Of a DNA stretch of 64,000 nt, positions 1 to 64,000 are shown in pieces. The translations under genes were made by a program, and so were the position numbers. The DNA comes from Donghicola mangrovi (GTDB taxonomy: Bacteria > Pseudomonadota > Alphaproteobacteria > Rhodobacterales > Rhodobacteraceae). A model generated the notes under the pieces. It worked only from the letters and a program-made list of their open reading frames with translations, ran no database searches and was not told the origin of the DNA. Numbering within the stretch: position 1 is the first letter of the stretch; each line of letters begins with the position of its first letter. The stretch spans positions 248,001 to 312,000 of the forward strand of contig NZ_JABCJE010000001.1 in assembly GCF_013377535.1 (NCBI RefSeq). The letters are read 5' to 3'.

Positions 1-341
1 TTGCCACCGCAGACCGCGTCGCGATGTTGGAACACTCGGTCTACTCGGTCATTTCGCCCGAAGGCTGCGCCTCGATCCTGTGGAAGGACGCCGAGAAGAT
101 GCGCGAAGCCGCCGAAGCGCTGCGCCTGACCGCTCAGGACCTCTACAAACTGGGCATCTGCGACCGCATCATCACCGAGCCCATGGGCGGCGCACACCGC
201 GACCGCAAGCACACCATCGCGTCGGTTGGCCGCTGCATCGAACAAATGCTCGGCGACCTCAAGGATCTGAAGTCCAAAGATCTGGTTGCCAAGCGCCGCA
301 AGAAATTCCTCGACATGGGGTCCAAGGGTCTGGCGGCGTAA
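1..341 (+). CDS. accA: Acetyl-CoA carboxylase carboxyltransferase subunit alpha (3' part)
   Basis: This is the last ~112 residues of AccA, which with AccD moves the carboxyl group from carboxybiotin to acetyl-CoA, the first committed step of fatty acid synthesis in the cytoplasm. The reading frame is open from base 3 and the 5' part lies outside the window. Typical AccA C-terminal segments are visible: [10 protein letters not shown], then [18 protein letters not shown], then a basic helical tail ending [15 protein letters not shown]. The partner gene accD lies at 53606-54529, so the two subunits are unlinked, as in many proteobacteria. A rho-independent terminator follows at 384-408. Identification is firm. 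Confidence 0.95.
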
Positions 342-352
342 ACCGCCCTCCC

Positions 353-374
353 CTTCATCTTGGTAAAAATACCC
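353..374 (+). repeat. 3'-end motif copy 1 (CTTCATCTTGG-type)
   Basis: CTTCATCTTGGTAAAAATACCC lies 11 bases after the accA stop codon and just before a GC-rich terminator hairpin. Four related copies lie at 11353, 17802, 31344 and 41731, always on the same strand as the gene just ended. Confidence 0.7.
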
Positions 375-383
375 AAAACAAAA

Positions 384-408
384 GCGGAGGCAGCGCCTCC
401 GCTTTTTC
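384..408 (+). terminator. Rho-independent terminator after accA
   Basis: An 8-bp perfect stem (GCGGAGGC / GCCTCCGC) with a 3-base loop is followed by five T residues. It lies between the convergent accA and GntR genes. Confidence 0.85.
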
Positions 409-416
409 TTTGCGCC

Positions 417-1076
417 TCAGCTGGCCAAGAGGCGCAGGCCGTGGGTCACATCGGACCGGACCGCCAGCCGCAAGCCCGGCTCGTCCCCGGCCTTTAGCGC
501 CGCAATAATATGGCGGTGGTGGATCGGCGGCTCGGTCCGGTTCAGTCGCCCATAAAGCGCCCGCATGGTCGGCCCCAGTTGCAGCCAGACCGTTTCCGTC
601 ATCGCCAGCATCGCGGGTGCTTGGGCGCGCAGATAGAGCGTCCGGTGGAACTCCAAGTTCGTGCGGATATAGCCGACCGCATCGTGTTTCTTGACGCTCA
701 GACTGACGTTGGCGTGGATGCTTTCCAGCCGGTCAATCAGCGCCATATGGGCCCGCGGCAACGCACGGGAGGCCAGCTCGACCTCCAGAAGGGCACGCAG
801 GGCGGCCAGTTCCTCGATCCGGTCGTTGGACAGCTCGGGGGTCGCCACACGACCCGAGGCGCTCAGGGTCAGGGCCCCTTCGGCAACTAGGCGGCGCAGG
901 GCCTCTCGGGCGGGGGTCATCGAAACGCCGAATTCCTTGCCGATCCCGCGCAGGGTCAGGGCTTCGCCGGGGCGCAGCTCTCCGTGCATGATTCGGGTCC
1001 GGAGCATCCGGTATGTGCGGTCGTGGGCAGCCAAGGGGGTGCCGGACTCGGGGGTTCTGGAAGATGGCGTCAACAT
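417..1076 (-). CDS. GntR family transcriptional regulator (FCD/FadR subfamily)
   Basis: A cytoplasmic one-component regulator of 219 residues. The N-terminal winged helix-turn-helix (about residues 17-80) carries the GntR hallmark GVSMTPAREALRRL. The helical FCD ligand domain follows (about 90-215), with the expected polar and histidine pattern (NLEFHRTLY, then HHRHIIAAL). ATG 1076 is preferred; an in-frame TTG at 1112 overlaps the stop of the upstream peptidase gene and would add 12 residues. The ligand is unknown: FCD regulators usually sense small organic acids. The upstream gene on the same strand is a YgjP-like peptidase, so co-transcription is possible. Confidence 0.88.
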   Translation of the reverse strand: MLTPSSRTPESGTPLAAHDRTYRMLRTRIMHGELRPGEALTLRGIGKEFGVSMTPAREALRRLVAEGALTLSASGRVATPELSNDRIEELAALRALLEVELASRALPRAHMALIDRLESIHANVSLSVKKHDAVGYIRTNLEFHRTLYLRAQAPAMLAMTETVWLQLGPTMRALYGRLNRTEPPIHHRHIIAALKAGDEPGLRLAVRSDVTHGLRLLAS

Positions 1077-1108
1077 GACCTGCGATGTGATCACAAATTT
1101 CGCGCAGG

Positions 1109-1801
1109 TCAATCCTCGAAGCGTATGGCGTGCAATTTTGCGCCATCACGCCGCAGCCATTCGCGCTGATCGGCACAGGGGCCATAGATGCGCTCGACCG
1201 TGGCCCAGAAGGCCGGCGAGTGATCCATGTGCTGAAGGTGCGCAACCTCGTGGGCGGCGACGTAATCCAGCACATCGCGTGGCGCCATGATCAGCCGCCA
1301 AGAGAACATGAGCTTGCCGTCATGGGTGCACGACCCCCAGCGCGACCGGGTGTCTTTGAGCAGGATCGCGCTATAGGCCCTGTCCAGCCGACCTGCATAG
1401 TGATGGGCTGCTTCGGCGAAGCGGGACCGGGCCTTTTCCCGAAGAAACCCCTTGAGCCGCGCCCCCGCATTGGCCCCGCCCCGCGGCAGGCCGATCTCGT
1501 TATCGCTCAGGATCACGCGGGCGCCGTCGATGGCGGTCAAGCGGCGGGGACGCCCCTCGAACGGGATAACGCTGCCAATCTCGATTCCCTGCAAGGGCAC
1601 GTGTTCGGACAGCTGTTTGCGGATCCAGCCTTCTTTCTCGCGGACAAAGGCCATGCCCTCGCGCTCGGACGCGGAGGAGGGCAAAGTCAGGGTGACACGT
1701 CCGTCCAGCCGCGACACCCGCAGGGTAAAACGCCGCGCTCGCGCAGATCTGCGCAGAACGACGGGCACTGGGGGGTTGCCAGAAAGGATATGTTGTCCCA
1801 T
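1109..1801 (-). CDS. YgjP-like zinc metallopeptidase (M48/DUF45 type)
   Basis: A 230-residue cytoplasmic protein of the YgjP/WSS1-like metallopeptidase family. The zinc site is plain near the C-terminus: HEVAHLQHMDHSPAFW, giving the HExxH pair plus a third His. WGSC upstream (SRWGSCTHDGKLMFSWRL) is also typical. The start is ATG 1801, chosen because GGAG lies about 6 bases upstream; the open frame extends further to 1879 without support. The biological substrate of this family is not established. It overlaps or abuts the downstream GntR gene, depending on which GntR start is used. Confidence 0.88.
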   Translation of the reverse strand: MGQHILSGNPPVPVVLRRSARARRFTLRVSRLDGRVTLTLPSSASEREGMAFVREKEGWIRKQLSEHVPLQGIEIGSVIPFEGRPRRLTAIDGARVILSDNEIGLPRGGANAGARLKGFLREKARSRFAEAAHHYAGRLDRAYSAILLKDTRSRWGSCTHDGKLMFSWRLIMAPRDVLDYVAAHEVAHLQHMDHSPAFWATVERIYGPCADQREWLRRDGAKLHAIRFED

Positions 1802-1906
1802 ATGCGCGCTCCAAGTGGTGTCTTTATTAGCCTTTGACACCCGTTCGACCTTATGGCAGGGGTCTTCGACCGCCTGCAAGCATCAGACCAGCGAAAGGGA
1901 TCTTTC

Positions 1907-2230
1907 ATGCCCAAAGAAGAATGGGGCGTAAAGCGCGTATGCCCGACCACCGGCAAACGCTTCTACGACCTGAACAAGAACCCGATCGTCAGCCCCTACA
2001 CCGGCGAGATCGTGAACATCGAAACAGCCAAGCGTAACTCGTTCATCAATGAAGATGCCGAGGCCCGCAAGCTGAAGGCCAAGTCGATCGACGACGAGGA
2101 TGATGTGGTTCTCGATGATGACGACGACACCAGCGACATGGATCTGGATGATGATCTGCTCGACGACGAGGATGACGATAACGTCTCGCTCGACGATCTG
2201 GCTGATGTCGCTGCGGACGACGACGAATAA
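1907..2230 (+). CDS. TIGR02300 family protein (FYDLN acid domain)
   Basis: A 107-residue protein with a short zinc-ribbon-like start (W6 GVKRVCPTTGKRFYDLN23) that gives the family its name. A strongly acidic, Asp-rich tail follows from about residue 60. ATG 1907 has AAAGGGA upstream. The family is widespread in Alphaproteobacteria and has no established biochemical function. The next feature is tRNA-Ala, 93 bases downstream. A GC-rich inverted repeat (TGCGGGGG at 2241, CCCCCGCA at 2271) follows the stop but has a long loop and is not a convincing terminator. Confidence 0.92.
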   Translation: MPKEEWGVKRVCPTTGKRFYDLNKNPIVSPYTGEIVNIETAKRNSFINEDAEARKLKAKSIDDEDDVVLDDDDDTSDMDLDDDLLDDEDDDNVSLDDLADVAADDDE

Positions 2231-2323
2231 TATAAAAAATTGCGGGGGCGTGTTTTTTTGCGCTTGCACTCCCCCGCACGCCTCTCTAATTAGCGCAACA
2301 CGCACCGCACGGTGCACCTGAAT

Positions 2324-2399
<76 letters not shown>

Positions 2400-3014
2400 A
2401 ATCCTCAAAACAATTGATGATTTCTTTCACCTGCGGGTGAATGCCGTTCGGCTTGTTTATCCCGTATGGTTTTCCGGGCAGGTTGATCGGGCCGCTTAAA
2501 TACCCCCCTGATATTCTGTTCATCCCTGTTTCAGTTCAGATAAAATGCGTTGGCCGGTCTGACCCATGCCTTGCGCGCAAGCATTTCAGGCCCGAGGGGC
2601 TGTTTTTTTCTGCGTGTGCGCAATGGATTTGAACCACTGGTTAAACCCAAGCTATCCGGTTACGCGGTCTACCCTAACGGATCGGCCATTTTGCGCCGCT
2701 TCATCCACGCAAAACCTTTTCCCATAGAAAGCTCGAAAACATCTCGTGCAGATGTGAATTTCGGAAAACGCTGGTATGACGACTGTTAAGTTCGGCAAAG
2801 ACCCCAGCAACAGCCTTATTTTATTGGATTGCCTATAAATAGTTTTGCGAGTTAACGGCGAAAAATAGGCGTCATACGCACAACGCCCAAGACTCCGTCG
2901 GAATTTAATTGAAAGTAGGGATTTATTTTTTCTGGAAATAGGACAATATTCCCTATATTCAGCTTTCACACTCTAAGAATGTTTTCCGTACAACAACGGA
3001 TGGGGACTAAGAAA
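2400..3014. other. AT-rich intergenic region between tRNA-Ala and the H-NS gene
   Basis: About 615 bases without a credible protein gene; short open frames here show no ribosome-binding site or recognisable product. It contains a hairpin CACC-TGCG-GGTG near 2431, a rho-independent-like terminator at 2588-2609, and very AT-rich DNA from about 2800 to 3014, which probably holds the H-NS promoter. A TATATT hexamer lies at 2953-2958. A small RNA ending at the terminator cannot be excluded. Confidence 0.6.
2588..2609 (+). terminator. Candidate intrinsic terminator downstream of tRNA-Ala
   Basis: GGCCC-GAG-GGGC(T) forms a short GC stem with a 3-base loop, followed by TG and a run of seven T. It lies 190 bases past the tRNA, so it may end the tRNA transcript or an unannotated small RNA. 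Confidence 0.55.
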
Positions 3015-3329
3015 ATGGATATCGATCTGAATTCTCTCGACTTGAGCGAACTCAAGAAACTGCAGAAAGACGTTGATAAGGCAATCAACGAATACCAGGA
3101 CCGCCGCATCACCGAAGCGCGCACCAAACTGGAAGCAGAAGCACGCGCAATGGGCTTTTCACTTGCAGAGTTGCTGGATGGCAAGAAAAAAGCAGCTGCA
3201 GCCAAATCGCCACCGCGCTACCGTCACCCCGAAGATTCGTCGGTCACCTGGACCGGCCGTGGCCGCAAGCCCGCGTGGGTGATCGAGCACATCGAGTCCG
3301 GCAAACAGATGGAAGATCTGGAGATCTGA
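3015..3329 (+). CDS. H-NS family nucleoid-associated protein (HvrA type)
   Basis: A 104-residue DNA-binding protein. Residues 1-60 are charged and helical (LSELKKLQKDVDKAINEY), the expected coiled-coil oligomerisation part. The C-terminal DNA-binding loop has the family signature YRHPEDSSVTWTGRGRKPAWV, with the AT-hook-like GRGRKP core. ATG 3015 follows GGGGACTAAG; an upstream in-frame start at 2979 lacks such support. Members bind curved AT-rich DNA and silence or tune genes; in Rhodobacter, HvrA affects photosynthesis and nitrogen-fixation genes. The gene sits in its own AT-rich surroundings, which allows autoregulation. Confidence 0.93.
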   Translation: MDIDLNSLDLSELKKLQKDVDKAINEYQDRRITEARTKLEAEARAMGFSLAELLDGKKKAAAAKSPPRYRHPEDSSVTWTGRGRKPAWVIEHIESGKQMEDLEI

Positions 3330-3333
3330 TGGA

Positions 3334-3358
3334 AAAGGCGCCCAAGGGCGCCTTTCTT
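3334..3358. terminator. Terminator between the convergent H-NS and znuB genes
   Basis: AAAGGCGCCC-AA-GGGCGCCTTT is a near-perfect hairpin five bases after the H-NS stop, followed by TCTTTT. The A-rich left flank lets it work in both directions, ending znuB transcription as well. Confidence 0.85.
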
Positions 3359-3359
3359 T

Positions 3360-4148
3360 TTAGCCAAAGACCTTACGTAGCGGCAGCGTGGCCACGAACA
3401 GGCCCGCTGCCGTTGCGACAATGGACGGCCCCGTCGGCGTATCCAGCCAGTAGGAGCCCGCCAGACCGCCGCACATGGCCAGAATGCCCACACCCACCGC
3501 AATCAGAGCCATCGCCTCTGGTGTGCGGGAAACCGAGCGTGCGCTGGCCGAGGGCAACAGCAACATCGCCGAGATCAGCAATGCGCCCACAACCTTGATC
3601 GCAATGGCTACGGTCAGCGCTAATGCCAGTGTCAGCAATAGCTGTTCACGGCGTGGCGAAATTCCGGCAGCGGTTGCCAATTCGGGATTTAGGGTAGAGG
3701 TCAGCAAATATTGCCATCGCCAAAATAGAAGCGCCAAAACCAGCGCCGCCCCTGTGTAAATAATCACCAGATCAGATGCGCCAACGGCGAGAATATCCCC
3801 GAATAGCAGGGTTGAGACGTCGACCCGCACCCCTTGGACAAAACTGATCGCCACCAATCCGACGGCCAAAGCGGAATGGGACAGTACCCCTAGGGTGGTA
3901 TCCATTCCATGCCCTCGGGCGGCAATCGCTGAAACGGCCAAGCCCATTCCCAATGCCACGATCAGTGTACCAAAGGTCAGCGGCATTCCAAGGATCATCG
4001 CAATTGCGACCCCCAAAACAGCCGCATGGGCCGTGGCATCCCCGAAATAGGCCATCCGCCGCCAGACCACAAAGCAGCCCAATGGCCCCGAAGCAATTGC
4101 GACCCCAATCCCCGCCAAAAGAGCGCGCAAAATAAATTGATCAATCAT
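3360..4148 (-). CDS. znuB: Zinc ABC transporter permease ZnuB
   Basis: A 262-residue integral membrane subunit of the high-affinity zinc importer, with about seven to eight hydrophobic segments. The family-typical stretch RRMAYFGDATAHAAVLGVAI near the start matches ABC-3 permeases. The start ATG 4148 overlaps the znuC stop by 8 bases, implying translational coupling; the open frame continues upstream to 4217 only because it shadows znuC. It should pair with ZnuC (4141-4869) and receive zinc from ZnuA (5427-6374). It is convergent with the H-NS gene across a shared terminator. Confidence 0.94.
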   Translation of the reverse strand: MIDQFILRALLAGIGVAIASGPLGCFVVWRRMAYFGDATAHAAVLGVAIAMILGMPLTFGTLIVALGMGLAVSAIAARGHGMDTTLGVLSHSALAVGLVAISFVQGVRVDVSTLLFGDILAVGASDLVIIYTGAALVLALLFWRWQYLLTSTLNPELATAAGISPRREQLLLTLALALTVAIAIKVVGALLISAMLLLPSASARSVSRTPEAMALIAVGVGILAMCGGLAGSYWLDTPTGPSIVATAAGLFVATLPLRKVFG

Positions 4149-4869
4149 GGCAGCACCCGTTTTCGTCGTGGATATGGTCGTGGTGGTGTTCGTAAATTGC
4201 CAAAGCACTAGAGTCACTTACACCAAACAGCGCTTGGTATTCCGGCGCGTTGCGAACGACGCTCGGGGTGCCCTGACAGCAAATGTGGCCGTTCAGGCAA
4301 ATCACCCGATCAGAGGCCCTCATCACCACATGCAAATCGTGGCTAACCAGTAAAACCGCACAACCGATTTCCTGACGGACTTGCTCGATCAATTCATAAA
4401 AGGCGTTGATTCCGGGGTGATCCAATCCTTGGGTCGGTTCATCCAGAATTAGGATATCGGGCCGTGACAGCAGTGCCCGCGCCAACAACACACGCTGGAA
4501 TTGCCCGCCAGACAGATCAACCATTTGGCGATCAGCTAGGCCTTCAACTCCGGTTCTGGTTAGCGCCTGCAACGCCACGTCGTCGCTGATCCGCACCGGC
4601 AGGGACAGAAAGCGGCGGACGGTCATCGGCAGGCTGGCGTCGATCGACAGCTTTTGGGGCACGTAGCCGATGCGTAATCCCTTGGCGCGGCGGATGCGCC
4701 CGCTCGAAGGTGGCAGGACCCCCAACAGGGCGCGAATCAGCGTCGATTTCCCCGATCCGTTCGGGCCGATCACGGTGACAATCTCGCCCTTTTCGATCTG
4801 GAAATTCACGTCGCGCAGCACCGCTGCGGCACCGTGGGTGACCGACATATCCTCGGCGGTGATCAGCAT
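4141..4869 (-). CDS. znuC: Zinc ABC transporter ATP-binding protein ZnuC
   Basis: A 242-residue cytoplasmic ATPase of the zinc importer. Walker A is GPNGSGKST (about 35-43), the signature is LSGGQFQRVLLARAL and Walker B is ILILDEPTQGLDHP, followed by the H-loop LLVSHDLHVV. The C-terminal tail is rich in His and Cys (IYEHHHDHIHDENGCCHD), as in other ZnuC proteins, and may bind zinc. The start overlaps the zur stop by 7 bases and the end overlaps znuB by 8, so zur-znuC-znuB is one operon driven from the Zur-controlled region near 5370. Confidence 0.95.
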   Translation of the reverse strand: MLITAEDMSVTHGAAAVLRDVNFQIEKGEIVTVIGPNGSGKSTLIRALLGVLPPSSGRIRRAKGLRIGYVPQKLSIDASLPMTVRRFLSLPVRISDDVALQALTRTGVEGLADRQMVDLSGGQFQRVLLARALLSRPDILILDEPTQGLDHPGINAFYELIEQVRQEIGCAVLLVSHDLHVVMRASDRVICLNGHICCQGTPSVVRNAPEYQALFGVSDSSALAIYEHHHDHIHDENGCCHD

Positions 4870-5354
4870 GCGCTGTCTCCTTTGGCGCAGGCCGGACAGG
4901 TGCCCAGAACCTCGATATTCACGCGCTCGACGGCGAAACCGTGGGCGCTGGCCGCAACCTCGACCGCTGAGCGGACGGGGGCTGCGGGGGCCTCGGCCAC
5001 TGCCTCGCAGGACTGGCAGATCAGGAACAAGGGGCTGTGCGCCTCGCCGGGATGCATGCAGGCGGCAAAGGCGTTCAGTCGGTTGATCCGATGCGCGAGC
5101 CCATGCTCCACTAGGAATTCCAGCGCCCGATAGGCCACGGGTGGCTGGTTCCCGAAGCCGTCCGCAGCCAGCCGGTCCAGCACCTCATAGGCGCCCATCG
5201 CGCGGTGTTCGGAGACCAGAATTTCCAGCGTCCGGCGGCGCACGGCGGTCAGGCGCAGCCCCTCTCGGGCGACCATCTGTTCGGCGTAATGCAGCACGTC
5301 ATGGGTGCAGGTGTCATGATTGTGTTCATGAAAAGCGGGCGACGGGTCGGACAT
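4863..5354 (-). CDS. zur: Zinc uptake regulator Zur (Fur family)
   Basis: A 163-residue zinc-responsive repressor. An N-terminal His-rich stretch (HEHNHDTCTHD) precedes the winged helix (LRLTAVRRRTLEILVSEHRAMGAYEVLDRL). The structural zinc site is formed by two CxxC pairs, CQSCEA and CPACAKG. It is the first gene of zur-znuC-znuB and divergent from znuA. The Zur-box-like palindrome at 5371-5383 lies 16 bases upstream, so it probably represses itself and both znu units when zinc is sufficient. Assignment as Zur rather than Fur rests on this context and is strong. Confidence 0.94.
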   Translation of the reverse strand: MSDPSPAFHEHNHDTCTHDVLHYAEQMVAREGLRLTAVRRRTLEILVSEHRAMGAYEVLDRLAADGFGNQPPVAYRALEFLVEHGLAHRINRLNAFAACMHPGEAHSPLFLICQSCEAVAEAPAAPVRSAVEVAASAHGFAVERVNIEVLGTCPACAKGDSAC

Positions 5355-5370
5355 TGCAATCCTGACTATT

Positions 5371-5383
5371 GTTATATTATCAC
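5371..5383. promoter_or_regulatory. Candidate Zur operator
   Basis: GTTAT-ATT-ATCAC is an imperfect dyad between the divergent zur and znuA genes. It resembles alphaproteobacterial Zur boxes (GTTATAATATAAC-like). It overlaps the -35 region of a plausible znuA promoter, TTGTTA (5369-5374), 16 bases, TATATG (5391-5396). Confidence 0.7.
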
Positions 5384-5426
5384 GTTACAGTATATGAGAC
5401 CCTCCGAACGACCTCAAGGAGAACCC

Positions 5427-6374
5427 ATGCGCCTCGCTTTTTCTTTGGTATCCGTGCTGTTGGCCGGTGCAGCCCATGCCGCGCCGCTGACTGTGGCCAC
5501 CGATTTACCGCCTGTTCAGTCTTTGGTGTCTATGGTGATGGGCGACCGTGGAGAGGCTGTTTTGCTGATGGATCAGGGCGCTGATCCCCACCATTTCCAG
5601 CTGCGCCCCAGTCAGGCGCGCAATCTGGCGAACGCGGATACGGTGATCTGGATGGGGCCGGAAATGACTGTCTGGCTGGATCAGGCCCGCCAATCCATGC
5701 GCACAGACGCCAATGATCTGGCACTGCTTGAGGTCGCGGACACCATCCACCGCCCTTATTTGGATCACGCTGGCGGGGGGGAGCATGACGACCACGACCA
5801 CCAAGAGCACATGCACGAAGACCACGAGGCTGAGGATCACGACAATCACGTCCATACAGGCGATGACCCCCATGCGTGGCTCGACCCCAGCAATGCGCGG
5901 ATTTGGGTGGATGCGATCGAGCATCATTTGACCGAACTCGACCCCGAGGGGGCTGCGATCTATGCCGCGAATGCCAAGCTGGCGTCCGAAACCCTGACGG
6001 CCCTATCGGATCAGGTGGTCGCCACCCTCGCCCCCTATCACGAGCAGCCGATTGTGGTTTTCCACGATGCTTACGGCCATTTCGCCGCGCGATTCGATGT
6101 GGATGTGGCGGGGGCGATTGCCCTTGGGGATGCGGCGGCGCCTAGTGCGGCGCATCTGTCCGAACTGCGGGATGTGATCGCGGAACGGGGCGCGGCCTGC
6201 ATCTTTGCCGAGCCGCAGCACAACCCAGCGATGGTTCAGCAGATCACCAATGATCTGGGCCTGCGCACCGGCGTTCTGGACCCGATGGGCTCTGCTTTGG
6301 AGTTGGGGCCGGACCTGTATCCGGCGCTGATCCGTGGCATGGCAGACAGCATCGCCACCTGCCAAAAGGGTTAA
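5427..6374 (+). CDS. znuA: Zinc ABC transporter substrate-binding protein ZnuA
   Basis: A 315-residue periplasmic zinc receptor. It has a classic signal peptide (MRLAFSLVSVLLAGAAHA, cleaved before APLTV). Zinc ligands are visible in DPHHFQLRP (H55/H56), DDPHAWLDP (H149) and VFHDAYGHFAARF. A His/Asp-rich loop at about 114-143 is typical of ZnuA and may capture zinc. ATG 5427 has AAGGAG upstream; the frame opens earlier without support. The gene is convergent with puuD, and both stops share the palindrome GGTTAACC at 6369-6376. Confidence 0.95.
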   Translation: MRLAFSLVSVLLAGAAHAAPLTVATDLPPVQSLVSMVMGDRGEAVLLMDQGADPHHFQLRPSQARNLANADTVIWMGPEMTVWLDQARQSMRTDANDLALLEVADTIHRPYLDHAGGGEHDDHDHQEHMHEDHEAEDHDNHVHTGDDPHAWLDPSNARIWVDAIEHHLTELDPEGAAIYAANAKLASETLTALSDQVVATLAPYHEQPIVVFHDAYGHFAARFDVDVAGAIALGDAAAPSAAHLSELRDVIAERGAACIFAEPQHNPAMVQQITNDLGLRTGVLDPMGSALELGPDLYPALIRGMADSIATCQKG

Positions 6375-7594
6375 CCCTTGGTCGCGGCCTCGTACCATTT
6401 CACGATGGCCGCGCGCTCCTCATCCTCGATATAGGACAGGTTTGCGGGGGGCATGGCGTGGCTCAGGCCCGCCTGCAAATACACGGCGCGGGCGTTGCGA
6501 ACGATCTGCGCCTCGGTGTCCAGACGGACCCCTTTGGGGGCCCAGAGAATGCCCTCGTAAAAGGGCTCCTCGGCGTGGCACATAGAGCAGCGCCCCAAGA
6601 TGATGTCGTGCACCTCTTCCCAACCTTCGGCCTGCGCGAACTGGACCAGACCGGCCTGCGCCTCTTCGGATTTGTCGGCTTGGAACATGGGCGCGGTGGA
6701 CAGCCACATGATGATGATGAACAGGACCGCAGTCACGGCCCACGTCCAATAAGGCGTCCCTTTGCGGGCGTGCATCGTGTTGAAGAAGTGACGTATCGTG
6801 ACGCCCATCAGGAACACGAGGCTAGCGATCAGCCATGTATACTGGGTGCCAAAGGCCAGCGGGTAGTGGTTCGACAGCATCAGGAACACCACCGGCAAAG
6901 TCAGGTAGTTGTTGTGAGTGCTGCGCTGCTTGGCGATTTTGCCGTATTTCGCGTCAGGAATGCGGCCCGCGATCAGGTCAGCGATCACGATCCGCTGGTT
7001 CGGCATGATGATAAAGAACACGTTCCCCGACATGATGGTCGCCGTGAACGCACCCAGATGCAGCATCGCCGCGCGGCCGGTGAAGACTTGGGTATAGAAC
7101 CACGCCATGCCCACCAGAATGACAAACAGCAACACCATCAGACGGTTGTTATTCTCGCCGAATTTGGTCTTACAGATGCGGTCATAGGCCAGCCAGCCAA
7201 AGCCCAAAGAGCCCATGGAAATAAGGATCGCCTGCCACGGCGCAAGGTCCGCGATATTCGGGTCGATCAAGTAAAATTCCGCGCCCAGATAGTAGACCAG
7301 CCACAGCATGGCAAAGCCGGACAGCCAGGTCGCGTAGCTCTCCCATTTGAACCAGATCAGGTCGCCGGGCATCTGGTCGGGGGCCACAAGGTACTTCTGG
7401 ATATGATAAAATCCGCCCCCGTGGACTTGCCATTCCTCGCCATCCGCGCCGCTGGCCAGATTGCGGTCACGGTGCAAGCCAAGGTCCAGCGCGATGAAAT
7501 AGAACGACGATCCGATCCACGCGATCGCGGTGATCACATGTAGCCAGCGAACGGCAAATTCCAACCACGCGCCCATAGCGGCGAGATCATACAT
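6371..7594 (-). CDS. puuD: Membrane-bound urate oxidase PuuD with C-terminal cytochrome c domain
   Basis: A 407-residue inner-membrane protein that oxidises urate to 5-hydroxyisourate, passing electrons to a heme c domain instead of O2. The N-terminal part (about 1-300) has eight or so hydrophobic segments with conserved His residues (RWLHVITAIAWIGSSFYF) of the urate oxidase N family. The C-terminal ~90 residues hold a cytochrome c with CSMCH and a later Met (GLSHAMPPANLS). ATG 7594 is set by AGGAGG 7 bases upstream; an earlier in-frame start (7630) lacks one. It is divergent from a LysR gene and starts the purine-degradation block. Confidence 0.93.
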   Translation of the reverse strand: MYDLAAMGAWLEFAVRWLHVITAIAWIGSSFYFIALDLGLHRDRNLASGADGEEWQVHGGGFYHIQKYLVAPDQMPGDLIWFKWESYATWLSGFAMLWLVYYLGAEFYLIDPNIADLAPWQAILISMGSLGFGWLAYDRICKTKFGENNNRLMVLLFVILVGMAWFYTQVFTGRAAMLHLGAFTATIMSGNVFFIIMPNQRIVIADLIAGRIPDAKYGKIAKQRSTHNNYLTLPVVFLMLSNHYPLAFGTQYTWLIASLVFLMGVTIRHFFNTMHARKGTPYWTWAVTAVLFIIIMWLSTAPMFQADKSEEAQAGLVQFAQAEGWEEVHDIILGRCSMCHAEEPFYEGILWAPKGVRLDTEAQIVRNARAVYLQAGLSHAMPPANLSYIEDEERAAIVKWYEAATKG

Positions 7595-7642
7595 AGGCAA
7601 ACCTCCTGTTATCGAGGTGATCATAGCCAAGGGGCTATTCCC

Positions 7643-7653
7643 TTGATAATCAG
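7643..7653. promoter_or_regulatory. Shared motif TTGATAATCAG, copy 1 (puuD/LysR region)
   Basis: TTGATAATCAG lies between divergent puuD and the LysR gene. The core TGATAATC recurs at 7685-7692, and the full 11-mer recurs at 9065-9075 upstream of puuE. This distribution fits a binding site for the neighbouring LysR regulator. Confidence 0.45.
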
Positions 7654-7705
7654 GAAAGTCGGTGCAGGACTTTCAAATCAAGCCTGATAATCGCAGGAAG
7701 GCCCC

Positions 7706-8623
7706 ATGAGCTATGTGAACAACATCCGGATGTTCGTGCGTGTCTATGAATTGGGCAGCATGTCGGCGGCTGCACGGGACCAGAGGGTGTCGGCCGCCGT
7801 GGCCTCGGCCCGCATCGCCGAGCTGGAAAAGCATCTGGGGGTGCGCCTGTTCAACCGGACCACGCGGGCACTGCACGCGACCGAGCATGGGCAGGTTTTC
7901 TACACCGGTGCCTGCGAGATCATTGAAGCGATTGACCGCGCCGAAGCCGCCGTGATGGAGCGCAGCCAGTCCCCCCGCGGGACGGTTTTTGTGGCGGCGC
8001 CTTTGGGGTTGGGGCGTCGGCTGATTGCGCCCCATGTCCCTGCGTTTAAACGAGAATATCCGGATATCGATGTGCGCCTGCGTCTGTCGGACCGCGTGAT
8101 TGATGTCACGACCGAGGGGCTGGATCTGGCCTTTCACATCGGCCCCCTTGCGGACAGCGACCTGAAGGTCCGCGTGATCACCGACATCCCCCGCCTGTTG
8201 TGCGCCGCGCCGTCCTATATCGCGGAACGCGGGATGCCAGTGGACGGCAAAGCCCTTGTCGAGGATCGGCACGACTGCCTGAACCTGCGCTTTCCGGGGG
8301 CCAAGGAATTCCAGTGGACCCTGCAAACCGACAAAGGCCCCCGCCGGTTCGAAGTCACAGGCACGCTGGAATCCGACGACGGGGATGTGCTGACGAATTG
8401 GGCACTTGATGGTTGCGGGATCATCATGAAGCCGGTCTACGAGGTCGCCGAGCACCTGAACAGCGGCACGCTGGTCCCCGTGGCCGAACGCACGCCGCCC
8501 ATGGCGACTCAACTCGCGTGCCTGTCCCCCAGCCGCCGCTTCCGCGACCCCAAGGTGCAGCTGTTCCGCGACTTCATGGTCGCCCGCTGCAAAGAGGCGT
8601 TGGACACTCAGCTGCCGCGATAG
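7706..8623 (+). CDS. LysR family transcriptional regulator (probable urate/purine catabolism regulator)
   Basis: A 305-residue LysR protein. The N-terminal HTH is seen in [19 protein letters not shown], then [27 protein letters not shown]. The C-terminal periplasmic-binding-like effector domain starts near residue 92. It resembles the CrgA/DmlR-like subgroup. AGGAAGG precedes ATG 7706. It sits inside the urate block, divergent from puuD, and its 3' end overlaps the convergent uraH by 16 bases, so control of urate catabolism is the natural inference. Repeats of TGATAATC on both sides of the gene are candidate sites. Confidence 0.88.
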
Positions 8624-8967
8624 GTCGACATCCCGAAGGGCGAGATCAGCAGCGGCACGTGATAGTGCGACTCTGCATCGCTGATGCCAAAGCGGATCGG
8701 CACAACGTCCAGAAAACGCGGCTCTTCTTGCGGCACACCGCTGGCATCCAGATAAGCGCCCGCCTGAAACACCAGCTCATAGACGCCAACCGCAAATTCC
8801 TCCGCAGGCAGGATCGGCCCATCGGTGCGGCCATCGTCATTGGTCACTTTGGTCGCCAGATGCACCCGCGCCTCGCCCTCGATCCGAAAAAGGTCAATGG
8901 TCAGTCCCTGCGCCGGAACGCCCTTTGCCGTGTCCAGAACGTGGGTGGTCAGATATCCGTCAGCCAT
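8608..8967 (-). CDS. uraH: Hydroxyisourate hydrolase
   Basis: A 119-residue transthyretin-related enzyme that hydrolyses 5-hydroxyisourate to OHCU, the step after PuuD. The signatures are complete: the N-terminal [11 protein letters not shown] with the catalytic His, an internal Arg in the [10 protein letters not shown] region, and the C-terminal YRGS tetrapeptide. ATG 8967 has AAGGAG 7 bases upstream. It lies on the opposite strand to the LysR gene and overlaps its 3' end by 16 bases. Confidence 0.95.
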
Positions 8968-9064
8968 GGTTTGCTCCTTTTGCTGGCACTGATCCTAGGG
9001 GGTTGCCGCGAACATGGGCACTCTTTGCACGCGGACCCCTCTTAAAAACTGTTTCAAATAATTT

Positions 9065-9075
9065 TTGATAATCAG
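9065..9075. promoter_or_regulatory. Shared motif TTGATAATCAG, copy 2 (uraH/puuE region)
   Basis: An exact repeat of the 11-mer at 7643-7653, located in the divergent uraH/puuE promoter region 51 bases before the puuE start. It supports common control of both units. Confidence 0.45.
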
Positions 9076-9125
9076 TTTCCAACTCGCTGTCATACTGCTG
9101 TTTCAAAGAAAGGACTTCCCCGAAG

Positions 9126-10538
9126 ATGACCCGTTACGTTCGCAATATGATCGGCTACGGCCCCGATGCTCCAGACCCGCAATGGCCGGGTGGCGCAAAA
9201 ATCGCCGTGCAGTTCGTCCTGAACTACGAAGAAGGCGGCGAAAACTGCGTGTTGCACGGGGATCAGGCATCCGAGGCATTCTTGTCGGACATCGCGGGCG
9301 CCGCCATGTGGCAGGGCAAACGCCACTGGAACATGGAGTCGATCTACGAATATGGCGCACGGGCTGGGTTCTGGCGCCTGCACCGCCTGTTCACCAGCGC
9401 GGCCATCCCCGTGACGATCTACGGCGTGGCCACCGCCTTGGCCCGCAGCCCCGAGCAGGTCGAGGCGATGAAGGACGCCGGTTGGGAAATCGCCAGCCAC
9501 GGCCTGAAATGGGTCGAACACAAGGACATGCCCGAGGACGAAGAGCGCGCCGCCATCGCCGAAGCGATCCGCCTGCACACCGAAGTGGTCGGCGAGCGCC
9601 CCCTTGGCTGGTACACCGGCCGCTGCAGCGAAAACACCGTGCGTCTGGTCGCCGAAGAGGGCGGGTTCGCCTATGTCAGCGACACTTATGACGACGACCT
9701 GCCTTACTGGCTCGAGGTTGGGGATCGCGATCAACTGGTCATCCCCTACACCTTGGAAGCCAACGACATGCGTTTCGCCACCGCACCGGGCTACATCACG
9801 GGCGAGCAGTTCTACCAGTACCTGAAGGACGCGTTCGACACCCTGTATGCCGAAGGGTCGAATGGCCGCCCCGCGATGATGTCGATCGGCCTGCACTGCC
9901 GCCTGATCGGCCGCCCGGGCAAAATGGCGGGCCTCAAGCGGTTCATCGACTATGTCCGCATGCACAAAGACGTCTGGACCCCGACCCGTCTGGAAATCGC
10001 AGAGCATTGGGCGAAAACCCATCCCCACACCCGCAAACCGCGCCCCAGCCAAATGGACCGCGACACCTTTGTCGGCACCTTCGGCGGCATCTTCGAGCAT
10101 TCCCCGTGGATCGCCGAGCGCGCCTTCGATCTGGAACTGGGCCCCGCCCATGACCGCGCCGCCGGGGTTCACAGCGCGCTGGCCCGCATGTTCCGCAGTG
10201 CAAGATACGACGAACGCCTTGGCGTGCTGCGCGCCCACCCCGATCTGGCCGGAAAACTGGCCGCGGCCAAACGCTTGACCGCCGAAAGCACCGCCGAACA
10301 GTCCAGCGCGGGCCTCGACGCCCTGACCGACAAAGAGCGCGCCCTGTTCACCGAACTGAACACCGCCTACACCGAAAAACACGGCTTCCCGTTCATCATC
10401 GCCGTCCGCGACCATGACAAAGCCTCGATCCTGTCCGCGTTCGAACGCCGGATCGCCAACGACACCGCAACCGAATTCACCGAGGCCTGCAAACAGGTCG
10501 AACGCATCGCCCGCCTGCGCCTCGAGGACCTGCTATGA
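9126..10538 (+). CDS. puuE: Bifunctional allantoinase (PuuE) / OHCU decarboxylase (UraD)
   Basis: A 470-residue fusion. Residues 1 to about 305 are a polysaccharide-deacetylase-fold, metal-independent allantoinase of the PuuE type (QFVLNYEEGGENCVLHGD; EIASHGLKW; LGWYTGRCSENT). Residues from about 309 onward form an OHCU decarboxylase (IFEHSPWIAERAF; RAHPDLAGKLA; GFPFIIAVRDHD), which makes S-allantoin. The C-terminal activity feeds the N-terminal one, so the fusion covers OHCU to allantoate. AAAGGA lies upstream of ATG 9126. The end overlaps the next gene by 4 bases (ATGA), so they are coupled. Confidence 0.93.
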   Translation: MTRYVRNMIGYGPDAPDPQWPGGAKIAVQFVLNYEEGGENCVLHGDQASEAFLSDIAGAAMWQGKRHWNMESIYEYGARAGFWRLHRLFTSAAIPVTIYGVATALARSPEQVEAMKDAGWEIASHGLKWVEHKDMPEDEERAAIAEAIRLHTEVVGERPLGWYTGRCSENTVRLVAEEGGFAYVSDTYDDDLPYWLEVGDRDQLVIPYTLEANDMRFATAPGYITGEQFYQYLKDAFDTLYAEGSNGRPAMMSIGLHCRLIGRPGKMAGLKRFIDYVRMHKDVWTPTRLEIAEHWAKTHPHTRKPRPSQMDRDTFVGTFGGIFEHSPWIAERAFDLELGPAHDRAAGVHSALARMFRSARYDERLGVLRAHPDLAGKLAAAKRLTAESTAEQSSAGLDALTDKERALFTELNTAYTEKHGFPFIIAVRDHDKASILSAFERRIANDTATEFTEACKQVERIARLRLEDLL

Positions 10539-11350
10539 CCCAATACGCCTTCCCCCCCGGTGGCCTGCCCGAACAGGACGAAGACCCCGTCGGCACCGCC
10601 ATCTTCACCACCGCCTACGCGGTCCTGCCCGCCTGTACCCACCGCGATATCGTCACCAGCCTGCTGCCGGACTGGACGAACACCCGCGTCTGGATTCTAG
10701 CCCGCCCCCTGTCGGGCTTTGCCGAAACCTTCGCCCAATACGCGGTCGAAGTCGCGCCGAACGGCGGTTCAACCCGCCCCGAGCCGAACCCAGACGCCCA
10801 AGCCGTGCTCTTTGTCGCCAGCGGCACCATGACCCTGACGCTTGACGGCCAGGCCCACACCCTGACAGCGGGCGGCTATGCCTACATCCCGCCCCACAGC
10901 GCATGGACCGTCCACAACCCTGGCGACGAGCCCCTGCAATTCCACTGGGTCCGCAAGAAATACCAGAGCGTCCCCGGCCTCTCGCGCCCCGACGCCTTCG
11001 TCACCAGCGATCTGGAACGCACGCCGACCCCCATGCCCAACACGGACAAATGGGCCACCACGCGCTTTGCCGATCCCAGCGACATCCGCCACGACATGCA
11101 CGTCAACATCGTGACCTTCCAACCGGGCGGCCGCATCCCCTTTGCCGAGACCCACATCATGGAACACGGCCTCTACGTGCTCGAGGGCGAAGCAGACTAC
11201 CTGCTGAACGACCAATGGGTCCGCGTCGGCCCCGGCGATTTCATGTGGCTCCGCGCCTTCTGCCCCCAAGCCTGCATCGCCCGCGGCCACACCCCGTTCC
11301 GCTACCTTCTCTACAAGGACGTGAACCGCCATCCGGACCTCACGCTCTGA
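10535..11350 (+). CDS. (S)-ureidoglycine aminohydrolase, bicupin
   Basis: A 271-residue protein with two cupin halves, matching YlbA/AllE/UGHY, which converts (S)-ureidoglycine to (S)-ureidoglycolate and ammonia. The first cupin lies around VLFVASGTMTLTLDG and YAYIPPHSAWTVHN. The second, metal-binding, cupin has ETHIMEHGLYVLEGEADYLLN, with the Glu/His ligands. Automatic annotation sometimes calls such proteins bifunctional allantoicase/aminohydrolase. It is coupled to puuE upstream by a 4-base overlap. A 3'-end motif and strong hairpins follow (11353-11430) before allA. Confidence 0.9.
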   Translation: MTQYAFPPGGLPEQDEDPVGTAIFTTAYAVLPACTHRDIVTSLLPDWTNTRVWILARPLSGFAETFAQYAVEVAPNGGSTRPEPNPDAQAVLFVASGTMTLTLDGQAHTLTAGGYAYIPPHSAWTVHNPGDEPLQFHWVRKKYQSVPGLSRPDAFVTSDLERTPTPMPNTDKWATTRFADPSDIRHDMHVNIVTFQPGGRIPFAETHIMEHGLYVLEGEADYLLNDQWVRVGPGDFMWLRAFCPQACIARGHTPFRYLLYKDVNRHPDLTL

Positions 11351-11352
11351 TG

Positions 11353-11374
11353 CTTCAGCTTTGCCAAAATACTC
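11353..11374 (+). repeat. 3'-end motif copy 2
   Basis: CTTCAGCTTTGCCAAAATACTC starts two bases after the aminohydrolase stop. It is followed by GGCGC-CCAT-GCGCC and then GGGGGG-CAGACA-GCCCCC stems reaching to about 11420. This is the only copy of the five that lies within a same-strand gene series. Confidence 0.65.
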
Positions 11375-11437
11375 TCGGGGGGAGGCGCCCATGCGCCGGG
11401 GGGCAGACAGCCCCCCTCCCCGCTCAAAGGCCCCACG

Positions 11438-11926
11438 ATGACTGAAATCACCGCGCTCCCCCTCACCGCCGAAGCTTTCGCCCCGTTCGGAGACGTCATG
11501 ACCACCGCAGGCGAGCCCGACAAGATCATCAACGCGGGCTTCTGCGGCCGCTACCACGACCGCGCCACCATGGATTTCGGCACCGAAGGGCGCGCAGGCA
11601 TCAGCCTCTTTAACGCTGTGCCGCGGGACATGCCCTACACCTGCGATCTGATCGAACGGCACCCCGAAGGCTCGCAGGCCTTCATCCCGATGCACGAAAA
11701 CGAATGGCTGATCATTGTCGCCGAAGGGCGCGACGCCACCCCGGGCCAGATCCACGCGTTCATCGTGCCGCCCCACACCGCCGTGAACCTGCATCGCGGC
11801 ACGTGGCACGGGGTGCTGACCCCGCTGCACGCGCCCGGCCTATTCGCCGTGGTCGACCGCATCGGCACCACGCCGAACCTCGAAGAATTCAGGCTGGAGG
11901 AGCCTGTCATCGTTAGCCGCGGCTGA
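11438..11926 (+). CDS. allA: Ureidoglycolate lyase
   Basis: A 162-residue cupin-fold enzyme that splits (S)-ureidoglycolate into glyoxylate and urea. Recognisable parts are the N-terminal PLTAEAFAPFGDVM, the central LIERHPEGSQAFIPM with conserved His/Glu, and the active-site region AVNLHRGTWHGVLTPL. Length is normal for AllA. AAAGG precedes ATG 11438. It is 87 bases from the aminohydrolase gene, separated by a hairpin-rich stretch that could reduce downstream transcription, and 60 bases before the permease gene. Confidence 0.94.
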   Translation: MTEITALPLTAEAFAPFGDVMTTAGEPDKIINAGFCGRYHDRATMDFGTEGRAGISLFNAVPRDMPYTCDLIERHPEGSQAFIPMHENEWLIIVAEGRDATPGQIHAFIVPPHTAVNLHRGTWHGVLTPLHAPGLFAVVDRIGTTPNLEEFRLEEPVIVSRG

Positions 11927-11986
11927 CCAACACACCAGAGCCGGAAAACCGGCCAGCCACCATAACAACAGGAAGGGACCCCCCTC

Positions 11987-13381
11987 ATGGCCGATACCTC
12001 TATCGGAACACCAGCGCAGCTGCGCGATCCCGAATACACCCCGCCGCTGGCCAAAGCGGTGCCCCTTGGCATCCAGCACGTGCTGGCGATGTTCGTGTCT
12101 AACGTCACCCCCGCGATCATCGTTGCGGGCGCGGCTGGCTTCGGCTTTGGCTCGAACTCGCCCGACTTCCCGCAGATGATCTATATGATCCAGATGTCGA
12201 TGTTCTTTGCGGGCATCGCGACCCTGTTCCAGACCATCGGCTTTGGCCCCGTGGGCGCGCGTCTGCCCGTGGTTCAAGGCACCAGCTTTGCCTTTATCCC
12301 GATCATGATCCCGCTGGTCGCCGGCAAAGGCGTGGATGCCATGGCCGTGCTGATGGGCGGCATTTTCCTGGGCGGTCTGTTCCACTTCTGCCTTGGCTTC
12401 TTTATCGGCAAGATCCGCTTTGCCCTGCCCCCGCTGGTCACTGGTCTGGTCGTCACCATGATCGGTCTTGCGCTGGTCAAGGTCGGCATCCAGTACGCAG
12501 CGGGCGGCGTTCCGGCGATCGGCACCCCTGAATACGGCAACGCCCAGAACTGGCTGGTGGCGGGAACTGTGATTATCGTCACCTTGGCGCTGAAATTCTT
12601 TACCCGCGGGATGCTGTCGGTGTCGGCCGTTCTGGTCGGTCTGCTGGCGGGCTATGTCATAGCCTACCTGATGGGCATGGTGAACTTTGGCAACGTCGGC
12701 AAAGCCGCCACCCTGTCGCTGCCCAACCCCCTGCACTTCGGTCTGGAATTCACCTTTGCCGGTGTGATCGGCTTCTGCCTGATGGCCTTCGTTTCGGCGG
12801 TTGAGACCGTGGGCGACGTGTCCGGCATCACCAAAGGCGGCGCGGGCCGCGAAGCCACGGACAAGGAAATCGCAGGCGCGACCTTTGCCGATGGCCTTGG
12901 CACCGCAGTGGCGGGCCTGTTCGGCGCCCTGCCCAACACCTCGTTCAGCCAGAACGTCGGCCTGATCGCCATGACCGGCGTCATGAGCCGCCACGTCGTC
13001 ACCATCGGCGCGATCTTTCTGATCATCTGCGGGATGATGCCCAAGGTTGGCGCGGTCATCTCGACCTGCCCGATCGAAGTCCTTGGCGGCGGTGTGATCG
13101 TGATGTTCGGCATGGTTGTCGCGGCTGGCGTCTCGATGCTGTCGGACGTGGTCTGGAACCGCCGCAACATGGTAATCTTCGCGATTGCCCTCAGCCTTGG
13201 CCTTGGCCTGCAGCTGGAACCCGGCGCGCTTCAGCACCTGCCCGAGTCGGTCAAGGTTCTGGCCACCAGCGGCATTCTGCCCGCAGCTTTGATCGCGATC
13301 GTCCTGAACCTGATCCTGCCCGAAGAGCTGGCCGCCGAATCGACCGAGGAAATCTCTGGCGGAATGAAGGACTCGCACTGA
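11987..13381 (+). CDS. Urate/xanthine permease (NCS2 family)
   Basis: A 464-residue inner-membrane nucleobase:cation symporter-2 with about 12-14 hydrophobic segments. The NCS2 motif is present (VVQGTSFAFIPIMIPLVAG; VETVGDVSGITKGG; FGALPNTSFSQNVGLIAMTG), the last being the substrate-site loop. NCS2 proteins with this pattern carry xanthine or urate (UacT/PucJ group), and the block of urate genes makes urate the likely substrate. GGAAGGG precedes ATG 11987. A rho-independent terminator closes the unit at 13412-13440. Confidence 0.9.
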   Translation: MADTSIGTPAQLRDPEYTPPLAKAVPLGIQHVLAMFVSNVTPAIIVAGAAGFGFGSNSPDFPQMIYMIQMSMFFAGIATLFQTIGFGPVGARLPVVQGTSFAFIPIMIPLVAGKGVDAMAVLMGGIFLGGLFHFCLGFFIGKIRFALPPLVTGLVVTMIGLALVKVGIQYAAGGVPAIGTPEYGNAQNWLVAGTVIIVTLALKFFTRGMLSVSAVLVGLLAGYVIAYLMGMVNFGNVGKAATLSLPNPLHFGLEFTFAGVIGFCLMAFVSAVETVGDVSGITKGGAGREATDKEIAGATFADGLGTAVAGLFGALPNTSFSQNVGLIAMTGVMSRHVVTIGAIFLIICGMMPKVGAVISTCPIEVLGGGVIVMFGMVVAAGVSMLSDVVWNRRNMVIFAIALSLGLGLQLEPGALQHLPESVKVLATSGILPAALIAIVLNLILPEELAAESTEEISGGMKDSH

Positions 13382-13411
13382 ACCTTACGTCAATATCACT
13401 GTCCTAACAGG

Positions 13412-13440
13412 GGGCGCGGACCACGGGTTCGCGCCCTCTT
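13412..13440 (+). terminator. Rho-independent terminator after the urate permease gene
   Basis: GGGCGCG (13412-13418) pairs with CGCGCCC (13430-13436) around an 11-base loop and is followed by TCTTTC. It ends the purine block. Confidence 0.75.
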
Positions 13441-13497
13441 TCGTCTAGGCCTACACGTCAAAGTGTATGCCCGCTCTTGTAAAGGCGCATTCCAGTC

Positions 13498-13525
13498 TTG
13501 TGTTATTCATGAAATTGAATATTTA
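13498..13525 (+). promoter_or_regulatory. Promoter with an ATTC-N8-GAAT operator (SqrR/BigR type)
   Basis: TTGTGT (13498-13503) and TATTTA (13520-13525) with a 16-base spacer make a plausible sigma-70 promoter. The spacer contains ATTC (13505-13508), eight bases, GAAT (13517-13520), extended to the dyad TATTC-N8-GAATA. As I recall, ATTC-N8-GAAT is the site described for the sulfide-responsive ArsR-type repressor SqrR. GGAGGAG and ATG 13554 follow. Confidence 0.6.
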
Positions 13526-13553
13526 AAGATGAAGATATTGCGGAGGAGCAACC

Positions 13554-15227
13554 ATGGATCTGCGCCAGATCGACAAGACCCTATCCGTCAGCCCCCAGAT
13601 CGAAGTCGCAGATCTGGCTGCCATCAAGGCGGCCGGTTTCCGTGCCATCATCTGCAACCGTCCCGACGGTGAAGGTGCCGACCAACCCACATTCGAAGAA
13701 ATCGAGCGCGCCGCGACCGAAGCCGGTCTGGTTGCCCGCTACCTGCCCGTCACCTCCGGGCTGGTCCGTGATGAGGACGCGGCCCAGTTCGGTGACGTGC
13801 TGGTAGAGCTGCCCGGCCCGGTTCTGGCCTACTGCCGCACCGGCACCCGCTCTGCGACGCTGTGGTCGCTGTCTCAGGCGGACAAGAAATCGTCGTCCGA
13901 CATTCTGGCCGCAACCAAAGCGGCTGGCTATGACATGGCAGGCGTGGTGCGCCGCATCGTGAACGGCGGCAAGACCCCGACCAGCGAAGGCGATGCCAAG
14001 TTCGACGTGGTGATCGTGGGTGCTGGCGCAGCCGGTATCGCGGTGGCCTCCAGCCTGCGGGCACGCAAGCCCGATCTGGAGATCGCTCTGATCGACCCCG
14101 CGGACATCCATTACTACCAGCCCGGCTGGACCATGGTGGGCGGCGGCATTTTCGACCCCGAGACCACTGCGAAAACCATGGGCTCGTTGATCCCCCACGG
14201 TGTGCACTGGATCAAGTCGGCGGTTGCCGCGTTCGAGCCCCAGAACAACGCCGTCATTCTGGATGGCTGCCGCGTGGTGAAATACACCCGCCTGATCGTT
14301 TGCCCCGGCCTCAAGCTGAACTGGAACGCGATCCCCGGTCTGGTGGAAACCCTTGGCCGCAATGGCGTAACCTCGAACTACCGCTACGATCTGGCGCCCT
14401 ATACCTATCAACTGGTCAAGGGCATGAAGAGCGGCCGCGCGATCTTTACCCAGCCGCCAATGCCCATCAAATGCGCAGGTGCCCCGCAAAAGGCGATGTA
14501 CCTGTCCGGCGACAACTGGCTGCGCGCAGGCGTTCTGCCCAACATCGACATCCAGTTCATGAACGCGGGCGGCGTGCTGTTCGGCGTCAAGGATTACGTC
14601 CCCGCGCTGGAAGAATACGTGAAGCGCTATGATGCGACCCTGAACTTCTTCCACAACCTCGTATCGATCGACGGGGACGCGAAAACCGCGACCTTCAAGG
14701 TCTCGAAGCCCGATACCGAGCCGACCACCGTCACCACCGAGTTCGACATGATCCACGTGGTGCCGCCCCAGTGCGCGCCGGACTTTATCCGCGTGTCGCC
14801 GCTGGCCGACGCGGGCGGTTGGGTTGACGTGGATCAGAGCACCCTGCGCCACAAGTCCTATGATAACGTCTGGTCGCTGGGTGACGTGATGAACGCCCCG
14901 AACGCGAAAACCGCCGCCGCTGCCCGTATGCAGGCCCCCGTTGTGGCCGAGAACGTCAGCGCCGACATCGACGGAAAGGCCCCCCGCGCTGTCTACAACG
15001 GTTACGGCTCGTGCCCGCTGACCGTCGAACGCGGCAAGATCGTTCTGGCCGAGTTCGGCTACGGCGGCACACTGCTGCCCAGCTTCCCCAAGTGGCTGCT
15101 GGATGGCACCAAACCCACCCGTCTGGCATGGCTGCTCAAAGAACAGATCCTGCCCCCCATCTACTGGAAGGCCATGCTGCGTGGCAAAGAGTGGATGGCC
15201 ACACCTGAAAAAGTCAGCGCAAACTGA
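13554..15227 (+). CDS. DUF442 phosphatase/sulfur-transfer domain fused to sulfide:quinone reductase-like flavoprotein
   Basis: A 557-residue two-domain protein. Residues 1 to about 140 are a TIGR01244/DUF442 domain (Blh-like) with the active-site loop YCRTGTRS, Cys94. Residues from about 150 are an FAD-dependent sulfide:quinone oxidoreductase-like enzyme: GAGAAG dinucleotide motif at 156-161, IHYYQPGWTMVGGG, and conserved Cys residues (VCPGL; PIKCAGAPQKA) matching SQR redox cysteines. It would oxidise sulfide to sulfane sulfur with electrons going to quinone, and handle persulfide. The start ATG 13554 follows GCGGAGGAG. The upstream operator and downstream SulP transporter make a sulfide-response operon. 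Confidence 0.88.
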   Translation: MDLRQIDKTLSVSPQIEVADLAAIKAAGFRAIICNRPDGEGADQPTFEEIERAATEAGLVARYLPVTSGLVRDEDAAQFGDVLVELPGPVLAYCRTGTRSATLWSLSQADKKSSSDILAATKAAGYDMAGVVRRIVNGGKTPTSEGDAKFDVVIVGAGAAGIAVASSLRARKPDLEIALIDPADIHYYQPGWTMVGGGIFDPETTAKTMGSLIPHGVHWIKSAVAAFEPQNNAVILDGCRVVKYTRLIVCPGLKLNWNAIPGLVETLGRNGVTSNYRYDLAPYTYQLVKGMKSGRAIFTQPPMPIKCAGAPQKAMYLSGDNWLRAGVLPNIDIQFMNAGGVLFGVKDYVPALEEYVKRYDATLNFFHNLVSIDGDAKTATFKVSKPDTEPTTVTTEFDMIHVVPPQCAPDFIRVSPLADAGGWVDVDQSTLRHKSYDNVWSLGDVMNAPNAKTAAAARMQAPVVAENVSADIDGKAPRAVYNGYGSCPLTVERGKIVLAEFGYGGTLLPSFPKWLLDGTKPTRLAWLLKEQILPPIYWKAMLRGKEWMATPEKVSAN

Positions 15228-15292
15228 TCCTGAACGGGCGGGGGCGCACCCCCTTGCTTCCGCCCTATGCTCCCCCTCCGAGAGGCCACGTT

Positions 15293-17038
15293 ATGGCACG
15301 CCAAACCACTTCGCTAAAACGCTATTTCCCCATCTTTGATTGGCTGACCAGCTATAACAAAGACACCCTGACCAGCGACCTCGTGGCCGCCGTGATCGTC
15401 ACCATCATGCTGATCCCCCAGTCGCTGGCCTATGCGCTGCTGGCGGGTCTACCGGCCGAGGTTGGCCTCTATGCCTCGATCGCGCCGCTGATCATCTATG
15501 CGGTGTTCGGCACGTCGCGCACGCTGGCCGTGGGCCCCGTGGCTGTGGCCTCGTTGATGACCGCCGCTGCGGCAGGCCAGTTGGCCGCCCATGGCACCCC
15601 TGAATACTATACCGCCGCGATCCTGTTGGCCTTCCTGTCCGGTCTGATGCTGACGGTGATGGGCCTCTTGCGCCTTGGCTTCATGGCCAACTTCCTGTCG
15701 CACCCTGTGATCTCGGGCTTTATCACCGCGTCGGGCGTCATCATTGCTGCCAGTCAGGTGCGCCACATCCTTGGCATCAAGGGCGGCGGCGACAACATGA
15801 TCGAGATTATCCACGGCACCATCGAAAACATCGGCCAAGCCAACCTGCCCACCATCGTGATCGGCGTGGCAACCACCGTGTTCCTGTTCTGGGTCCGTAG
15901 CAACCTCAAGCCCCTGCTGGCCAAGATCGGCCTGACCGGCCAGCTAGGCGCAGCTCTGGCCCGTACCGGCCCCGTGGCGGCGGTTGTGGCGACCACTCTG
16001 GTCACCTATGGCCTCGGCCTTGATCAGGCGGGCGTCAAGGTTGTGGGCGATATCCCCACCGGCCTGCCCGGCATCGCCTTCCCCAGCTTTGACCTTGGCC
16101 TCTGGAGCCAGATCGCCGTTCCCGCGCTGCTGATCTCGATCGTCGGCTATGTCGAGACTATCTCGGTCGCGCAGACCCTTGCCGCAAAGCGCCGCCAGCG
16201 CATCGACCCCGATCAGGAACTGATCGGTCTGGGCACCGCGAACCTTGGCTCGGCCCTGTCGGGCGGCTTCCCGGTCACTGGTGGTTTCTCGCGCTCGGTC
16301 GTGAACTTTGACGCCGGTGCGCAGACCCCCGCTGCCGGTGCCTTCACCGCCGCCGGTATTGCGCTGGCGACCCTGTTCCTGACCCCTGCCCTGTTCTTCC
16401 TGCCCAAGGCGACGCTGGCCGCGACCATCATCGTGGCGGTCCTGAGCCTTGTGGATTTCTCGATCCTCAAGAAGACATGGTCCTACTCGCGCGTCGACTT
16501 TGCCGCCGTCTTTGTGACCATCGTTGTCACCTTGGCCTTCGGCGTGGAAAAGGGCGTGTCCGCAGGCGTTCTGCTGTCCATCGCGATGTTCCTTTACAAA
16601 ACCTCGCGTCCGCACATCGCCGAAGTCGGCCTTGTCCCCGGCACCCAGCACTTCCGCAACATCCGTCGCCATGACGTGAAAACGCACCCCAGCCTGCTGA
16701 CCATCCGCATCGACGAGAGCCTGTACTTCGCCAACGCCCGCTACCTTGAGGACTACGTGATCGACCGTGTGGTCTGCGACCAGCCGATCAAGCACGTTGT
16801 CCTGATGTGCAGCGCCGTGAACGAAATCGACATGAGCGCGCTGGAAAGCCTTGAGACCATCAACACCCGCCTGTCGGAAATGGGCATCAAACTGCACCTG
16901 TCCGAGGTCAAAGGCCCCGTCATGGACCGCCTCGAACGCAGCCACTTCCTGCACGAACTGACCGGCCAAGTGTTCCTGGCACAGTACGACTCGATCCGGG
17001 CGCTGCTGCCTGATGCGGACAAAGCCCGCGTCGCCTAA
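15293..17038 (+). CDS. SulP family inorganic anion transporter with STAS domain
   Basis: A 581-residue inner-membrane transporter. About 12 hydrophobic segments span residues 30-430, starting with the SulP signature DLVAAVIVTIMLIPQSLAYALLAGLP. A cytoplasmic STAS domain covers about 450-560 (LLTIRIDESLYFANARYLED; CSAVNEIDMSALESLETI). ATG 15293 has GAGAGG upstream; an in-frame start at 15254 is less likely. It follows the sulfide oxidation gene by 65 bases and probably moves a sulfur oxyanion (sulfate, sulfite or thiosulfate); the substrate is not readable from sequence. Confidence 0.92.
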   Translation: MARQTTSLKRYFPIFDWLTSYNKDTLTSDLVAAVIVTIMLIPQSLAYALLAGLPAEVGLYASIAPLIIYAVFGTSRTLAVGPVAVASLMTAAAAGQLAAHGTPEYYTAAILLAFLSGLMLTVMGLLRLGFMANFLSHPVISGFITASGVIIAASQVRHILGIKGGGDNMIEIIHGTIENIGQANLPTIVIGVATTVFLFWVRSNLKPLLAKIGLTGQLGAALARTGPVAAVVATTLVTYGLGLDQAGVKVVGDIPTGLPGIAFPSFDLGLWSQIAVPALLISIVGYVETISVAQTLAAKRRQRIDPDQELIGLGTANLGSALSGGFPVTGGFSRSVVNFDAGAQTPAAGAFTAAGIALATLFLTPALFFLPKATLAATIIVAVLSLVDFSILKKTWSYSRVDFAAVFVTIVVTLAFGVEKGVSAGVLLSIAMFLYKTSRPHIAEVGLVPGTQHFRNIRRHDVKTHPSLLTIRIDESLYFANARYLEDYVIDRVVCDQPIKHVVLMCSAVNEIDMSALESLETINTRLSEMGIKLHLSEVKGPVMDRLERSHFLHELTGQVFLAQYDSIRALLPDADKARVA

Positions 17039-17080
17039 AAACATTGACCCGCGCACCGGTTTTCAGCTAGGCGCGCGGGC

Positions 17081-17800
17081 ATGACCACATCCGCAAAACA
17101 CCCCCTCTGGCACGGTGCCCTGACCGAAGGCACCCACCCCCTGCTCTGGACCTTTGACGCTGGCCGCACCACCGGCCCCGTCCAGACAGATGTACTGCCG
17201 GACAACACCATTCTTGCCATCGACAGCAGCTACACACAGGCCACCCCCTGCCCTGTGACGCCCGATGCGCTGCCCTCGGACGGCACTTACCGCATCCTGC
17301 CCACGGTCACGCAAAGCACCCCACAAGACCGCCTGACATGGGCCCGCGTGGCCGCCATCGGCTTTCAGTCCCTGAACCCCGATTGGGACGGCATCCTGTG
17401 TATGCCTGGCCAGAGCACCACCTACTGGCTCCACCTCTCGGCCAAGGAAATCGTCAGCTTCCAAGGCTGCGCGACCCCGCAGTTGGCCTACGCTCTCGAC
17501 GCTGGCATCACCCCCGACACCGAGGCCGCCGACCAAACCATGTCACGCCCCTCGAACCTTGCGGCGCATATCCACACGGCACAGGTCAGCGGGAACGCAA
17601 ACGCCCTGCTCGGTCATCTCTTGGGTGCTGAAATCGCTGCGACTCGCCCCTACTGGCTGGGCCAAGAGGTCGCCCTGATCGGAACCGCTCCGCTCACGAA
17701 CGCCTACGCCACCATCCTGAACGCGCAGCACGTCCCCCTGATCCGGGCGGACGGCACGAAAATGGTGGAAAAGGGCTTCCAGATCCTGAACGCCCTCTGA
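17081..17800 (+). CDS. 2-dehydro-3-deoxygalactonokinase-like protein, shortened at the N-terminus
   Basis: A 239-residue protein whose C-terminal half matches DgoK (ATRPYWLGQEVALIGTAP, then LTNAYATIL). The middle (ILCMPGQSTTYWLHL) aligns with the DgoK segment LPGTHSKWV. Usual DgoK proteins have about 290-300 residues and begin with an ATP-phosphate loop (WGTSxxR type), which is absent here, so kinase activity is doubtful. No sugar-acid pathway genes lie nearby. ATG 17081 comes 42 bases after the SulP gene without a clear ribosome-binding site. A 3'-end motif and hairpin follow the stop. Confidence 0.6.
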   Translation: MTTSAKHPLWHGALTEGTHPLLWTFDAGRTTGPVQTDVLPDNTILAIDSSYTQATPCPVTPDALPSDGTYRILPTVTQSTPQDRLTWARVAAIGFQSLNPDWDGILCMPGQSTTYWLHLSAKEIVSFQGCATPQLAYALDAGITPDTEAADQTMSRPSNLAAHIHTAQVSGNANALLGHLLGAEIAATRPYWLGQEVALIGTAPLTNAYATILNAQHVPLIRADGTKMVEKGFQILNAL

Positions 17801-17801
17801 T

Positions 17802-17824
17802 CTTCATCTTGGGATAAATACCCC
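17802..17824 (+). repeat. 3'-end motif copy 3
   Basis: CTTCATCTTGGGATAAATACCCC starts two bases after the stop of the DgoK-like gene. It is followed by the hairpin GGAGGCGG-TCCTG-CCGCCTCC (17830-17850) between two convergent genes. Confidence 0.7.
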
Positions 17825-17863
17825 CGCCGGAGGCGGTCCTGCCGCCTCCACACGCGCAACCGA

Positions 17864-18052
17864 TCAGGCTTCGCCGACTTTGTCCGCAAAGTCCTTGTGC
17901 ACGAACTTGGCATCGCAGTAGCCGCACTCGACATAGCCTTTGGTCTCGTCGATCGACAGCCACACGCGCGGATGGCCCAGAGCGCCCTCGCCGCCGTCAC
18001 AGGCAACACGATGAGCATCAACGATCTTGGTTTCCGGTGCTTTGGTGGTCAT
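17864..18052 (-). CDS. Small zinc-finger (CHCC-type) protein
   Basis: A 62-residue protein with the zf-CHCC arrangement of one Cys, one His and a CxxC ([18 protein letters not shown], then [13 protein letters not shown]). The domain is related to the small NDUFS6-type subunit of complex I. ATG 18052 has GAGGA upstream. The gene is convergent with the DgoK-like gene and divergent from the ABC ATPase gene. Related short proteins are common in Alphaproteobacteria. Confidence 0.85.
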
Positions 18053-18130
18053 ATCTGTCCTCACAGTTGTCGCAGGGCGCTTTGGGCGTTAGGTGCGATA
18101 CTATCGGCACATTGGCAAGGGGCAAGGGCA

Positions 18131-19060
18131 GTGAGCAACGCGATCGAAATCGAAGGACTGCGAAAAATCTACAGCGGCAGCGGGAAATCCGCCCCCAAAG
18201 AGGCGCTGAAGGGTATCGACCTGTCCATTCCCCGCGGCTCGGTCTTTGGTTTGCTGGGCCCCAACGGCGCGGGCAAATCGACGCTGATCAACATTCTGGC
18301 AGGCCTTGTGGTGAAAACCGAAGGCACCGTGCGCATCTGGGGCTGGGATCAGGACAAGAACCCGCGCCAGTCGCGCGCCTCGATCGGAATCATGCCGCAA
18401 GAGCTGAACCTTGACCCGTTCTTTACCCCGCGTGGCTCGCTCGAGGTTCAGGCGGGCCTCTATGGCGTGCCCCGCAGCCAGCGCCGCAGCGATGAAATCC
18501 TGAAATTCGTCGGCCTCGAGGACAAGGCAGACGCCTATGCCCGCACCCTGTCCGGGGGGATGCGCCGCCGCCTGCTGCTGGGCAAAGCATTGGTCCACCG
18601 GCCCCATATTCTGGTGCTGGACGAACCCACTGCGGGCGTCGACATCCAGCTGCGCCAGATGCTGTGGAACAACGTCCGCAAGCTCAATCAGGAAGAGGGC
18701 ATGACCATCATCCTGACCACCCACTATCTCGAAGAGGCCGAGGAGATGTGCGACGAAATCGCCATCATCAATCAGGGTTCTCTGGTGGCCCGCGACACCA
18801 CGTCGAACCTACTGGGCCGTCTGGATGCCAAGGCGATGGTGATTCAGCCCGAAAGCACCCCCACCCGCCTGCCCGAGGGCGAAGGTCTGGACGTGTCCAC
18901 CCGCCACGACGGCGCGCTGGTGATCCGCTATCACAGCAAGCAGATCACCGCAGACCGTGTCCTGCACGCCGTCCGTGACGCAGGCATCGTGATTCGTGAC
19001 GTCAAGACCGAGCAAGCCGATCTGGAAGACGTGTTCCTGAAGCTGACCCACTCTGCCTGA
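18131..19060 (+). CDS. ABC-2 type transporter ATP-binding protein (YadG-like)
   Basis: A 309-residue ABC ATPase. Walker A is GPNGAGKST, the signature is LSGGMRRRLLLGKAL, and Walker B is ILVLDEPTAGVD, followed by the switch TTHYLEEAEEMCDEIA. A C-terminal extension after about residue 225 is typical of ABC-2 exporters. The GTG start at 18131 is chosen because the conserved region begins directly after it (SNAIEIEGLRK). It resembles E. coli YadG, which is normally paired with a permease (YadH). No ABC-2 permease gene is adjacent here; the next gene lies on the other strand with only 3 bases between the stops. Confidence 0.88.
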   Translation: MSNAIEIEGLRKIYSGSGKSAPKEALKGIDLSIPRGSVFGLLGPNGAGKSTLINILAGLVVKTEGTVRIWGWDQDKNPRQSRASIGIMPQELNLDPFFTPRGSLEVQAGLYGVPRSQRRSDEILKFVGLEDKADAYARTLSGGMRRRLLLGKALVHRPHILVLDEPTAGVDIQLRQMLWNNVRKLNQEEGMTIILTTHYLEEAEEMCDEIAIINQGSLVARDTTSNLLGRLDAKAMVIQPESTPTRLPEGEGLDVSTRHDGALVIRYHSKQITADRVLHAVRDAGIVIRDVKTEQADLEDVFLKLTHSA

Positions 19061-19063
19061 GGG

Positions 19064-19774
19064 TCAGGAATAAATCCCTGACCAGATATCGGTGATCGCC
19101 TCTTGGTCACCGGACAGGATGGGTTCGAGGAATTCGCCAACCGCCCCCACGGCCCCATCCATGACCTCTCCGGCGACCTTGCCGGCAAAGCGCTGCGCCA
19201 GATCGGCCAGCGCGCGCTTCATCAAGCCGCGAAATGATTTGTCCTCTAGCTTGCCCGCGCGATAGAGGCCCTGTTTGACCTCGGCCTGCTGATCAGGGTC
19301 CAGAAACTCTTCCAGCACGTTGGCCAGCCCCGACACAGGCAGCCGCACGATACCGGGGTTGAAACTAGCATCGGTCACCACCCGCGCCCGGCGGCAGATT
19401 TCCCGCAAGTGGGCCTGCACCACGGGGTTTTCGACCTCTAGCACGAACCAGTTGAAATCCTTGAAGTAGCTGTCGTTCAGGATCACGGCGCGGACCTGAT
19501 CGTCCAGCCCGCCACCGATGGGCTGACGGATTTCCAGATCGAACACTAGATTGCGGGCCTTGGCGCGGGAAATCCGCAGATCGGCCATCAGCTGATAAAG
19601 CGGCGCCCCCTGCCCGATCACCCCCGCCTCGCGCAGCGTGCGAAAGACCAACAGGTCCACCTCGCGCTTTGGCAGCGCCCCAAACGCAGGCGCGGCATAG
19701 TCCGATAGCAGCCGCCCCAAGAGAGCCCGCAGCGCCCCTTCATCCAACCGGTCCAACGCGCGTTCGATATCCAT
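19064..19774 (-). CDS. Uncharacterised 236-residue protein
   Basis: I do not recognise the family. The predicted soluble, mostly helical protein contains a winged-helix-like stretch (PLYQLMADLRISRAKARNLVFDLE, residues about 60-83). The C-terminal ~70 residues are Ala/Gly-rich (RFAGKVAGEVMDGAVGAVGEF). There is no signal peptide or clear membrane segment. The start ATG 19774 sits directly beside an inverted repeat (19775-19809) whose loop and arm contain the likely ribosome-binding site GGAGG. The gene follows the HIT gene on the same strand by about 70 bases. Confidence 0.7.
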   Translation of the reverse strand: MDIERALDRLDEGALRALLGRLLSDYAAPAFGALPKREVDLLVFRTLREAGVIGQGAPLYQLMADLRISRAKARNLVFDLEIRQPIGGGLDDQVRAVILNDSYFKDFNWFVLEVENPVVQAHLREICRRARVVTDASFNPGIVRLPVSGLANVLEEFLDPDQQAEVKQGLYRAGKLEDKSFRGLMKRALADLAQRFAGKVAGEVMDGAVGAVGEFLEPILSGDQEAITDIWSGIYS

Positions 19775-19809
19775 GACAAAAGGCCCTCCGTTTCCAGAGA
19801 GCCTTTGTC
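19775..19809 (-). promoter_or_regulatory. Hairpin at the ribosome-binding site of the 236-residue protein gene
   Basis: Read on the minus strand, GACAAAGGC (19809-19801) can pair with GCCTTTTGTC (19784-19775), one base unpaired, ending immediately before the ATG. GGAGG lies in the loop, next to the stem. It could act as a weak terminator for the upstream HIT gene or as a translation control hairpin. Confidence 0.5.
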
Positions 19810-19843
19810 AAAGCGTGTAAATGCGGGGTGAACCCGGCGACCG

Positions 19844-20215
19844 TTACTCGGCAGGCGCCAGCATACGGCCCAGATTGCGGCCACCCAGAATGTGGAAATG
19901 CAGGTGGGGCACCTCTTGGATCGCGTTCTCGCCCGCGTTAGCGATGGTGCGGAAGCCGCCATCCTTTACGCCCATCATCTCACAGACCTTGCCGCAGGTG
20001 CGGGTGAAATCCACGATCTCGGCGTCCGTGGCGGTCTGGCAGAAGTGGTCGTAGCAGACATAGGGGCCCTTGGGGATCACCAGCACGTGGATCGGCGCCT
20101 GAGGGTAAATGTCGTGGAACGCCAGCGTGTGCTCGGTCTCCAGAACGGTTTTGTTCGGAATCTCGCCGCGCAGGATTTTCGCGAAAATGTTCTGGTCGTC
20201 GTAGGTGTAGGACAT
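19844..20215 (-). CDS. HIT family nucleotide-binding protein
   Basis: A 123-residue HIT protein of the HINT branch, a nucleotide hydrolase acting on AMP-type phosphoramidates. The N-terminal NIFAKILRGEIPNKTVLE and the catalytic histidine triad HLHFHILGG are complete. ATG 20215 is the natural start, 8 bases after the stop of the upstream glycosyltransferase gene, so co-transcription is likely. Confidence 0.94.
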   Translation of the reverse strand: MSYTYDDQNIFAKILRGEIPNKTVLETEHTLAFHDIYPQAPIHVLVIPKGPYVCYDHFCQTATDAEIVDFTRTCGKVCEMMGVKDGGFRTIANAGENAIQEVPHLHFHILGGRNLGRMLAPAE

Positions 20216-20223
20216 CGGCAGCC

Positions 20224-21801
20224 TCAGTCAGAGAACAGGTAATGGATTTGCATTATCTCTAGCGCCGTATTGCGGTCGATCTCAAGGAAGCGTGCCAGCG
20301 CATCGGCATTTTCCTCGGGGTCGCCGCTTTCGTTGATACGGTGATAGTTCTCGTAGTCCTGATCGCGGATGCGGTCCAATTCGTGGTGCAAGTCGTTGCG
20401 CAGGGTCGGCACCAGACGATCCAACTGGTCATCGGTGGTGTGATCCCCCGCCAGACCGGTGCGCTTCGCGTGGCCCGCCAGATAGTCGTCACTGAAATCA
20501 CAGTTGATTTCCAGAACCTTGGTGGTCGACCGGTCCGACATAAAGTCCTGCAGCAGATCAAGGTTCGACGGGTCCATACACAGGATCATCCGGTCGGTCT
20601 GGTAGACATCGTACAGCATCCGTACCAGCACGCGGCGGTGACGGGCGCGCTTGTCCAGACTGCTCTGGATGCCCCCCAGATCGGGCAGCGGGGTGCCCTC
20701 TTCTTCGAACAGGTATTCAACGCCGGCGACATCCACGCGTTGCTTGATCTGGTCCAGCAAGCGTTTGGCCACGTGCCACTTCTTGCAGACCATGATCATC
20801 AGTTCGCGGTGACGGCCAAGGGTTGCCTCGGCCTCCCAGAAACGGGGGGCAAAGCGGCGGCCCACACGGCCCCGACCGGCCAGGAATTTATACAGGTTTC
20901 GCCCCTCGCCCGAGATGCGGAAGTCCACATTCTCGGTGGCCCACAGCTCGCCCAAGCGGGCGCGCAGTTCCTTGGCCTCTGGGCTGATCTTGCGGGCGAA
21001 CAGGAAATCCTGCGCCACCAGCATGTCGTAGTGGTCGTTGTAGAAGTTCACAGGCATCCCGTAATCGGTAAACATCAGGAAGGTCAGCGTGCGGGTCTGG
21101 ATTTCTTTGCCGGGCACCAAATGGCGCACCAGCGTCTGAAAGAACGTCTCGTCAGGGATCCAGGTGGTGGCAAAGAACCGCATCACGTCCTTGCGCCGCT
21201 TGGTGAAGTCGATGATCGCTTCGACCGTCTCGCGGCGTAGACACCACCACTGGCTGCCGATCTGCACGTCGATGTCATGGGGGATTTCGCGGGTCAGGCC
21301 AAGGCGCTGCTGCCACTCCATGCTCTTGTAGAACAGCCACTTATTGTTTCTTTCGTTGAACCAATGGCGATAGACCAACCGCTCTTCCTTGATACCGGTC
21401 TTGATCCAGTCGCTCTCAAAGAAATCGAAGCTTTCGATAAAGTCACAGTCGTTGGAATCGAGAAACTCGTGGGCGTATTCCGCAGTCTTGACTGACATGC
21501 AGTCGCCCGAAAGCATGTAAAAATGGGTTGCACGCGGAAAGGCATCAACCGCCGCCTCGACCGCATAAAGAGAGGCCTCCACAAGGCTCCATTCCCCCCA
21601 CCCGCACTTGATCCGCTTCTTGGCAAAGGCGACGTTCGGGTTGGGTCCCAGCGCCTCTTTGATCATGGCGAAATGCTCGGGCTTGGCCCGTGCATCAAAG
21701 TGGATCGAGATATAGTCGCCTACTGCGGTCAGCCGCTCTGCCTGATCAATAATCGCCGCGGGGTCTTTGTGGCAGAGAAGAATAAATGCAATGCGCGACA
21801 T
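20224..21801 (-). CDS. Core-2/I-branching-type glycosyltransferase with DUF5928 C-terminal region
   Basis: A 525-residue protein. The N-terminal 290 residues match beta-1,6-N-acetylglucosaminyltransferase-like (GT14) enzymes: MSRIAFILLCHKDPAAI, ISIHFDARA, FYMLSGDCMSVK, and a Trp-rich acceptor segment (IGSQWWCLRRETV). The C-terminal ~230 residues look like the DUF5928 extension found in Rhodobacterales. ATG 21801 fits family starts; ATG 21831 is an alternative with worse spacing. It is divergent from a sulfotransferase gene, suggesting a role in decorating a cell-surface or secreted polysaccharide. Donor and acceptor are unknown. Confidence 0.82.
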   Translation of the reverse strand: MSRIAFILLCHKDPAAIIDQAERLTAVGDYISIHFDARAKPEHFAMIKEALGPNPNVAFAKKRIKCGWGEWSLVEASLYAVEAAVDAFPRATHFYMLSGDCMSVKTAEYAHEFLDSNDCDFIESFDFFESDWIKTGIKEERLVYRHWFNERNNKWLFYKSMEWQQRLGLTREIPHDIDVQIGSQWWCLRRETVEAIIDFTKRRKDVMRFFATTWIPDETFFQTLVRHLVPGKEIQTRTLTFLMFTDYGMPVNFYNDHYDMLVAQDFLFARKISPEAKELRARLGELWATENVDFRISGEGRNLYKFLAGRGRVGRRFAPRFWEAEATLGRHRELMIMVCKKWHVAKRLLDQIKQRVDVAGVEYLFEEEGTPLPDLGGIQSSLDKRARHRRVLVRMLYDVYQTDRMILCMDPSNLDLLQDFMSDRSTTKVLEINCDFSDDYLAGHAKRTGLAGDHTTDDQLDRLVPTLRNDLHHELDRIRDQDYENYHRINESGDPEENADALARFLEIDRNTALEIMQIHYLFSD

Positions 21802-21924
21802 GGGCTCCACAATCCGGTAAAACGCGTCCATACCTTGTTAGGCGAGATGCGGAATTGAATAAACCGCAATTCTTTGCTTTGTATTAGTAATATTGGACGC
21901 AGTGCGCGTTTCGGAGGATTGTGT

Positions 21925-22743
21925 ATGGGATTTCCAGGGACCTGGATGACCGAGAGCGAGAGCGTCGTTTACCGCGTCGTTCCCAAGTGTGCGTGCTCGA
22001 CCATCGGGCAGATCATGTTCTATTCGGACCATGGTCGTTTCTTTGACGGAGACATTCACGACTCCAAGGCCGGCCTGCACAAATGGTCGCAAGACGAAAG
22101 CCAGCAGCTGATCGAACGCAATGTGCAAGCGCACAAAAGTTATGCATTCACCTGCGTGCGCAACCCCTATACCCGCGTGCTGTCGTCGTTCTTTGACAAG
22201 ATTTGCGGCATCCAGCGCAACGGGCGTCGGTATCGCGGCAACCTCGTGCCCCTCTTGATCCAGAAATACGGGATCGAAGTCGGCGGCGAGGATGGCAAGC
22301 AAGACTTTGACCAGATCAAATCGTTCCGCCGCTTCCTGCTGTTCACCCGTGACACCATCCGTTGGCGCCGCCCGATGGAGCCGGACATCCACTGGTCGGC
22401 CATGGCAGGTCACGTCAGCACCTTCATCGTGAACGGAGGGCGCTACGACAACATCTTCTGGACCGAGAAGTTCAACGACGGCATGCAGAGCGTTCTAGAC
22501 GCGATTGAGACCCCGAATACCGTCGATCTGGCGAACATCCCGCGTTTCAACGAATCCGAAGGCCACGGCCCCAAGCGCGCCCATCCGGTCGAGGATTACT
22601 TTGACGATCTGTCGATGCATCTGGTCAAAGAAATCTACCACCGCGATTTCGAGCTGTTCAAATACGACTTCGACAATCCGGGCAACAAGATGCCCATTGG
22701 CGAGATTGACCTCGACGAGGTTCACGCCAAACTCGGTGAGTGA
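21925..22743 (+). CDS. Sulfotransferase family protein
   Basis: A 272-residue PAPS-dependent sulfotransferase of the type that modifies carbohydrates. The 5'-phosphosulfate loop is VPKCACSTIGQ near the start and the 3'-phosphate site is CVRNPYTRVLSSFFDK (about residue 78). ATG 21925 follows GGAGG at a 9-base spacing; the frame opens earlier (21874) without support. It is divergent from the DUF5928 glycosyltransferase gene, with about 120 bases between starts. A strong terminator follows at 22751. Confidence 0.88.
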   Translation: MGFPGTWMTESESVVYRVVPKCACSTIGQIMFYSDHGRFFDGDIHDSKAGLHKWSQDESQQLIERNVQAHKSYAFTCVRNPYTRVLSSFFDKICGIQRNGRRYRGNLVPLLIQKYGIEVGGEDGKQDFDQIKSFRRFLLFTRDTIRWRRPMEPDIHWSAMAGHVSTFIVNGGRYDNIFWTEKFNDGMQSVLDAIETPNTVDLANIPRFNESEGHGPKRAHPVEDYFDDLSMHLVKEIYHRDFELFKYDFDNPGNKMPIGEIDLDEVHAKLGE

Positions 22744-22750
22744 ATGCAAC

Positions 22751-22787
22751 AAACGCCCGATCCAGACCGGACCGGGCGTTTTCTTTT
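22751..22787. terminator. Terminator between the sulfotransferase and aldehyde dehydrogenase genes
   Basis: AAACGCCCG (22751-22759) pairs perfectly with CGGGCGTTT (22773-22781), followed by TCTTTT. It lies between convergent genes and probably serves both. Confidence 0.88.
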
Positions 22788-25128
22788 ATTCGCCGTAGGG
22801 CACCCAGATATTCTTGATCCGGGTCGCGGCCTCTAGGAACTCTGCTCCTTCGCCGTCCTCGCCCATCCAGTCGCGGGTCAGAGCGTTGTTCACCCATGTG
22901 CGCTTCAGGTTAGTGGTGCTAGCGGCTTCGATCTGGCCGGACAGGTCGGTGCTGCTAAAGCTCCAGACCGCATCCAGATTCATGTGCTGCGCCATCGTCT
23001 TGGCCAGATCGCCGTGACAGCCGGTCAGGATATTCACCACGCCCGCAGGCACGTCAGAGGTTTCGAGCACCTGAATGAAATCCGTCGCCAGCAGCGGATA
23101 GGGTTCGGACGCCACCAACACCGAGGTATTCCCCATCGCCATCAGCGGTGCCATCACCGACACCAGCCCCAGCAAAGGCCGCTCATCAGGGCAAAGCGCG
23201 CCTACCACGCCAACGGGTTCGTTCATGGCCATCGCCACGCCCTTAATTGGAACGCCGTGCACCCGGCCATCGTATTTGTCGGCCCATGCGGCATAGGTGA
23301 ACAGGCGGTTAATGGCGGCCTTCACTTCGGCCGTGCCATCGCCGCGTCCGGTCAGGGCATCAATCCGCTCGGCGAACTCATAGGCCCGCGCAGACAGGTT
23401 TTCCCCCAGATAGAACAGGATTTGCGCCCGCAGATGGCCGGTGGTCTTGGCCCAACCTTTGGCACCATGAGCGGCCTCAACGGCGTTGCGGATATCCTTG
23501 CGGCTGGCGATACTGACCTGCCCCGCCAACGCGCCGTCGGCCTGCCAGACAGGCTGGGAATAGCCGCCGTCGGGCCGCGCCTGCTTGCCACCGATATACA
23601 GCTTGGCCGTCCGGTCAATGGCATCCACGGGCAGACCGTCGCCCTCTTTGAGTTCGACCTTGGCCAGTTCGCGGGGCTCGCGGTTCGGGCGGGTATAGGC
23701 GCTCAGCCCCTCCCACCCGCCTTCGCGGCCAAAGCCGCTTTCGCGCACGCCGCCGAAACCGGCCGCCGCATCGAACAGGTTGGTGCCGTTCACCCAGACC
23801 ACACCGGCGGCCAATTGCGGGGCCACATCCAGAGCGCGGTTGATATTCTCGGTCCACACACTCGCGGCCAGACCATAGCGCGTGTTGTTCGCGATCTGCA
23901 CAGCCTCGGACGGCAAGCGGAAGGTGGTCGAGACCAGAACCGGCCCAAAGATTTCCTCTTGCATCAGGGTGTCGGCGGGCGACAGGCCGGTGATCAGGGT
24001 CGGCGGGTAATAGCAGCCCTCGGCGGGCATCTCGGCGGCGCTACGATAGAGTTCGCCCGAGGTGTTCCCATCGACCAGTTTCGTGATCGTCTCGACTTGC
24101 ATGGGGTCGACGATCGCGCCCACGTCGATGCATTTATCCAAGGGATTCCCGATCCGCAGCCGATCCATCCGCGCCTTCAGCCGCGCGTGGAAATCATCTG
24201 CGATGCCCTCTTGGACGATCAGGCGCGATCCGGCGCAACAGACCTGACCTTGGTTAAACCAGATCGCATCGACCAACCCCTCGACCGCGCTGTCCAGGTC
24301 GGCATCCTCGAACACGATGTAGGCGGACTTGCCCCCCAGCTCGAGGGTCAGCCCGATGCCAGCCCCAGCCGTCGCCTCGCGGATTTTGCGGCCCACGGAG
24401 GTCGAGCCTGTGAACGCGACCTTGTCCACGTCGGCGTTCACCACCATTTCACCCACCGCGCCGTCGCCGGTCACGATGTTGACCACGCCCGCAGGCAGGC
24501 CGATCTGGCGGCAGATGTCGGCAAAGCACAGGGCGGTCAGGCTGGTGTATTCGGCGGGCTTCAGCACTACGGTGTTGCCCATCGCGATGGCGGGCGCGAC
24601 CTTCCACGCCAGCATCAGCAGCGGGAAATTCCACGGGATCACCTGACCGCACACACCCACGGGGGCGCGGTCGGCCATGGTTTTGTCCATCAACTGCGCG
24701 TGGCCCGCGTGGTGGTAGAAGTGCCGCTGGACCAAGGGGATGTCGATGTCGCGGGACTCGCGGATCGGCTTGCCGTTATCCAAGGTTTCCAGCACAGCGA
24801 GCAGCCGCCCGTGTTTCTGCAGCGCACGGGCAAGCGCGTACATGTAACGCGCCCGGCCAGCCCCGCCCAAAGCCTCCCACTTCGGCTGGGCCGCGCGGGC
24901 GGCATCCACGGCGGCGTCCACATCGGCTTGGCTCGCTTGGGTCAGTTCGGCCAGAACCTCGCCCGTCGCAGGGTTGCGGGTTTCGAAGGTGTCGCCAACC
25001 TCGGTGAAGGCACCGTTGATAAAGTGGCCAAAGCTGCTGCCGTTATCGACCAGCCAAGCCAGCGCCTCGGCGGCGGATTCGGGGGCGGGACCGTAGCTCA
25101 TGGTCTCAAAAATCTCTTTCACGGACAT
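22786..25128 (-). CDS. Aldehyde dehydrogenase with an extra C-terminal half-domain
   Basis: A 780-residue protein. Residues 1 to about 490 are a complete NAD(P)-dependent aldehyde dehydrogenase: VIPWNFPLLMLAWKVAPA, FTGSTSVGRKI, general base E263 in LELGGKS, catalytic C297 in NQGQVCCAGSR, and EIFGPVLV. Residues from about 510 repeat only the coenzyme-binding half (GVVGALCPDERPLLGLVSVM; VPAGVVNILTG), without a catalytic Cys. It begins 6 bases after deoC and should oxidise the acetaldehyde that DeoC releases to acetate; this is inference from context. Long aldehyde dehydrogenases next to deoC occur in other Rhodobacterales, as I recall. Confidence 0.9.
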   Translation of the reverse strand: MSVKEIFETMSYGPAPESAAEALAWLVDNGSSFGHFINGAFTEVGDTFETRNPATGEVLAELTQASQADVDAAVDAARAAQPKWEALGGAGRARYMYALARALQKHGRLLAVLETLDNGKPIRESRDIDIPLVQRHFYHHAGHAQLMDKTMADRAPVGVCGQVIPWNFPLLMLAWKVAPAIAMGNTVVLKPAEYTSLTALCFADICRQIGLPAGVVNIVTGDGAVGEMVVNADVDKVAFTGSTSVGRKIREATAGAGIGLTLELGGKSAYIVFEDADLDSAVEGLVDAIWFNQGQVCCAGSRLIVQEGIADDFHARLKARMDRLRIGNPLDKCIDVGAIVDPMQVETITKLVDGNTSGELYRSAAEMPAEGCYYPPTLITGLSPADTLMQEEIFGPVLVSTTFRLPSEAVQIANNTRYGLAASVWTENINRALDVAPQLAAGVVWVNGTNLFDAAAGFGGVRESGFGREGGWEGLSAYTRPNREPRELAKVELKEGDGLPVDAIDRTAKLYIGGKQARPDGGYSQPVWQADGALAGQVSIASRKDIRNAVEAAHGAKGWAKTTGHLRAQILFYLGENLSARAYEFAERIDALTGRGDGTAEVKAAINRLFTYAAWADKYDGRVHGVPIKGVAMAMNEPVGVVGALCPDERPLLGLVSVMAPLMAMGNTSVLVASEPYPLLATDFIQVLETSDVPAGVVNILTGCHGDLAKTMAQHMNLDAVWSFSSTDLSGQIEAASTTNLKRTWVNNALTRDWMGEDGEGAEFLEAATRIKNIWVPYGE

Positions 25129-25134
25129 GTCGGA

Positions 25135-26112
25135 TTACCCCATCGGGTGGCGGTAGGCGGCTGAATAAGCGCCGGTGACGTGGTGTTCGAGCTGGCGTTC
25201 GATATCGCCAAGCAGCGACGACGCACCAAAACGGAACAGATCGGGGCGCAGCCAGCGGTCACCGAGTTCCTCTTTGATCAGGGCCAGATAGTTGATCGCA
25301 TCCTTGGCCTTGCTGATCCCGCCCGCGGGTTTGTAGCCCACCACATGGCCGGTCTGCGCGTAGTAATCGCGGATCGCCCGCAGCATCACCAGCGTCACAG
25401 GCAGGGTCGCGTTAACAGGCTCTTTGCCGGTCGAGGTCTTGATGAAGTCAGCGCCCGCCATCATGCAGATTAGGCTAGCCTTGGCGACATTGCGCAGGGT
25501 GCCAAGTTCACCCGTGGCGAGGATCGCTTTGACGTGGGCATCGCCGCAGGCCGCACGAAAGGCCTTCATTTCATCGTACAGCGCCTGCCAATTGCCGCTC
25601 AGGACATGACGACGGGAAATGACGATGTCGATCTCGTGGGCGCCTGCTTTGACCGACTCTTCGATTTCCGCAATCCGCAGGTGCAAGGGGGACAAGCCAG
25701 CCGGAAAACCCGTGGACACAGCCGCCACGGGGATGCCGGAGCCATCCAGCCCCTTGACCGCTGCTTCGACCATATCGTGGTAAACGCAGACGGCACCGAC
25801 GGTCAGCCCCTCCATCCCCAGCGCGCTCAGGATGTCGGCGCGGACGGGTTGGCGGGCTTTGGCGGTCAGGCGGGCGACGCGGCCCACGGTATCATCGCCG
25901 GACAAGGTGGTCAGGTCGATGCAGCTGATAGCGCGGCACAGCCACGCGGCCTGATAGTCCTTTTTCACGCTGCGGCGGCCGGGCAAGGTGGCGCAACGGC
26001 GTTCGATGGCGGGGGTGTTGGCTTGGGCGGCGTTCACCCAAGCCATGTCCAGCGGAACGCCAAGGTTGCGGGCAAACGCGGCATCAGGCGCAAGATCGTA
26101 GGTCGAAGGCAC
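25135..26112 (-). CDS. deoC: Deoxyribose-phosphate aldolase
   Basis: A 325-residue class I (Schiff-base) aldolase that cleaves 2-deoxyribose 5-phosphate to glyceraldehyde 3-phosphate and acetaldehyde in deoxynucleoside breakdown. The active-site segments are visible: VKAILATGELGT, the Schiff-base Lys in GADFIKTSTGKE, and VGYKPAGGISKAKDA. The length matches the longer DeoC group with an N-terminal extension (CIDLTTLSGDDT). The start is GTG 26112 with AGGAAG 5 bases upstream. It forms a two-gene unit with the aldehyde dehydrogenase. Confidence 0.95.
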   Translation of the reverse strand: MPSTYDLAPDAAFARNLGVPLDMAWVNAAQANTPAIERRCATLPGRRSVKKDYQAAWLCRAISCIDLTTLSGDDTVGRVARLTAKARQPVRADILSALGMEGLTVGAVCVYHDMVEAAVKGLDGSGIPVAAVSTGFPAGLSPLHLRIAEIEESVKAGAHEIDIVISRRHVLSGNWQALYDEMKAFRAACGDAHVKAILATGELGTLRNVAKASLICMMAGADFIKTSTGKEPVNATLPVTLVMLRAIRDYYAQTGHVVGYKPAGGISKAKDAINYLALIKEELGDRWLRPDLFRFGASSLLGDIERQLEHHVTGAYSAAYRHPMG

Positions 26113-26189
26113 GGTGCTTCCTGTGATCTGGAATTGACTCTTTGGTCAACTTGTCACGCCCGCGCCATCGGAACAAGAGCGGCGCTGCG

Positions 26190-27317
26190 TCAGGCAGGCG
26201 GGTTGAACACCTGCGCCAGAACCTCTGCGGTCTCGCGATCGGGCTGAAGGCCGGTTTCCTGCTTGGCGTTGCGGTTCGATTTCCAGCCGGTGGTGGTGGA
26301 CCGGCAATGCCAGAATTTACCCTGTTTGTTGGTGAAGAGACTTGGCAAAGGTAGCCTCTCCAACAGGTGCGTATCCCATTGGAAACCACCCAATGGACCG
26401 GCGGGATTGATGCACCACTTGGTCGGGCACGGCTTGTCCGAAGATTTCAGATGCGTGTGGCTGGCGTGCAGCGACGGATCAGCCGCCTCCGGATCCGGAT
26501 AGCGCCAGTAGCCCGGCACGCGTACAAAACCGCCCCACGACTTCAGCGCCATATCGAAAATGGTCGTGCCGGGGGTGTGGACCAATTCGTCGATATCACA
26601 GCTCAGAACCGCCCGCGCCTGCCCCAGCCAACGTAGCCGCAGCACGTTGAACAGCGCGGTTTGCAGGTACTTCTCGGTCCGGGCGTAGGGCGCACGGCCA
26701 CGCGGGCCATAGGGCCTAGGGGTCGAGACGACCATAATCCGCTTCAGATCGGTCAGGGAGAGGGCGTCCTCGATGTCCGAAATCCCGTAGTCGGTTGAGC
26801 CGTTGTCCATCAGGATCAGCGCCTCGAGCCCGTGCTGTTCCACGTGGAACTGCGCGAAGTCGGTGATCCAGCGCAGGTCGTTGTTTTTCGACAAACAAAG
26901 CGCCGCGTTCAGCCCCGCAAAAGGCGCAGTCTCTTGCCCGTTCACCGGCGACGAAATCGTGGTGCCAAAGGCCTTGAGCCGGACCTCGGTCGGGCATGTG
27001 GTAAAGGGCAACTCGATGATGTCGTGGCGGTAAAACCGGCGCAGGCGTTTAATGCGCACCGGCATCCCGTCCAGCGTGAACGCCCCCTTTTGCACTTCGG
27101 CCTTCAGGTTGTTCAGCTTGGGGCAAACCAGATGGACGATCCCGTCGCGCCAGATCGCGTCGTACCACAGGGTCGTGGCGTCGAACGCCTGCATGTACCC
27201 TTCGCGCTGGTACTTGGCCGACAGCTTGGACGCGCGGCGCATCCCGCTGGCAGGCAGGGCGGCATGGGCCAAGGTTCGGCCCTGCACAAGACGGGTGGTC
27301 AAATCATCTGTGTTCAT
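26190..27317 (-). CDS. Glycosyltransferase family 92-like protein
   Basis: A 375-residue predicted cytoplasmic glycosyltransferase. The nucleotide-sugar part includes MDNGSTDYG (about 168-176) and the metal-binding DxD motif in SCDIDELVHTP. FVRVPGYWRYPDPEA and a basic C-terminal region resemble family 92/GT2-like enzymes common in marine Alphaproteobacteria. It starts at ATG 27317, divergent from the Mn/Fe importer genes across a 124-base region that holds a Fur-type box. Donor and acceptor cannot be read from sequence. Confidence 0.78.
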   Translation of the reverse strand: MNTDDLTTRLVQGRTLAHAALPASGMRRASKLSAKYQREGYMQAFDATTLWYDAIWRDGIVHLVCPKLNNLKAEVQKGAFTLDGMPVRIKRLRRFYRHDIIELPFTTCPTEVRLKAFGTTISSPVNGQETAPFAGLNAALCLSKNNDLRWITDFAQFHVEQHGLEALILMDNGSTDYGISDIEDALSLTDLKRIMVVSTPRPYGPRGRAPYARTEKYLQTALFNVLRLRWLGQARAVLSCDIDELVHTPGTTIFDMALKSWGGFVRVPGYWRYPDPEAADPSLHASHTHLKSSDKPCPTKWCINPAGPLGGFQWDTHLLERLPLPSLFTNKQGKFWHCRSTTTGWKSNRNAKQETGLQPDRETAEVLAQVFNPPA

Positions 27318-27368
27318 GCCTGCGGTGTTCCCCGACTGCCCATAAAAGTCAAATCCAGAAATTGTTAT

Positions 27369-27383
27369 TGAGAATTATTCGCA
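27369..27383. promoter_or_regulatory. Fur-family 7-1-7 box upstream of the Mn/Fe importer
   Basis: TGAGAAT-T-ATTCGCA is a near-perfect 15-bp dyad (left TGAGAAT, right arm reverse TGCGAAT), the 7-1-7 form bound by Fur-family regulators. It lies just before a good promoter. Confidence 0.65.
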
Positions 27384-27389
27384 TTTTCA

Positions 27390-27418
27390 TTGACCAAGGT
27401 TTTCCACAGCCCCATATA
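27390..27418 (+). promoter_or_regulatory. Promoter of the Mn/Fe importer operon
   Basis: TTGACC (27390-27395), a 17-base spacer, then CATATA (27413-27418). ATG 27442 follows after GGAGG. Confidence 0.6.
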
Positions 27419-27441
27419 CGAAAGAAGAAACCGGAGGTCCG

Positions 27442-28404
27442 ATGGTTAATCGCCGCGTCTTTCTAGCAAGTGTTGGAGCTTTTGCCCTTGCGGGCAAGGG
27501 GATGGCGGCGGCTCCGGTAAATGTGGTGGCGACCACGGGCATGATTGCCGACACAGTGCGCCAGATCGGCGGCGATCTTGTGGACGTACATGGCCTTATG
27601 GGGCCCGGTGTGGACCCGCACAGCTATCGCGTGACCCGCAGTGACATCGTGGCGATGGTGCGCGCGGACCTGACCCTGTGGCACGGGCTCTATCTGGAAG
27701 CGCAGCTCGAGGAATTCTTTCACGATCTGGATCGCAAGCGCGCCGTAGCTGCCGTTGCCGAAGGCATCCCCCATAATCTGCTGCTACAGAACGCCCAGCA
27801 CGCTGACAAATTCGACCCCCATGTGTGGATGGACCCCGGCCTGTGGTCCTATGTCGTCGATGCGATCGTCGCCCAGTTACAGCAGCTACGCCCCGATGCG
27901 GCGCCTGTGTTTGCGGCCAATGCCGCCGCTTTCAAACAGCGCCTGACCGAACTGGACAGCTATGCCAGAACCGTTCTGGGGTCGGTGCCCGAACAGGCCC
28001 GCGTGCTGATGACCGCCCACGATGCCTTCAACTATTTCGGCCGCGCCTACGGGTTCGAGGTCATGGGCATCCAAGGCATCTCGACCCAGTCCGAGGCCGG
28101 CCTGCGCCGCATCGCCCAGATGGTGGACATGATGGCCGACCGCGACATCCGCGCGGTCTTTATCGAAAGCTCGGTATCCGACCGCAACATCCGCGCCCTG
28201 ATCGAGGGTGTCGCCGCCAAAGGCAAAACCGTCCGCATCGGCGGCGAGCTATATTCCGACGCTATGGGCCTGCCCGGCACCTATGAGGGCACCTATATCG
28301 GCATGATCGACCATAACGTCACAACGATTTCCCGCGCCTTGGGCGGGACAGCCCCCGAACGGGGCATGTCCGGCCTGCTGAGCGCCCCGCAGGAGCATTC
28401 ATGA
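27442..28404 (+). CDS. Metal ABC transporter substrate-binding protein (Mn/Fe type, TroA/SitA family)
   Basis: A 320-residue periplasmic cluster A-I receptor. The leader MVNRRVFLASVGAFALAG has a Tat-like RRxFL start. The four metal ligands are in place: H60 (VDPHSYRV), H127 (FDPHVWMD), E242 (FIESSVSDRN) and D273 (LYSDAMG). Glu at the third position is the Mn/Fe pattern, whereas ZnuA in this window has His there. It has no His-rich loop. The gene is first of four; its end overlaps the ATPase gene by 4 bases. A Fur-family box upstream suggests repression by Mn or Fe through Mur/Fur. Confidence 0.92.
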   Translation: MVNRRVFLASVGAFALAGKGMAAAPVNVVATTGMIADTVRQIGGDLVDVHGLMGPGVDPHSYRVTRSDIVAMVRADLTLWHGLYLEAQLEEFFHDLDRKRAVAAVAEGIPHNLLLQNAQHADKFDPHVWMDPGLWSYVVDAIVAQLQQLRPDAAPVFAANAAAFKQRLTELDSYARTVLGSVPEQARVLMTAHDAFNYFGRAYGFEVMGIQGISTQSEAGLRRIAQMVDMMADRDIRAVFIESSVSDRNIRALIEGVAAKGKTVRIGGELYSDAMGLPGTYEGTYIGMIDHNVTTISRALGGTAPERGMSGLLSAPQEHS

Positions 28405-29204
28405 ACGCAGTTTCCCTTGCCGCGACCTCTGGAACTCATGTGACCGAGGACCTGTCGAAATATGCCATGGCGGTGCGCGGGTTAACCGTGTCCTATGGCG
28501 GCAAGCCGGTGGTGTTTTCGGTCGACATGTCGATCCCCACAGGCTCCATGACTGCCATTATCGGCCCCAACGGCGCAGGCAAATCCACGACTTTGAAAGC
28601 CGCCTTGGGCATCCTAAAGCCCCTGTCCGGCCACGTGACCATCTTTGGCCAGCCCTTGGATCAGGCCCGGCAGCGCGTGTCTTATGTCCCCCAGCGGGCC
28701 AGCGTGGACTGGGACTTCCCCACCCGCGTGATCGACGTGGTTCTGATGGGCCTCTATCGTCAGGTCGGCCTGTTGAAACGGTTCAGCCCTGCCCTGCGGG
28801 CCAAGGCGCTGGACTGTCTGACGCGCGTCGGCATGGAAGAGTTCGCCACTCGCCAGATCGGCCAACTGTCCGGCGGCCAACAGCAGCGCGTGTTTCTGGC
28901 CCGTGCCTTGGCGCAGGATGCGGACCTTTATCTGCTGGACGAACCCTTTGCCGGTGTCGATGCCGCAACCGAACGGGCGATCATCGCTGTGCTCAAGGAC
29001 CTTCAGGCGCGCGGCAAAACCGTCGTTGCTGTGCACCACGATCTGGCGACCGTACCCGCCTATTTCGACCGCGTGTTCATCATAAACACCCGTGCCATTG
29101 CCGAGGGTCCGCTGGACACCGCCTTTACCGACCGCGCCCTGCAAGAGGCCTATGGCGGGCGCCTCTCTACCAACCACATCGAAGGTCTGGCGCAGGTTTC
29201 GTGA
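28401..29204 (+). CDS. Metal ABC transporter ATP-binding protein (Mn/Fe type)
   Basis: A 267-residue ATPase of the manganese/iron importer. Walker A is GPNGAGKSTT, the family-specific YVPQRASVDWDFPTRVIDVVLMG follows (written here as YVPQRAS then DWDFP), the signature is LSGGQQQRVFLARAL and Walker B is LYLLDEPFAGVD, with the H-loop VAVHHDL. YVPQR-x-x-VDWDFP is characteristic of Mn-type (MntB/SitB) ATPases rather than ZnuC. It overlaps its neighbours by 4 bases upstream and 1 base downstream, so the four genes are translationally coupled. Confidence 0.94.
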   Translation: MNAVSLAATSGTHVTEDLSKYAMAVRGLTVSYGGKPVVFSVDMSIPTGSMTAIIGPNGAGKSTTLKAALGILKPLSGHVTIFGQPLDQARQRVSYVPQRASVDWDFPTRVIDVVLMGLYRQVGLLKRFSPALRAKALDCLTRVGMEEFATRQIGQLSGGQQQRVFLARALAQDADLYLLDEPFAGVDAATERAIIAVLKDLQARGKTVVAVHHDLATVPAYFDRVFIINTRAIAEGPLDTAFTDRALQEAYGGRLSTNHIEGLAQVS

Positions 29205-30409
29205 TGCTGCTGGACGCCTTCACCCTCGGGCTGGGATATAACGCAACGCTAGTGACCTTGGGCTCGGCCCTGCTTGGCGGGGCTGCGGGGGTCTGCGGGA
29301 CCTTCCTGTTCCTGCGCAAACGCGCGCTGGTCAGCGATGCGATCAGCCACGCCACTCTGCCCGGTGTCGCGCTGGCTTTTCTGGTCATGGTGGCGCTGGG
29401 GGGCGACGGGCGCAACCTGATCGGCCTGATGGCCGGGTCCGCCCTGTCCGCCGTTCTGGGCCTGTGGCTGGTGCAAAAGCTGACCCGCCACACCCGACTG
29501 GCCGAGGACGCCGCGATCGGCGCGATCCTGTCGGTCTTTTTCGGCTTTGGTATCGTGCTGCTGACCGTCATCCAGACGATGGAGGCAGGCAAACAAGCGG
29601 GCCTCGAAAGCTTCCTGCTCGGTGCGACCGCCGGAATGTTGAAGTCCGAAGCCCTGACCATCGCCATCGGCGGGGCCATGTCCCTGCTGGCGGTTCTACT
29701 GCTGCGCCGCCCCATGACGATGGTCGCGTTCGATCCCGAATATGCCTCGGCCACGGGGATGAATGTCAGCCGGATCGATATGCTCACCATGATGCTGGTG
29801 ATGGCCGTCACGGTCGTGGGCCTCAAGATCGTCGGCCTGATCCTGATCGTCGCCCTCCTGATCATTCCCCCCGTCGCCGCCCGTTTCTGGAGCGATAACA
29901 GCGACACCGTCGCCTTGCTGTCCGGCGCGATTGGTGCGGTCGCGGGCTATACCGGCGCGGCCCTGTCGGCCAGCGCCCCCTCGATGCCCACCGGCGCCCT
30001 GATCGTCCTGAGCGCGGCGCTGCTGTTTACCTTTTCGCTGATCCTGTCGCCCCGCCGCGGCCTAGTCGCCGCCGCCCTGCGCCAGCTGAAATACCGCGAC
30101 CAAGTCCACATGCGCCAAGGCCTGCTGGCCATCGCCCTGCAACAACCGATCTACGAGCGCCTCACCCTGAACATGCTGGGCAAACAGGGTCTTCTGCGGG
30201 CCGATGGCGTCCCCACCGATCTGGGCCGCGCCCGCGCCGCCAAAGCCCTGCTGGACGAGGAACGCTGGCGCGCCCTGCGCACCCTGCCCCAATTCGAGGC
30301 CGCCGCCGCCCGATATGACGGCCTGACCGATCTGGAACAAATCCTGACGCCCGACCAGTTGACCGAGATCGACGCCCACCTGAACCGCCCGCACGGAGTA
30401 CCCGCCTGA
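29204..30409 (+). CDS. Metal ABC transporter permease (Mn/Fe type) with C-terminal soluble extension
   Basis: A 401-residue membrane subunit. Residues 1 to about 285 are an ABC-3 permease (RKRALVSDAISHATLPGVAL; LLIVALLIIPPVAARFW as the late conserved segment). Residues from about 290 form a soluble tail with a winged-helix look (LTLNMLGKQGLLRADGVP, then TDLGRARAAKALLDEERW). Such tails occur on some Mn/Fe permeases, but their role is unclear. ATG 29204 overlaps the ATPase stop by one base; an in-frame GTG lies directly before it (29201). Confidence 0.92.
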   Translation: MLLDAFTLGLGYNATLVTLGSALLGGAAGVCGTFLFLRKRALVSDAISHATLPGVALAFLVMVALGGDGRNLIGLMAGSALSAVLGLWLVQKLTRHTRLAEDAAIGAILSVFFGFGIVLLTVIQTMEAGKQAGLESFLLGATAGMLKSEALTIAIGGAMSLLAVLLLRRPMTMVAFDPEYASATGMNVSRIDMLTMMLVMAVTVVGLKIVGLILIVALLIIPPVAARFWSDNSDTVALLSGAIGAVAGYTGAALSASAPSMPTGALIVLSAALLFTFSLILSPRRGLVAAALRQLKYRDQVHMRQGLLAIALQQPIYERLTLNMLGKQGLLRADGVPTDLGRARAAKALLDEERWRALRTLPQFEAAAARYDGLTDLEQILTPDQLTEIDAHLNRPHGVPA

Positions 30410-31338
30410 TGTTCGGCGCCGAATTCGTTCCGCTTTCGCTTCCCCCGCTGGTGATCGGCAGCTTGGCCGCCGTTGCCTGCGCCTTGCCGGGGAACTTTCT
30501 GGTCCTGCGCCGTCAGGCCCTGATCGGGGACGCCATCAGCCACGTTGTGCTGCCGGGCATCGTGCTGGCCTTTCTGGTCACCGGATCGCTGGGAACATGG
30601 CCCATGATGATCGGTGCCGCTGCGGCCGCCCTCGTTGCTGTCGCCCTGATCGAAGCCATCCGCCGCATCGGCGGAATCGAACCGGGCGCCGCGATGGGCG
30701 TGGTCTTCACCACCCTCTTTGCGGCTGGGGTTCTGCTGCTAGAGCGGTCCGACACCTCCAGCGTCCACCTCGACGTAGAGCACGCCCTCATGGGCAGCCT
30801 CGAGAGCCTGATCTGGCTGGACGGCACCGGCTGGGGATCGCTCTTCGATCCCGAGGCGCTGGCCTACCTGCCCCCCGAACTTCCGCGCCTTGCCATCACC
30901 CTGACCATAGTGGCCCTGCTCACCGCCATTTTCTGGCGGCCCCTGAAAATCTCGACCTTCGACCCGGGCTTTGCCCAAGTCATCGGCCTGCCCACCACCC
31001 TGATCGGCCTCGGCCTTGTCAGCACCGCGGCTATGGCCGCCGTGGCTGCCTTCGATGCAGTCGGGTCGATCATCGTGATCGCCATGTTCATCTGCCCGCC
31101 CGCCGCAGCGCGCCTTATGACCAACCGTCTGGAAATCCAGATCCTGTGGTCTGTGCTGTTCGCCGTCCTGTCGGCCACCACGGGCTACATCCTTGCCGGC
31201 TATGGCCCGCTCTGGCTGGGGGCAGACAACACGGTCAGCGCGGCCGGCATGATCGCCACGGTGGCGGGCCTGATCCTCGGCCTTGCGGCCCTATTCGGCC
31301 CCTGCCGCAACCGCGCCGGAGCCCCCTTGGGCGCGTAA
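30409..31338 (+). CDS. Metal ABC transporter permease, second subunit (Mn/Fe type)
   Basis: A 309-residue membrane protein with about eight or nine hydrophobic segments, paralogous to the preceding permease but without the soluble tail. It carries RRQALIGDAISHVVLPGIVL near the start and a late conserved IVIAMFICPPAAARLM segment. ATG 30409 shares one base with the previous stop. Two different permeases in one operon indicate a heterodimeric channel, as in SitCD. A 3'-end motif follows the stop at 31344. Confidence 0.93.
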   Translation: MFGAEFVPLSLPPLVIGSLAAVACALPGNFLVLRRQALIGDAISHVVLPGIVLAFLVTGSLGTWPMMIGAAAAALVAVALIEAIRRIGGIEPGAAMGVVFTTLFAAGVLLLERSDTSSVHLDVEHALMGSLESLIWLDGTGWGSLFDPEALAYLPPELPRLAITLTIVALLTAIFWRPLKISTFDPGFAQVIGLPTTLIGLGLVSTAAMAAVAAFDAVGSIIVIAMFICPPAAARLMTNRLEIQILWSVLFAVLSATTGYILAGYGPLWLGADNTVSAAGMIATVAGLILGLAALFGPCRNRAGAPLGA

Positions 31339-31343
31339 TTGCG

Positions 31344-31364
31344 CTTCTTCTTTGCCTAAATACT
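31344..31364 (+). repeat. 3'-end motif copy 4
   Basis: CTTCTTCTTTGCCTAAATACT lies 5 bases after the last importer gene and reaches the stop codon of convergent argE. It is the most divergent copy, and no separate hairpin follows. Confidence 0.55.
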
Positions 31365-32530
31365 CACTGCGCTTCCATCAGCCGCGCCGTGATGCCGTCG
31401 AGCATGTTCAAACACATCTCCAGCTGCGCAATCTCGACATACTCGTCGGGCTTGTGCGCCTGCACGATGCTGCCGGGTCCGCAAACCACCACGTCCATGC
31501 CCAAAGACTGGAACAGCCCCCCTTCGGTGCCAAAGGCCACAACGTCCACGTCATTCGCCCCTATCAGGGCCAGCACCAGATCACGGGCGGCGTTGCGCTC
31601 CATCGGTTCCAGCCCCGCGACCTCTCCAATCGTTTCGGTCACCACATCCGCGTCGGGATGAACCTCTCGCATGGCGGGCAGCAGCACCTCGCCGACAAAT
31701 GCGCGCACTTCCTCGGTCACATAATCATAGTCCGAGGGCTGAACCGGCCGGAATTCCCACTCCACCATCGCCTTGCCGGGGATCACGTTGTGGGCCACGC
31801 CCCCATGCAGACCCCCGATGTTCAAAGTGGTCCAAGGCGGATCAAACCGCCCCCCATGAGGCGCGCGCATCTTCAATGCCTCGCGGACCTCCAGCAGGTG
31901 GCCAACGTAACGCACCGCATATTCGACCGCATTCACTCCGGCGTCAGGCGCGCTTCCGTGCCCCTCGAGACCGGTGAAATGGGTGGTGTATTCGCAGCAG
32001 CCCTTGTGCCCTTCGATCACGCGCATCTCGGTCGGCTCACCAATTACGGCGATAGATGGTTTTAGCGGATTATTCCGTAACAACCCCACCAAAGCCTGCG
32101 CCCCCAGACAGCCGGTTTCCTCGTCATAGGTAAAGGCAAAGTGCAGCGGCCGCTTCAGCGCCGACACATCCAGATCGGGCAACAGCGCGATACAGCAGGC
32201 AATGAACCCCTTCATATCGCAGGCGCCACGGCCATAGAGCCGCCCGTCCCGTTCGACCATCTCAAAGGGATCGCTGGACCAATCCTGATCCGCCACCGGC
32301 ACCACATCGGAATGGCCGGACAGCACAATGCCCCCGTCCACCTCGGGACCAAGGGTGGCCCACAGGTTCGCCTTGGCCCCCGTGGCATCATGCTGAAGGG
32401 TCACACGGGCCCCGACCTGAGTCAGAGCGTCCTGAAGATAGCCGATAATGTCGGCGTTCGAGTCAACCGAGATCGAGGGAAACCGGATCAGATCCGCCAA
32501 TATCGCTTGGGCGCGGGATAGCTTGTTCAT
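31364..32530 (-). CDS. argE: Acetylornithine deacetylase-type M20 amidohydrolase
   Basis: A 388-residue zinc amidohydrolase. The M20 metal site is visible: SGHSDVVPV (His and Asp), YGRGACDMKGF (bridging Asp), DEETGCLGA (catalytic Glu-Glu), VIGEPTEMRV, and a C-terminal CGPGSIVQAHKPDEYV (last His). The overall pattern fits ArgE, which removes acetate from N-acetylornithine. Because it is overlapped by doeA, it could instead act on N-acetyl-diaminobutyrate, a related substrate of ectoine breakdown; the sequence alone does not decide. Its start lies 68 bases inside doeA, implying tight coupling. Confidence 0.85.
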   Translation of the reverse strand: MNKLSRAQAILADLIRFPSISVDSNADIIGYLQDALTQVGARVTLQHDATGAKANLWATLGPEVDGGIVLSGHSDVVPVADQDWSSDPFEMVERDGRLYGRGACDMKGFIACCIALLPDLDVSALKRPLHFAFTYDEETGCLGAQALVGLLRNNPLKPSIAVIGEPTEMRVIEGHKGCCEYTTHFTGLEGHGSAPDAGVNAVEYAVRYVGHLLEVREALKMRAPHGGRFDPPWTTLNIGGLHGGVAHNVIPGKAMVEWEFRPVQPSDYDYVTEEVRAFVGEVLLPAMREVHPDADVVTETIGEVAGLEPMERNAARDLVLALIGANDVDVVAFGTEGGLFQSLGMDVVVCGPGSIVQAHKPDEYVEIAQLEMCLNMLDGITARLMEAQ

Positions 32531-33713
32531 TTGTCTTTACAAACAGTTGGCGCGGCTGGGTACAGAAACACTCTGCGGGGCCGCTATCGGTGATCAAAAT
32601 GGATTCGGTGATTTCCATCCCCCAGTCTTGCATCCACAAGCCCGGCATAAAATGGAAAGTCATTCCCGGTTGCAGGACGGTTTCGTCCTCGGCCCGCAGG
32701 CTGATGGTTCGTTCGCCCCAGTCCGGAGGGTAGCTCAGGCCGATGGGATATCCACACCGCTCGCCGCGTTTGATGCCCGCAGCCTCTAGGGGACCGGCCA
32801 ATGCATTGGCAATATCGCAGGCTCTGTTGCCCGCGCGGGCGGCGTCCAATCCGGCCTCTAGGCCCCCCACCAGCGCTGCCTCGGCCCGTTTGAAGGTATC
32901 ATCGGGCTGGCCCAGATAGATCGTCCGCGACAGGGGCGCGTGGTACCGGCGATAGCAGCCCGAAACCTCAAAGAACGTTGCCTCACCGTTGGCAAAGGGC
33001 CGTCCGTCCCATGTCAGATGGGGTGCGGCCGCATCGGTGCCCGAGGGCAGCAGCGGGACGATCGCGGGATAGTCCCCCCAGTGGCCATCGGCACCCAAGG
33101 CACCATCACGCAGCACCTCGGCCACGATCTCGTTCTTGGGAATACCGGCCACGACCCGCTCCCGCAGGCCGTTGATGATCTTGTCGGTGATCTTGGCCGC
33201 ACGGCGCATAAAGGTGATCTCTTCGCCGGATTTCACCGACCGCTGGCGGTTCACCAGCCCCGTCGCCTCCTCGAACGAGGCATCGGGCAGTTCGGCCACC
33301 AAGGTGATGTGCGCCTTGGCCGAGAAATAGTAGTTGTCCAGCTCCAGCCCGATGCGCGCCGATTCCAGACCCAGCTCGCGAAAGATGGCAGCCAGATCCT
33401 GCATCGGGTGGCGCACCAAGGACTGCACGTAGTTATCGCGGTAGCCGCGCACGTGGTCGTCCGCCATCCAGACCGTCCGCACCGCGCCATTGGCGTCCTG
33501 CCCGCGGCCCCACCAGATCGGATCCCCATCGGGGCGGACAATCACCCCCTGATGCACATAGAACGACCACCCGTCATAGGCCGTGATCCATGCCATGTTC
33601 GACGGATCGGTCACGAACAGCGCGTCCAGACCGGCCTTGTCCATCGCGGCCCTGACCAAAGCCAACCGGCGAGCATATTCAGCGGACGAGAACGGCAGTT
33701 CCAGAGCAGGCAT
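32463..33713 (-). CDS. doeA: Ectoine hydrolase-like M24 peptidase
   Basis: A 416-residue cytoplasmic protein of the M24 aminopeptidase P fold that matches DoeA/EutD, which opens the ectoine ring. Characteristic segments are VTDPSNMAWITAYDGWSFYV, WWGRGQDANGAVRTVWM and ELDNYYFSAKAH near the N-terminus, with the M24 domain from about 160 (FFEVSGCYRRYHAPLSRT; GYPIGLSYPPDWGE; GMTFHFMPG). The usual end of the family (about PRQLFVK) is followed by ~23 extra residues that overlap argE. AGGAGGG precedes ATG 33713. Other ectoine degradation genes are not in this window. Confidence 0.8.
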   Translation of the reverse strand: MPALELPFSSAEYARRLALVRAAMDKAGLDALFVTDPSNMAWITAYDGWSFYVHQGVIVRPDGDPIWWGRGQDANGAVRTVWMADDHVRGYRDNYVQSLVRHPMQDLAAIFRELGLESARIGLELDNYYFSAKAHITLVAELPDASFEEATGLVNRQRSVKSGEEITFMRRAAKITDKIINGLRERVVAGIPKNEIVAEVLRDGALGADGHWGDYPAIVPLLPSGTDAAAPHLTWDGRPFANGEATFFEVSGCYRRYHAPLSRTIYLGQPDDTFKRAEAALVGGLEAGLDAARAGNRACDIANALAGPLEAAGIKRGERCGYPIGLSYPPDWGERTISLRAEDETVLQPGMTFHFMPGLWMQDWGMEITESILITDSGPAECFCTQPRQLFVKTNEQAIPRPSDIGGSDPVSLDLG

Positions 33714-34111
33714 AGCGACCCTCCTGTGCGATGTGCTTGGGGCCAGCCTGTCGCAAAAGGGTCATGTCTGTCCCGTTAAAAGCGACGAAGGACGTCGCGA
33801 ACAGCCCCCGCCCGATTAGCAGATTCCCCGTACGCCGTGATCTTTGGGAGGTCTGTTAGCGATATCGCCTGTAAGAATTGGGAAACCGTGACAACGAATG
33901 TGCATTTTCCGTGCACACCACATTTCCTGTTCAGGTCGCATTTATAGTCCATTTGGTCGGCTTCCATACAGCATATCAATCGTTTGAACTGACTTCATTA
34001 AAGAAGGATCATTTGAGCCTACGACGCTGTTGCAAGACTCGACTGCACGCGTTTTAGTCAAAGGCGAAAAAGCGCAGCACCAAAAAGCTGCCGGTAAACA
34101 GGGAGCCAGTT
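33714..34111. other. Divergent intergenic region between doeA and the polyamine-type ABC genes
   Basis: About 400 bases with no credible protein gene. It holds the doeA ribosome-binding site, a 19-bp dyad TGTGCA-N7-TGCACA at 33899-33917, AT-rich DNA near 33940-34010, and GGGAG just before the TTG start at 34112. The short frame at 33776-33979 has no support. Confidence 0.55.
33899..33917. promoter_or_regulatory. Inverted repeat TGTGCA-N7-TGCACA
   Basis: A perfect 6-7-6 dyad about midway between doeA and the ABC transporter genes. It has the form of an operator for a dimeric regulator, but no regulator gene is adjacent. Confidence 0.4.
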
Positions 34112-35212
34112 TTGGCGCAGACATATTCAAACGATGCGTTCGTTGCCTTCGAACGCGTGCAAAAGAGTTATGATGGCGAAACTCTGGTCGTCAAAGATTT
34201 GAACCTGACGATGCCCAAGGGCGAGTTTCTGACTATGCTCGGGCCGTCGGGTTCGGGCAAGACGACTTGCCTCATGATGCTTGCCGGTTTCGAAACAGCG
34301 ACCCACGGCGAGATCAAGCTTGGCGGCAAGCCCATCAACAACATCCCGCCCCACAAGCGCGGCATCGGGATGGTCTTTCAGAACTACGCCCTGTTCCCCC
34401 ACATGACCGTGGCCGAGAACTTGGCCTTCCCGCTCGAAGTCCGCAAAATGGGCAAGTCCGAGCGTGAAGCCAAGGTCAAGCGCGCGCTGGACATGGTGCA
34501 GATGGGTGCCTTTGGTGGCCGCCGTCCTGCGCAGCTTTCGGGCGGTCAGCAGCAGCGTATCGCTCTGGCCCGAGCACTGGTGTTCGAACCCGAGCTGGTT
34601 CTGATGGACGAGCCGCTTGGCGCGCTCGACAAACAGCTGCGCGAACACATGCAGTTCGAAATCACCCGCATCGCGCACAATCTGGGCATCACCACCGTTT
34701 ACGTGACCCACGACCAGACCGAAGCGCTTACCATGTCGGACCGCGTTGCCGTATTCAACGACGGCCGCATCCAGCAGCTGGCTCCACCGGACGAGCTGTA
34801 CGAAGCACCCCAGAACAGCTTCGTCGCGCAGTTCATCGGCGAGAACAACACCATCGAGGGCGTCGTCCAGCAGATCAGCGGCAACCGCGCTGTGGTCCGT
34901 CTGGACAGCGGCGAGGTCATCGACTGCCGCCCCGTGAACGTCTCCAAGGTGGGCGAGCGCACCAAGGTCTCGATCCGTCCCGAGCGCGTAGAAATCGACA
35001 AGAACCGTCTGCACCCCGATGCACACACCCTCAAGGCCGAAGTGCTGGAGTTCGTCTACATGGGCGACATCTTCCGCACCCGCCTGCGTGTGGCCGGTAC
35101 CGACGACTTTGTCATCAAAACCCGTAACGCCCCTGACCAGCGGCGCCTGCAACCCGGCGAGATGATCGACATCGGCTGGCTGGCAGACGACTGCAGAGCC
35201 CTAGACGCATAA
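34112..35212 (+). CDS. Polyamine-type ABC transporter ATP-binding protein (PotA-like)
   Basis: A 366-residue ATPase of the spermidine/putrescine importer family. Walker A is GPSGSGKTT, Q-loop MVFQNYALFPHMTV, signature LSGGQQQRIALARAL, Walker B LVLMDEPLGALD, and H-loop YVTHDQTEAL. The C-terminal TOBE region follows from about 290. The start is TTG 34112, with GGGAG 7 bases upstream and no earlier ATG in frame. A GC hairpin (35236-35260) lies between it and the receptor gene. The substrate, probably a polyamine or similar cation, is inferred from family only. Confidence 0.92.
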   Translation: MAQTYSNDAFVAFERVQKSYDGETLVVKDLNLTMPKGEFLTMLGPSGSGKTTCLMMLAGFETATHGEIKLGGKPINNIPPHKRGIGMVFQNYALFPHMTVAENLAFPLEVRKMGKSEREAKVKRALDMVQMGAFGGRRPAQLSGGQQQRIALARALVFEPELVLMDEPLGALDKQLREHMQFEITRIAHNLGITTVYVTHDQTEALTMSDRVAVFNDGRIQQLAPPDELYEAPQNSFVAQFIGENNTIEGVVQQISGNRAVVRLDSGEVIDCRPVNVSKVGERTKVSIRPERVEIDKNRLHPDAHTLKAEVLEFVYMGDIFRTRLRVAGTDDFVIKTRNAPDQRRLQPGEMIDIGWLADDCRALDA

Positions 35213-35235
35213 AAATTCGGCGTTACACTCAGAAT

Positions 35236-35260
35236 ACCGCGCCGACCACAACGGCGCGGT
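35236..35260 (+). other. Intergenic hairpin between the ATPase and receptor genes
   Basis: ACCGCGCC (35236-35243) pairs with GGCGCGGT (35253-35260) around a 9-base loop. It has no T run, so it may be an mRNA-stabilising or partial stop element; a separate promoter for the receptor gene may follow. Confidence 0.5.
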
Positions 35261-35360
35261 GGCCCCGCAGCCGAAGTGGTATGCGCGGCAAGGAACCGCA
35301 GGCCTGCCCCGGGGTCGGGTTCCAGAACAATCCAACCGGGCGACACATAGGGAGTAACAC

Positions 35361-36473
35361 ATGAAACTCACCAAGATGATGATGACCACCACGGCGCTGA
35401 CCCTTGCCGCTGGTGCTGCGTTTGCCGAGAGCCACGGCTCGATGGCAGGCGAAATGACTGTTGTTTCCTGGGGTGGTGCATATCAGAACAGCCAGGTCAA
35501 AGCGTACATCGAGCCCTATCAGGCGATGAACGATGGCCTCAAGGTGATCACCGACGAAAGCTCGGCAGAAGCCGTGACCAAGCTGCGCGCAATGGCAGAA
35601 GCCGGCAACATCACCTGGGATGTGGTGGACGTTGTGGCTGCTGACGCGATGCGTCTGTGCGACGAAGGCCTGGCCATGGAAATCGATCCCGATACCATGC
35701 TGGCAGACGCGCCCGACGGCACCAAAGCGGCTGACGACTTCGGCGACCTGATGGTCAGCTCGTGCTTCGTGCCCCAGATCGTGTACTCGACCACCTTCGG
35801 CTACCGCACCGACCTGCTGCCCGAAGCGCCGACCAGCGTTTGCGACATCTTCGACACCGAGAAGTTCCCCGGCAAGCGTTCGCTGGAAAAGCGTCCGATC
35901 GGCAACATGGAGTGGGCTCTGATCTGTGACGGCGTCGCCATCGACGACGTTTACACCACCCTCGAGACCCCCGAAGGCGTTGCTCAGGCGTTCGCCAAGC
36001 TCGACACCATCAAGGACAACGTTGTCTGGTGGTCGGCCGGCGCCGAAACCCCGCAGCTGCTGGCTGACGGCGAAGTCACCATCGGTTCGACCTATAACGG
36101 TCGTCTGTTCTCGGCAATCGCCGAGCAGGGCCAGCCCATCGGCATGCTCTGGGATTGGCAGATGTTCGACCTTGACGGTTGGATCATCCCCGCGAACCTG
36201 CCCGCAGAGCGTCAGGCTCGCGCGCTGGACTTCCTGAAGTTCGCAACCGACACCCAGCGTCTGGCGGATCAGGCCAAGTTCATCTCGTACGGCCCCGCAC
36301 GCGCATCGTCGGCTCCGCTGGTTGGCAAGCACGCCGAACTGGGCATCGAAATGGCGCCGCACATGCCGACCGATCCCAACAACGCCAAGAACACCTTCCT
36401 GTTCAACTACGACTGGTGGGCAAGCTACCGTGACGACCTGGACGCACAGTTCCAGGCATGGCTACTGAAGTAA
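35361..36473 (+). CDS. Polyamine-type ABC transporter substrate-binding protein (PotD-like)
   Basis: A 370-residue periplasmic receptor of the type-II binding-protein fold. The signal peptide ends AGAAFA before ESHGS. Recognisable parts are MTVVSWGGAYQNSQV, VVDVVAADAMRLCDEG, YSTTFGYRTD and GSTYNGRLFSAI with LDGWIIPANLP. It is the second of four importer genes; a perfect 9-bp hairpin (36486-36508) lies just after its stop, which in such operons often protects the receptor mRNA. The ligand is not readable from sequence. Confidence 0.9.
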   Translation: MKLTKMMMTTTALTLAAGAAFAESHGSMAGEMTVVSWGGAYQNSQVKAYIEPYQAMNDGLKVITDESSAEAVTKLRAMAEAGNITWDVVDVVAADAMRLCDEGLAMEIDPDTMLADAPDGTKAADDFGDLMVSSCFVPQIVYSTTFGYRTDLLPEAPTSVCDIFDTEKFPGKRSLEKRPIGNMEWALICDGVAIDDVYTTLETPEGVAQAFAKLDTIKDNVVWWSAGAETPQLLADGEVTIGSTYNGRLFSAIAEQGQPIGMLWDWQMFDLDGWIIPANLPAERQARALDFLKFATDTQRLADQAKFISYGPARASSAPLVGKHAELGIEMAPHMPTDPNNAKNTFLFNYDWWASYRDDLDAQFQAWLLK

Positions 36474-36485
36474 TCTTCGCACCCG

Positions 36486-36508
36486 GAGAGGGGGCTCGTC
36501 CCCCTCTC
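36486..36508 (+). other. Stable hairpin between the receptor and permease genes
   Basis: GAGAGGGGG (36486-36494) pairs perfectly with CCCCCTCTC (36500-36508) around CTCGT. The tract after it has only a short T run further on. It probably stabilises the receptor transcript or reduces read-through to the permeases. Confidence 0.65.
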
Positions 36509-36621
36509 TACCCCTGCTTTTCCGACAGACGAAGTTCTTGCGCCAAGCCCGCTGACGGGCTTTGCCCAACAACTTTTCAAGACGCCGGTTAACCGGCGCA
36601 GACCTTTCAACAGGGATACAC

Positions 36622-37896
36622 ATGGCTGAAACATCGACGAATGGCCCGATGCTGGCCGCCGACGGCACGCCTCTCAAGCAAAGTCTTGCAAAAGCATTGA
36701 AGCGGCAAAAGCGGATGGCTCTGCTGCTGATCGCACCTCTTCTGATTTTTGTGCTAGTTTCGTTTATCATGCCCATCGGCTCGATGCTGATGCGCTCGGT
36801 CCAGAATACGGCGGGCACCGACTACGTCCCCGATATCCTGCCGAACGTCGTCGTCGCGCTCGAGGATTGGGACCCCGCCACCGGCGAGCTGCCCTCCGAA
36901 GCCGCGTTCAAGGCGATGGCCATCGACTTTGCCGCTGCATTCGAAAACAAACAGCACACCCAGCTGGGGCGCCGTTTCAACTATGAAACCCCCGGCATGT
37001 CGTCGCTGTTCCGTAAATCGGGTCGCCCGATTTCGCGCCTCAAGATCGATCAGGTCACCGACTTCAAATCCGAGCTGATCGGCATGGATAAAGACTGGGG
37101 CAAGATCGAATACTGGGCCACCATCAAGGCGAACTCGGGCTATTACACTGCCAGCTACTACATGGCCGCCTTTGACGCCGAGCGTACCTTGGACGGCGTC
37201 CAGATGAAGGAGCCCGACCAGCGCATCTACCAGAAGCTGATGATCCGGACCCTGTGGCTGAGCGCGCTGATCACCCTGTGTACGCTGGCTGTGGGCTACC
37301 CCGTGGCATGGCTGCTGGCGGACCTGCCGCTGCGCACCTCGAACCTGCTGATGATCCTTGTTCTGCTGCCCTTCTGGACCTCGCTGCTGGTGCGGACGTC
37401 GGCATGGAAAATCCTGCTGCAAGAGCAGGGCGTCATCAACGATATCTGGGTCGCCATCGGCTTTACCGAGCGTCTGAGCCTAATCAACAACCAGCTTGGC
37501 GTGGTGATCGCGATGACCCACATCCTGCTGCCCTTTATGATCCTGCCGCTGTATTCTGTGATGAAGACCATCCCGCCGTCGTACCTGCGCGCCGCGAAAT
37601 CTCTGGGGGCCGATAACACCACCGCGTTCCTGCGGGTGTACTTCCCCCAGACCCTGCCAGGCATCGGCGCGGGCGCCCTGCTGACCTTTATTCTGGCGGT
37701 TGGCTACTTCATCACCCCCGAGCTGGTGGGTGGCGCAGACGGTACCTTTATCTCGAACCGCATCTACTTCCAGTTCTCGTCCATGGGTAACTGGGGTCTG
37801 GCCGCCGCACTGGGCACGATCATGCTGCTGATCGTTCTGCTGCTGTACTACGTCTACGACAAGCTCGTCGGCATCGATAACGTGAAGCTGGGGTAA
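36622..37896 (+). CDS. Polyamine-type ABC transporter permease (PotB-like)
   Basis: A 424-residue inner-membrane subunit. The first hydrophobic helix (MALLLIAPLLIFVLVSFIMP) is followed by an unusually long ~150-residue periplasmic insert (about 60-200). Five further helices follow, with the EAA-type contact loop SYLRAAKSLGADNTTAFLRV near residue 325. Long first loops occur in related Rhodobacterales permeases. ATG 36622 is preferred over an in-frame start at 36562, with CAGGGA upstream. It is followed 6 bases later by the second permease gene. Confidence 0.9.
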   Translation: MAETSTNGPMLAADGTPLKQSLAKALKRQKRMALLLIAPLLIFVLVSFIMPIGSMLMRSVQNTAGTDYVPDILPNVVVALEDWDPATGELPSEAAFKAMAIDFAAAFENKQHTQLGRRFNYETPGMSSLFRKSGRPISRLKIDQVTDFKSELIGMDKDWGKIEYWATIKANSGYYTASYYMAAFDAERTLDGVQMKEPDQRIYQKLMIRTLWLSALITLCTLAVGYPVAWLLADLPLRTSNLLMILVLLPFWTSLLVRTSAWKILLQEQGVINDIWVAIGFTERLSLINNQLGVVIAMTHILLPFMILPLYSVMKTIPPSYLRAAKSLGADNTTAFLRVYFPQTLPGIGAGALLTFILAVGYFITPELVGGADGTFISNRIYFQFSSMGNWGLAAALGTIMLLIVLLLYYVYDKLVGIDNVKLG

Positions 37897-37902
37897 TCAA
37901 TC

Positions 37903-38769
37903 ATGGCAACCACACTCCCTCCTTATGCGACGACGGGTCAGAAAATCTGGTACTACGCGTTCCGGGTGTTCTGCGGGCTGGTCTTTTTCTACCTGATCTT
38001 CCCGATCCTGATCGTGATCCCGCTCAGCTTTAACGCGCAGGACTTCTTTACCTTTACGCCGGAAATGCTGCGTCTGGACCCTGCGGGATATTCGCTGAAA
38101 CACTACCGCGATTTCCTTGGGGCGAACGGGGATTACAGCTGGCTGCAAGCGTTCAGCAACTCGCTGATCATCGCGCCTGCGGCGACGCTGCTGTCGGTCA
38201 GCCTTGGCACCTTGGCCGCCATCGGCCTGAGCCAACCGCACGTCCCCTACAAGCGTCAGATCATGGCGCTGCTGATCTCGCCGATGATCGTTCCACTGAT
38301 CATAACCTCGGCCGGTATGTTCTTCTTCTACTCGAGCGTCAGCCTGCAGGGCACCTTGGCCGGTGTTATTCTGGCCCACGCTGCACTGGGCATTCCGTTC
38401 GTGATCATCACCGTCACCGCAACGCTCAGCAGCTTTGACCGCAGCCTGACCCGCGCGGCGGCGAACATGGGGGCGGACCCTGTGACCACCTTCTTCAAGG
38501 TGCAGATGCCGCTGATCCTGCCCGGCGTGATTTCGGGTGGCCTGTTCGCCTTTATCACCTCGTTCGACGAAGTTGTTGTGGTGCTGCTGGTGGGTTCGGC
38601 CGGTCAGAAGACCCTGCCGTGGCAGATGTTCATCGGCCTGCGCGAACAGATCTCGCCGACCATTCTGGCGGTGGCGACCATTCTGGTTGTGATCTCGATC
38701 GCGCTGCTGACCACCGTGGAAATGCTCCGTCGCCGCAGCGAGAAACTGCGCGGCATGAGCCCGGGCTAA
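37903..38769 (+). CDS. Polyamine-type ABC transporter permease (PotC-like)
   Basis: A 288-residue inner-membrane subunit with six hydrophobic helices and the EAA loop LTRAAANMGADPVTTFFKVQMP. It pairs with the preceding permease to form the channel of the importer. A long stem (38796-38822) follows the stop, so the transcript probably ends there. Confidence 0.93.
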   Translation: MATTLPPYATTGQKIWYYAFRVFCGLVFFYLIFPILIVIPLSFNAQDFFTFTPEMLRLDPAGYSLKHYRDFLGANGDYSWLQAFSNSLIIAPAATLLSVSLGTLAAIGLSQPHVPYKRQIMALLISPMIVPLIITSAGMFFFYSSVSLQGTLAGVILAHAALGIPFVIITVTATLSSFDRSLTRAAANMGADPVTTFFKVQMPLILPGVISGGLFAFITSFDEVVVVLLVGSAGQKTLPWQMFIGLREQISPTILAVATILVVISIALLTTVEMLRRRSEKLRGMSPG

Positions 38770-38795
38770 GGCCCCGCGCATCACCGGAAATGCCA

Positions 38796-38822
38796 AAGGG
38801 CGCCCCGATCAAGGGCGCCCTT
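38796..38822 (+). terminator. Terminator-like hairpin after the polyamine-type importer
   Basis: AAGGGCGCC (38796-38804) pairs with GGCGCCCTT (38814-38822). The stem is strong, but only two T follow, so efficiency is uncertain. It also faces the convergent hemP gene. Confidence 0.6.
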
Positions 38823-38842
38823 CCTACGTTCAGTGAGCGGAA

Positions 38843-39013
38843 TTATTTGGTCAGGATCAGTTTCCCCTGACGGGTGATCCGCAGGGTATAGATCTGGTCC
38901 CCCAGTTGGATCAGCGCCTGCGCGCCGCCTGCGGTCAGCTCCTCGGCGATGTGCAGGGGCAGTTCGGGGGAATGCGGGCTGGCGGTGCGGAACGTCGAGG
39001 TCATCATGTTCAT
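38843..39013 (-). CDS. hemP: Hemin uptake protein HemP
   Basis: A 56-residue protein ending LGDQIYTLRITRQGKLILTK, the HemP signature. HemP proteins are tied to heme and iron uptake and to regulation of heme genes. ATG 39013 has AAGGA about 7 bases upstream, while the open frame runs further without support. It follows the 47-residue ORF at 39042-39185 on the same strand, 28 bases away. No heme receptor or hmu transport genes are in the window. Confidence 0.85.
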   Translation of the reverse strand: MNMMTSTFRTASPHSPELPLHIAEELTAGGAQALIQLGDQIYTLRITRQGKLILTK

Positions 39014-39041
39014 TGGAAATATCCTTGCGGTGCGCGCGGCA

Positions 39042-39185
39042 TCAGAAGTCGCGGATTTCGATGTGGTCCAGCAAGCGCTCGGCACTCAGGTCCACCGGCC
39101 ACGGCAACTCGGCAAGAATGGCGCGCAAAACAGAGGCGCGGGTATCACGGTCCTGAACGGGGGCGGCCTTGGGCGGTTGGGTCAT
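39042..39185 (-). CDS. Putative 47-residue protein upstream of hemP
   Basis: A short frame starting MTQPPKAAPVQDRDTRASV and ending LLDHIEIRDF, with AGGA 8 bases before its ATG. It has no recognised domain; the second half looks like an amphipathic helix (LPWPVDLSAERLLDHIEI). It sits between a block of palindromes (39227-39270) and hemP, so it could be the first gene of an iron-regulated unit or a leader ORF. It is below usual gene-calling length limits; no homologue could be checked. Confidence 0.5.
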   Translation of the reverse strand: MTQPPKAAPVQDRDTRASVLRAILAELPWPVDLSAERLLDHIEIRDF

Positions 39186-39226
39186 TGTGGGTGTCCTGAT
39201 TGACTTGTGCGCTGGCTGACCCGATT

Positions 39227-39248
39227 CAGGTTGGCTGAGTTAAACCTG
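39227..39248. promoter_or_regulatory. Inverted repeat CAGGTT-N10-AACCTG
   Basis: A perfect 6-10-6 dyad about 40 bases before the 47-residue ORF/hemP unit. It overlaps the next palindrome by two bases. Confidence 0.5.
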
Positions 39249-39270
39249 ACTATTTTTGTCGTATTAGTCA
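39247..39270. promoter_or_regulatory. Inverted repeat TGACTA-N12-TAGTCA
   Basis: A perfect 6-12-6 dyad upstream of the 47-residue ORF and hemP, in AT-rich DNA that also contains a TTGACT hexamer on the minus strand. It may be the operator of an iron- or heme-responsive regulator. Confidence 0.5.
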
Positions 39271-39290
39271 ATCCCCCTGAACACCCAAAC

Positions 39291-39315
39291 AAAAAGACCC
39301 GCCAATGACGGCGGG
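39291..39315 (-). terminator. Rho-independent terminator after the peroxiredoxin gene
   Basis: On the minus strand GGCGGG pairs with CCCGCC, with the loop at 39304-39309, followed by TCTTTTT. It separates the peroxiredoxin gene from the hemP region. Confidence 0.8.
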
Positions 39316-39344
39316 CCTTTGGTCATTTCGCGGGCATCAGCCAA

Positions 39345-39833
39345 TCAGATCTGATCGACCAGAGTCTCGCCTGCGGACAGTTCGCAAACGCCCGGGCTTT
39401 CCTCGAGGTTCAGCACGGTCACAACGCCGTTCTCTGCCACCAGCGAATAACGCTTCGAGCGGCCGATCAGGCCAGCGGGCGGCGCGGTAAAGTCCATCCC
39501 GATCGCTGCGGTCCAAGCACCATCGGCGTCACCCAGCATGGTCAAGCCAGCGTCAGCGGCGCCGGTGTCCTTGGCCCAAGCGGACATAACAAAGGGATCG
39601 TTGACCGAAACGCAGATCACTTCGTCCACGCCTTTGGCCTTCAGCGCATCCATCGAGCGGATAAAGCTGGGGACGTGCGCGGTGCTGCACACGCCGGTAT
39701 AGGCGCCCGGCAGGCCAAAAATCACAACCTTGCGGCCGTTCATTTTCTCGGCCAGATCAACGCCCTGCGGTCCGGCTTCTCCCATCACCAGCATGGTGGC
39801 TCCGGGCAGCGTATCCCCGATAGAAATAGTCAT
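39345..39833 (-). CDS. Peroxiredoxin (Prx5/glutaredoxin-linked type)
   Basis: A 162-residue thiol peroxidase that reduces H2O2 and organic peroxides in the cytoplasm. The peroxidatic Cys lies in PGAYTGVCSTAHVPSF, keeping the PxxxTxxC pattern although the common form is GAFTPTCS. Further family parts are EVICVSVNDPFVMSAWAKD and the late Cys in PGVCELS, a possible resolving residue. The gene has its own terminator and is divergent from the ferredoxin reductase gene. Confidence 0.93.
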   Translation of the reverse strand: MTISIGDTLPGATMLVMGEAGPQGVDLAEKMNGRKVVIFGLPGAYTGVCSTAHVPSFIRSMDALKAKGVDEVICVSVNDPFVMSAWAKDTGAADAGLTMLGDADGAWTAAIGMDFTAPPAGLIGRSKRYSLVAENGVVTVLNLEESPGVCELSAGETLVDQI

Positions 39834-39920
39834 GTGTTTTCCCTCTGACGAATTGCGTTCGCAGCTAGCCTGCGTTTATTCAGGTCCTGTGCAGGCCCAT
39901 AGAACTACATAGGAGCGCCC

Positions 39921-41132
39921 GTGGAAATGTCTCACATTGTTGTTATCGGTGCAGGTCAGGCCGCAGCGTCCTTAATTGCCGAACTGCGCAAGCGTGGTTT
40001 CGACGGCGCGATCACCCTCTTTGGCGAAGAGCCCGTGCCCCCCTATCAGCGCCCTCCCCTGTCCAAGGCCTATTTGCTGGGGGATATGCCGCTAGAGCGC
40101 CTCTTCCTGCGCCCCGAGCAATGGTATGCGGACAATGGCGTGACCCTGCGTCTGGGCCAGCGCGTGGATGCGATCGACGTGGCGGGCAAAACCGTCACCG
40201 CAGGGTCTGACGTGATTTCTTGGGACCAGTTGGTGCTGACCACCGGATCGTCCCCGCGCCACCTGCCCGCTGCGATTGGCGGCGATCTGGCTGGCGTTTA
40301 TGTGGTGCGCAACCTGTCCGACGTGGACGCCATGGCCCCCGAGGCCACCGCAGGCAAGCGCGTGCTGATCGTCGGCGGCGGCTATATCGGCCTCGAGGCT
40401 GCAGCGGTCTGCGCGAAACGCGAAATGCAGGTCACGCTGGTCGAGGCCGCCCCTCGCATTCTGGGCCGCGTTGCGGCCCCCGAAACCGCCGACTATTTCC
40501 GCGCCCTGCACCAGTCCCACGGCGTTGACCTGCGCGAAGGCATCGGCCTAGCCCGTCTGAACGGCACCGATGGCCGCGTCACCTCGGCCGAACTGGCGGA
40601 TGGCAGCACGCTTGAGGTCGATCTGGTCATCGTCGGTGTCGGCATCCACCCCACCACCGGATTGGCCGAGGCTGCAGGCATCACGCTGGACAACGGCATC
40701 GCCGTCGACGCCCAAGGCCGCACCAGCGCGCCCGACATCTGGGCTGCGGGCGATTGCACCAGCTTCCCCTACCGCGAGGCGCGCCTGCGTCTGGAAAGCG
40801 TCCCGAACGCCATTGATCAGGCCGAATGCGTGGCCCGCAACATGCTTGGCAGCAATGAGGCCTATGTGCCCAAACCTTGGTTCTGGTCTGACCAGTACGA
40901 CGTGAAACTCCAGATCGCGGGCCTGAACACCGGCTATGATCGGATCATCACGCGGGACAACGGCAACGGCTCGGTGTCCTTCTGGTACTACGCCGGGGAA
41001 ACCCTGCTGGCCGTGGACGCGATGAACGATCCCCGCGCCTTTATGGTTGCCAAACGCCTGATCGAGGCCGGCCGTAGCCCCGCCCCCGAGGCCGTCCAAG
41101 CCGCCACCGACATGAAGGACCTGCTGAAATGA
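39921..41132 (+). CDS. FAD-dependent ferredoxin/rubredoxin reductase family protein
   Basis: A 403-residue flavoprotein disulfide-type reductase that passes electrons from NAD(P)H to a ferredoxin. The FAD motif GAGQAAASL lies at the N-terminus, then YQRPPLSKAYLLG, the NADH motif LIVGGGYIGLEAAA (about 150), and the second FAD site IWAAGDCTSFP. The GTG start at 39921 has AGGAG 5 bases upstream; ATG 39927 is an alternative. It ends with a 4-base overlap with rsmD. The partner ferredoxin is not adjacent. Confidence 0.88.
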   Translation: MEMSHIVVIGAGQAAASLIAELRKRGFDGAITLFGEEPVPPYQRPPLSKAYLLGDMPLERLFLRPEQWYADNGVTLRLGQRVDAIDVAGKTVTAGSDVISWDQLVLTTGSSPRHLPAAIGGDLAGVYVVRNLSDVDAMAPEATAGKRVLIVGGGYIGLEAAAVCAKREMQVTLVEAAPRILGRVAAPETADYFRALHQSHGVDLREGIGLARLNGTDGRVTSAELADGSTLEVDLVIVGVGIHPTTGLAEAAGITLDNGIAVDAQGRTSAPDIWAAGDCTSFPYREARLRLESVPNAIDQAECVARNMLGSNEAYVPKPWFWSDQYDVKLQIAGLNTGYDRIITRDNGNGSVSFWYYAGETLLAVDAMNDPRAFMVAKRLIEAGRSPAPEAVQAATDMKDLLK

Positions 41133-41689
41133 GGATCATCGCCGGCCAATGGCGTGGCCTCAAGCTGGCCGAAGTGGGCGAAGGCGACGCCGCCGCCCAC
41201 CTGCGCCCCACCTCGGACCGCGTCCGCGAGAGCCTGTTCAACATCATCGGCAATCAGGGCGGCGTCTCCCCCATCGTGGACGCCCGCGTGCTGGATCTGT
41301 TCGCAGGTACCGGCGCCTTGGGCCTCGAGGCCCTGTCGCGCGGCGCCAAACATGTGACCTTTGTGGACGACGGCGTGAAATCCCGCGCCCTGATCCGCGA
41401 GAACATCGACAAATGCCGCGCCATCGGCGCCACCCGCCTGCTGCGCCGCGACGCCACCGATCTGGGCCAGAACGACGGCGCCCCGTTCGACGTCATCTTC
41501 CTTGACCCGCCCTATGGCAAATCGCTGGGGGAACAGGCGCTCACCTCAGCCCTGAACGGCGGCTGGATCGCCCCGAACGCCCTGATCATCTGGGAAGAGA
41601 ACAGCCCCCAACTCCCGCCAGCGGGCTATTTCCTGCGCGAACACCGGAAGTTCGGGGACACCCATATCACCTTCGCGGAACCGGCCTGA
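41129..41689 (+). CDS. rsmD: 16S rRNA (guanine(966)-N(2))-methyltransferase
   Basis: A 186-residue SAM-dependent methylase of 16S rRNA G966. The start MRIIAGQWRG, the SAM motif LDLFAGTGALGLEALSRGA and the catalytic DPPYGKS are all present. The start overlaps the upstream flavoprotein gene by 4 bases. It is convergent with map; a 3'-end motif and hairpin lie between them. Confidence 0.95.
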   Translation: MRIIAGQWRGLKLAEVGEGDAAAHLRPTSDRVRESLFNIIGNQGGVSPIVDARVLDLFAGTGALGLEALSRGAKHVTFVDDGVKSRALIRENIDKCRAIGATRLLRRDATDLGQNDGAPFDVIFLDPPYGKSLGEQALTSALNGGWIAPNALIIWEENSPQLPPAGYFLREHRKFGDTHITFAEPA

Positions 41690-41730
41690 CATAAGCTCCA
41701 AATAAAAAGGGGAAGGCACCGCGCCCTCCC

Positions 41731-41752
41731 CTTCATCTTGGCAAAAATACCC
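41731..41752 (+). repeat. 3'-end motif copy 5
   Basis: CTTCATCTTGGCAAAAATACCC, the cleanest copy, lies 41 bases after rsmD. It is directly preceded by the imperfect hairpin GGGGAAGGC-ACCGC-GCCCTCCCC (41709-41731). It separates convergent genes. Confidence 0.7.
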
Positions 41753-41781
41753 ACATTACGCCGCCAGCCAGCGGCGTGTCA

Positions 41782-42591
41782 TCACCACGTGGGGTGGAAC
41801 TTGCCCGCAGGGGACAGGGTGAAAATCTCGCAGCCGTCCGCCGTCACACCGATGGAATGCTCGAACTGCGCGCTCAGAGATTTGTCGCGGGTCACGGCGG
41901 TCCAGTCGTCGGCCAGAACCTTGGTTTCGGGGCGACCGAGGTTCACCATCGGCTCGATGGTAAAGAACATGCCCTCTTCCAGAACAGGACCGGTGCCCGG
42001 ACGGCCATAGTGCAGCACGTTCGGCGGCGCGTGGAACACAGTACCCAGACCATGGCCGCAGAAATCGCGGACCACAGACATACGCTGCGCCTCGACAAAG
42101 CTCTGGATGGCGTGGCCGATGTCGCCAAATGTGTTCCCCGGCTTGACCACCTCGATGCCGCGCATCAGCGCTTCGTGAGTGACGTCCAGCAGACGCTCGG
42201 CTTTGCGGTTCATCTTGCCCGCGACGTACATGCGGCTGGTGTCGCCGTACCAGCCATCCACGATCACCGTCACGTCGATGTTCAGAACGTCGCCGTCCTT
42301 CAGCTTCTTGTCGCCGGGGATGCCATGGCAGACCACGTGGTTCACACTGATACAGCTGGCGTGCTTGTACCCGCGATACCCGATCGTGGCCGAGATCGCC
42401 CCCGCCGCGTTCACTTTGTCTTCGATGATGCGGTCGATTTCACCGGTGGTCTGTCCGACAAACACGTGCTCGGCGATTTCGTCCAGAATTTGCGCAGCCA
42501 GACGGCCCGCCGCATGCATCCCCGCAAAATCGGCTGCCTCGTGAATACGGATTCCGTCTTTGGTCATCCGCCCATGGTGTTGCTTTTCCAA
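41782..42591 (-). CDS. map: Type I methionyl aminopeptidase
   Basis: A 269-residue M24 metallopeptidase that removes N-terminal Met from new proteins. Metal ligands are visible: the Asp pair in NIDVTVIVDGWYGDTSRM, His in GHGLGTVFH, Glu in GMFFTIEPMV and Glu in AQFEHSIGV. The TTG start at 42589-42591 is chosen because AAGGAG precedes it by 6 bases; ATG 42567 is a possible alternative. The longer open frame to 42669 has no support. It follows sfsA on the same strand. Confidence 0.94.
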   Translation of the reverse strand: MEKQHHGRMTKDGIRIHEAADFAGMHAAGRLAAQILDEIAEHVFVGQTTGEIDRIIEDKVNAAGAISATIGYRGYKHASCISVNHVVCHGIPGDKKLKDGDVLNIDVTVIVDGWYGDTSRMYVAGKMNRKAERLLDVTHEALMRGIEVVKPGNTFGDIGHAIQSFVEAQRMSVVRDFCGHGLGTVFHAPPNVLHYGRPGTGPVLEEGMFFTIEPMVNLGRPETKVLADDWTAVTRDKSLSAQFEHSIGVTADGCEIFTLSPAGKFHPTW

Positions 42592-42669
42592 CGGGCTCTC
42601 CTTTGTCGTCGCTGAGCCATATCTAAGTAGGTTTACGGCCATTTGCCAGAATGCACGCACCATTGGCAA

Positions 42670-43389
42670 TCATATCGCCTGAGGGGAAGGGGCTACCGGC
42701 ATCTGATGGCCGAAAAACACGCCGTCCACAGTGATATCCGTACCATAGCAGATCGCCTCGACGCCAGCGGCACGGGCCGCGTCAAATGCGCGGGCATAGG
42801 CAGGGTCCAGATGCGCGGCCAGCCGGAACTGCTTGCAATCGGTCCTCTGGACCAGAAACAGCATCACCGCGCGGTGCCCCAGCGCCACCATCTCGGTCAG
42901 TTCGGCCAAGTGTTTGGCCCCGCGGGCGGTCACGCAATCGGGGAACTCGGCCCAGTCGCCATCCCGCAGGGTCACGCTTTTGACCTCGACATAGGCGTCG
43001 GGCAGGCCATCGCCGGTCAGCAGGAAATCGACCCGACTGCCGTTGCCGTATTTCACCTCTGGCCGGATATTGGCGTATTGCGCCAGTTCGGGGACCAGCC
43101 CCGTCCGCAGCCCCTCGGCCACAACGCGGTTCGGGATCGAGGTGTCGATCCCCGCCATATGCCCGCCCTCTAATTCAACCAGCCGCCAGCCGTAGTTCAG
43201 CTTCTTCTTGGGGTCGTCGTTCGGCTCCAGCCAGCAACGCATACCGGCGTCCTTCAGACCCAGCATCGCGCCGGGGTTCGGGCAATGGGCGCGCACCTCC
43301 TGTCCCGTCTCCTCGAGGATCATGTCCGAGAGGAACCGGTTATAGCGCCGGATCAGGCGCGCAGGGATCAGGGGCGTTGTGAATTCCAT
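42670..43389 (-). CDS. sfsA: DNA/RNA nuclease SfsA
   Basis: A 239-residue SfsA family protein; the family was linked to sugar fermentation control and is now described as having nuclease activity. The N-terminal RLIRRYNRFLSDMI and HCPNPGAMLGL and the nuclease-like core (VDFLLTG, then YVEVKSVTL) are typical. The start is ATG 43389; the open frame extends far upstream (to 44262) only as antisense of the CinA-like gene. A TTGCCA-TGGCAA repeat (42644-42669) separates it from map. Confidence 0.92.
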   Translation of the reverse strand: MEFTTPLIPARLIRRYNRFLSDMILEETGQEVRAHCPNPGAMLGLKDAGMRCWLEPNDDPKKKLNYGWRLVELEGGHMAGIDTSIPNRVVAEGLRTGLVPELAQYANIRPEVKYGNGSRVDFLLTGDGLPDAYVEVKSVTLRDGDWAEFPDCVTARGAKHLAELTEMVALGHRAVMLFLVQRTDCKQFRLAAHLDPAYARAFDAARAAGVEAICYGTDITVDGVFFGHQMPVAPSPQAI

Positions 43390-43503
43390 AGCACCGGATG
43401 TACGGCCATCGGCCAAGTTTGGCAAATCCGTCCTGCGGCTATGGAAATGCCCCCTGTGCTGCCCTAGCATCTGCCCCGAAACACCCCAGACCGGAGCGCC
43501 CCC

Positions 43504-44226
43504 ATGCCCAACCCCACCGCAGCCATGCTCGTGATCGGAGACGAAATTCTGTCGGGCCGCACGCGCGATTCCAACATGCATTATCTGGCGGGCGAACTGA
43601 CCAAAATCGGGATCGACCTGAAAGAGGCCCGCGTGGTCAGCGATGACCGTGACGCCATTGTCGCGGCGGTTCAGGCGCTGTCGGCGGGTTATGACCATGT
43701 GTTTACCTCGGGCGGGATCGGGCCGACCCACGACGACATCACCGCAGACTGCATCGCCGCCGCCTTTGGCAAGCATATCGACGTGCGCGATGATGCGCGG
43801 GCGCTGCTGCAAGCCCATTACGACGCCCGCGGCCAAGAGCTGAACGCCGCCCGTCTGCGCATGGCCCGCATCCCCGATGATGCCACCCTGATCGACAATC
43901 CGGTCAGCACCGCGCCCGGCTTCACGCTGGAGAACGTGAACGTCATGGCGGGCGTACCCAGTGTGTTCCAAGCAATGGTGGCCAGCGTCCTGCCCCATCT
44001 GACCGGCGGCGCGCCCCTCTTGTCCCAAACTCTGTGCCTGATGCGCGGCGAAGGCGACATTGCCAGCCCCTTGGCGGCATTGGCGGCGGATTTCCCCGAG
44101 CTGTCCATCGGCTCCTACCCGTTCCAGCGGGACGGGGTGTACGGCACCAACATCGTGATGCGCGGCACCGATGGCGCGATGATCGACGCCGCGATGACCC
44201 GCCTTGCCGCCGAGGTCGCCGCCTGA
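43504..44226 (+). CDS. CinA/MoaB-like molybdopterin-binding domain protein
   Basis: A 240-residue single-domain protein with the MoaB/Mog fold found at the N-terminus of CinA. The motif TSGGIGPTHDDITAD and the start AMLVIGDEILSGRTRDSN are typical. It lacks the C-terminal nicotinamide-nucleotide amidase domain of full-length CinA. ATG 43504 is the natural start, and the stop shares a base with the following GNAT start, so they are coupled. Confidence 0.9.
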   Translation: MPNPTAAMLVIGDEILSGRTRDSNMHYLAGELTKIGIDLKEARVVSDDRDAIVAAVQALSAGYDHVFTSGGIGPTHDDITADCIAAAFGKHIDVRDDARALLQAHYDARGQELNAARLRMARIPDDATLIDNPVSTAPGFTLENVNVMAGVPSVFQAMVASVLPHLTGGAPLLSQTLCLMRGEGDIASPLAALAADFPELSIGSYPFQRDGVYGTNIVMRGTDGAMIDAAMTRLAAEVAA

Positions 44227-44942
44227 TGGACAACCGCTATTTCGACGTGGTGGACGCCACATGGCCGCCCTATGCGATCACCCACGCCGGTCCTTGGCTG
44301 ATCCGCGAGGGGCGCGGCGGCGGAAAACGGGTCAGTGCGGCCTCGGCCACCGGCCCCGTTACCGAAACCGACATTCCGCAGGCGCTGGACGCGATGAGGG
44401 CCATCGGCCAAGGGCAGCTGTTCATGCTGCGCCCCGATGACACCGCGCTGGACCAGATGCTGGAAACCCAAGGCTACGAGGTCATCGACCCCGTCCACGT
44501 CTACTCCGGCGATCCGGCGGTGATCGGCGCGGGCGAGATCCCTCGCGTGACCACCTTTGAATCCGAGACCCCTCTGGCGATTATGCAGGAAATCTGGGCC
44601 GAGGGTGGCATCGGGCCTGATCGCTTGGCCGTGATGGCGCGGGCGCAGGGGCCGAAAACCTATTTGTTGGGGCGCACGAATGACCGCGCCGCAGGTGTGG
44701 CCTATGTCGCGATGCATGACGGCGTCGCCATGCTGCACGCGCTGGAGGTGCTGGAGAAATTCCACGGCAACGGTCTGGGCCGCCACCTGATGCGCGCCGC
44801 CGGACGCTGGGCCGCCGCACAGGGCGCGCGCGAACTGACGCTATTGGTCACACGCAGGAATGTGCCTGCCAATGCGCTCTACTCTTCCTTGGGGATGCAG
44901 GTTGTGGGAGACTACCACTACCGCATAAAGGACAGCGCATGA
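44226..44942 (+). CDS. GNAT family N-acetyltransferase
   Basis: A 238-residue acetyltransferase-like protein. The acetyl-CoA motif is EKFHGNGLGRHLMRAAGRWA near residue 180, with NVPANALYSSLGMQVVGDYHYR at the end. The first ~100 residues resemble no fixed family and may form another GNAT-like half. ATG 44226 overlaps the preceding stop by one base (the earlier open frame is a shadow). The substrate is unknown. The end overlaps the AhpD-like gene by 4 bases. Confidence 0.88.
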   Translation: MDNRYFDVVDATWPPYAITHAGPWLIREGRGGGKRVSAASATGPVTETDIPQALDAMRAIGQGQLFMLRPDDTALDQMLETQGYEVIDPVHVYSGDPAVIGAGEIPRVTTFESETPLAIMQEIWAEGGIGPDRLAVMARAQGPKTYLLGRTNDRAAGVAYVAMHDGVAMLHALEVLEKFHGNGLGRHLMRAAGRWAAAQGARELTLLVTRRNVPANALYSSLGMQVVGDYHYRIKDSA

Positions 44943-45508
44943 CCACAGACCAGCCGACCGCCCTGAACCTGCCGCCCGTCGATCCTCTGCCGCCCGAAAC
45001 GCAGAAATACTTCGACATTTGCATGGAAAAGCTGGGGATGGTGCCGAATGTCCTGCGGGCTTATGCGTTTGACATCAACAAGTTGAACGCGTTCACCGCG
45101 ATGTACAACGACATGATGCTGGCTGACAGCGGCCTGACCAAGCTGGAGCGCGAGATGATCGCGGTGGCCGTGTCCTCGCAGAACAAATGCTTCTACTGTC
45201 TGGTGGCCCACGGGGCTGCTGTGCGCCAACTTTCGGGCGATCCGGCCTTGGGCGAGGCGCTGGTCATGAACTACCGCGTCGCCCCGATCACCGCGAAACA
45301 GCGGGCGATGCTGGACTTCGCCGTCCAGATGACCGTGGCCAGCAGCACCATTCAGGAAAGCGACCGTCAGGCCCTGCGCGATCATGGCTTCTCAGATCGG
45401 GACATCTGGGACATCGCCTCGGTCGCGTCGTTCTATAACATGACGAACCGCATGGCCTCGGCTGTGGATATGCGGCCCAACCCCGAATACCATTCTCTGG
45501 CGCGATGA
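44939..45508 (+). CDS. AhpD-like peroxidase-related protein
   Basis: A 189-residue carboxymuconolactone-decarboxylase-fold protein of the peroxidase-related group. The redox site is CFYCLVAHG, a CxxC plus His as in AhpD. FYNMTNRMASAVDMRPNPEY at the end is family-typical. It is coupled by 4-base overlaps to the GNAT gene before and the OmpA gene after, giving a run of four linked genes from 43504. Confidence 0.92.
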   Translation: MTTDQPTALNLPPVDPLPPETQKYFDICMEKLGMVPNVLRAYAFDINKLNAFTAMYNDMMLADSGLTKLEREMIAVAVSSQNKCFYCLVAHGAAVRQLSGDPALGEALVMNYRVAPITAKQRAMLDFAVQMTVASSTIQESDRQALRDHGFSDRDIWDIASVASFYNMTNRMASAVDMRPNPEYHSLAR

Positions 45509-46425
45509 TCCGATCCTGTCTTTCCGGTGTGGCCGCCCTGCTGATCGCAGGGCCGGTGTTTGCCCTTGATCTGGCGGTGCCTGCGGGCGCCGCTCTGGTC
45601 TATTCCGAAGAGCCGTCTGCCGACAGCTACGAGATGCCCACGGGCCCCTATGCGAACGGCACCCTTCCCACCCGCACCGTCGAGGGGCAAGTGTCCGTGC
45701 AGGTCTGGCAGGTCCAGAACCCCGAGCTGACCAGCAGGTCTCTGCTCGATATGCTCAAGGCGCAGGTCGCCCTGCAAGGGTTCGACACCGTGTTTTCCTG
45801 CACCACGCTGGATTGCGGCGGGTTTGACTTCCGGTTCGGCACCCGCGTGGCCCCCGGCCCCGAGATGTACGTGAACCTGCGCGACTTCCGCTTTGTCTCG
45901 ACCGAGAATGATCAGGGGGAGGCCCTGAGTCTCTTGGTCAGTCGCCGCGATAATCTGGGGTTCGTACAGCTGATTTTGGTAACGCCGGACGGCCAAGCCC
46001 CCGCAGTCACACAATCCAAGGCCCCTGCCCCCGCCGCCGTCAGCTATGCCACGCCTGTGCTGCAACAGCTGGTTGGCACCGGCCACGCAGTCCTGAGCGA
46101 TGTGGTCTTTGAAACGGGGAAAACCAGCCTGTCGGGGTCAGAGCACGCCAGCCTAGAGGCTTTGGCAGGGTATCTTCAGCAGAACCCGTCCCGCAGGATC
46201 GTTCTGGTGGGCCATACGGACGCAACAGGCAGTCTGGACGGCAACATCACGGTCTCGCGCAGCCGCGCCCAATCGGTGCGCGATGCGCTGGTCCGTGGCC
46301 TTGGGGTGCCCGCTGCGCAGGTCGATGCTCAGGGCGCAGGCTATTTGTCCCCGATTGCCACCAACGACACCGAGGACGGACGCACCGCCAACCGGCGCGT
46401 CGAGGCTGTATTGCTACCCGAATAG
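45505..46425 (+). CDS. OmpA family outer-membrane/periplasmic protein
   Basis: A 306-residue protein with a signal peptide (MIRSCLSGVAALLIAGPVFA). The N-terminal ~170 residues are a domain I do not recognise, with two Cys (FSCTTLDCGG). The C-terminal OmpA peptidoglycan-binding domain covers about 190-306 (DVVFETGKTSLS; LVGHTDATGSLDGNITVSRSRA; ANRRVEAVLL). It overlaps the AhpD-like gene by 4 bases. A role in anchoring the envelope to peptidoglycan is the family expectation. Confidence 0.9.
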   Translation: MIRSCLSGVAALLIAGPVFALDLAVPAGAALVYSEEPSADSYEMPTGPYANGTLPTRTVEGQVSVQVWQVQNPELTSRSLLDMLKAQVALQGFDTVFSCTTLDCGGFDFRFGTRVAPGPEMYVNLRDFRFVSTENDQGEALSLLVSRRDNLGFVQLILVTPDGQAPAVTQSKAPAPAAVSYATPVLQQLVGTGHAVLSDVVFETGKTSLSGSEHASLEALAGYLQQNPSRRIVLVGHTDATGSLDGNITVSRSRAQSVRDALVRGLGVPAAQVDAQGAGYLSPIATNDTEDGRTANRRVEAVLLPE

Positions 46426-46427
46426 GG

Positions 46428-47333
46428 TTACCAGGCGTCGGGGCCTTTTTCGGTGAACGCGTCGACGAGGAAGTCGATGAACGCGCGCACCTTGGGCTGC
46501 GGAAAGCGGCCCGGGGGGTACACAGCGTAGATGCCCTGCGTTTCCATCGGCAGATCGGGGATCACATCCACGACCAAGCCCTGCTTCATCGCGTCCGCGT
46601 ACAGGAACGACGGCAGATACGCGATGCCAAGGCCCGAGATCGCCGCGTTCAGCAGCGACTGGCCGTCATTGACGCTGAGCCATCCAGCAGTGCGGATCTG
46701 GCGCTTTTCACCCGAGGGGGCGGTCACCTTCCACACGCTGCCGTTCGCTTGGTTCGAATAGTGCAGCAGCTTGTGCTCGTTCAGATCGTCCAGACGCTTG
46801 GGGCGGCCGTATTTCTCGATATAGGCAGGCGAGCAGATCATGCGGATCGTGGTGTCGGTCAGCTTGCGCGCCCGCAAAGAGCTGTCTTCCAGCTCGCCAA
46901 TGCGGACGGCCAGATCGAACCCTTCGGAGATCAGCTCGACGTAGCGGTTGTTCAGCACCATGTTGACGCTGATGTCCGGATAGGTCGCCAAGAAGTCCCC
47001 GATGACGGGGCTCAGGTGGTTCACGCCAAAGTCGGTCGCCACCGAAATTCGCAATTGGCCGGACGGCGCAGCCTGCATCGAAGTGACCAGAGCATCGGCC
47101 TCTCCGGCGTCAGTTAGCACGCGGCGGGCGCGGTCATAATACGCCAAACCGATCTCGGTCGGGCTCACGCGTCTAGTTGTACGGTTCAACAATCTAGCGC
47201 CCAGTCGGGCCTCCAGAGAAGACACGTGTTTCGAGACCGCCGACTTGGAAATCCCCATTTTCTTTGCCGCATCCGTAAAGCCGCCTTGATCGACAACTGT
47301 TGCGAAAGCTTCCATTTCAGTGAGCCGATCCAT
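46428..47333 (-). CDS. LysR family transcriptional regulator
   Basis: A 301-residue LysR protein of the CrgA/DmlR-like subgroup. The HTH is seen in MEAFATVVDQGGFTDAAKKMGISKSAVSKHVSSLEARLG, here only quoted in part as GFTDAAKKMGISKSAVSKH. The effector domain starts near residue 90. ATG 47333 follows GGGGGAT; the open frame reaches 47495 without support. The neighbouring fadH gene lies upstream on the same strand, so its target is uncertain. It is convergent with the OmpA gene, 2 bases apart. Confidence 0.88.
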   Translation of the reverse strand: MDRLTEMEAFATVVDQGGFTDAAKKMGISKSAVSKHVSSLEARLGARLLNRTTRRVSPTEIGLAYYDRARRVLTDAGEADALVTSMQAAPSGQLRISVATDFGVNHLSPVIGDFLATYPDISVNMVLNNRYVELISEGFDLAVRIGELEDSSLRARKLTDTTIRMICSPAYIEKYGRPKRLDDLNEHKLLHYSNQANGSVWKVTAPSGEKRQIRTAGWLSVNDGQSLLNAAISGLGIAYLPSFLYADAMKQGLVVDVIPDLPMETQGIYAVYPPGRFPQPKVRAFIDFLVDAFTEKGPDAW

Positions 47334-47508
47334 GCAGATCCCCCGGTGCATTCTGTCCTGCCCTTTACCTGCCGCGCAAATGGGGCAGCACTGTGTCCAA
47401 GGGCGGACAATTGCGGGGAATGATAGGGATCGTTCGCCAAAGGGAAACAACAATTCTGTATGATTACCCCCTCCTAACGGCCCTATCTTTTGCATTAATC
47501 AAACACGT

Positions 47509-49596
<2,088 letters not shown>

Positions 49597-49612
49597 TCAC
49601 GGGGTGGGCGGC

Positions 49613-49999
49613 TTACCCGCGGTCAGCGCCCGTTTCAACGCAGTGGCGGCGGAAGGCACGCTTCAAAAGGTCCAGCTCGGCCCGCAGCAGATCCATCTCG
49701 ATGCGGATGTCCTGTGCCAGCGCCTGCCCCGCGATCAGGGAAAAGCTGTTCACCTCCTCGTGGGTCGAGGCATCGATGATCAGATAGGTCTGCACCCCGT
49801 CCGAGATCGTCTCGAGCGGGATCGGCACACGCAGCACCCAGCCCCCTTCCATGTCGCCGACGGTCACACCGCTGATCGCCTGCCCCTGATGGGTCACGGC
49901 CACCGCAGGGGTTTCGCCGTTGCGGCCACCGCCACGGGTGATGACGCCTTCCCAGACACCTTCGATGATGCGGGTCTTGGTGATGTTCAAATCGCTCAT
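49613..49999 (-). CDS. Uncharacterised 128-residue protein
   Basis: I do not recognise a named family. The protein is beta-rich in its first 90 residues (VWEGVITRGGGRNGETPAVAV; GGWVLRVPIPLETISDGV) and ends with a helix (LLRAELDLLKRAFRRH), so a small beta-sandwich plus helix is likely. There is no signal peptide. ATG 49999 has AAGGA upstream. It follows the DUF6478-like gene by 15 bases on the same strand, suggesting a two-gene unit. Confidence 0.75.
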   Translation of the reverse strand: MSDLNITKTRIIEGVWEGVITRGGGRNGETPAVAVTHQGQAISGVTVGDMEGGWVLRVPIPLETISDGVQTYLIIDASTHEEVNSFSLIAGQALAQDIRIEMDLLRAELDLLKRAFRRHCVETGADRG

Positions 50000-50014
50000 C
50001 CAAAGGTCCTTTCG

Positions 50015-50788
50015 TTAAATGTCTGCGCGGGGCAAGCGGCAGAAGGTCAGGTCGCGGATCGTGACCTCGTTCATCTGGGCCCCTTCGAAAATCAGGTCGA
50101 CCCACGCGGACTCGAGCCGGTTTTCTGCGATCTGGGTATATCCAAGGTCGAACTCGACCATCATCTCGCCGCCATGTTGCAGGGGCACCTCGCGGACGAT
50201 CTGCTCGGTGTTGGGGCCGTGCTTGATGTTCAGGCGGGCAAAGATTTCCAGCGGCTTCTCGATCTCGATCTGGGTGTCCATACGGATCAGGTGCTTGCGG
50301 CGCAGGCCGCGCAAGGCCTCGGGCGGCAGATCAACAGCGATGGACAGGAAGCTGCCGTCAAAGCGGAACACGTCCATGCGCACACCAAAGGGGGCCAAGT
50401 CGGCCTCTCGGGTATTGCGGAGCTGGCGCAGGGTCAGCTCGGACACCGAGCAGTCGTGGAACACCGTCGAGCCGGGCGCGAATTCGGTCTTGCTGGGAAC
50501 CGAGGCCATGCCCTTGTGCGCGACGGGTTCACGCCACAAGGGCGGACGCCAGCCCCAATCGGAATCCCGCGGCTGGCGAAAGGTATCGGACCCGATCGCA
50601 GGCAGCGCCAGACGGTTATCGGCCACCGCAATGACCCGATCCAGATGGTGACGCAGCAGTTTGGCGCGGTTGTTCTGCACGCGCAGGCGGCTCAGATCGG
50701 TGATGTCAGCACGCTCTGCCAGTGCGGCCCAACGCTTGACCAACCGTCGAAACAAGAAGGCGTTTACCAGCCGTCTGAACTTGCTCAT
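50015..50788 (-). CDS. Uncharacterised protein, DUF6478-like
   Basis: A 257-residue protein that I believe belongs to the Rhodobacterales family DUF6478, though this could not be checked. It begins with a basic helical stretch (FRRLVNAFLFRRLVKRWAAL) and then has a beta-rich body (DVFRFDGSFLSIAVDLPPEAL; IFARLNIKHGPNTEQIV; MMVEFDLGYTQI). No catalytic motif is seen. ATG 50788 follows AAGGGA; an earlier in-frame start lies at 50821. It is followed closely by the 128-residue gene. Confidence 0.75.
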   Translation of the reverse strand: MSKFRRLVNAFLFRRLVKRWAALAERADITDLSRLRVQNNRAKLLRHHLDRVIAVADNRLALPAIGSDTFRQPRDSDWGWRPPLWREPVAHKGMASVPSKTEFAPGSTVFHDCSVSELTLRQLRNTREADLAPFGVRMDVFRFDGSFLSIAVDLPPEALRGLRRKHLIRMDTQIEIEKPLEIFARLNIKHGPNTEQIVREVPLQHGGEMMVEFDLGYTQIAENRLESAWVDLIFEGAQMNEVTIRDLTFCRLPRADI

Positions 50789-50915
50789 GCGCTGCGGTCC
50801 CTTTGCCCGTGTTTTCTGCACCTTATCAGGAAAACTGTCAGGTAAACCTAGTCATGAAAAGCGCCGCAGCGAACTTTTTTGTTCGAATGCGTAAACAATG
50901 CGATTTTGACAGCAG

Positions 50916-51476
50916 TCAGACCTGCGGACCGGGGACGTAAAGGTTGTTGGCAAGGGTTTTCAGGATGATACTGCCGTTGGCCTGCGCCTCGCTCGCGCCC
51001 TTGGGGGCATAGAGCGCCATAGACACCAGACGCCCCGACACCACGCGGATCGCCCGCCAGTAGCGTTCATCCCCACCGGGCAGGGTTTCCTGCCCACCGT
51101 TCGCGATGTGCAGCAGGGACACCATATCGGTCTCTTCGCTGGCCAGAACCGCGGGATTTCCAAGGGCATTCGCAAATGCCGCCGAGGAAACTTGCTCCAC
51201 GCTGACCTTGGGGCCGACCGAGACGGTGATGATTGCAGGCGTTGCCGCCACCCCCAGCAGGGACCGGCAGCTGGAAATCAGCGCAAAGCCACCCTGCACG
51301 CCTTGGTCCTTGGAGTTTCCGGTATCAATACAATACCCCGCAGGTGCAGCAAGAACGACCTCGCCGCCCGCCAGCGTAATTGTCCGAGGCTTATCATTCA
51401 CCAAAGGCAGACGGTCGCAGCTGGCGGCGATGATCACGCCGACCAAAATCAACAGGGCCCGAACCGTCCGTCTCAC
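50916..51476 (-). CDS. Probable lipoprotein of unknown function
   Basis: A 186-residue protein if GTG 51476 is used: VRRTVRALLILVGVIIAASC gives a classic lipoprotein signal with the lipobox IAASC at Cys20. An upstream in-frame GTG at 51533 would add 19 residues and make an unusually long n-region. Neither start has a clear ribosome-binding site. The mature part (GGEVVLAAPAGYCID; GGFALISSCRSL) has paired Cys and no known fold. Envelope location is inferred from the lipobox. Confidence 0.7.
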   Translation of the reverse strand: MRRTVRALLILVGVIIAASCDRLPLVNDKPRTITLAGGEVVLAAPAGYCIDTGNSKDQGVQGGFALISSCRSLLGVAATPAIITVSVGPKVSVEQVSSAAFANALGNPAVLASEETDMVSLLHIANGGQETLPGGDERYWRAIRVVSGRLVSMALYAPKGASEAQANGSIILKTLANNLYVPGPQV

Positions 51477-51563
51477 TGTGGCTAATACTTTCAAGCAGGG
51501 GTGCAGGATCCGAAACCTGCACGCACGAATCACTGTGTAATTCTTAACGGGATTACCCTTTGT

Positions 51564-51587
51564 AAAAAAGGGCCATCAGGGGCCTTT
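51564..51587 (-). terminator. Terminator directly after the 51-residue ORF
   Basis: On the minus strand AAAGGCC (51587-51581) pairs with GGC-CTTT (51574-51567, one bulged base) and is followed by further T residues. It begins at the stop codon of the short ORF, supporting a minus-strand transcript that ends here. Confidence 0.6.
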
Positions 51588-51742
51588 CACCTTATTTTAA
51601 GGTGGTATCTGCCATATCTGCCCTGCAGTTTTTGCATGACTTGTCCAGTGACCTGACGATAGCGGGGGAGCTCATTGGAAATAGCGGAAATCCTGCCGTC
51701 GGGCATTGCCAGTTCAAGCCGCCCTGCTAGAGATAGAATCAT
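51587..51742 (-). CDS. Putative 51-residue protein divergent from, and start-overlapping, the CPBP gene
   Basis: A short frame beginning MILSLAGRLELAMPDGRIS and ending RYGRYHLKIR, basic in its second half (net positive). GAGGG lies about 8 bases before the ATG, better than the ribosome-binding site of the divergent CPBP gene. A terminator starts at its stop. Its ATG (51742-51740) overlaps the CPBP ATG (51741-51743) on the other strand. No domain is recognised. It could also be a chance frame over an sRNA or promoter region. Confidence 0.45.
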   Translation of the reverse strand: MILSLAGRLELAMPDGRISAISNELPRYRQVTGQVMQKLQGRYGRYHLKIR

Positions 51743-52640
51743 GAAATTTCCCTCTGCATATGCAGCACACGACAGTTTAGCCGCCCCCGCCAAGACCCAT
51801 CCCGAGGGGTGGCGCTTTGCCTTGGGCATGGTTGTGATGCTGGTCGCCGGGTACGGCATCATGTCGACCTACTGGGCCTTTGTGCAGACCATCGCCGGTG
51901 GGCAGGCCCCCGCCCTGCTGCAAGATGCCGAGGAAGGGGCCAGCCCTATCGGAATGATCCTGTTGCTGATCGGCTTTGGCTCGATGGCGGCGGGGCTGGC
52001 ATTGTCCACGCAGCATGTCCACAAGCGCGCCTTTGCCAGCCTGTTCGGGCCTCTCGATCTGGCGTGGGCCCAGTTCAAACAAGTGGCTCTGCCGGTCGCC
52101 GGAATTTCCCTGCTGATCGCCATTCTGCCGCCGTGGGGCGGCACCCACGAATTGCAGCCCCATCTGACCTTGGGCACGTGGCTGACCCTGCTGCCGCTGT
52201 CCTTGCTGGCGGTGGGTATTCAGGTCGCCACCGAAGAGGTCGTGTTCCGCGGCTACCTTCAGCAGCACCTGTCGGTGATCAACCGTGATCCGCGCGTCTG
52301 GATCGGCCTGCCTGCCCTGCTGTTTGCCTTGGGGCACTATTCGCCCGCCACCGCTGGACCGAATGCGGTGCCGCTGGCGCTGTGGGCGGGGGCGTTCGCG
52401 CTTGCCATGGCGGACCTGACGGCGCGCTCGGGCACCTTGGGGCCCGCGATTGCCGTCCACTTTGTCAACAATGTCTTCGCGATGGTCATCATCTCTTACC
52501 AAGGGGATCTTTCAGGTCTGGCCCTGTACACTCTGCCCATGTCGATGGACGACGCAGAGCCTGTGCGCGCTGCCCTGCTCGTTGACATCATGATGCTGCT
52601 GGTCACTTGGTTGGCGGCCCGCTTGGCACTGCGCCGATGA
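51741..52640 (+). CDS. CPBP family intramembrane glutamic endopeptidase
   Basis: A 299-residue inner-membrane protein with about seven to eight hydrophobic helices. The CPBP (Rce1/Abi) active site is complete: EEVVFRGYLQQHL (Glu pair and Arg), LFALGHYSP (His) and IAVHFVNNVF (His/Asn). The start ATG 51741 is supported by similarity to the next gene's N-terminus (YAAHDSLAAPA here, YAPHDRYIAPA there). Family members process prenylated or other membrane peptides; the target here is unknown. It overlaps the next CPBP gene by 4 bases. Confidence 0.88.
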   Translation: MKFPSAYAAHDSLAAPAKTHPEGWRFALGMVVMLVAGYGIMSTYWAFVQTIAGGQAPALLQDAEEGASPIGMILLLIGFGSMAAGLALSTQHVHKRAFASLFGPLDLAWAQFKQVALPVAGISLLIAILPPWGGTHELQPHLTLGTWLTLLPLSLLAVGIQVATEEVVFRGYLQQHLSVINRDPRVWIGLPALLFALGHYSPATAGPNAVPLALWAGAFALAMADLTARSGTLGPAIAVHFVNNVFAMVIISYQGDLSGLALYTLPMSMDDAEPVRAALLVDIMMLLVTWLAARLALRR

Positions 52641-53539
52641 AGTCCTACGCCCCCCACGACCGCTATATCGCCCCTGCCCTGCCCAGCGCAGATTTCCCGC
52701 GACTGGTCATCGGCTATGCCATTATCGAAGCCGCCTACTATGTCAGCCAGCACGCCTTTTCCCTGCTGCTGCTCCTGATCGGCGAGACGACGGGTTTCAG
52801 CGATCTGGAGCCCAGCTATGAATATGGCGACACTGCGCTGGGGTTGCTGCTGCAGCTGTTCTCCTTTGTCTTTCTGGCGTTGGCGGTGATCGGGGTCACT
52901 TGGGCCCATCACAGCCGCAGCGGTTGGACACTGCTGGGGCGGCTCGACAGGTTCATCCCCACGCTGATTGCCACAGTCGGGGCCTGTGCTGCGGTTTTTG
53001 CCGCGCTCGAGGTCCTGCCCCCCTTCTACAGCTTCGAGGGCGGAGAGCTGCAATTCGGCCGCATCGCCCTGCTGCCCCTGTCGATGCTGGCCATTCTGGT
53101 CCAGACCGGGACCGAGGAATTGCTCTATCGCGGCTACCTGCAACAGCAGTTCGCGGCCCGTTTCAGCAGCCCTGTGATCTGGATGGTGGCGCCGAACCTG
53201 ATGTTCGGGCTGGCGCACTGGGACCTTGGCGGGGACTTCGTGACCTCGGCCCAGTATATGATGTGGACCTTCCTTTTCGGGCTGGCCTGCACCGATCTGA
53301 CCGCGCGAACCGGCTCTTTGGCTGCCGCGATGGGCTTTCATTTCGCGAACAACGCCTATGTTTTCCTATTCTGGGCCGAGGAAACGACCCCCGACTCAGG
53401 GCTTGCCGTGCTGCTGTTCCCCTATTGGGAGGGCACCGGCGATGCCGCCCCCGTACCCCTGTTTGACCTGATTTTCTTTAATGATCTGGCGTTACCGGTG
53501 GTTCTGTGGCTTGCAGTCCGGCTTGCTATTCGCCGCTGA
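52637..53539 (+). CDS. CPBP family intramembrane glutamic endopeptidase (tandem paralogue)
   Basis: A 300-residue paralogue of the preceding protein, about the same length and topology. The catalytic motifs are EELLYRGYLQQQFA, LMFGLAHWD and MGFHFANNAYVF. ATG 52637 overlaps the previous stop by 4 bases. Both genes end shortly before accD. The two N-termini and the order of motifs show a tandem duplication with later divergence; whether they form a pair or cut different substrates is not known. Confidence 0.88.
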   Translation: MKSYAPHDRYIAPALPSADFPRLVIGYAIIEAAYYVSQHAFSLLLLLIGETTGFSDLEPSYEYGDTALGLLLQLFSFVFLALAVIGVTWAHHSRSGWTLLGRLDRFIPTLIATVGACAAVFAALEVLPPFYSFEGGELQFGRIALLPLSMLAILVQTGTEELLYRGYLQQQFAARFSSPVIWMVAPNLMFGLAHWDLGGDFVTSAQYMMWTFLFGLACTDLTARTGSLAAAMGFHFANNAYVFLFWAEETTPDSGLAVLLFPYWEGTGDAAPVPLFDLIFFNDLALPVVLWLAVRLAIRR

Positions 53540-53605
53540 TTGCATTCTCCGGCTATGGCGCTTATCTGTGCGCCAACGCGCCGCAGTAGGCCTCAGGGGA
53601 AACGC

Positions 53606-54529
53606 ATGAACTGGATCACCAACTACGTCCGTCCGACCATCAACTCGTTCTTCTCGCGTCGTGACACGCCCGAGAACCTGTGGACCAAGTGTGAGTCCTG
53701 CGGAACCATGCTGTTCCACCGCGAGCTGAAGGACAACCAGAACGTCTGCACCAACTGCGGCCACCACATGGCGATCACCCCCCGTGAACGCTTTGCGCAC
53801 CTGTTCGACGGCGGCATCTTTGTCGAGGTGGACGTACCCGAGCCCCTCGCTGACCCCCTGCAGTTCCGCGACCAGAAGAAATACCCCGACCGCATGAAAG
53901 CGGCCCAGAAAAAGACCGGCGAGAAAGAAGCCATGCTGGTCGCCGAAGGTGAAATCGGCCGGACCCCCATCGTGGCGGCGGCGCAGGACTTTACCTTTAT
54001 GGGCGGCTCGATGGGCATGTACGTGGGCAACGCGATCATCGCCGGTGCCGAGCGTGCGGTTGCCACCGGCAAACCCTTTGTTCTGTTCTCGGCCGCTGGC
54101 GGCGCCCGTATGCAAGAGGGCATCCTGTCCCTGATGCAGATGCCCCGCACCACCGTCGCCGTGCAGATGCTCAAAGAAGCGAACCTGCCCTACATCGTCG
54201 TGCTGACCCACCCCACCACGGGCGGCGTCACTGCGTCCTATGCGATGCTTGGCGATATCCAGATTGCTGAACCGAACGCCCTGATCTGCTTTGCCGGTCC
54301 CCGTGTGATCGAACAGACCATCCGCGAAAAGCTGCCCGAGGGCTTCCAGCGCGCAGAATACCTGCTGGACCACGGTATGCTGGACCGCGTGACCCCGCGC
54401 ACCAAACTGCGTGAAGAGCTGATCACCATCATCCGCATGCTGATGGGCCAGCCCCCTGCGATCGTCGGCGACCTGCCCGCCCCCGCGGCCGCTCCGGCCG
54501 AAGAAGCGCCCGCAGCTGACAGCAAATGA
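53606..54529 (+). CDS. accD: Acetyl-CoA carboxylase carboxyltransferase subunit beta
   Basis: A 307-residue subunit that forms the carboxyltransferase with AccA. The N-terminal zinc ribbon has four Cys (CESCGTMLF, then CTNCGHH). The crotonase-like part includes [23 protein letters not shown] and [17 protein letters not shown] short Ala/Pro-rich tail follows residue 285. ATG 53606 has AGGGGAA upstream. It overlaps folC by 4 bases, an arrangement common in proteobacteria. Confidence 0.96.
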
Positions 54530-55800
54530 CCGGCGTATCCTCTGACGTCATCCTCGAACGGATGATGGCCCTGCACCCCAAGGTCATCGACCTGACCTTG
54601 GATCGCGTCTGGCGCCTGCTCGAGGCTCTGGGGAACCCGCAAAACGACATGCCGCCCGTGATCCACATCGCGGGCACCAACGGCAAGGGCAGCACCCAAG
54701 CGATGATCCGCGCGGGGCTCGAGGCGATGGGTAAAAAGGTCCACGCCTATACCTCGCCGCATCTGGCCCGCTTTCACGAGCGTATCCGTCTGGCCGGAGA
54801 GTTGATCAGTGAACCCGCGCTGACCGCCCTCTTGGACGAATGCTATGAACGCAACGAAGGCGGCAACATCACCTATTTCGAGATCACGACCTGCGCGGCC
54901 CTGCTGGCCTTTGCGCGGACGCCTGCGGATTACACCTTGCTCGAGGTTGGCCTTGGCGGGCGACTGGATGCGACCAACGTGATCGACCAGCCTGCCCTGA
55001 CCATCATTACCCCCGTGGACATCGACCATCAGCAATTCCTTGGGGAAACGCTGGCCGAGATCGCGGGCGAGAAGGCCGGTATCATCAAGCGCGGCGTCCC
55101 CGTGATTGTGGGCCCGCAAAAGGACGAAGGTCTGGACGTGATCGAAGCCCGCGCCGAGCGTCTTGGCGCGCCCGTTCTGGCCTATGGCCAACACTGGCAT
55201 GTCAGCACCGAGAACGGCCGCCTGATCTATCAGGACGAGCGGGGCCTGCTGGACCTGCCGCTGCCCAACCTGCCCGGCCCGCACCAGATCACCAACGCAG
55301 GTGCAGCCCTTGCCGCCCTGCGCCATCTGGGTGCAGACGAAGCCGCCTGCGAAGCCGCCGTCACGCAGGCCTTCTGGCCCGCGCGGATGCAGCGCCTGAA
55401 AACCGGCCCCTTGGTCCAGATCGCGGGCGAGGCAGAGCTGTGGCTTGATGGCGGGCACAACCCTGCCGCCGGTGACGCCATTGCCGCGACGCTGGCCCAG
55501 ATGCCCAAGCGCGAGACCCACCTGATCTGCGGGATGCTGAACACCAAGGACATCGCAGGCTATCTGCGCCCCATGGCGGCCTATGCGGACAGCCTGTCGG
55601 CGGTGTCCATCCCCGGCGAGGCCAATACCCTGCCCGCCGAAACCACCGCAGAGGTCGCCGCCAAAGTCGGCCTGACCGCCCACATCGCCGAAGACGTCGA
55701 GCACGCCCTGCGCCACATCATCGACACCCACGGCAACGTGCGCGTTCTGATCTGCGGCTCGCTCTATCTGGCGGGACAGGTTCTAAAGCAAAACGGCTGA
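54526..55800 (+). CDS. folC: Bifunctional dihydrofolate/folylpolyglutamate synthase
   Basis: A 424-residue ATP-dependent ligase that adds glutamate to dihydropteroate and folates. The P-loop is [14 protein letters not shown] (about 45-58), then [15 protein letters not shown], and the later metal and substrate segments are [12 protein letters not shown] and [15 protein letters not shown]. The C-terminal Mur ligase-like part includes [14 protein letters not shown]. It is translationally coupled to accD. A hairpin (GGCTG...CAGCC, about 55795-55819) lies at the stop without a T run. Confidence 0.95.
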
Positions 55801-55852
55801 GACCTGTATGGTCCCAGCCGCCTTGGCTGCCTGTTGTGAGTGGTAGGCTAAT

Positions 55853-56458
55853 TCAGGATTTCGCACCCGAGAAACGGCGCTCGACGCGGCCGCTGGCGCG
55901 CATAATGGTGGCCATCACGTCCGCTTCGGAGGCGGGCATCATCACCACATTGCTGGTCGGCACACGGCGGCGCGCCACGTTGCAGGCGCCGCTGCCGGGG
56001 CGGACCATGACAACGACGGGGCTGTTGCCTTGCTCGACGATGTTCAGCAGGGTTTCGGCGTTATGCTCGTCTGCGGCGCTATCCTCGAGGCATAGAACCA
56101 CGCTGTGAAAGGTCATGCCGCTGTTGCGCAGGATCGAGATCGCCAGCATCGGATCATCCGAACCTGCAACCTCCAGACCCTCTTCGCTAAGCAGCTGGGT
56201 CATCGCACCCAACGCTTCGGTGGAATCGGTGACCAGCAGAACCGGCAGCACCGCGCGGTTCGCCGCGACCGGCGCCGCAGCCCAGGCACGGGCGGGTTCG
56301 TTGGCAACCAGATGGTTCGGACGACCATAACGTTCAAACTGCAGACCGCCGTCGGCGCCGCAGACAAAGGTCAGTCCCTTGGGCTCTTTACTGGGTAAAT
56401 AGCCACACGTGCGCGAATGGCGCGAACGGTTGTGGATGTTGTCTTGATGATCACTCAT
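55853..56458 (-). CDS. Receiver-like domain protein of unknown role
   Basis: A 201-residue protein. The first ~80 residues are low in known features (SRHSRTCGYLPSKEPKGLTF). From about 85 it looks like a CheY-type receiver: PVLLVTDSTEALGAMTQLLSEEG, then SVVLCLEDSAADEHNAE, and VVVMVRPGSG. The expected acidic pair and phospho-Asp are altered (LVTDS, LCLED), so normal phosphorylation is doubtful. ATG 56458 is chosen because the protein-like composition starts there; the open frame reaches 56620. Its operon partners are unknown; the rhodanese gene is divergent. Confidence 0.65.
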   Translation of the reverse strand: MSDHQDNIHNRSRHSRTCGYLPSKEPKGLTFVCGADGGLQFERYGRPNHLVANEPARAWAAAPVAANRAVLPVLLVTDSTEALGAMTQLLSEEGLEVAGSDDPMLAISILRNSGMTFHSVVLCLEDSAADEHNAETLLNIVEQGNSPVVVMVRPGSGACNVARRRVPTSNVVMMPASEADVMATIMRASGRVERRFSGAKS

Positions 56459-56710
56459 TTCACAATGGCCCGTGTTGGAGGGTGGTCTTGGTATGGAAAA
56501 AGTTACCTCATAAGGCGTATATCCGACAGTTACCCTTCGGGATCGAAATACATACTTTCTGATATAAAACCCCATCAAGGGGCCATATTTGCGACCCTTT
56601 GCCCGTTGACGGAGGGGCATTTCAGTCGGTACACATGTAAATAATAATAACAGAATGTGTGGCGAGCAGCCCCATTATACAGCGGTAATCTCGGATCGGA
56701 GGGCTCTCTG

Positions 56711-57325
56711 TTGGCGATGCCTTCGGGAAAGAGCGTAGGCGTGGCTATCTGTTTGGCTACGTTCGCGCCCCATGTGGCAGCACAGGACACCGGCGGGCAG
56801 AATCTTGCCCGTCTGGACTGGAAGGGAGTCTCTGTCGGGATCACCCAGACCCTGCCGGAGAGCGACCTATCCCGTTGTGACACCGATTGCCTGCCCCCGC
56901 TGACGCCGCACCGCGGAATCATCCCCGTGGCCGAAGCCGAAGTGATCGGGTTCCTGCGCAACCAGGTGACCGAGGGCACCGGCCTGTTGATCGACGTGCG
57001 GTCCGCGCAGGCCTATGCGGCGGGCTCTATCCCCGGTGCGCTGAACATTCCGCTGGAACTGCTGAGAGACACCAATCCCTATCGCGCGGACATCCTGAAG
57101 GCGTTCGGTGCGATGGACGCGCCCTCGAACACGCTGGACTTTGCGACCGCCCGCAGTGTGCTGGTGTTCGGGGATGGTCCGCTGGACCCTGACGCCGCCA
57201 GTGCCGCCAGCCAGTTAGTGCAGGCCGGATACCCTGCGCGGCAGGTTCTGTACTATCGCGGTGGGCTGCAAAGCTGGCAACTGATGGGCCTGAACATCGC
57301 AGAGCCCAAGGGAGCGCCGTCATGA
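56711..57325 (+). CDS. Exported rhodanese-like domain protein
   Basis: A 204-residue protein with a signal-like N-terminus (MPSGKSVGVAICLATFAPHVAAQ, cleavage near AAQ). The rhodanese-like domain covers about 75-195 (LLIDVRSAQAYAAGSIPGALNIPLE written in part as DVRSAQAYAAGSIPGALN; YYRGGLQSWQLMGL). The usual catalytic Cys is missing: the loop reads LVFGDGPLD. The TTG start at 56711 is placed by GGAGGG 7 bases upstream; ATG 56717 is possible. It overlaps the LysM gene by 4 bases. Confidence 0.8.
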   Translation: MAMPSGKSVGVAICLATFAPHVAAQDTGGQNLARLDWKGVSVGITQTLPESDLSRCDTDCLPPLTPHRGIIPVAEAEVIGFLRNQVTEGTGLLIDVRSAQAYAAGSIPGALNIPLELLRDTNPYRADILKAFGAMDAPSNTLDFATARSVLVFGDGPLDPDAASAASQLVQAGYPARQVLYYRGGLQSWQLMGLNIAEPKGAPS

Positions 57326-57810
57326 TCCGCGTTGCCCTGTTCACCCTGCTGACCATCATCGCCAATCTGGCGATCTACCTGTTCAACCCGTGGCAAGAGA
57401 GCGAGGCCATCGCCTCGATCCCCGAGATGGCCGTGATGGAAGCGCCCGAGGCCCCCAAGGGCCGTCTGGTGCGCCTGTCCGATGTGCGCGCTGCCGTGGC
57501 GCAGACCGTCCAGAAACAGCCCGTGGCCGCGCCGGAACCCGCCGCGCCGACCGAGGCAGTCGTTGACCCGCTACAGGACAGCACCCGCGCGGTGATCGCA
57601 GAGATTGCGGCAGCCACCGGCCTGCCCTCGCCCCAGTCGCCCAAGGCCGGGGGCAGCGTTTACGTTGTCCAGCCCGGCGACAGCCTGACAACCATTGCCC
57701 AGACCCACTATGGCGACCCGATGGAGTTCCGCCGCATTTTCGAGGCGAACCGCGCGGTGATCGGCTCCGCGCCTGTGGTTGCCCCGGGGATGCGGCTGGT
57801 CCTGCCCTGA
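57322..57810 (+). CDS. LysM domain protein
   Basis: A 162-residue protein with an N-terminal membrane anchor (VALFTLLTIIANLAIYLF), a Pro/Ala-rich linker, and a C-terminal LysM domain (YVVQPGDSLTTIAQTHYGDP, about 113-160) for peptidoglycan binding. It is coupled by a 4-base overlap to the rhodanese-like gene, and both are exported, so the pair probably works in the envelope. Its stop is immediately next to the convergent zapE stop. Confidence 0.88.
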   Translation: MIRVALFTLLTIIANLAIYLFNPWQESEAIASIPEMAVMEAPEAPKGRLVRLSDVRAAVAQTVQKQPVAAPEPAAPTEAVVDPLQDSTRAVIAEIAAATGLPSPQSPKAGGSVYVVQPGDSLTTIAQTHYGDPMEFRRIFEANRAVIGSAPVVAPGMRLVLP

Positions 57811-58878
57811 TTACTCGCGGTCGTCGCCCCAGCCTTCGGACTGCATCTCGCGCAGGCGGCTGGCGGTGCGGTTGAATTCGAACGCACCGTCCCCTTCGAT
57901 ATACAGCATCTCGGGCTTGTCGGCGGCACTGGCGATCAGACGCACCTTGGCTTCGTAGAGGGCATCCACCAGCGTCACGAACCGCTTCGCCTCGTTAAAG
58001 TTCGAGCGCCCCAGACAGGGGATATTTTCAATCACCAGCACGCGCAGGGCATGGGCAATCGCCAAATAATCCCCCGGCCCCAGGGCCGCGCCGCACAGTT
58101 GGTGAAAGCCAACACGCCCCACCCCGTTATGATGCCGCGGGATCTCGACCTTGCGGCCCTTGACCGTCAGGACCAAGGGATGCTCCTGCCCGCCGGTCAG
58201 ATCCTGCCAGATGCTATTGATCTCGGCGCGGGCATCGTCGTTGGCGGGGTAGAAATAGACAGGGCTGCCCGCCAGACGGTTCTGGCGGTAATCGCGGGGA
58301 CTGACCATTTCCCAGACGACCAGCTTTTCCTTGATCAGCGCGATGAAGGGCAGGAACAGCTGCCGGTTCAGACCGTTCTTGTAGAGGTCATCGGGGATGC
58401 GGTTCGACGTGGTCACGACCACCACGCCCGCATCGAACAACATCTGGAACAGACGCCCCACGATCATCGCATCCGTGATGTCGGTGATCTGCATCTCGTC
58501 AAAGGCCAGCACCTTGACCGAGGCAATGATCTCTTGGCCGACGGGCTTCAGCGCGTCCTCGACACCGTCCTTGCGGGCCTTGTGCATGGCCTCGTGGATT
58601 TCCTGCATAAAGGCATGGAAGTGCACACGCCGGACGGGAACCGTCAGGTGCTGCACGAACAAGTCCATAATCATAGACTTGCCGCGACCCACCCCTCCCC
58701 AAAGGTATAGTCCCTTGGGCGGCGGCGGCGCCTTGCGGAAGAGACCGCGCTTGACCGGAACCGCCAGCTCTGCGGCGATGCGGTCGAACTCGGGCAACAC
58801 GGCTTCCTGTGCGGGGTCGCTGTGGATTTTACCTTCTGCGACTCGTGCCGCATATATTTGCTGGATGCTCTGGGTCAT
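57811..58878 (-). CDS. zapE: Cell division protein ZapE (AFG1-like ATPase)
   Basis: A 355-residue cytoplasmic ATPase associated with constriction of the Z-ring and, in mitochondria (AFG1/LACE1), with protein turnover. The P-loop is YLWGGVGRGKSMIMD, Walker B-like VLAFDEMQITDITDAM, and VVTTSNRIPDDLYKNGLNR is family-typical. ATG 58878 is the natural start; a perfect 8-bp inverted repeat lies 13 bases upstream (58891-58915). It is convergent with the LysM gene with no gap. Confidence 0.95.
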   Translation of the reverse strand: MTQSIQQIYAARVAEGKIHSDPAQEAVLPEFDRIAAELAVPVKRGLFRKAPPPPKGLYLWGGVGRGKSMIMDLFVQHLTVPVRRVHFHAFMQEIHEAMHKARKDGVEDALKPVGQEIIASVKVLAFDEMQITDITDAMIVGRLFQMLFDAGVVVVTTSNRIPDDLYKNGLNRQLFLPFIALIKEKLVVWEMVSPRDYRQNRLAGSPVYFYPANDDARAEINSIWQDLTGGQEHPLVLTVKGRKVEIPRHHNGVGRVGFHQLCGAALGPGDYLAIAHALRVLVIENIPCLGRSNFNEAKRFVTLVDALYEAKVRLIASAADKPEMLYIEGDGAFEFNRTASRLREMQSEGWGDDRE

Positions 58879-58890
58879 GTCGCCTGATTA

Positions 58891-58915
58891 GCTTGGCGCA
58901 CCCCTCTCGCCAAGC
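58891..58915. promoter_or_regulatory. Inverted repeat GCTTGGCG-N9-CGCCAAGC
   Basis: A perfect 8-bp dyad just upstream of zapE. On the zapE transcript it would form a hairpin in the 5' leader. It could also be an operator. Confidence 0.5.
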
Positions 58916-59082
58916 CCAGAGCCGTCACCCAAAGCTCACATTCAGCATTTTGATTATACCTAATGCTATTTAGTTTTTGCGTTCTTAGCCGTTCCAGCGT
59001 AAACAAATGTAGATTTATTCAGTGCTCCAGTTATCATTTAGAATGACACAATAAACGTACGTGCGGATAGCGAGCGGATAAA

Positions 59083-59721
59083 ATGATTGCTGAGCAAACC
59101 TCCGAGAAGACTAGGGTCCTGATAGCCGATGACCATTCGATGGTTCTCGAAGTTCTGAGTCTTTTTCTCGCCTCCCAGCCGGATCTGACTGTAGTTTCGG
59201 CGAACAACCTTGATGAAGCTCTGGTCAAACTAGAGAAGGAAGGCCCCGTTGATGTGGTCCTTCTGGACTACAACATGCCCGGCATGAACGGCCTCGAGGG
59301 CCTGAAAAAGATGATCGAACGCACGGGCGGCAAGCCTGTCGGCATCATCACCGGCACCCCGACCCGTAAACTTCTGGATGAAACGCTGGAAGTCGGTGGC
59401 GCGGGTCTGATCCCCAAAACCATGCAGGCGCGCAGCCTTGCGAACGCGATCCGCTTTATCGCGTCGGGCGAGGTATACACCCCGCTCAGCCTCATGCACG
59501 AAGAGGCCGCCCCCGCATCGAACCCCGACAGCCCCCTGAGCGATCGCGAGATGACCGTTCTGAACTATCTGGGTGAGGGCAAGCAGAACAAAGAGATCGC
59601 CTACGAGCTTGATCTGTCCGAAGCGACGATCAAAATGCACGTTCGTTCGATCTGCACCAAGCTGTCCGCAAACAACCGCACCCATGCGGTGTTTATCGCG
59701 CGGAACACTGGCCTGCTGTAA
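59083..59721 (+). CDS. LuxR-type two-component response regulator
   Basis: A 212-residue response regulator. The receiver has the acidic pair D16-D17, phospho-acceptor D62 in VVLLDYNMPGMNG and a Lys near 112 (LIPKTM). The C-terminal GerE/LuxR HTH is about 150-210 (LSDREMTVLNYLGEGKQNKE; LSEATIKMHVRSICTKL). No sensor kinase is adjacent. It stands beside flagellar genes, convergent with fliA, so control of motility is possible but not shown. The upstream region (58916-59082) is AT-rich. Confidence 0.9.
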   Translation: MIAEQTSEKTRVLIADDHSMVLEVLSLFLASQPDLTVVSANNLDEALVKLEKEGPVDVVLLDYNMPGMNGLEGLKKMIERTGGKPVGIITGTPTRKLLDETLEVGGAGLIPKTMQARSLANAIRFIASGEVYTPLSLMHEEAAPASNPDSPLSDREMTVLNYLGEGKQNKEIAYELDLSEATIKMHVRSICTKLSANNRTHAVFIARNTGLL

Positions 59722-59731
59722 GGTTCAGGTG

Positions 59732-59752
59732 GGGCGCCCGAGTGTGGCGCCC
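59732..59752. terminator. Hairpin between the convergent response-regulator and fliA genes
   Basis: GGGCGCC (59732-59738) pairs perfectly with GGCGCCC (59746-59752). There is no T run, but its position between convergent stops suggests a shared transcription end. Confidence 0.55.
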
Positions 59753-59754
59753 TA

Positions 59755-60468
59755 CTAGTTGACTTCGCCGATCAAGCTCCGCAGCCGCATGATGGCTGCT
59801 TTTTTGATCTGGGAGACCCGTCCCGTCGTGACTCCCAAGATGGCTGCCACTTCGTAGACGTTCAGTTCCTCGACATAGTACAGATGCAGCAGCAGGGCTT
59901 CGCGCTCTGGCAGCTTTTCCAGTGCTTTACGAAGCAGTTGCTTCAGCTGGGACTGATGGGTCAGGTCCTCCGAGTTCTGCTGGCGGTCCTCGAACAGCAT
60001 CGACTGGTCCGAATAGACCTCGTCCAGCGACTGCACGCGGTTGGCCTGGAAACGGGCCTGCCAGTCCTCGTACTCTTCGATCGGGATTTCCAGCTTCTTG
60101 GCGATTTCCTCGGCTTCGGGGCTGCGGCCCAGTTCCGACTCCAGCGCGGCGATGGCTTTCTTCACCTCTTGCTGCATCGCGATGGTCTTGCGACACAGGT
60201 TCGAGTTCCGCCGCAAGAGGTCCACGATGGACCCCCGAATGCGGATCGCCGCATAGGCAGAGAAGCTGACCCCCTCGCGGACGCTATAGCGCTGCGAGGC
60301 ATCGACAAGGCCAAGGTATCCGGCCTGCATCAGGTCATCGAGTTCGACAAATCTTCCGACACGTCCCAGAAAATGCCAGGCCAATCGCTTGACCAGATGC
60401 ATGTGGTCTTCGACCAGTTTTTCGGGACGCGGCGCCGCCTGCTCGGCATAGGATTTCGGCGCGATCAT
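59755..60468 (-). CDS. fliA: RNA polymerase sigma factor for flagellar genes (sigma-28)
   Basis: A 237-residue sigma-70 family factor of the FliA/WhiG type. Region 2 includes DDLMQAGYLGLVDASQRYSV and FSAYAAIRIRGSIVDLLRR, region 3 LGRSPEAEEIAKKLEI, and region 4 LPEREALLLHLYYVEELNVYEV (quoted partly) with the HTH VTTGRVSQIKKAAI. It is the last gene of flhA-flhF-like-fliA and overlaps the preceding gene by 4 bases. It should direct RNA polymerase to late flagellar promoters. Confidence 0.92.
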   Translation of the reverse strand: MIAPKSYAEQAAPRPEKLVEDHMHLVKRLAWHFLGRVGRFVELDDLMQAGYLGLVDASQRYSVREGVSFSAYAAIRIRGSIVDLLRRNSNLCRKTIAMQQEVKKAIAALESELGRSPEAEEIAKKLEIPIEEYEDWQARFQANRVQSLDEVYSDQSMLFEDRQQNSEDLTHQSQLKQLLRKALEKLPEREALLLHLYYVEELNVYEVAAILGVTTGRVSQIKKAAIMRLRSLIGEVN

Positions 60469-61499
60469 TCCACACCTCCAGTACTTTGGGGCTTTTGTGC
60501 GTATAGGCTACGGATGCCCGCAGGCAGCTCTTGGGTCAGCGCTGCGGATAATCCTTCGCGGTCGGCAGCGGTCAGGCCCCCGATCACAGACTTTGACGCG
60601 CTGAGCCATGTCAGCGGCAGACCGGCGTCAATCAGGCCCGACAGATCGTCAGGGTCCAGAAGGTCTCCGGGGTTGGTGGTCAGCGTGACCACGGGGTCCA
60701 GCGCGCGCCATTGGCTGGCACTGGTCAGCACAGTCCGGCGCCGCATCCCCAAAGGCAGCGTCAGAACAGTGCGGGTGTCATCCTGAAGCGCCATCGCGTC
60801 GATCACTGCGTCCAGCAGGGCAAGGCGCCCTGACACGACAACGATGTGCAGCAGATCGCCCGAAGGCGGCGTCATCAGAATTTCGGGATTTGCGTAGTCC
60901 ATCGGGCAGCCCAACAGGCGCGCCTTGGACATCAGATAGGCTCCGTCCGCATGGGAGGCGCCGACATAGCTGACGCGCACCTCCTGGCCGGCCTGAGCCT
61001 GCTGCGCCGCGATCTGCAGCGCCTGGAGCGACTTGCCCGCCCCTACGCGGCCAACCAGCACGATGCGATGGGCCCGCAGGACATTGGCGGCAGGGGCGAT
61101 CTGGATACGGCGGATCAGGGCGGCGATCCCCTCGGGGGTCTCGGGGACGGATGCTTCGAGCTCTGCCTCGGTGGGGTTCATCCGCGACTTGAACAGCCGC
61201 GAGAAGCCGGGTTTCTGCGCGTCCACTTTGGGCGCGTGGGTGGCGACGACCTTGGGGGCCTCGACCTGCGGCAGAGGTACGATATCGGCGCTGCGGGGTT
61301 CGGGCGACACCTCGGGGGCGACGACCGGCTTGGGCGCGGGTTTGGGGTCCTTGGGCGGGATCGGGTCAGTGGTCGCAGTGATCTCGACCATGCCGTTCCG
61401 TTTCACGGTGGACAGGATCAGGGCATCGGGCCCCAGACGGGCGATGACTTCGTCCATCGCCTGTGCGCTATCTTCTGCTCGTACGACTGTGGTCGGCAT
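60465..61499 (-). CDS. FlhF-like P-loop protein, divergent
   Basis: A 344-residue cytoplasmic protein placed where FlhF usually sits, between flhA and fliA. The start (VVRAEDSAQAMDEVIARLGPDALILST) matches the FlhF opening, which links flagellar number and placement. A Pro-rich linker (about 48-85) follows, then helices and a P-loop (VLVGRVGAGKSLQAL, about 147). The typical SRP-GTPase motifs after the P-loop (DTAG and TKxD type) are not visible; VVVSGRL and VTLTTNPGD stand in their place. GTPase activity is therefore doubtful. It overlaps fliA by 4 bases. Confidence 0.75.
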   Translation of the reverse strand: MPTTVVRAEDSAQAMDEVIARLGPDALILSTVKRNGMVEITATTDPIPPKDPKPAPKPVVAPEVSPEPRSADIVPLPQVEAPKVVATHAPKVDAQKPGFSRLFKSRMNPTEAELEASVPETPEGIAALIRRIQIAPAANVLRAHRIVLVGRVGAGKSLQALQIAAQQAQAGQEVRVSYVGASHADGAYLMSKARLLGCPMDYANPEILMTPPSGDLLHIVVVSGRLALLDAVIDAMALQDDTRTVLTLPLGMRRRTVLTSASQWRALDPVVTLTTNPGDLLDPDDLSGLIDAGLPLTWLSASKSVIGGLTAADREGLSAALTQELPAGIRSLYAQKPQSTGGVE

Positions 61500-61516
61500 C
61501 AGAGGGTCTCGTCACT

Positions 61517-63631
61517 TCAGTTCTGGGGGGCCTGACCGATTTGGCGAGTGCCGCCTACGGTAGCCACGATTTCAATCTTGCGGTTGTCTGGCAGTTCGTT
61601 CACCGCCAGCACGATGGCATCGCTGCCGTGTCCACGCAGGAAGGCCGCGAAAGGCCGACGGAGCGCGTTCGAGACGATCACCACGGGCTGCCGCCCCTGA
61701 GAGAGCATCTCTTCGTTGGCCTGGTTCAGCGACTGCAGCATCTGCTGGGTCAGCCCCTGATCCACGATCAGCCCCGCCCCTTTCTGGTAGCTGCGGGTCA
61801 GCAGCTCTTCGAAGTCGGGCGACAGCGTGATCAGCGGCAGGTTCTGGTTCAGCGGCGCGATCTGTTGCAGCAAGAGCGGCGTCAGAGCAGGACGCAGAGC
61901 CTCGGCCATGTCCTGGGGGTCTTGCAAACGGCTTGCCACGTCGGCCAAACCTTCCAAGATTCTGCGCAAATCGCTGACAGGAATGCGTTCGGACAGCAGG
62001 TGACGCATCACCGAGGTCAGGGTGTGCAGCTGAACGGGCTTGGGTACGACAGACTCGACCAGAGTGGGGCTGATCTCGGCCAGACGGTCCAGCAGGCCCT
62101 GTACGTCGTCGGGACCGATCAGGTTGGCCGCGTGGGTGTACAGCATCTGGCTGAGATGCGTCGCAATGACCGAGTCCGGCTCGACCACCACGTGATCATC
62201 GGCCTCGGCTTCGGCCTGCTGGTAGGGCATGATCCATGTCGCATCCATGCCGAATGACGGATCTTTGACATCTATGCCCTTCAGCTTTTTGGTGGACATG
62301 CCGCCCTGCAGGGCCAGCTTGCGATCGGGATAGACGGTGTCCTCGGCCACGATGGCCTGACCGATGCGGATCCGGTAGGTGTTCGAGGGCAGGTTCAGAT
62401 CGTCGCGGATCCGCACGCCGGGCACCACAAAGCCCATGGATTTGGACACCTCGCGGCGGATGCCGGTGATCCGAGCCAGCAGTTCCCCACCCGAGCTGTC
62501 GTCGATCATACCGATCAGGCCAAAGCCGATCTGGATCGAAATCGGAGCATAATCGGTGACGTCCTCGGCGGTGATGGTGCCGGGGCTCGGCTTGTCCTTG
62601 TCCGCGCCTTTCAGCGCCGGAGCGTTCGCGCCGCCCTTGGCCGGATCGCCTGCGTCCGCCTCGTTGTCGCGTGAATACCAGTAGGCTGCACCGGCCGCAC
62701 CGGCGGCAATCAGGAACAGCAGGTTGGGCATACCGGGGACCATCCCCAGCAGGGCCATTACACCCGATACGGGTAGCCATGCGCGGCTGATGTGGATCTG
62801 CTTGGTGATGTGCTGCGCCAGATCGGCCTCGCCCGAGACGCGGGTCACGATGATCGCGGTCGCGATGGAAAGCAGCAGCGACGGGATCTGGGCCACCAGA
62901 CCGTCACCAATCGACAGCAGCACATAAGTCTGCGCCGCAGTCCCCGCCGACAAACCATATTGAGTGGTACCGATCACGATACCCCCCAAGATGTTGGCAG
63001 CAAGGATCATGATGCCAGCGACAGCGTCCCCTTTGACGAACTTGGACGCACCGTCCATAGCCCCGTAGAAATCGGCCTCTTCGGCGACTTCGGCGCGGCG
63101 CTTTCGGGCCTCGTCGGGGTTCAGGATGCCTGCGTTCAGGTCGGCATCGATCGCCATCTGCTTGCCGGGCATCGCGTCCAGAGTGAAGCGCGCCGAAACC
63201 TCGGACACGCGGCCCGCACCTTTGGTAATCACCACAAGGTTGATGATCATCAGGATGACGAACACCACGATACCGACCGCAAAGTTGCCCCCGATCACAA
63301 AGTTGCCGAAGGCCTCGATCACCTTGCCCGCAGCGCCCGCGCCCGTGTGACCGTCCGTCAGAACGATCCGGGTCGAGGCCACGTTCAGCGACAGGCGCAG
63401 AGTGGTCGCGATCAGCAGAAGGCTGGGAAAGCTGCTGAAGTCGAGCGGCTTGTAGGTGTGCATGGACACCATCAGGATCAGCAGCGACAGCAGGATGTTA
63501 AAGACAAAGAAGACGTCCAGCAGGAACACCGGCAGCGGCAGAACCATCATGGCGATCATCGCCAGAATGCCGAAGGGCATCACTAGTCCGCCCATCTTTT
63601 CTGTCGTTGAAGGGTTTGAAATGTCGGCCAT
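61517..63631 (-). CDS. flhA: Flagellar biosynthesis protein FlhA
   Basis: A 704-residue core part of the flagellar type III export gate. About eight hydrophobic helices cover residues 15-320; the FHIPEP loop region is conserved (RVSEVSARFTLDAMPGKQMAID, then DADLNAGILNPDEARKRR). A cytoplasmic domain follows from about 350 (TDYAPISIQIGFGLIGMID; LHTLTSVMRHLLSERIPVSD). The start ATG 63631 is preferred; an in-frame start 18 codons upstream has no support. The gene begins a likely flhA-flhF-like-fliA operon and is divergent from a lipoprotein gene. Confidence 0.95.
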   Translation of the reverse strand: MADISNPSTTEKMGGLVMPFGILAMIAMMVLPLPVFLLDVFFVFNILLSLLILMVSMHTYKPLDFSSFPSLLLIATTLRLSLNVASTRIVLTDGHTGAGAAGKVIEAFGNFVIGGNFAVGIVVFVILMIINLVVITKGAGRVSEVSARFTLDAMPGKQMAIDADLNAGILNPDEARKRRAEVAEEADFYGAMDGASKFVKGDAVAGIMILAANILGGIVIGTTQYGLSAGTAAQTYVLLSIGDGLVAQIPSLLLSIATAIIVTRVSGEADLAQHITKQIHISRAWLPVSGVMALLGMVPGMPNLLFLIAAGAAGAAYWYSRDNEADAGDPAKGGANAPALKGADKDKPSPGTITAEDVTDYAPISIQIGFGLIGMIDDSSGGELLARITGIRREVSKSMGFVVPGVRIRDDLNLPSNTYRIRIGQAIVAEDTVYPDRKLALQGGMSTKKLKGIDVKDPSFGMDATWIMPYQQAEAEADDHVVVEPDSVIATHLSQMLYTHAANLIGPDDVQGLLDRLAEISPTLVESVVPKPVQLHTLTSVMRHLLSERIPVSDLRRILEGLADVASRLQDPQDMAEALRPALTPLLLQQIAPLNQNLPLITLSPDFEELLTRSYQKGAGLIVDQGLTQQMLQSLNQANEEMLSQGRQPVVIVSNALRRPFAAFLRGHGSDAIVLAVNELPDNRKIEIVATVGGTRQIGQAPQN

Positions 63632-63756
63632 GCGGCGGTCTCTTTGCGGCTGTCGGTTCTTTGACACGCGGGGTGTCCTCGGCAACCAAGGTGCAAAAGC
63701 CGTGCCAGAGCATCTTTTTTGCTAAAACAATCCGCGTTCGTGCCGTGGGGGACAGA

Positions 63757-63772
63757 TGGCACAGGGTTTGCA
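63757..63772 (+). promoter_or_regulatory. Sigma-54 type promoter
   Basis: TGGCAC (63757-63762), five bases, TTGCA (63768-63772) fits the -24/-12 consensus exactly. Transcription would begin near 63783, about 29 bases before ATG 63812. Confidence 0.6.
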
Positions 63773-63811
63773 GACCCGTTCGCATCCCATGGCCCGCAAC
63801 AGGAGAGCCTG

Positions 63812-64000
63812 ATGCCCACGACCACCACCCTCTTGCGCCTTGCTTGCGTCACCAGCCTCGGGCTGGGGCTGGCAGGCTGCACCCAGCCGCACCGCGCGGT
63901 TCAGGACCTGCCCTCGGACCCTGCGATGCAGACCCGCGAACTGGCCGAACTGAAGGACGCGCTGGACCAGACCACCCCCGCCTTTATGGCCCGCGCCAAA
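63812..64000 (+). CDS. Lipoprotein of unknown function (5' part)
   Basis: The frame is open from ATG 63812 to the window end (63 codons). MPTTTTLLRLACVTSLGLG leads into the lipobox LAGC, giving a lipidated N-terminal Cys near residue 23. The visible mature part (QDLPSDPAMQTRELAELKDAL) is helical and has no recognised domain. AGGAG lies 7 bases before the ATG. It stands divergent from flhA behind a sigma-54 type promoter, so a link to flagella is possible. The 3' end is outside the window. Confidence 0.7.
   Translation, partial: MPTTTTLLRLACVTSLGLGLAGCTQPHRAVQDLPSDPAMQTRELAELKDALDQTTPAFMARAK

Follow-up and report, generated by a model that had tools for sequence, protein, structure and literature searches.

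The window, the 64,000-nucleotide stretch of the Donghicola mangrovi genome that we analyzed, holds all five of the related motif copies claimed in an original prediction from sequence, each on the plus strand (Table 1). As predicted, four of them lie between convergent genes, while the fifth (11353) sits in a gap between two plus-strand genes, genes being here and throughout the output of a codon-usage caller and not an annotation. The claim that most copies have a hairpin beside them also stands, since four of the five have one on the AAATACYC side of the motif (judged by eye). The 31344 copy is without a hairpin on that side because it directly adjoins the stop codon of the gene on the minus strand. 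The further claim, that every copy follows a plus-strand gene and has the same orientation as that gene, is correct to the letter yet misleads, as a copy in a convergent gap can be owned by either gene. The 11353 copy, which is of the rarer orientation type described below, occupies the same place in G481, G482, and G483 (so that each of the four genomes sampled from the genus has it), and units related to its composite hairpin occur at other places of the genus. Elsewhere in the window, 18241-18307 and 18548-18754 are similar to several other sites within the genus, at ~72-96% and ~66-94% identity, respectively; both are perhaps coding. When the window was compared with Rfam 15, only a tRNA scored above the gathering score.

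Table 1. Motif copies in the window and the hairpins next to them
Feature	Position	Strand	Context
Motif copy CTTCATCTTGGTAAAAATACCC	353-374	+	Convergent gap; 11 nt after + stop, 42 nt before - stop; sense reading on - strand
Hairpin GCGGAGGC/GCCTCCGC	383-403		AAATACCC side of 353 copy; A-/T-run flanks; by eye
Motif copy CTTCAGCTTTGCCAAAATACTC	11353-11374	+	Between two + genes, in the predicted orientation; 2 nt after stop of ORF 10535-11350
Composite hairpin TCGGGGGGAGGCGC..GCGCCGGGGGGCAGACAGCCCCCC	11375-11416		Class GGGGGCAG..CCCCC; by eye
Motif copy CTTCATCTTGGGATAAATACCC	17802-17823	+	Convergent gap; directly behind + stop
Hairpin CCGCCGGAGGCGG..CCGCCTCC	17824-17849		GCCGGAGGC class; by eye
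Motif copy CTTCTTCTTTGCCTAAATACTC	31344-31365	+	Between convergent genes; overlaps minus-strand stop
Hairpin GGGGAAGGC..GCCCTCCC, then CTTCATCTT	41709-41730	+	CTTC side; by eye
Motif copy CTTCATCTTGGCAAAAATACCC	41731-41752	+	Convergent gap; 41 nt after + stop, 29 nt before - stop
Hairpin CGCCGC..GCGGCG	41759-41776		AAATACCC side of 41731 copy; by eye

An asymmetric 22-mer at gene ends

The family motif is an asymmetric 22-mer, [C/T]TTCnnYTT-N5-AAATACYC. With up to two mismatches, CTTCATCTTN5AAATACYC matches 113 places in the D. mangrovi genome (4,295,174 bases in 63 contigs), a density of ~26 per Mb, whereas the reversed pattern, used as a control, has none in the same 4.30 Mb. Of these places, 52 are on the forward and 61 on the reverse strand of the 63 unordered contigs. 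The string in the title of the original prediction, which has one extra base, has no match at three mismatches because the 22 letters of the motif are contiguous, with no gap. In 464 kb chosen regardless of the motif (C23:1-400000 together with the window, which is the source of the finding), scores of 20 bits or more occur at 25 places, and only five more places score between 8 and 20 bits; five first-order Markov sequences gave means of 1.0 place at ≥8 bits and 0.0 at both ≥18 and ≥20 bits. The motif family far exceeds chance. The spacer between its two blocks measures 5 in 23 places of the 464 kb, 4 in three, and 6 in four. The motif also surfaces without any pattern being supplied: when 8-mers were ranked de novo by over-representation in the gaps at gene 3' ends of a 400-kb stretch of the genome, the first was GAGTATTT/AAATACTC, which is present in 17 such gaps and occurs 23 times overall. 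Among the papers listed in a literature search of openly accessible articles, we recognized no description of this 22-mer motif.

As for its position, a called stop lies within 100 nt of 84 of the 97 D. mangrovi copies that we retrieved (from 90 loci fetched around the 113 matched places), as against 34% of intergenic positions. The motif is thus tied to gene ends, as had been proposed, rather than spread evenly with respect to stops, and it is densest in convergent gaps. In the 464 kb, where 13 copies are convergent, 10 tandem, and one divergent, with one more inside a called gene, this corresponds to intergenic densities of 1.74 (convergent), 0.30 (tandem), and 0.07 (divergent) copies per kb. 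Among the 97 copies, with the motif read as plus, 38 are between convergent genes, 35 between two minus-strand genes, 17 between two plus-strand genes, and one between divergent genes; five are inside called genes, even though 88% of the 400-kb stretch is coding by our own gene calls, and one is at a contig end. The same order, less steep, is seen in other genomes (2.20 convergent, 1.60 tandem, and 0.46 divergent copies per kb). There, 107 of 150 copies have a called stop within 100 nt, 12 are inside called genes, and 11 are in divergent gaps; these copies come from 119 loci among the matches listed that were selected for CTTCATCTTGG, which makes letter counts in them circular.

The orientation of the motif in tandem gaps gives no support to the original prediction, which had taken the direction of the preceding gene as the norm. 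In D. mangrovi, 35 of 52 tandem copies have the gene end on their hairpin side, against 17 in the opposite, predicted reading (p = 0.018), and in the 119 loci elsewhere the corresponding figures are 52/83 and 31/83 (p = 0.028). The unbiased 464 kb are evenly divided (5 vs. 5, n = 10). A preference for the coding strand is therefore not borne out and, where there is a preference, it runs ~2:1 the other way. The commoner sense reading is stop, hairpin, GRGTATTT, N5, AAGnnGAAG. At one D. mangrovi locus (L073), both genes of a convergent pair are tagged in this sense reading, the tags following the respective stops at 48 and 50 nt.

This arrangement bears on the possibility that the motif acts in RNA, with RNase E or another ribonuclease cutting GU-AUUU behind the hairpin to leave a hairpin-protected 3' end. 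The enterobacterial RNase E consensus is RN|WUU, which GUAUU fits, and the hairpin does precede GUAUUU in the sense reading. AU is also enriched around the cut at RNase E sites of Rhodobacter sphaeroides, according to the accessible part of PMC6238624. However, 17/52 tandem copies in D. mangrovi and 31/83 in other genomes are oppositely oriented, so that the RNA there carries no GUAUUU, and processing would leave the conserved AAGnnGAAG half unexplained. An RNA-processing signal, which had been part of the original prediction, fits less easily with the occurrence of copies in either orientation, and we regard this reading as improbable.

Hairpins, paired copies, and comparison with terminators

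Folding of 45 nt on either side of the motif places the hairpin on the AAATACYC side. The mean MFE on the AAATACYC side is -19.5 both in D. mangrovi and in other genomes, as against -10.2 and -10.1, respectively, on the CTTC side; the z-scores are -1.56 and -1.37 on the first side and -0.48 and 0.04 on the second. Since motif-free D. mangrovi gene ends have a similar z-score (-1.65) and a less negative MFE (-13.8), the hairpins next to the motif are ordinary by z-score and stronger in absolute terms. Their paired positions are spread, with no single fixed distance from the motif. By eye the hairpins fall into several classes, two of which were counted. The GGGGGCAG..CCCCC class follows the AAATAYYC core in 5/7 cases in the 464 kb of D. 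mangrovi and in 30/37 cases in loci chosen for the motif. Some copies have an extra hairpin on the CTTC side that ends right at CTTC, as at 41709-41730.

Copies may also be paired. In the loci of other genomes there are 16 head-to-head pairs, with a gap of 8-9 nt in 11 of them and a maximum gap of 23 nt. The two copies agree in their conserved letters, while the middle N3 letters are complementary at 18/48 positions, compared with a mean of 20.2 when re-dealt. We accordingly rejected the idea that a head-to-head pair forms one RNA hairpin; two adjacent sites fit better than one RNA stem.

Words that differ between lineages and inverted pairs at gene ends recall the DNA-uptake signals of Haemophilus and Neisseria (USS/DUS), whose words likewise stand at gene 3' ends, sometimes in inverted pairs, and have dialects. 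USS/DUS copies are found in both coding and intergenic DNA, at hundreds per Mb. The motif has far fewer copies (113 in 4.30 Mb), and hardly any in called genes (5/97 and 12/150) in spite of the large coding share. In Haemophilus, inverted USS pairs form terminators, as reported in the accessible part of PMC5217627, while pairs of our motif are not complementary in the middle and form no single stem. It is very improbable that the motif is an uptake signal with dialects. The same source, as far as its accessible part goes, describes two comparable bipartite motif pairs: in A. ebreus, GCTTAT(N)5AAGCG, with 114 copies (of which 44 are convergent, 4 divergent, and 59 co-oriented), and in P. naphthalenivorans, ATAGCT(N)22CAAAAG, with 125 copies (of which 34 are convergent). 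Like our motif, these number ~100 copies, are mostly intergenic, often convergent, and near gene ends, and are unexplained (PMC5217627). They have other sequences and belong to other lineages, and that part of the source gives no hairpin side, orthology, or dialects for them.

The use of both orientations, the mostly fixed spacing of the two blocks, the changing words, and the 8-9 bp gaps of head-to-head pairs would suit a binding site for a nucleoid-organizing or topology protein that favors convergent gene ends. Such a site would not need a one-sided hairpin, however, and we consider this explanation quite unlikely.

We compared the ends in the sense reading with intrinsic terminators, scoring an end as terminator-like when 0-2 nt separate a GC-rich hairpin from a U-tract (five or more T in eight), a score to which the GTATTT tail of the motif itself contributes T's. 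By this measure, 10/15 sense-side ends in D. mangrovi are terminator-like vs. 53/180 motif-free ends (p = 0.007), and 27/53 vs. 15/53 in a second set from the same genome (p = 0.03). In other genomes, there is no clear difference (13/64 vs. 44/310, p = 0.25). Shuffled ends are terminator-like in 15/214 cases. The motif shares with Rho-independent terminators a hairpin and then a T-rich stretch behind a stop codon, but differs from them in that GRGTATTT is a weak U-tract at a variable distance, with a second conserved block, AAGnnGAAG, beyond it.

Several features near copies were noted in passing. Around L097:19810-19885 (C23, ~139.8 kb) of D. mangrovi there is, by eye, an array of about a dozen GTCTGC hexamers, some 0.8 kb behind an ABC-transporter ATPase gene. 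Three GRGTATTT tails lie between the two, one of which (~L097:19238-19265) looks like a terminator, having a TTCG loop and GGGTATTTTTTTG. Three loci (L150, L193, and L194), whose flanking genes match those of the D. mangrovi locus L061, have in common a sequence with GGCTCTCCAGCCTGTNCC between two outward-reading motif copies, and a related string is present in L071. This sequence is possibly an undescribed small RNA or leader; there was no match to Rfam in L061, L071, L193, or L150.

Distribution among genomes and change between sister species

The original prediction that the motif is family-specific is supported by two samples, in which repeated copies are confined to the family of D. mangrovi. 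In the class sample, the exact pattern CTTCNNCTTN5AAATACYC is found in 5 of 289 genomes, with 63 copies in D. mangrovi and a single copy in each of the other four; three genomes of the same family are without it. In the order sample, it is found in 59 of 196 genomes, all 196 belonging to the family, so that this sample offers no between-family comparison. With TTCNNYTTN5AAATACYC, the number of carriers there rises to 83/196, at least 10 copies being present in 41 genomes and none in 113, which implies that the motif is dispensable in the latter. Presence is patchy even within genera (e.g., 0 and 60 copies in g264). Among the matches listed, carriers include Rhodobacter, Cypionkella, Tabrizicola, Allgaiera, Maritimibacter, Roseivivax, and Pseudorhodobacter, as well as a MAG named only as alphaproteobacterium. 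The words vary between genomes, CTTCATCTTGG, CTTCATCTTGC, and CTTCTTCTTTTC being examples. Another dialect in genomes with few or no copies was considered and rejected, no comparable 3' word being present in 200 kb each of G252 and G022.

The composite element at 11351-11420 of the window was traced in mobile DNA. A phage origin was rejected, these 70 bases having no match in 50,697 phage records. Twelve NCBI-annotated plasmid records match the element; six were opened, and in five of these the match is behind an annotated stop, while in record H8 it is inside an annotated gene. In plasmids of Phaeobacter and Thioclava (L348 and L349), the element lies 6 nt behind a GIY-YIG nuclease gene of equal length, which indicates that it can travel with plasmid backbones. 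Separately, a pattern of the motif family occurs in 28 viral-contig stretches. In the genomes G320 and G398, the pattern is unevenly divided between the strands (56 vs. 29 and 11 vs. 3, respectively), which may reflect contig orientation or replication strand.

The sister species G481 allows copies to be compared place by place. Of the G481 copies, 12 fall in the unbiased 464 kb of D. mangrovi, and 12/12 have the motif at the same place there. Across these 12 pairs, core positions 16-20 and 22 show 0/72 differences, as against 10/34 at positions 12-14 and 429/2788 (15%) in the flanks. A larger set is made of 44 G481 copies, taken from the first 40 stretches in a list of 87 places, all pattern-selected and hence with the G481 letters conditioned. 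Against all the D. mangrovi DNA retrieved, which lies mostly around that species' own copies and so favors sharing, 34/44 were placed, and the 10 unplaced may lack a partner. The sampling bias lowers the weight of this figure, which the unbiased 12/12 restores. Of the 34 placed copies, 32 are shared; L304 proved on inspection to be shared with L003, and in L296 the motif is on the opposite side of a hairpin common to both species. In the 30 pairs compared letter by letter (4/34 were dropped: L296, L304, L315-, and L325-), positions 16-20 and 22 differ in 0/180 cases and position 21 in 17%, while positions 12-14 differ in 23-45% (45% at position 13) and the flanks in 11-17%.

The interior letters switch between a few "words." The word has changed while the surroundings are nearly unchanged in L294, L317, and L326, and TTTCTGCTTTGC in G481 is often opposite CTTCTTTTTGC in D. 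mangrovi (L306, L309, L320, and L321). Fixed sites with changing words may mean that recognition is under selection and that its specificity shifts. The word changes could instead come from gene conversion between copies, because L324 has also switched its hairpin class. The stem changes speak against selection on it as RNA: of 86 stem pairs changed between the two species, 25 still pair, fewer than the mean of 37.6 when re-dealt, with two double compensations and 61 broken pairs, in what is a weak test of covariation (one species pair, single-sequence folds, and two pairs, L296 and L304, dropped). Across genera, a first comparison placed 50 of 52 gene-gene matches beside copies at the same gene end, a figure inflated by paired copies; on unbiased DNA there was no such effect (2/47 vs. 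19/367).

These comparisons bear on whether the motif is a dispersed palindromic repeat of the REP/BIME kind, spread by copying, tolerated at gene ends, and with little function of its own. REPs are short conserved palindromes with a 5' tetranucleotide of the GTAG/GGAG type. Like the REP/BIME of enterobacteria and pseudomonads, the motif is dispersed, extragenic, hairpin-bearing, frequent at convergent and tandem 3' ends, and rare in divergent gaps. Its patchiness within genera, the recurrence of 58-71 bp units elsewhere in the genus at 76-91% identity, and the repeated GGGGGCAG..CCCCC hairpin class counted above would also suit a repeat that spreads by copying. However, what is conserved is the asymmetric 22-mer, which lies outside the stem and next to hairpins of several classes, and a conserved palindrome with a GTAG/GGAG-type tetranucleotide was not found. 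The 12 unbiased sister copies are common to both species, with an unchanged core and a differing interior, and the five places of intermediate score leave few candidates for decayed copies. Y1_Tnp is slightly commoner in genomes with at least 10 copies (8/41 vs. 12/155, p = 0.04), yet it has no match in the D. mangrovi genome or in 33 of those 41, and we rejected a RAYT-driven REP. A REP/BIME-like origin seems unlikely, although we take it more seriously than the other alternatives weighed above.

A putative reader of gene ends

Bacterial 3' ends are usually explained by a hairpin plus U-tract or by Rho, and neither mechanism requires an extended specific sequence. The motif is a conserved, oriented 3'-end element, and a role at transcript ends is plausible. 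We tentatively favor, with a probability of roughly 45%, a lineage-specific 3'-end or terminator element of some Rhodobacteraceae that is read by a putative factor. In the sense reading, the gene stop is followed by the GC-rich hairpin and then by GRGTATTT-N5-AAGnnGAAG. The hairpin and GUAUUU(UU) would constitute an imperfect intrinsic terminator, or would fix the 3' end of the RNA, while the whole 22 bp would be read as DNA by the factor, which may secure termination or insulation between neighboring, above all convergent, transcription units. If the specificity of the factor shifted, sites would stay and their letters would change between a few words. A NusG paralogue (PF02357) was rejected as the reader, there being one match in the D. 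mangrovi genome and at least one in 195/196 genomes of the order sample.

A more specific version can be imagined, in which a dedicated DNA-binding factor sits on the oriented 22-mer beyond the hairpin and acts as a termination roadblock or insulator, mainly between convergent genes and either singly or head-to-head, its specificity having shifted between lineages and dragged some hundred sites along. Spelled out to this degree, the proposal is speculative and unlikely. The broader reading, an element of gene ends with a putative factor that recognizes it, would add a case to the small group of unexplained motif pairs in convergent gaps described in the accessible part of PMC5217627. A conserved 22-bp word that keeps its place at gene ends while its interior is rewritten from one sister species to the other suggests that gene ends have a trans-acting reader, and such a reader becomes testable in culturable organisms.
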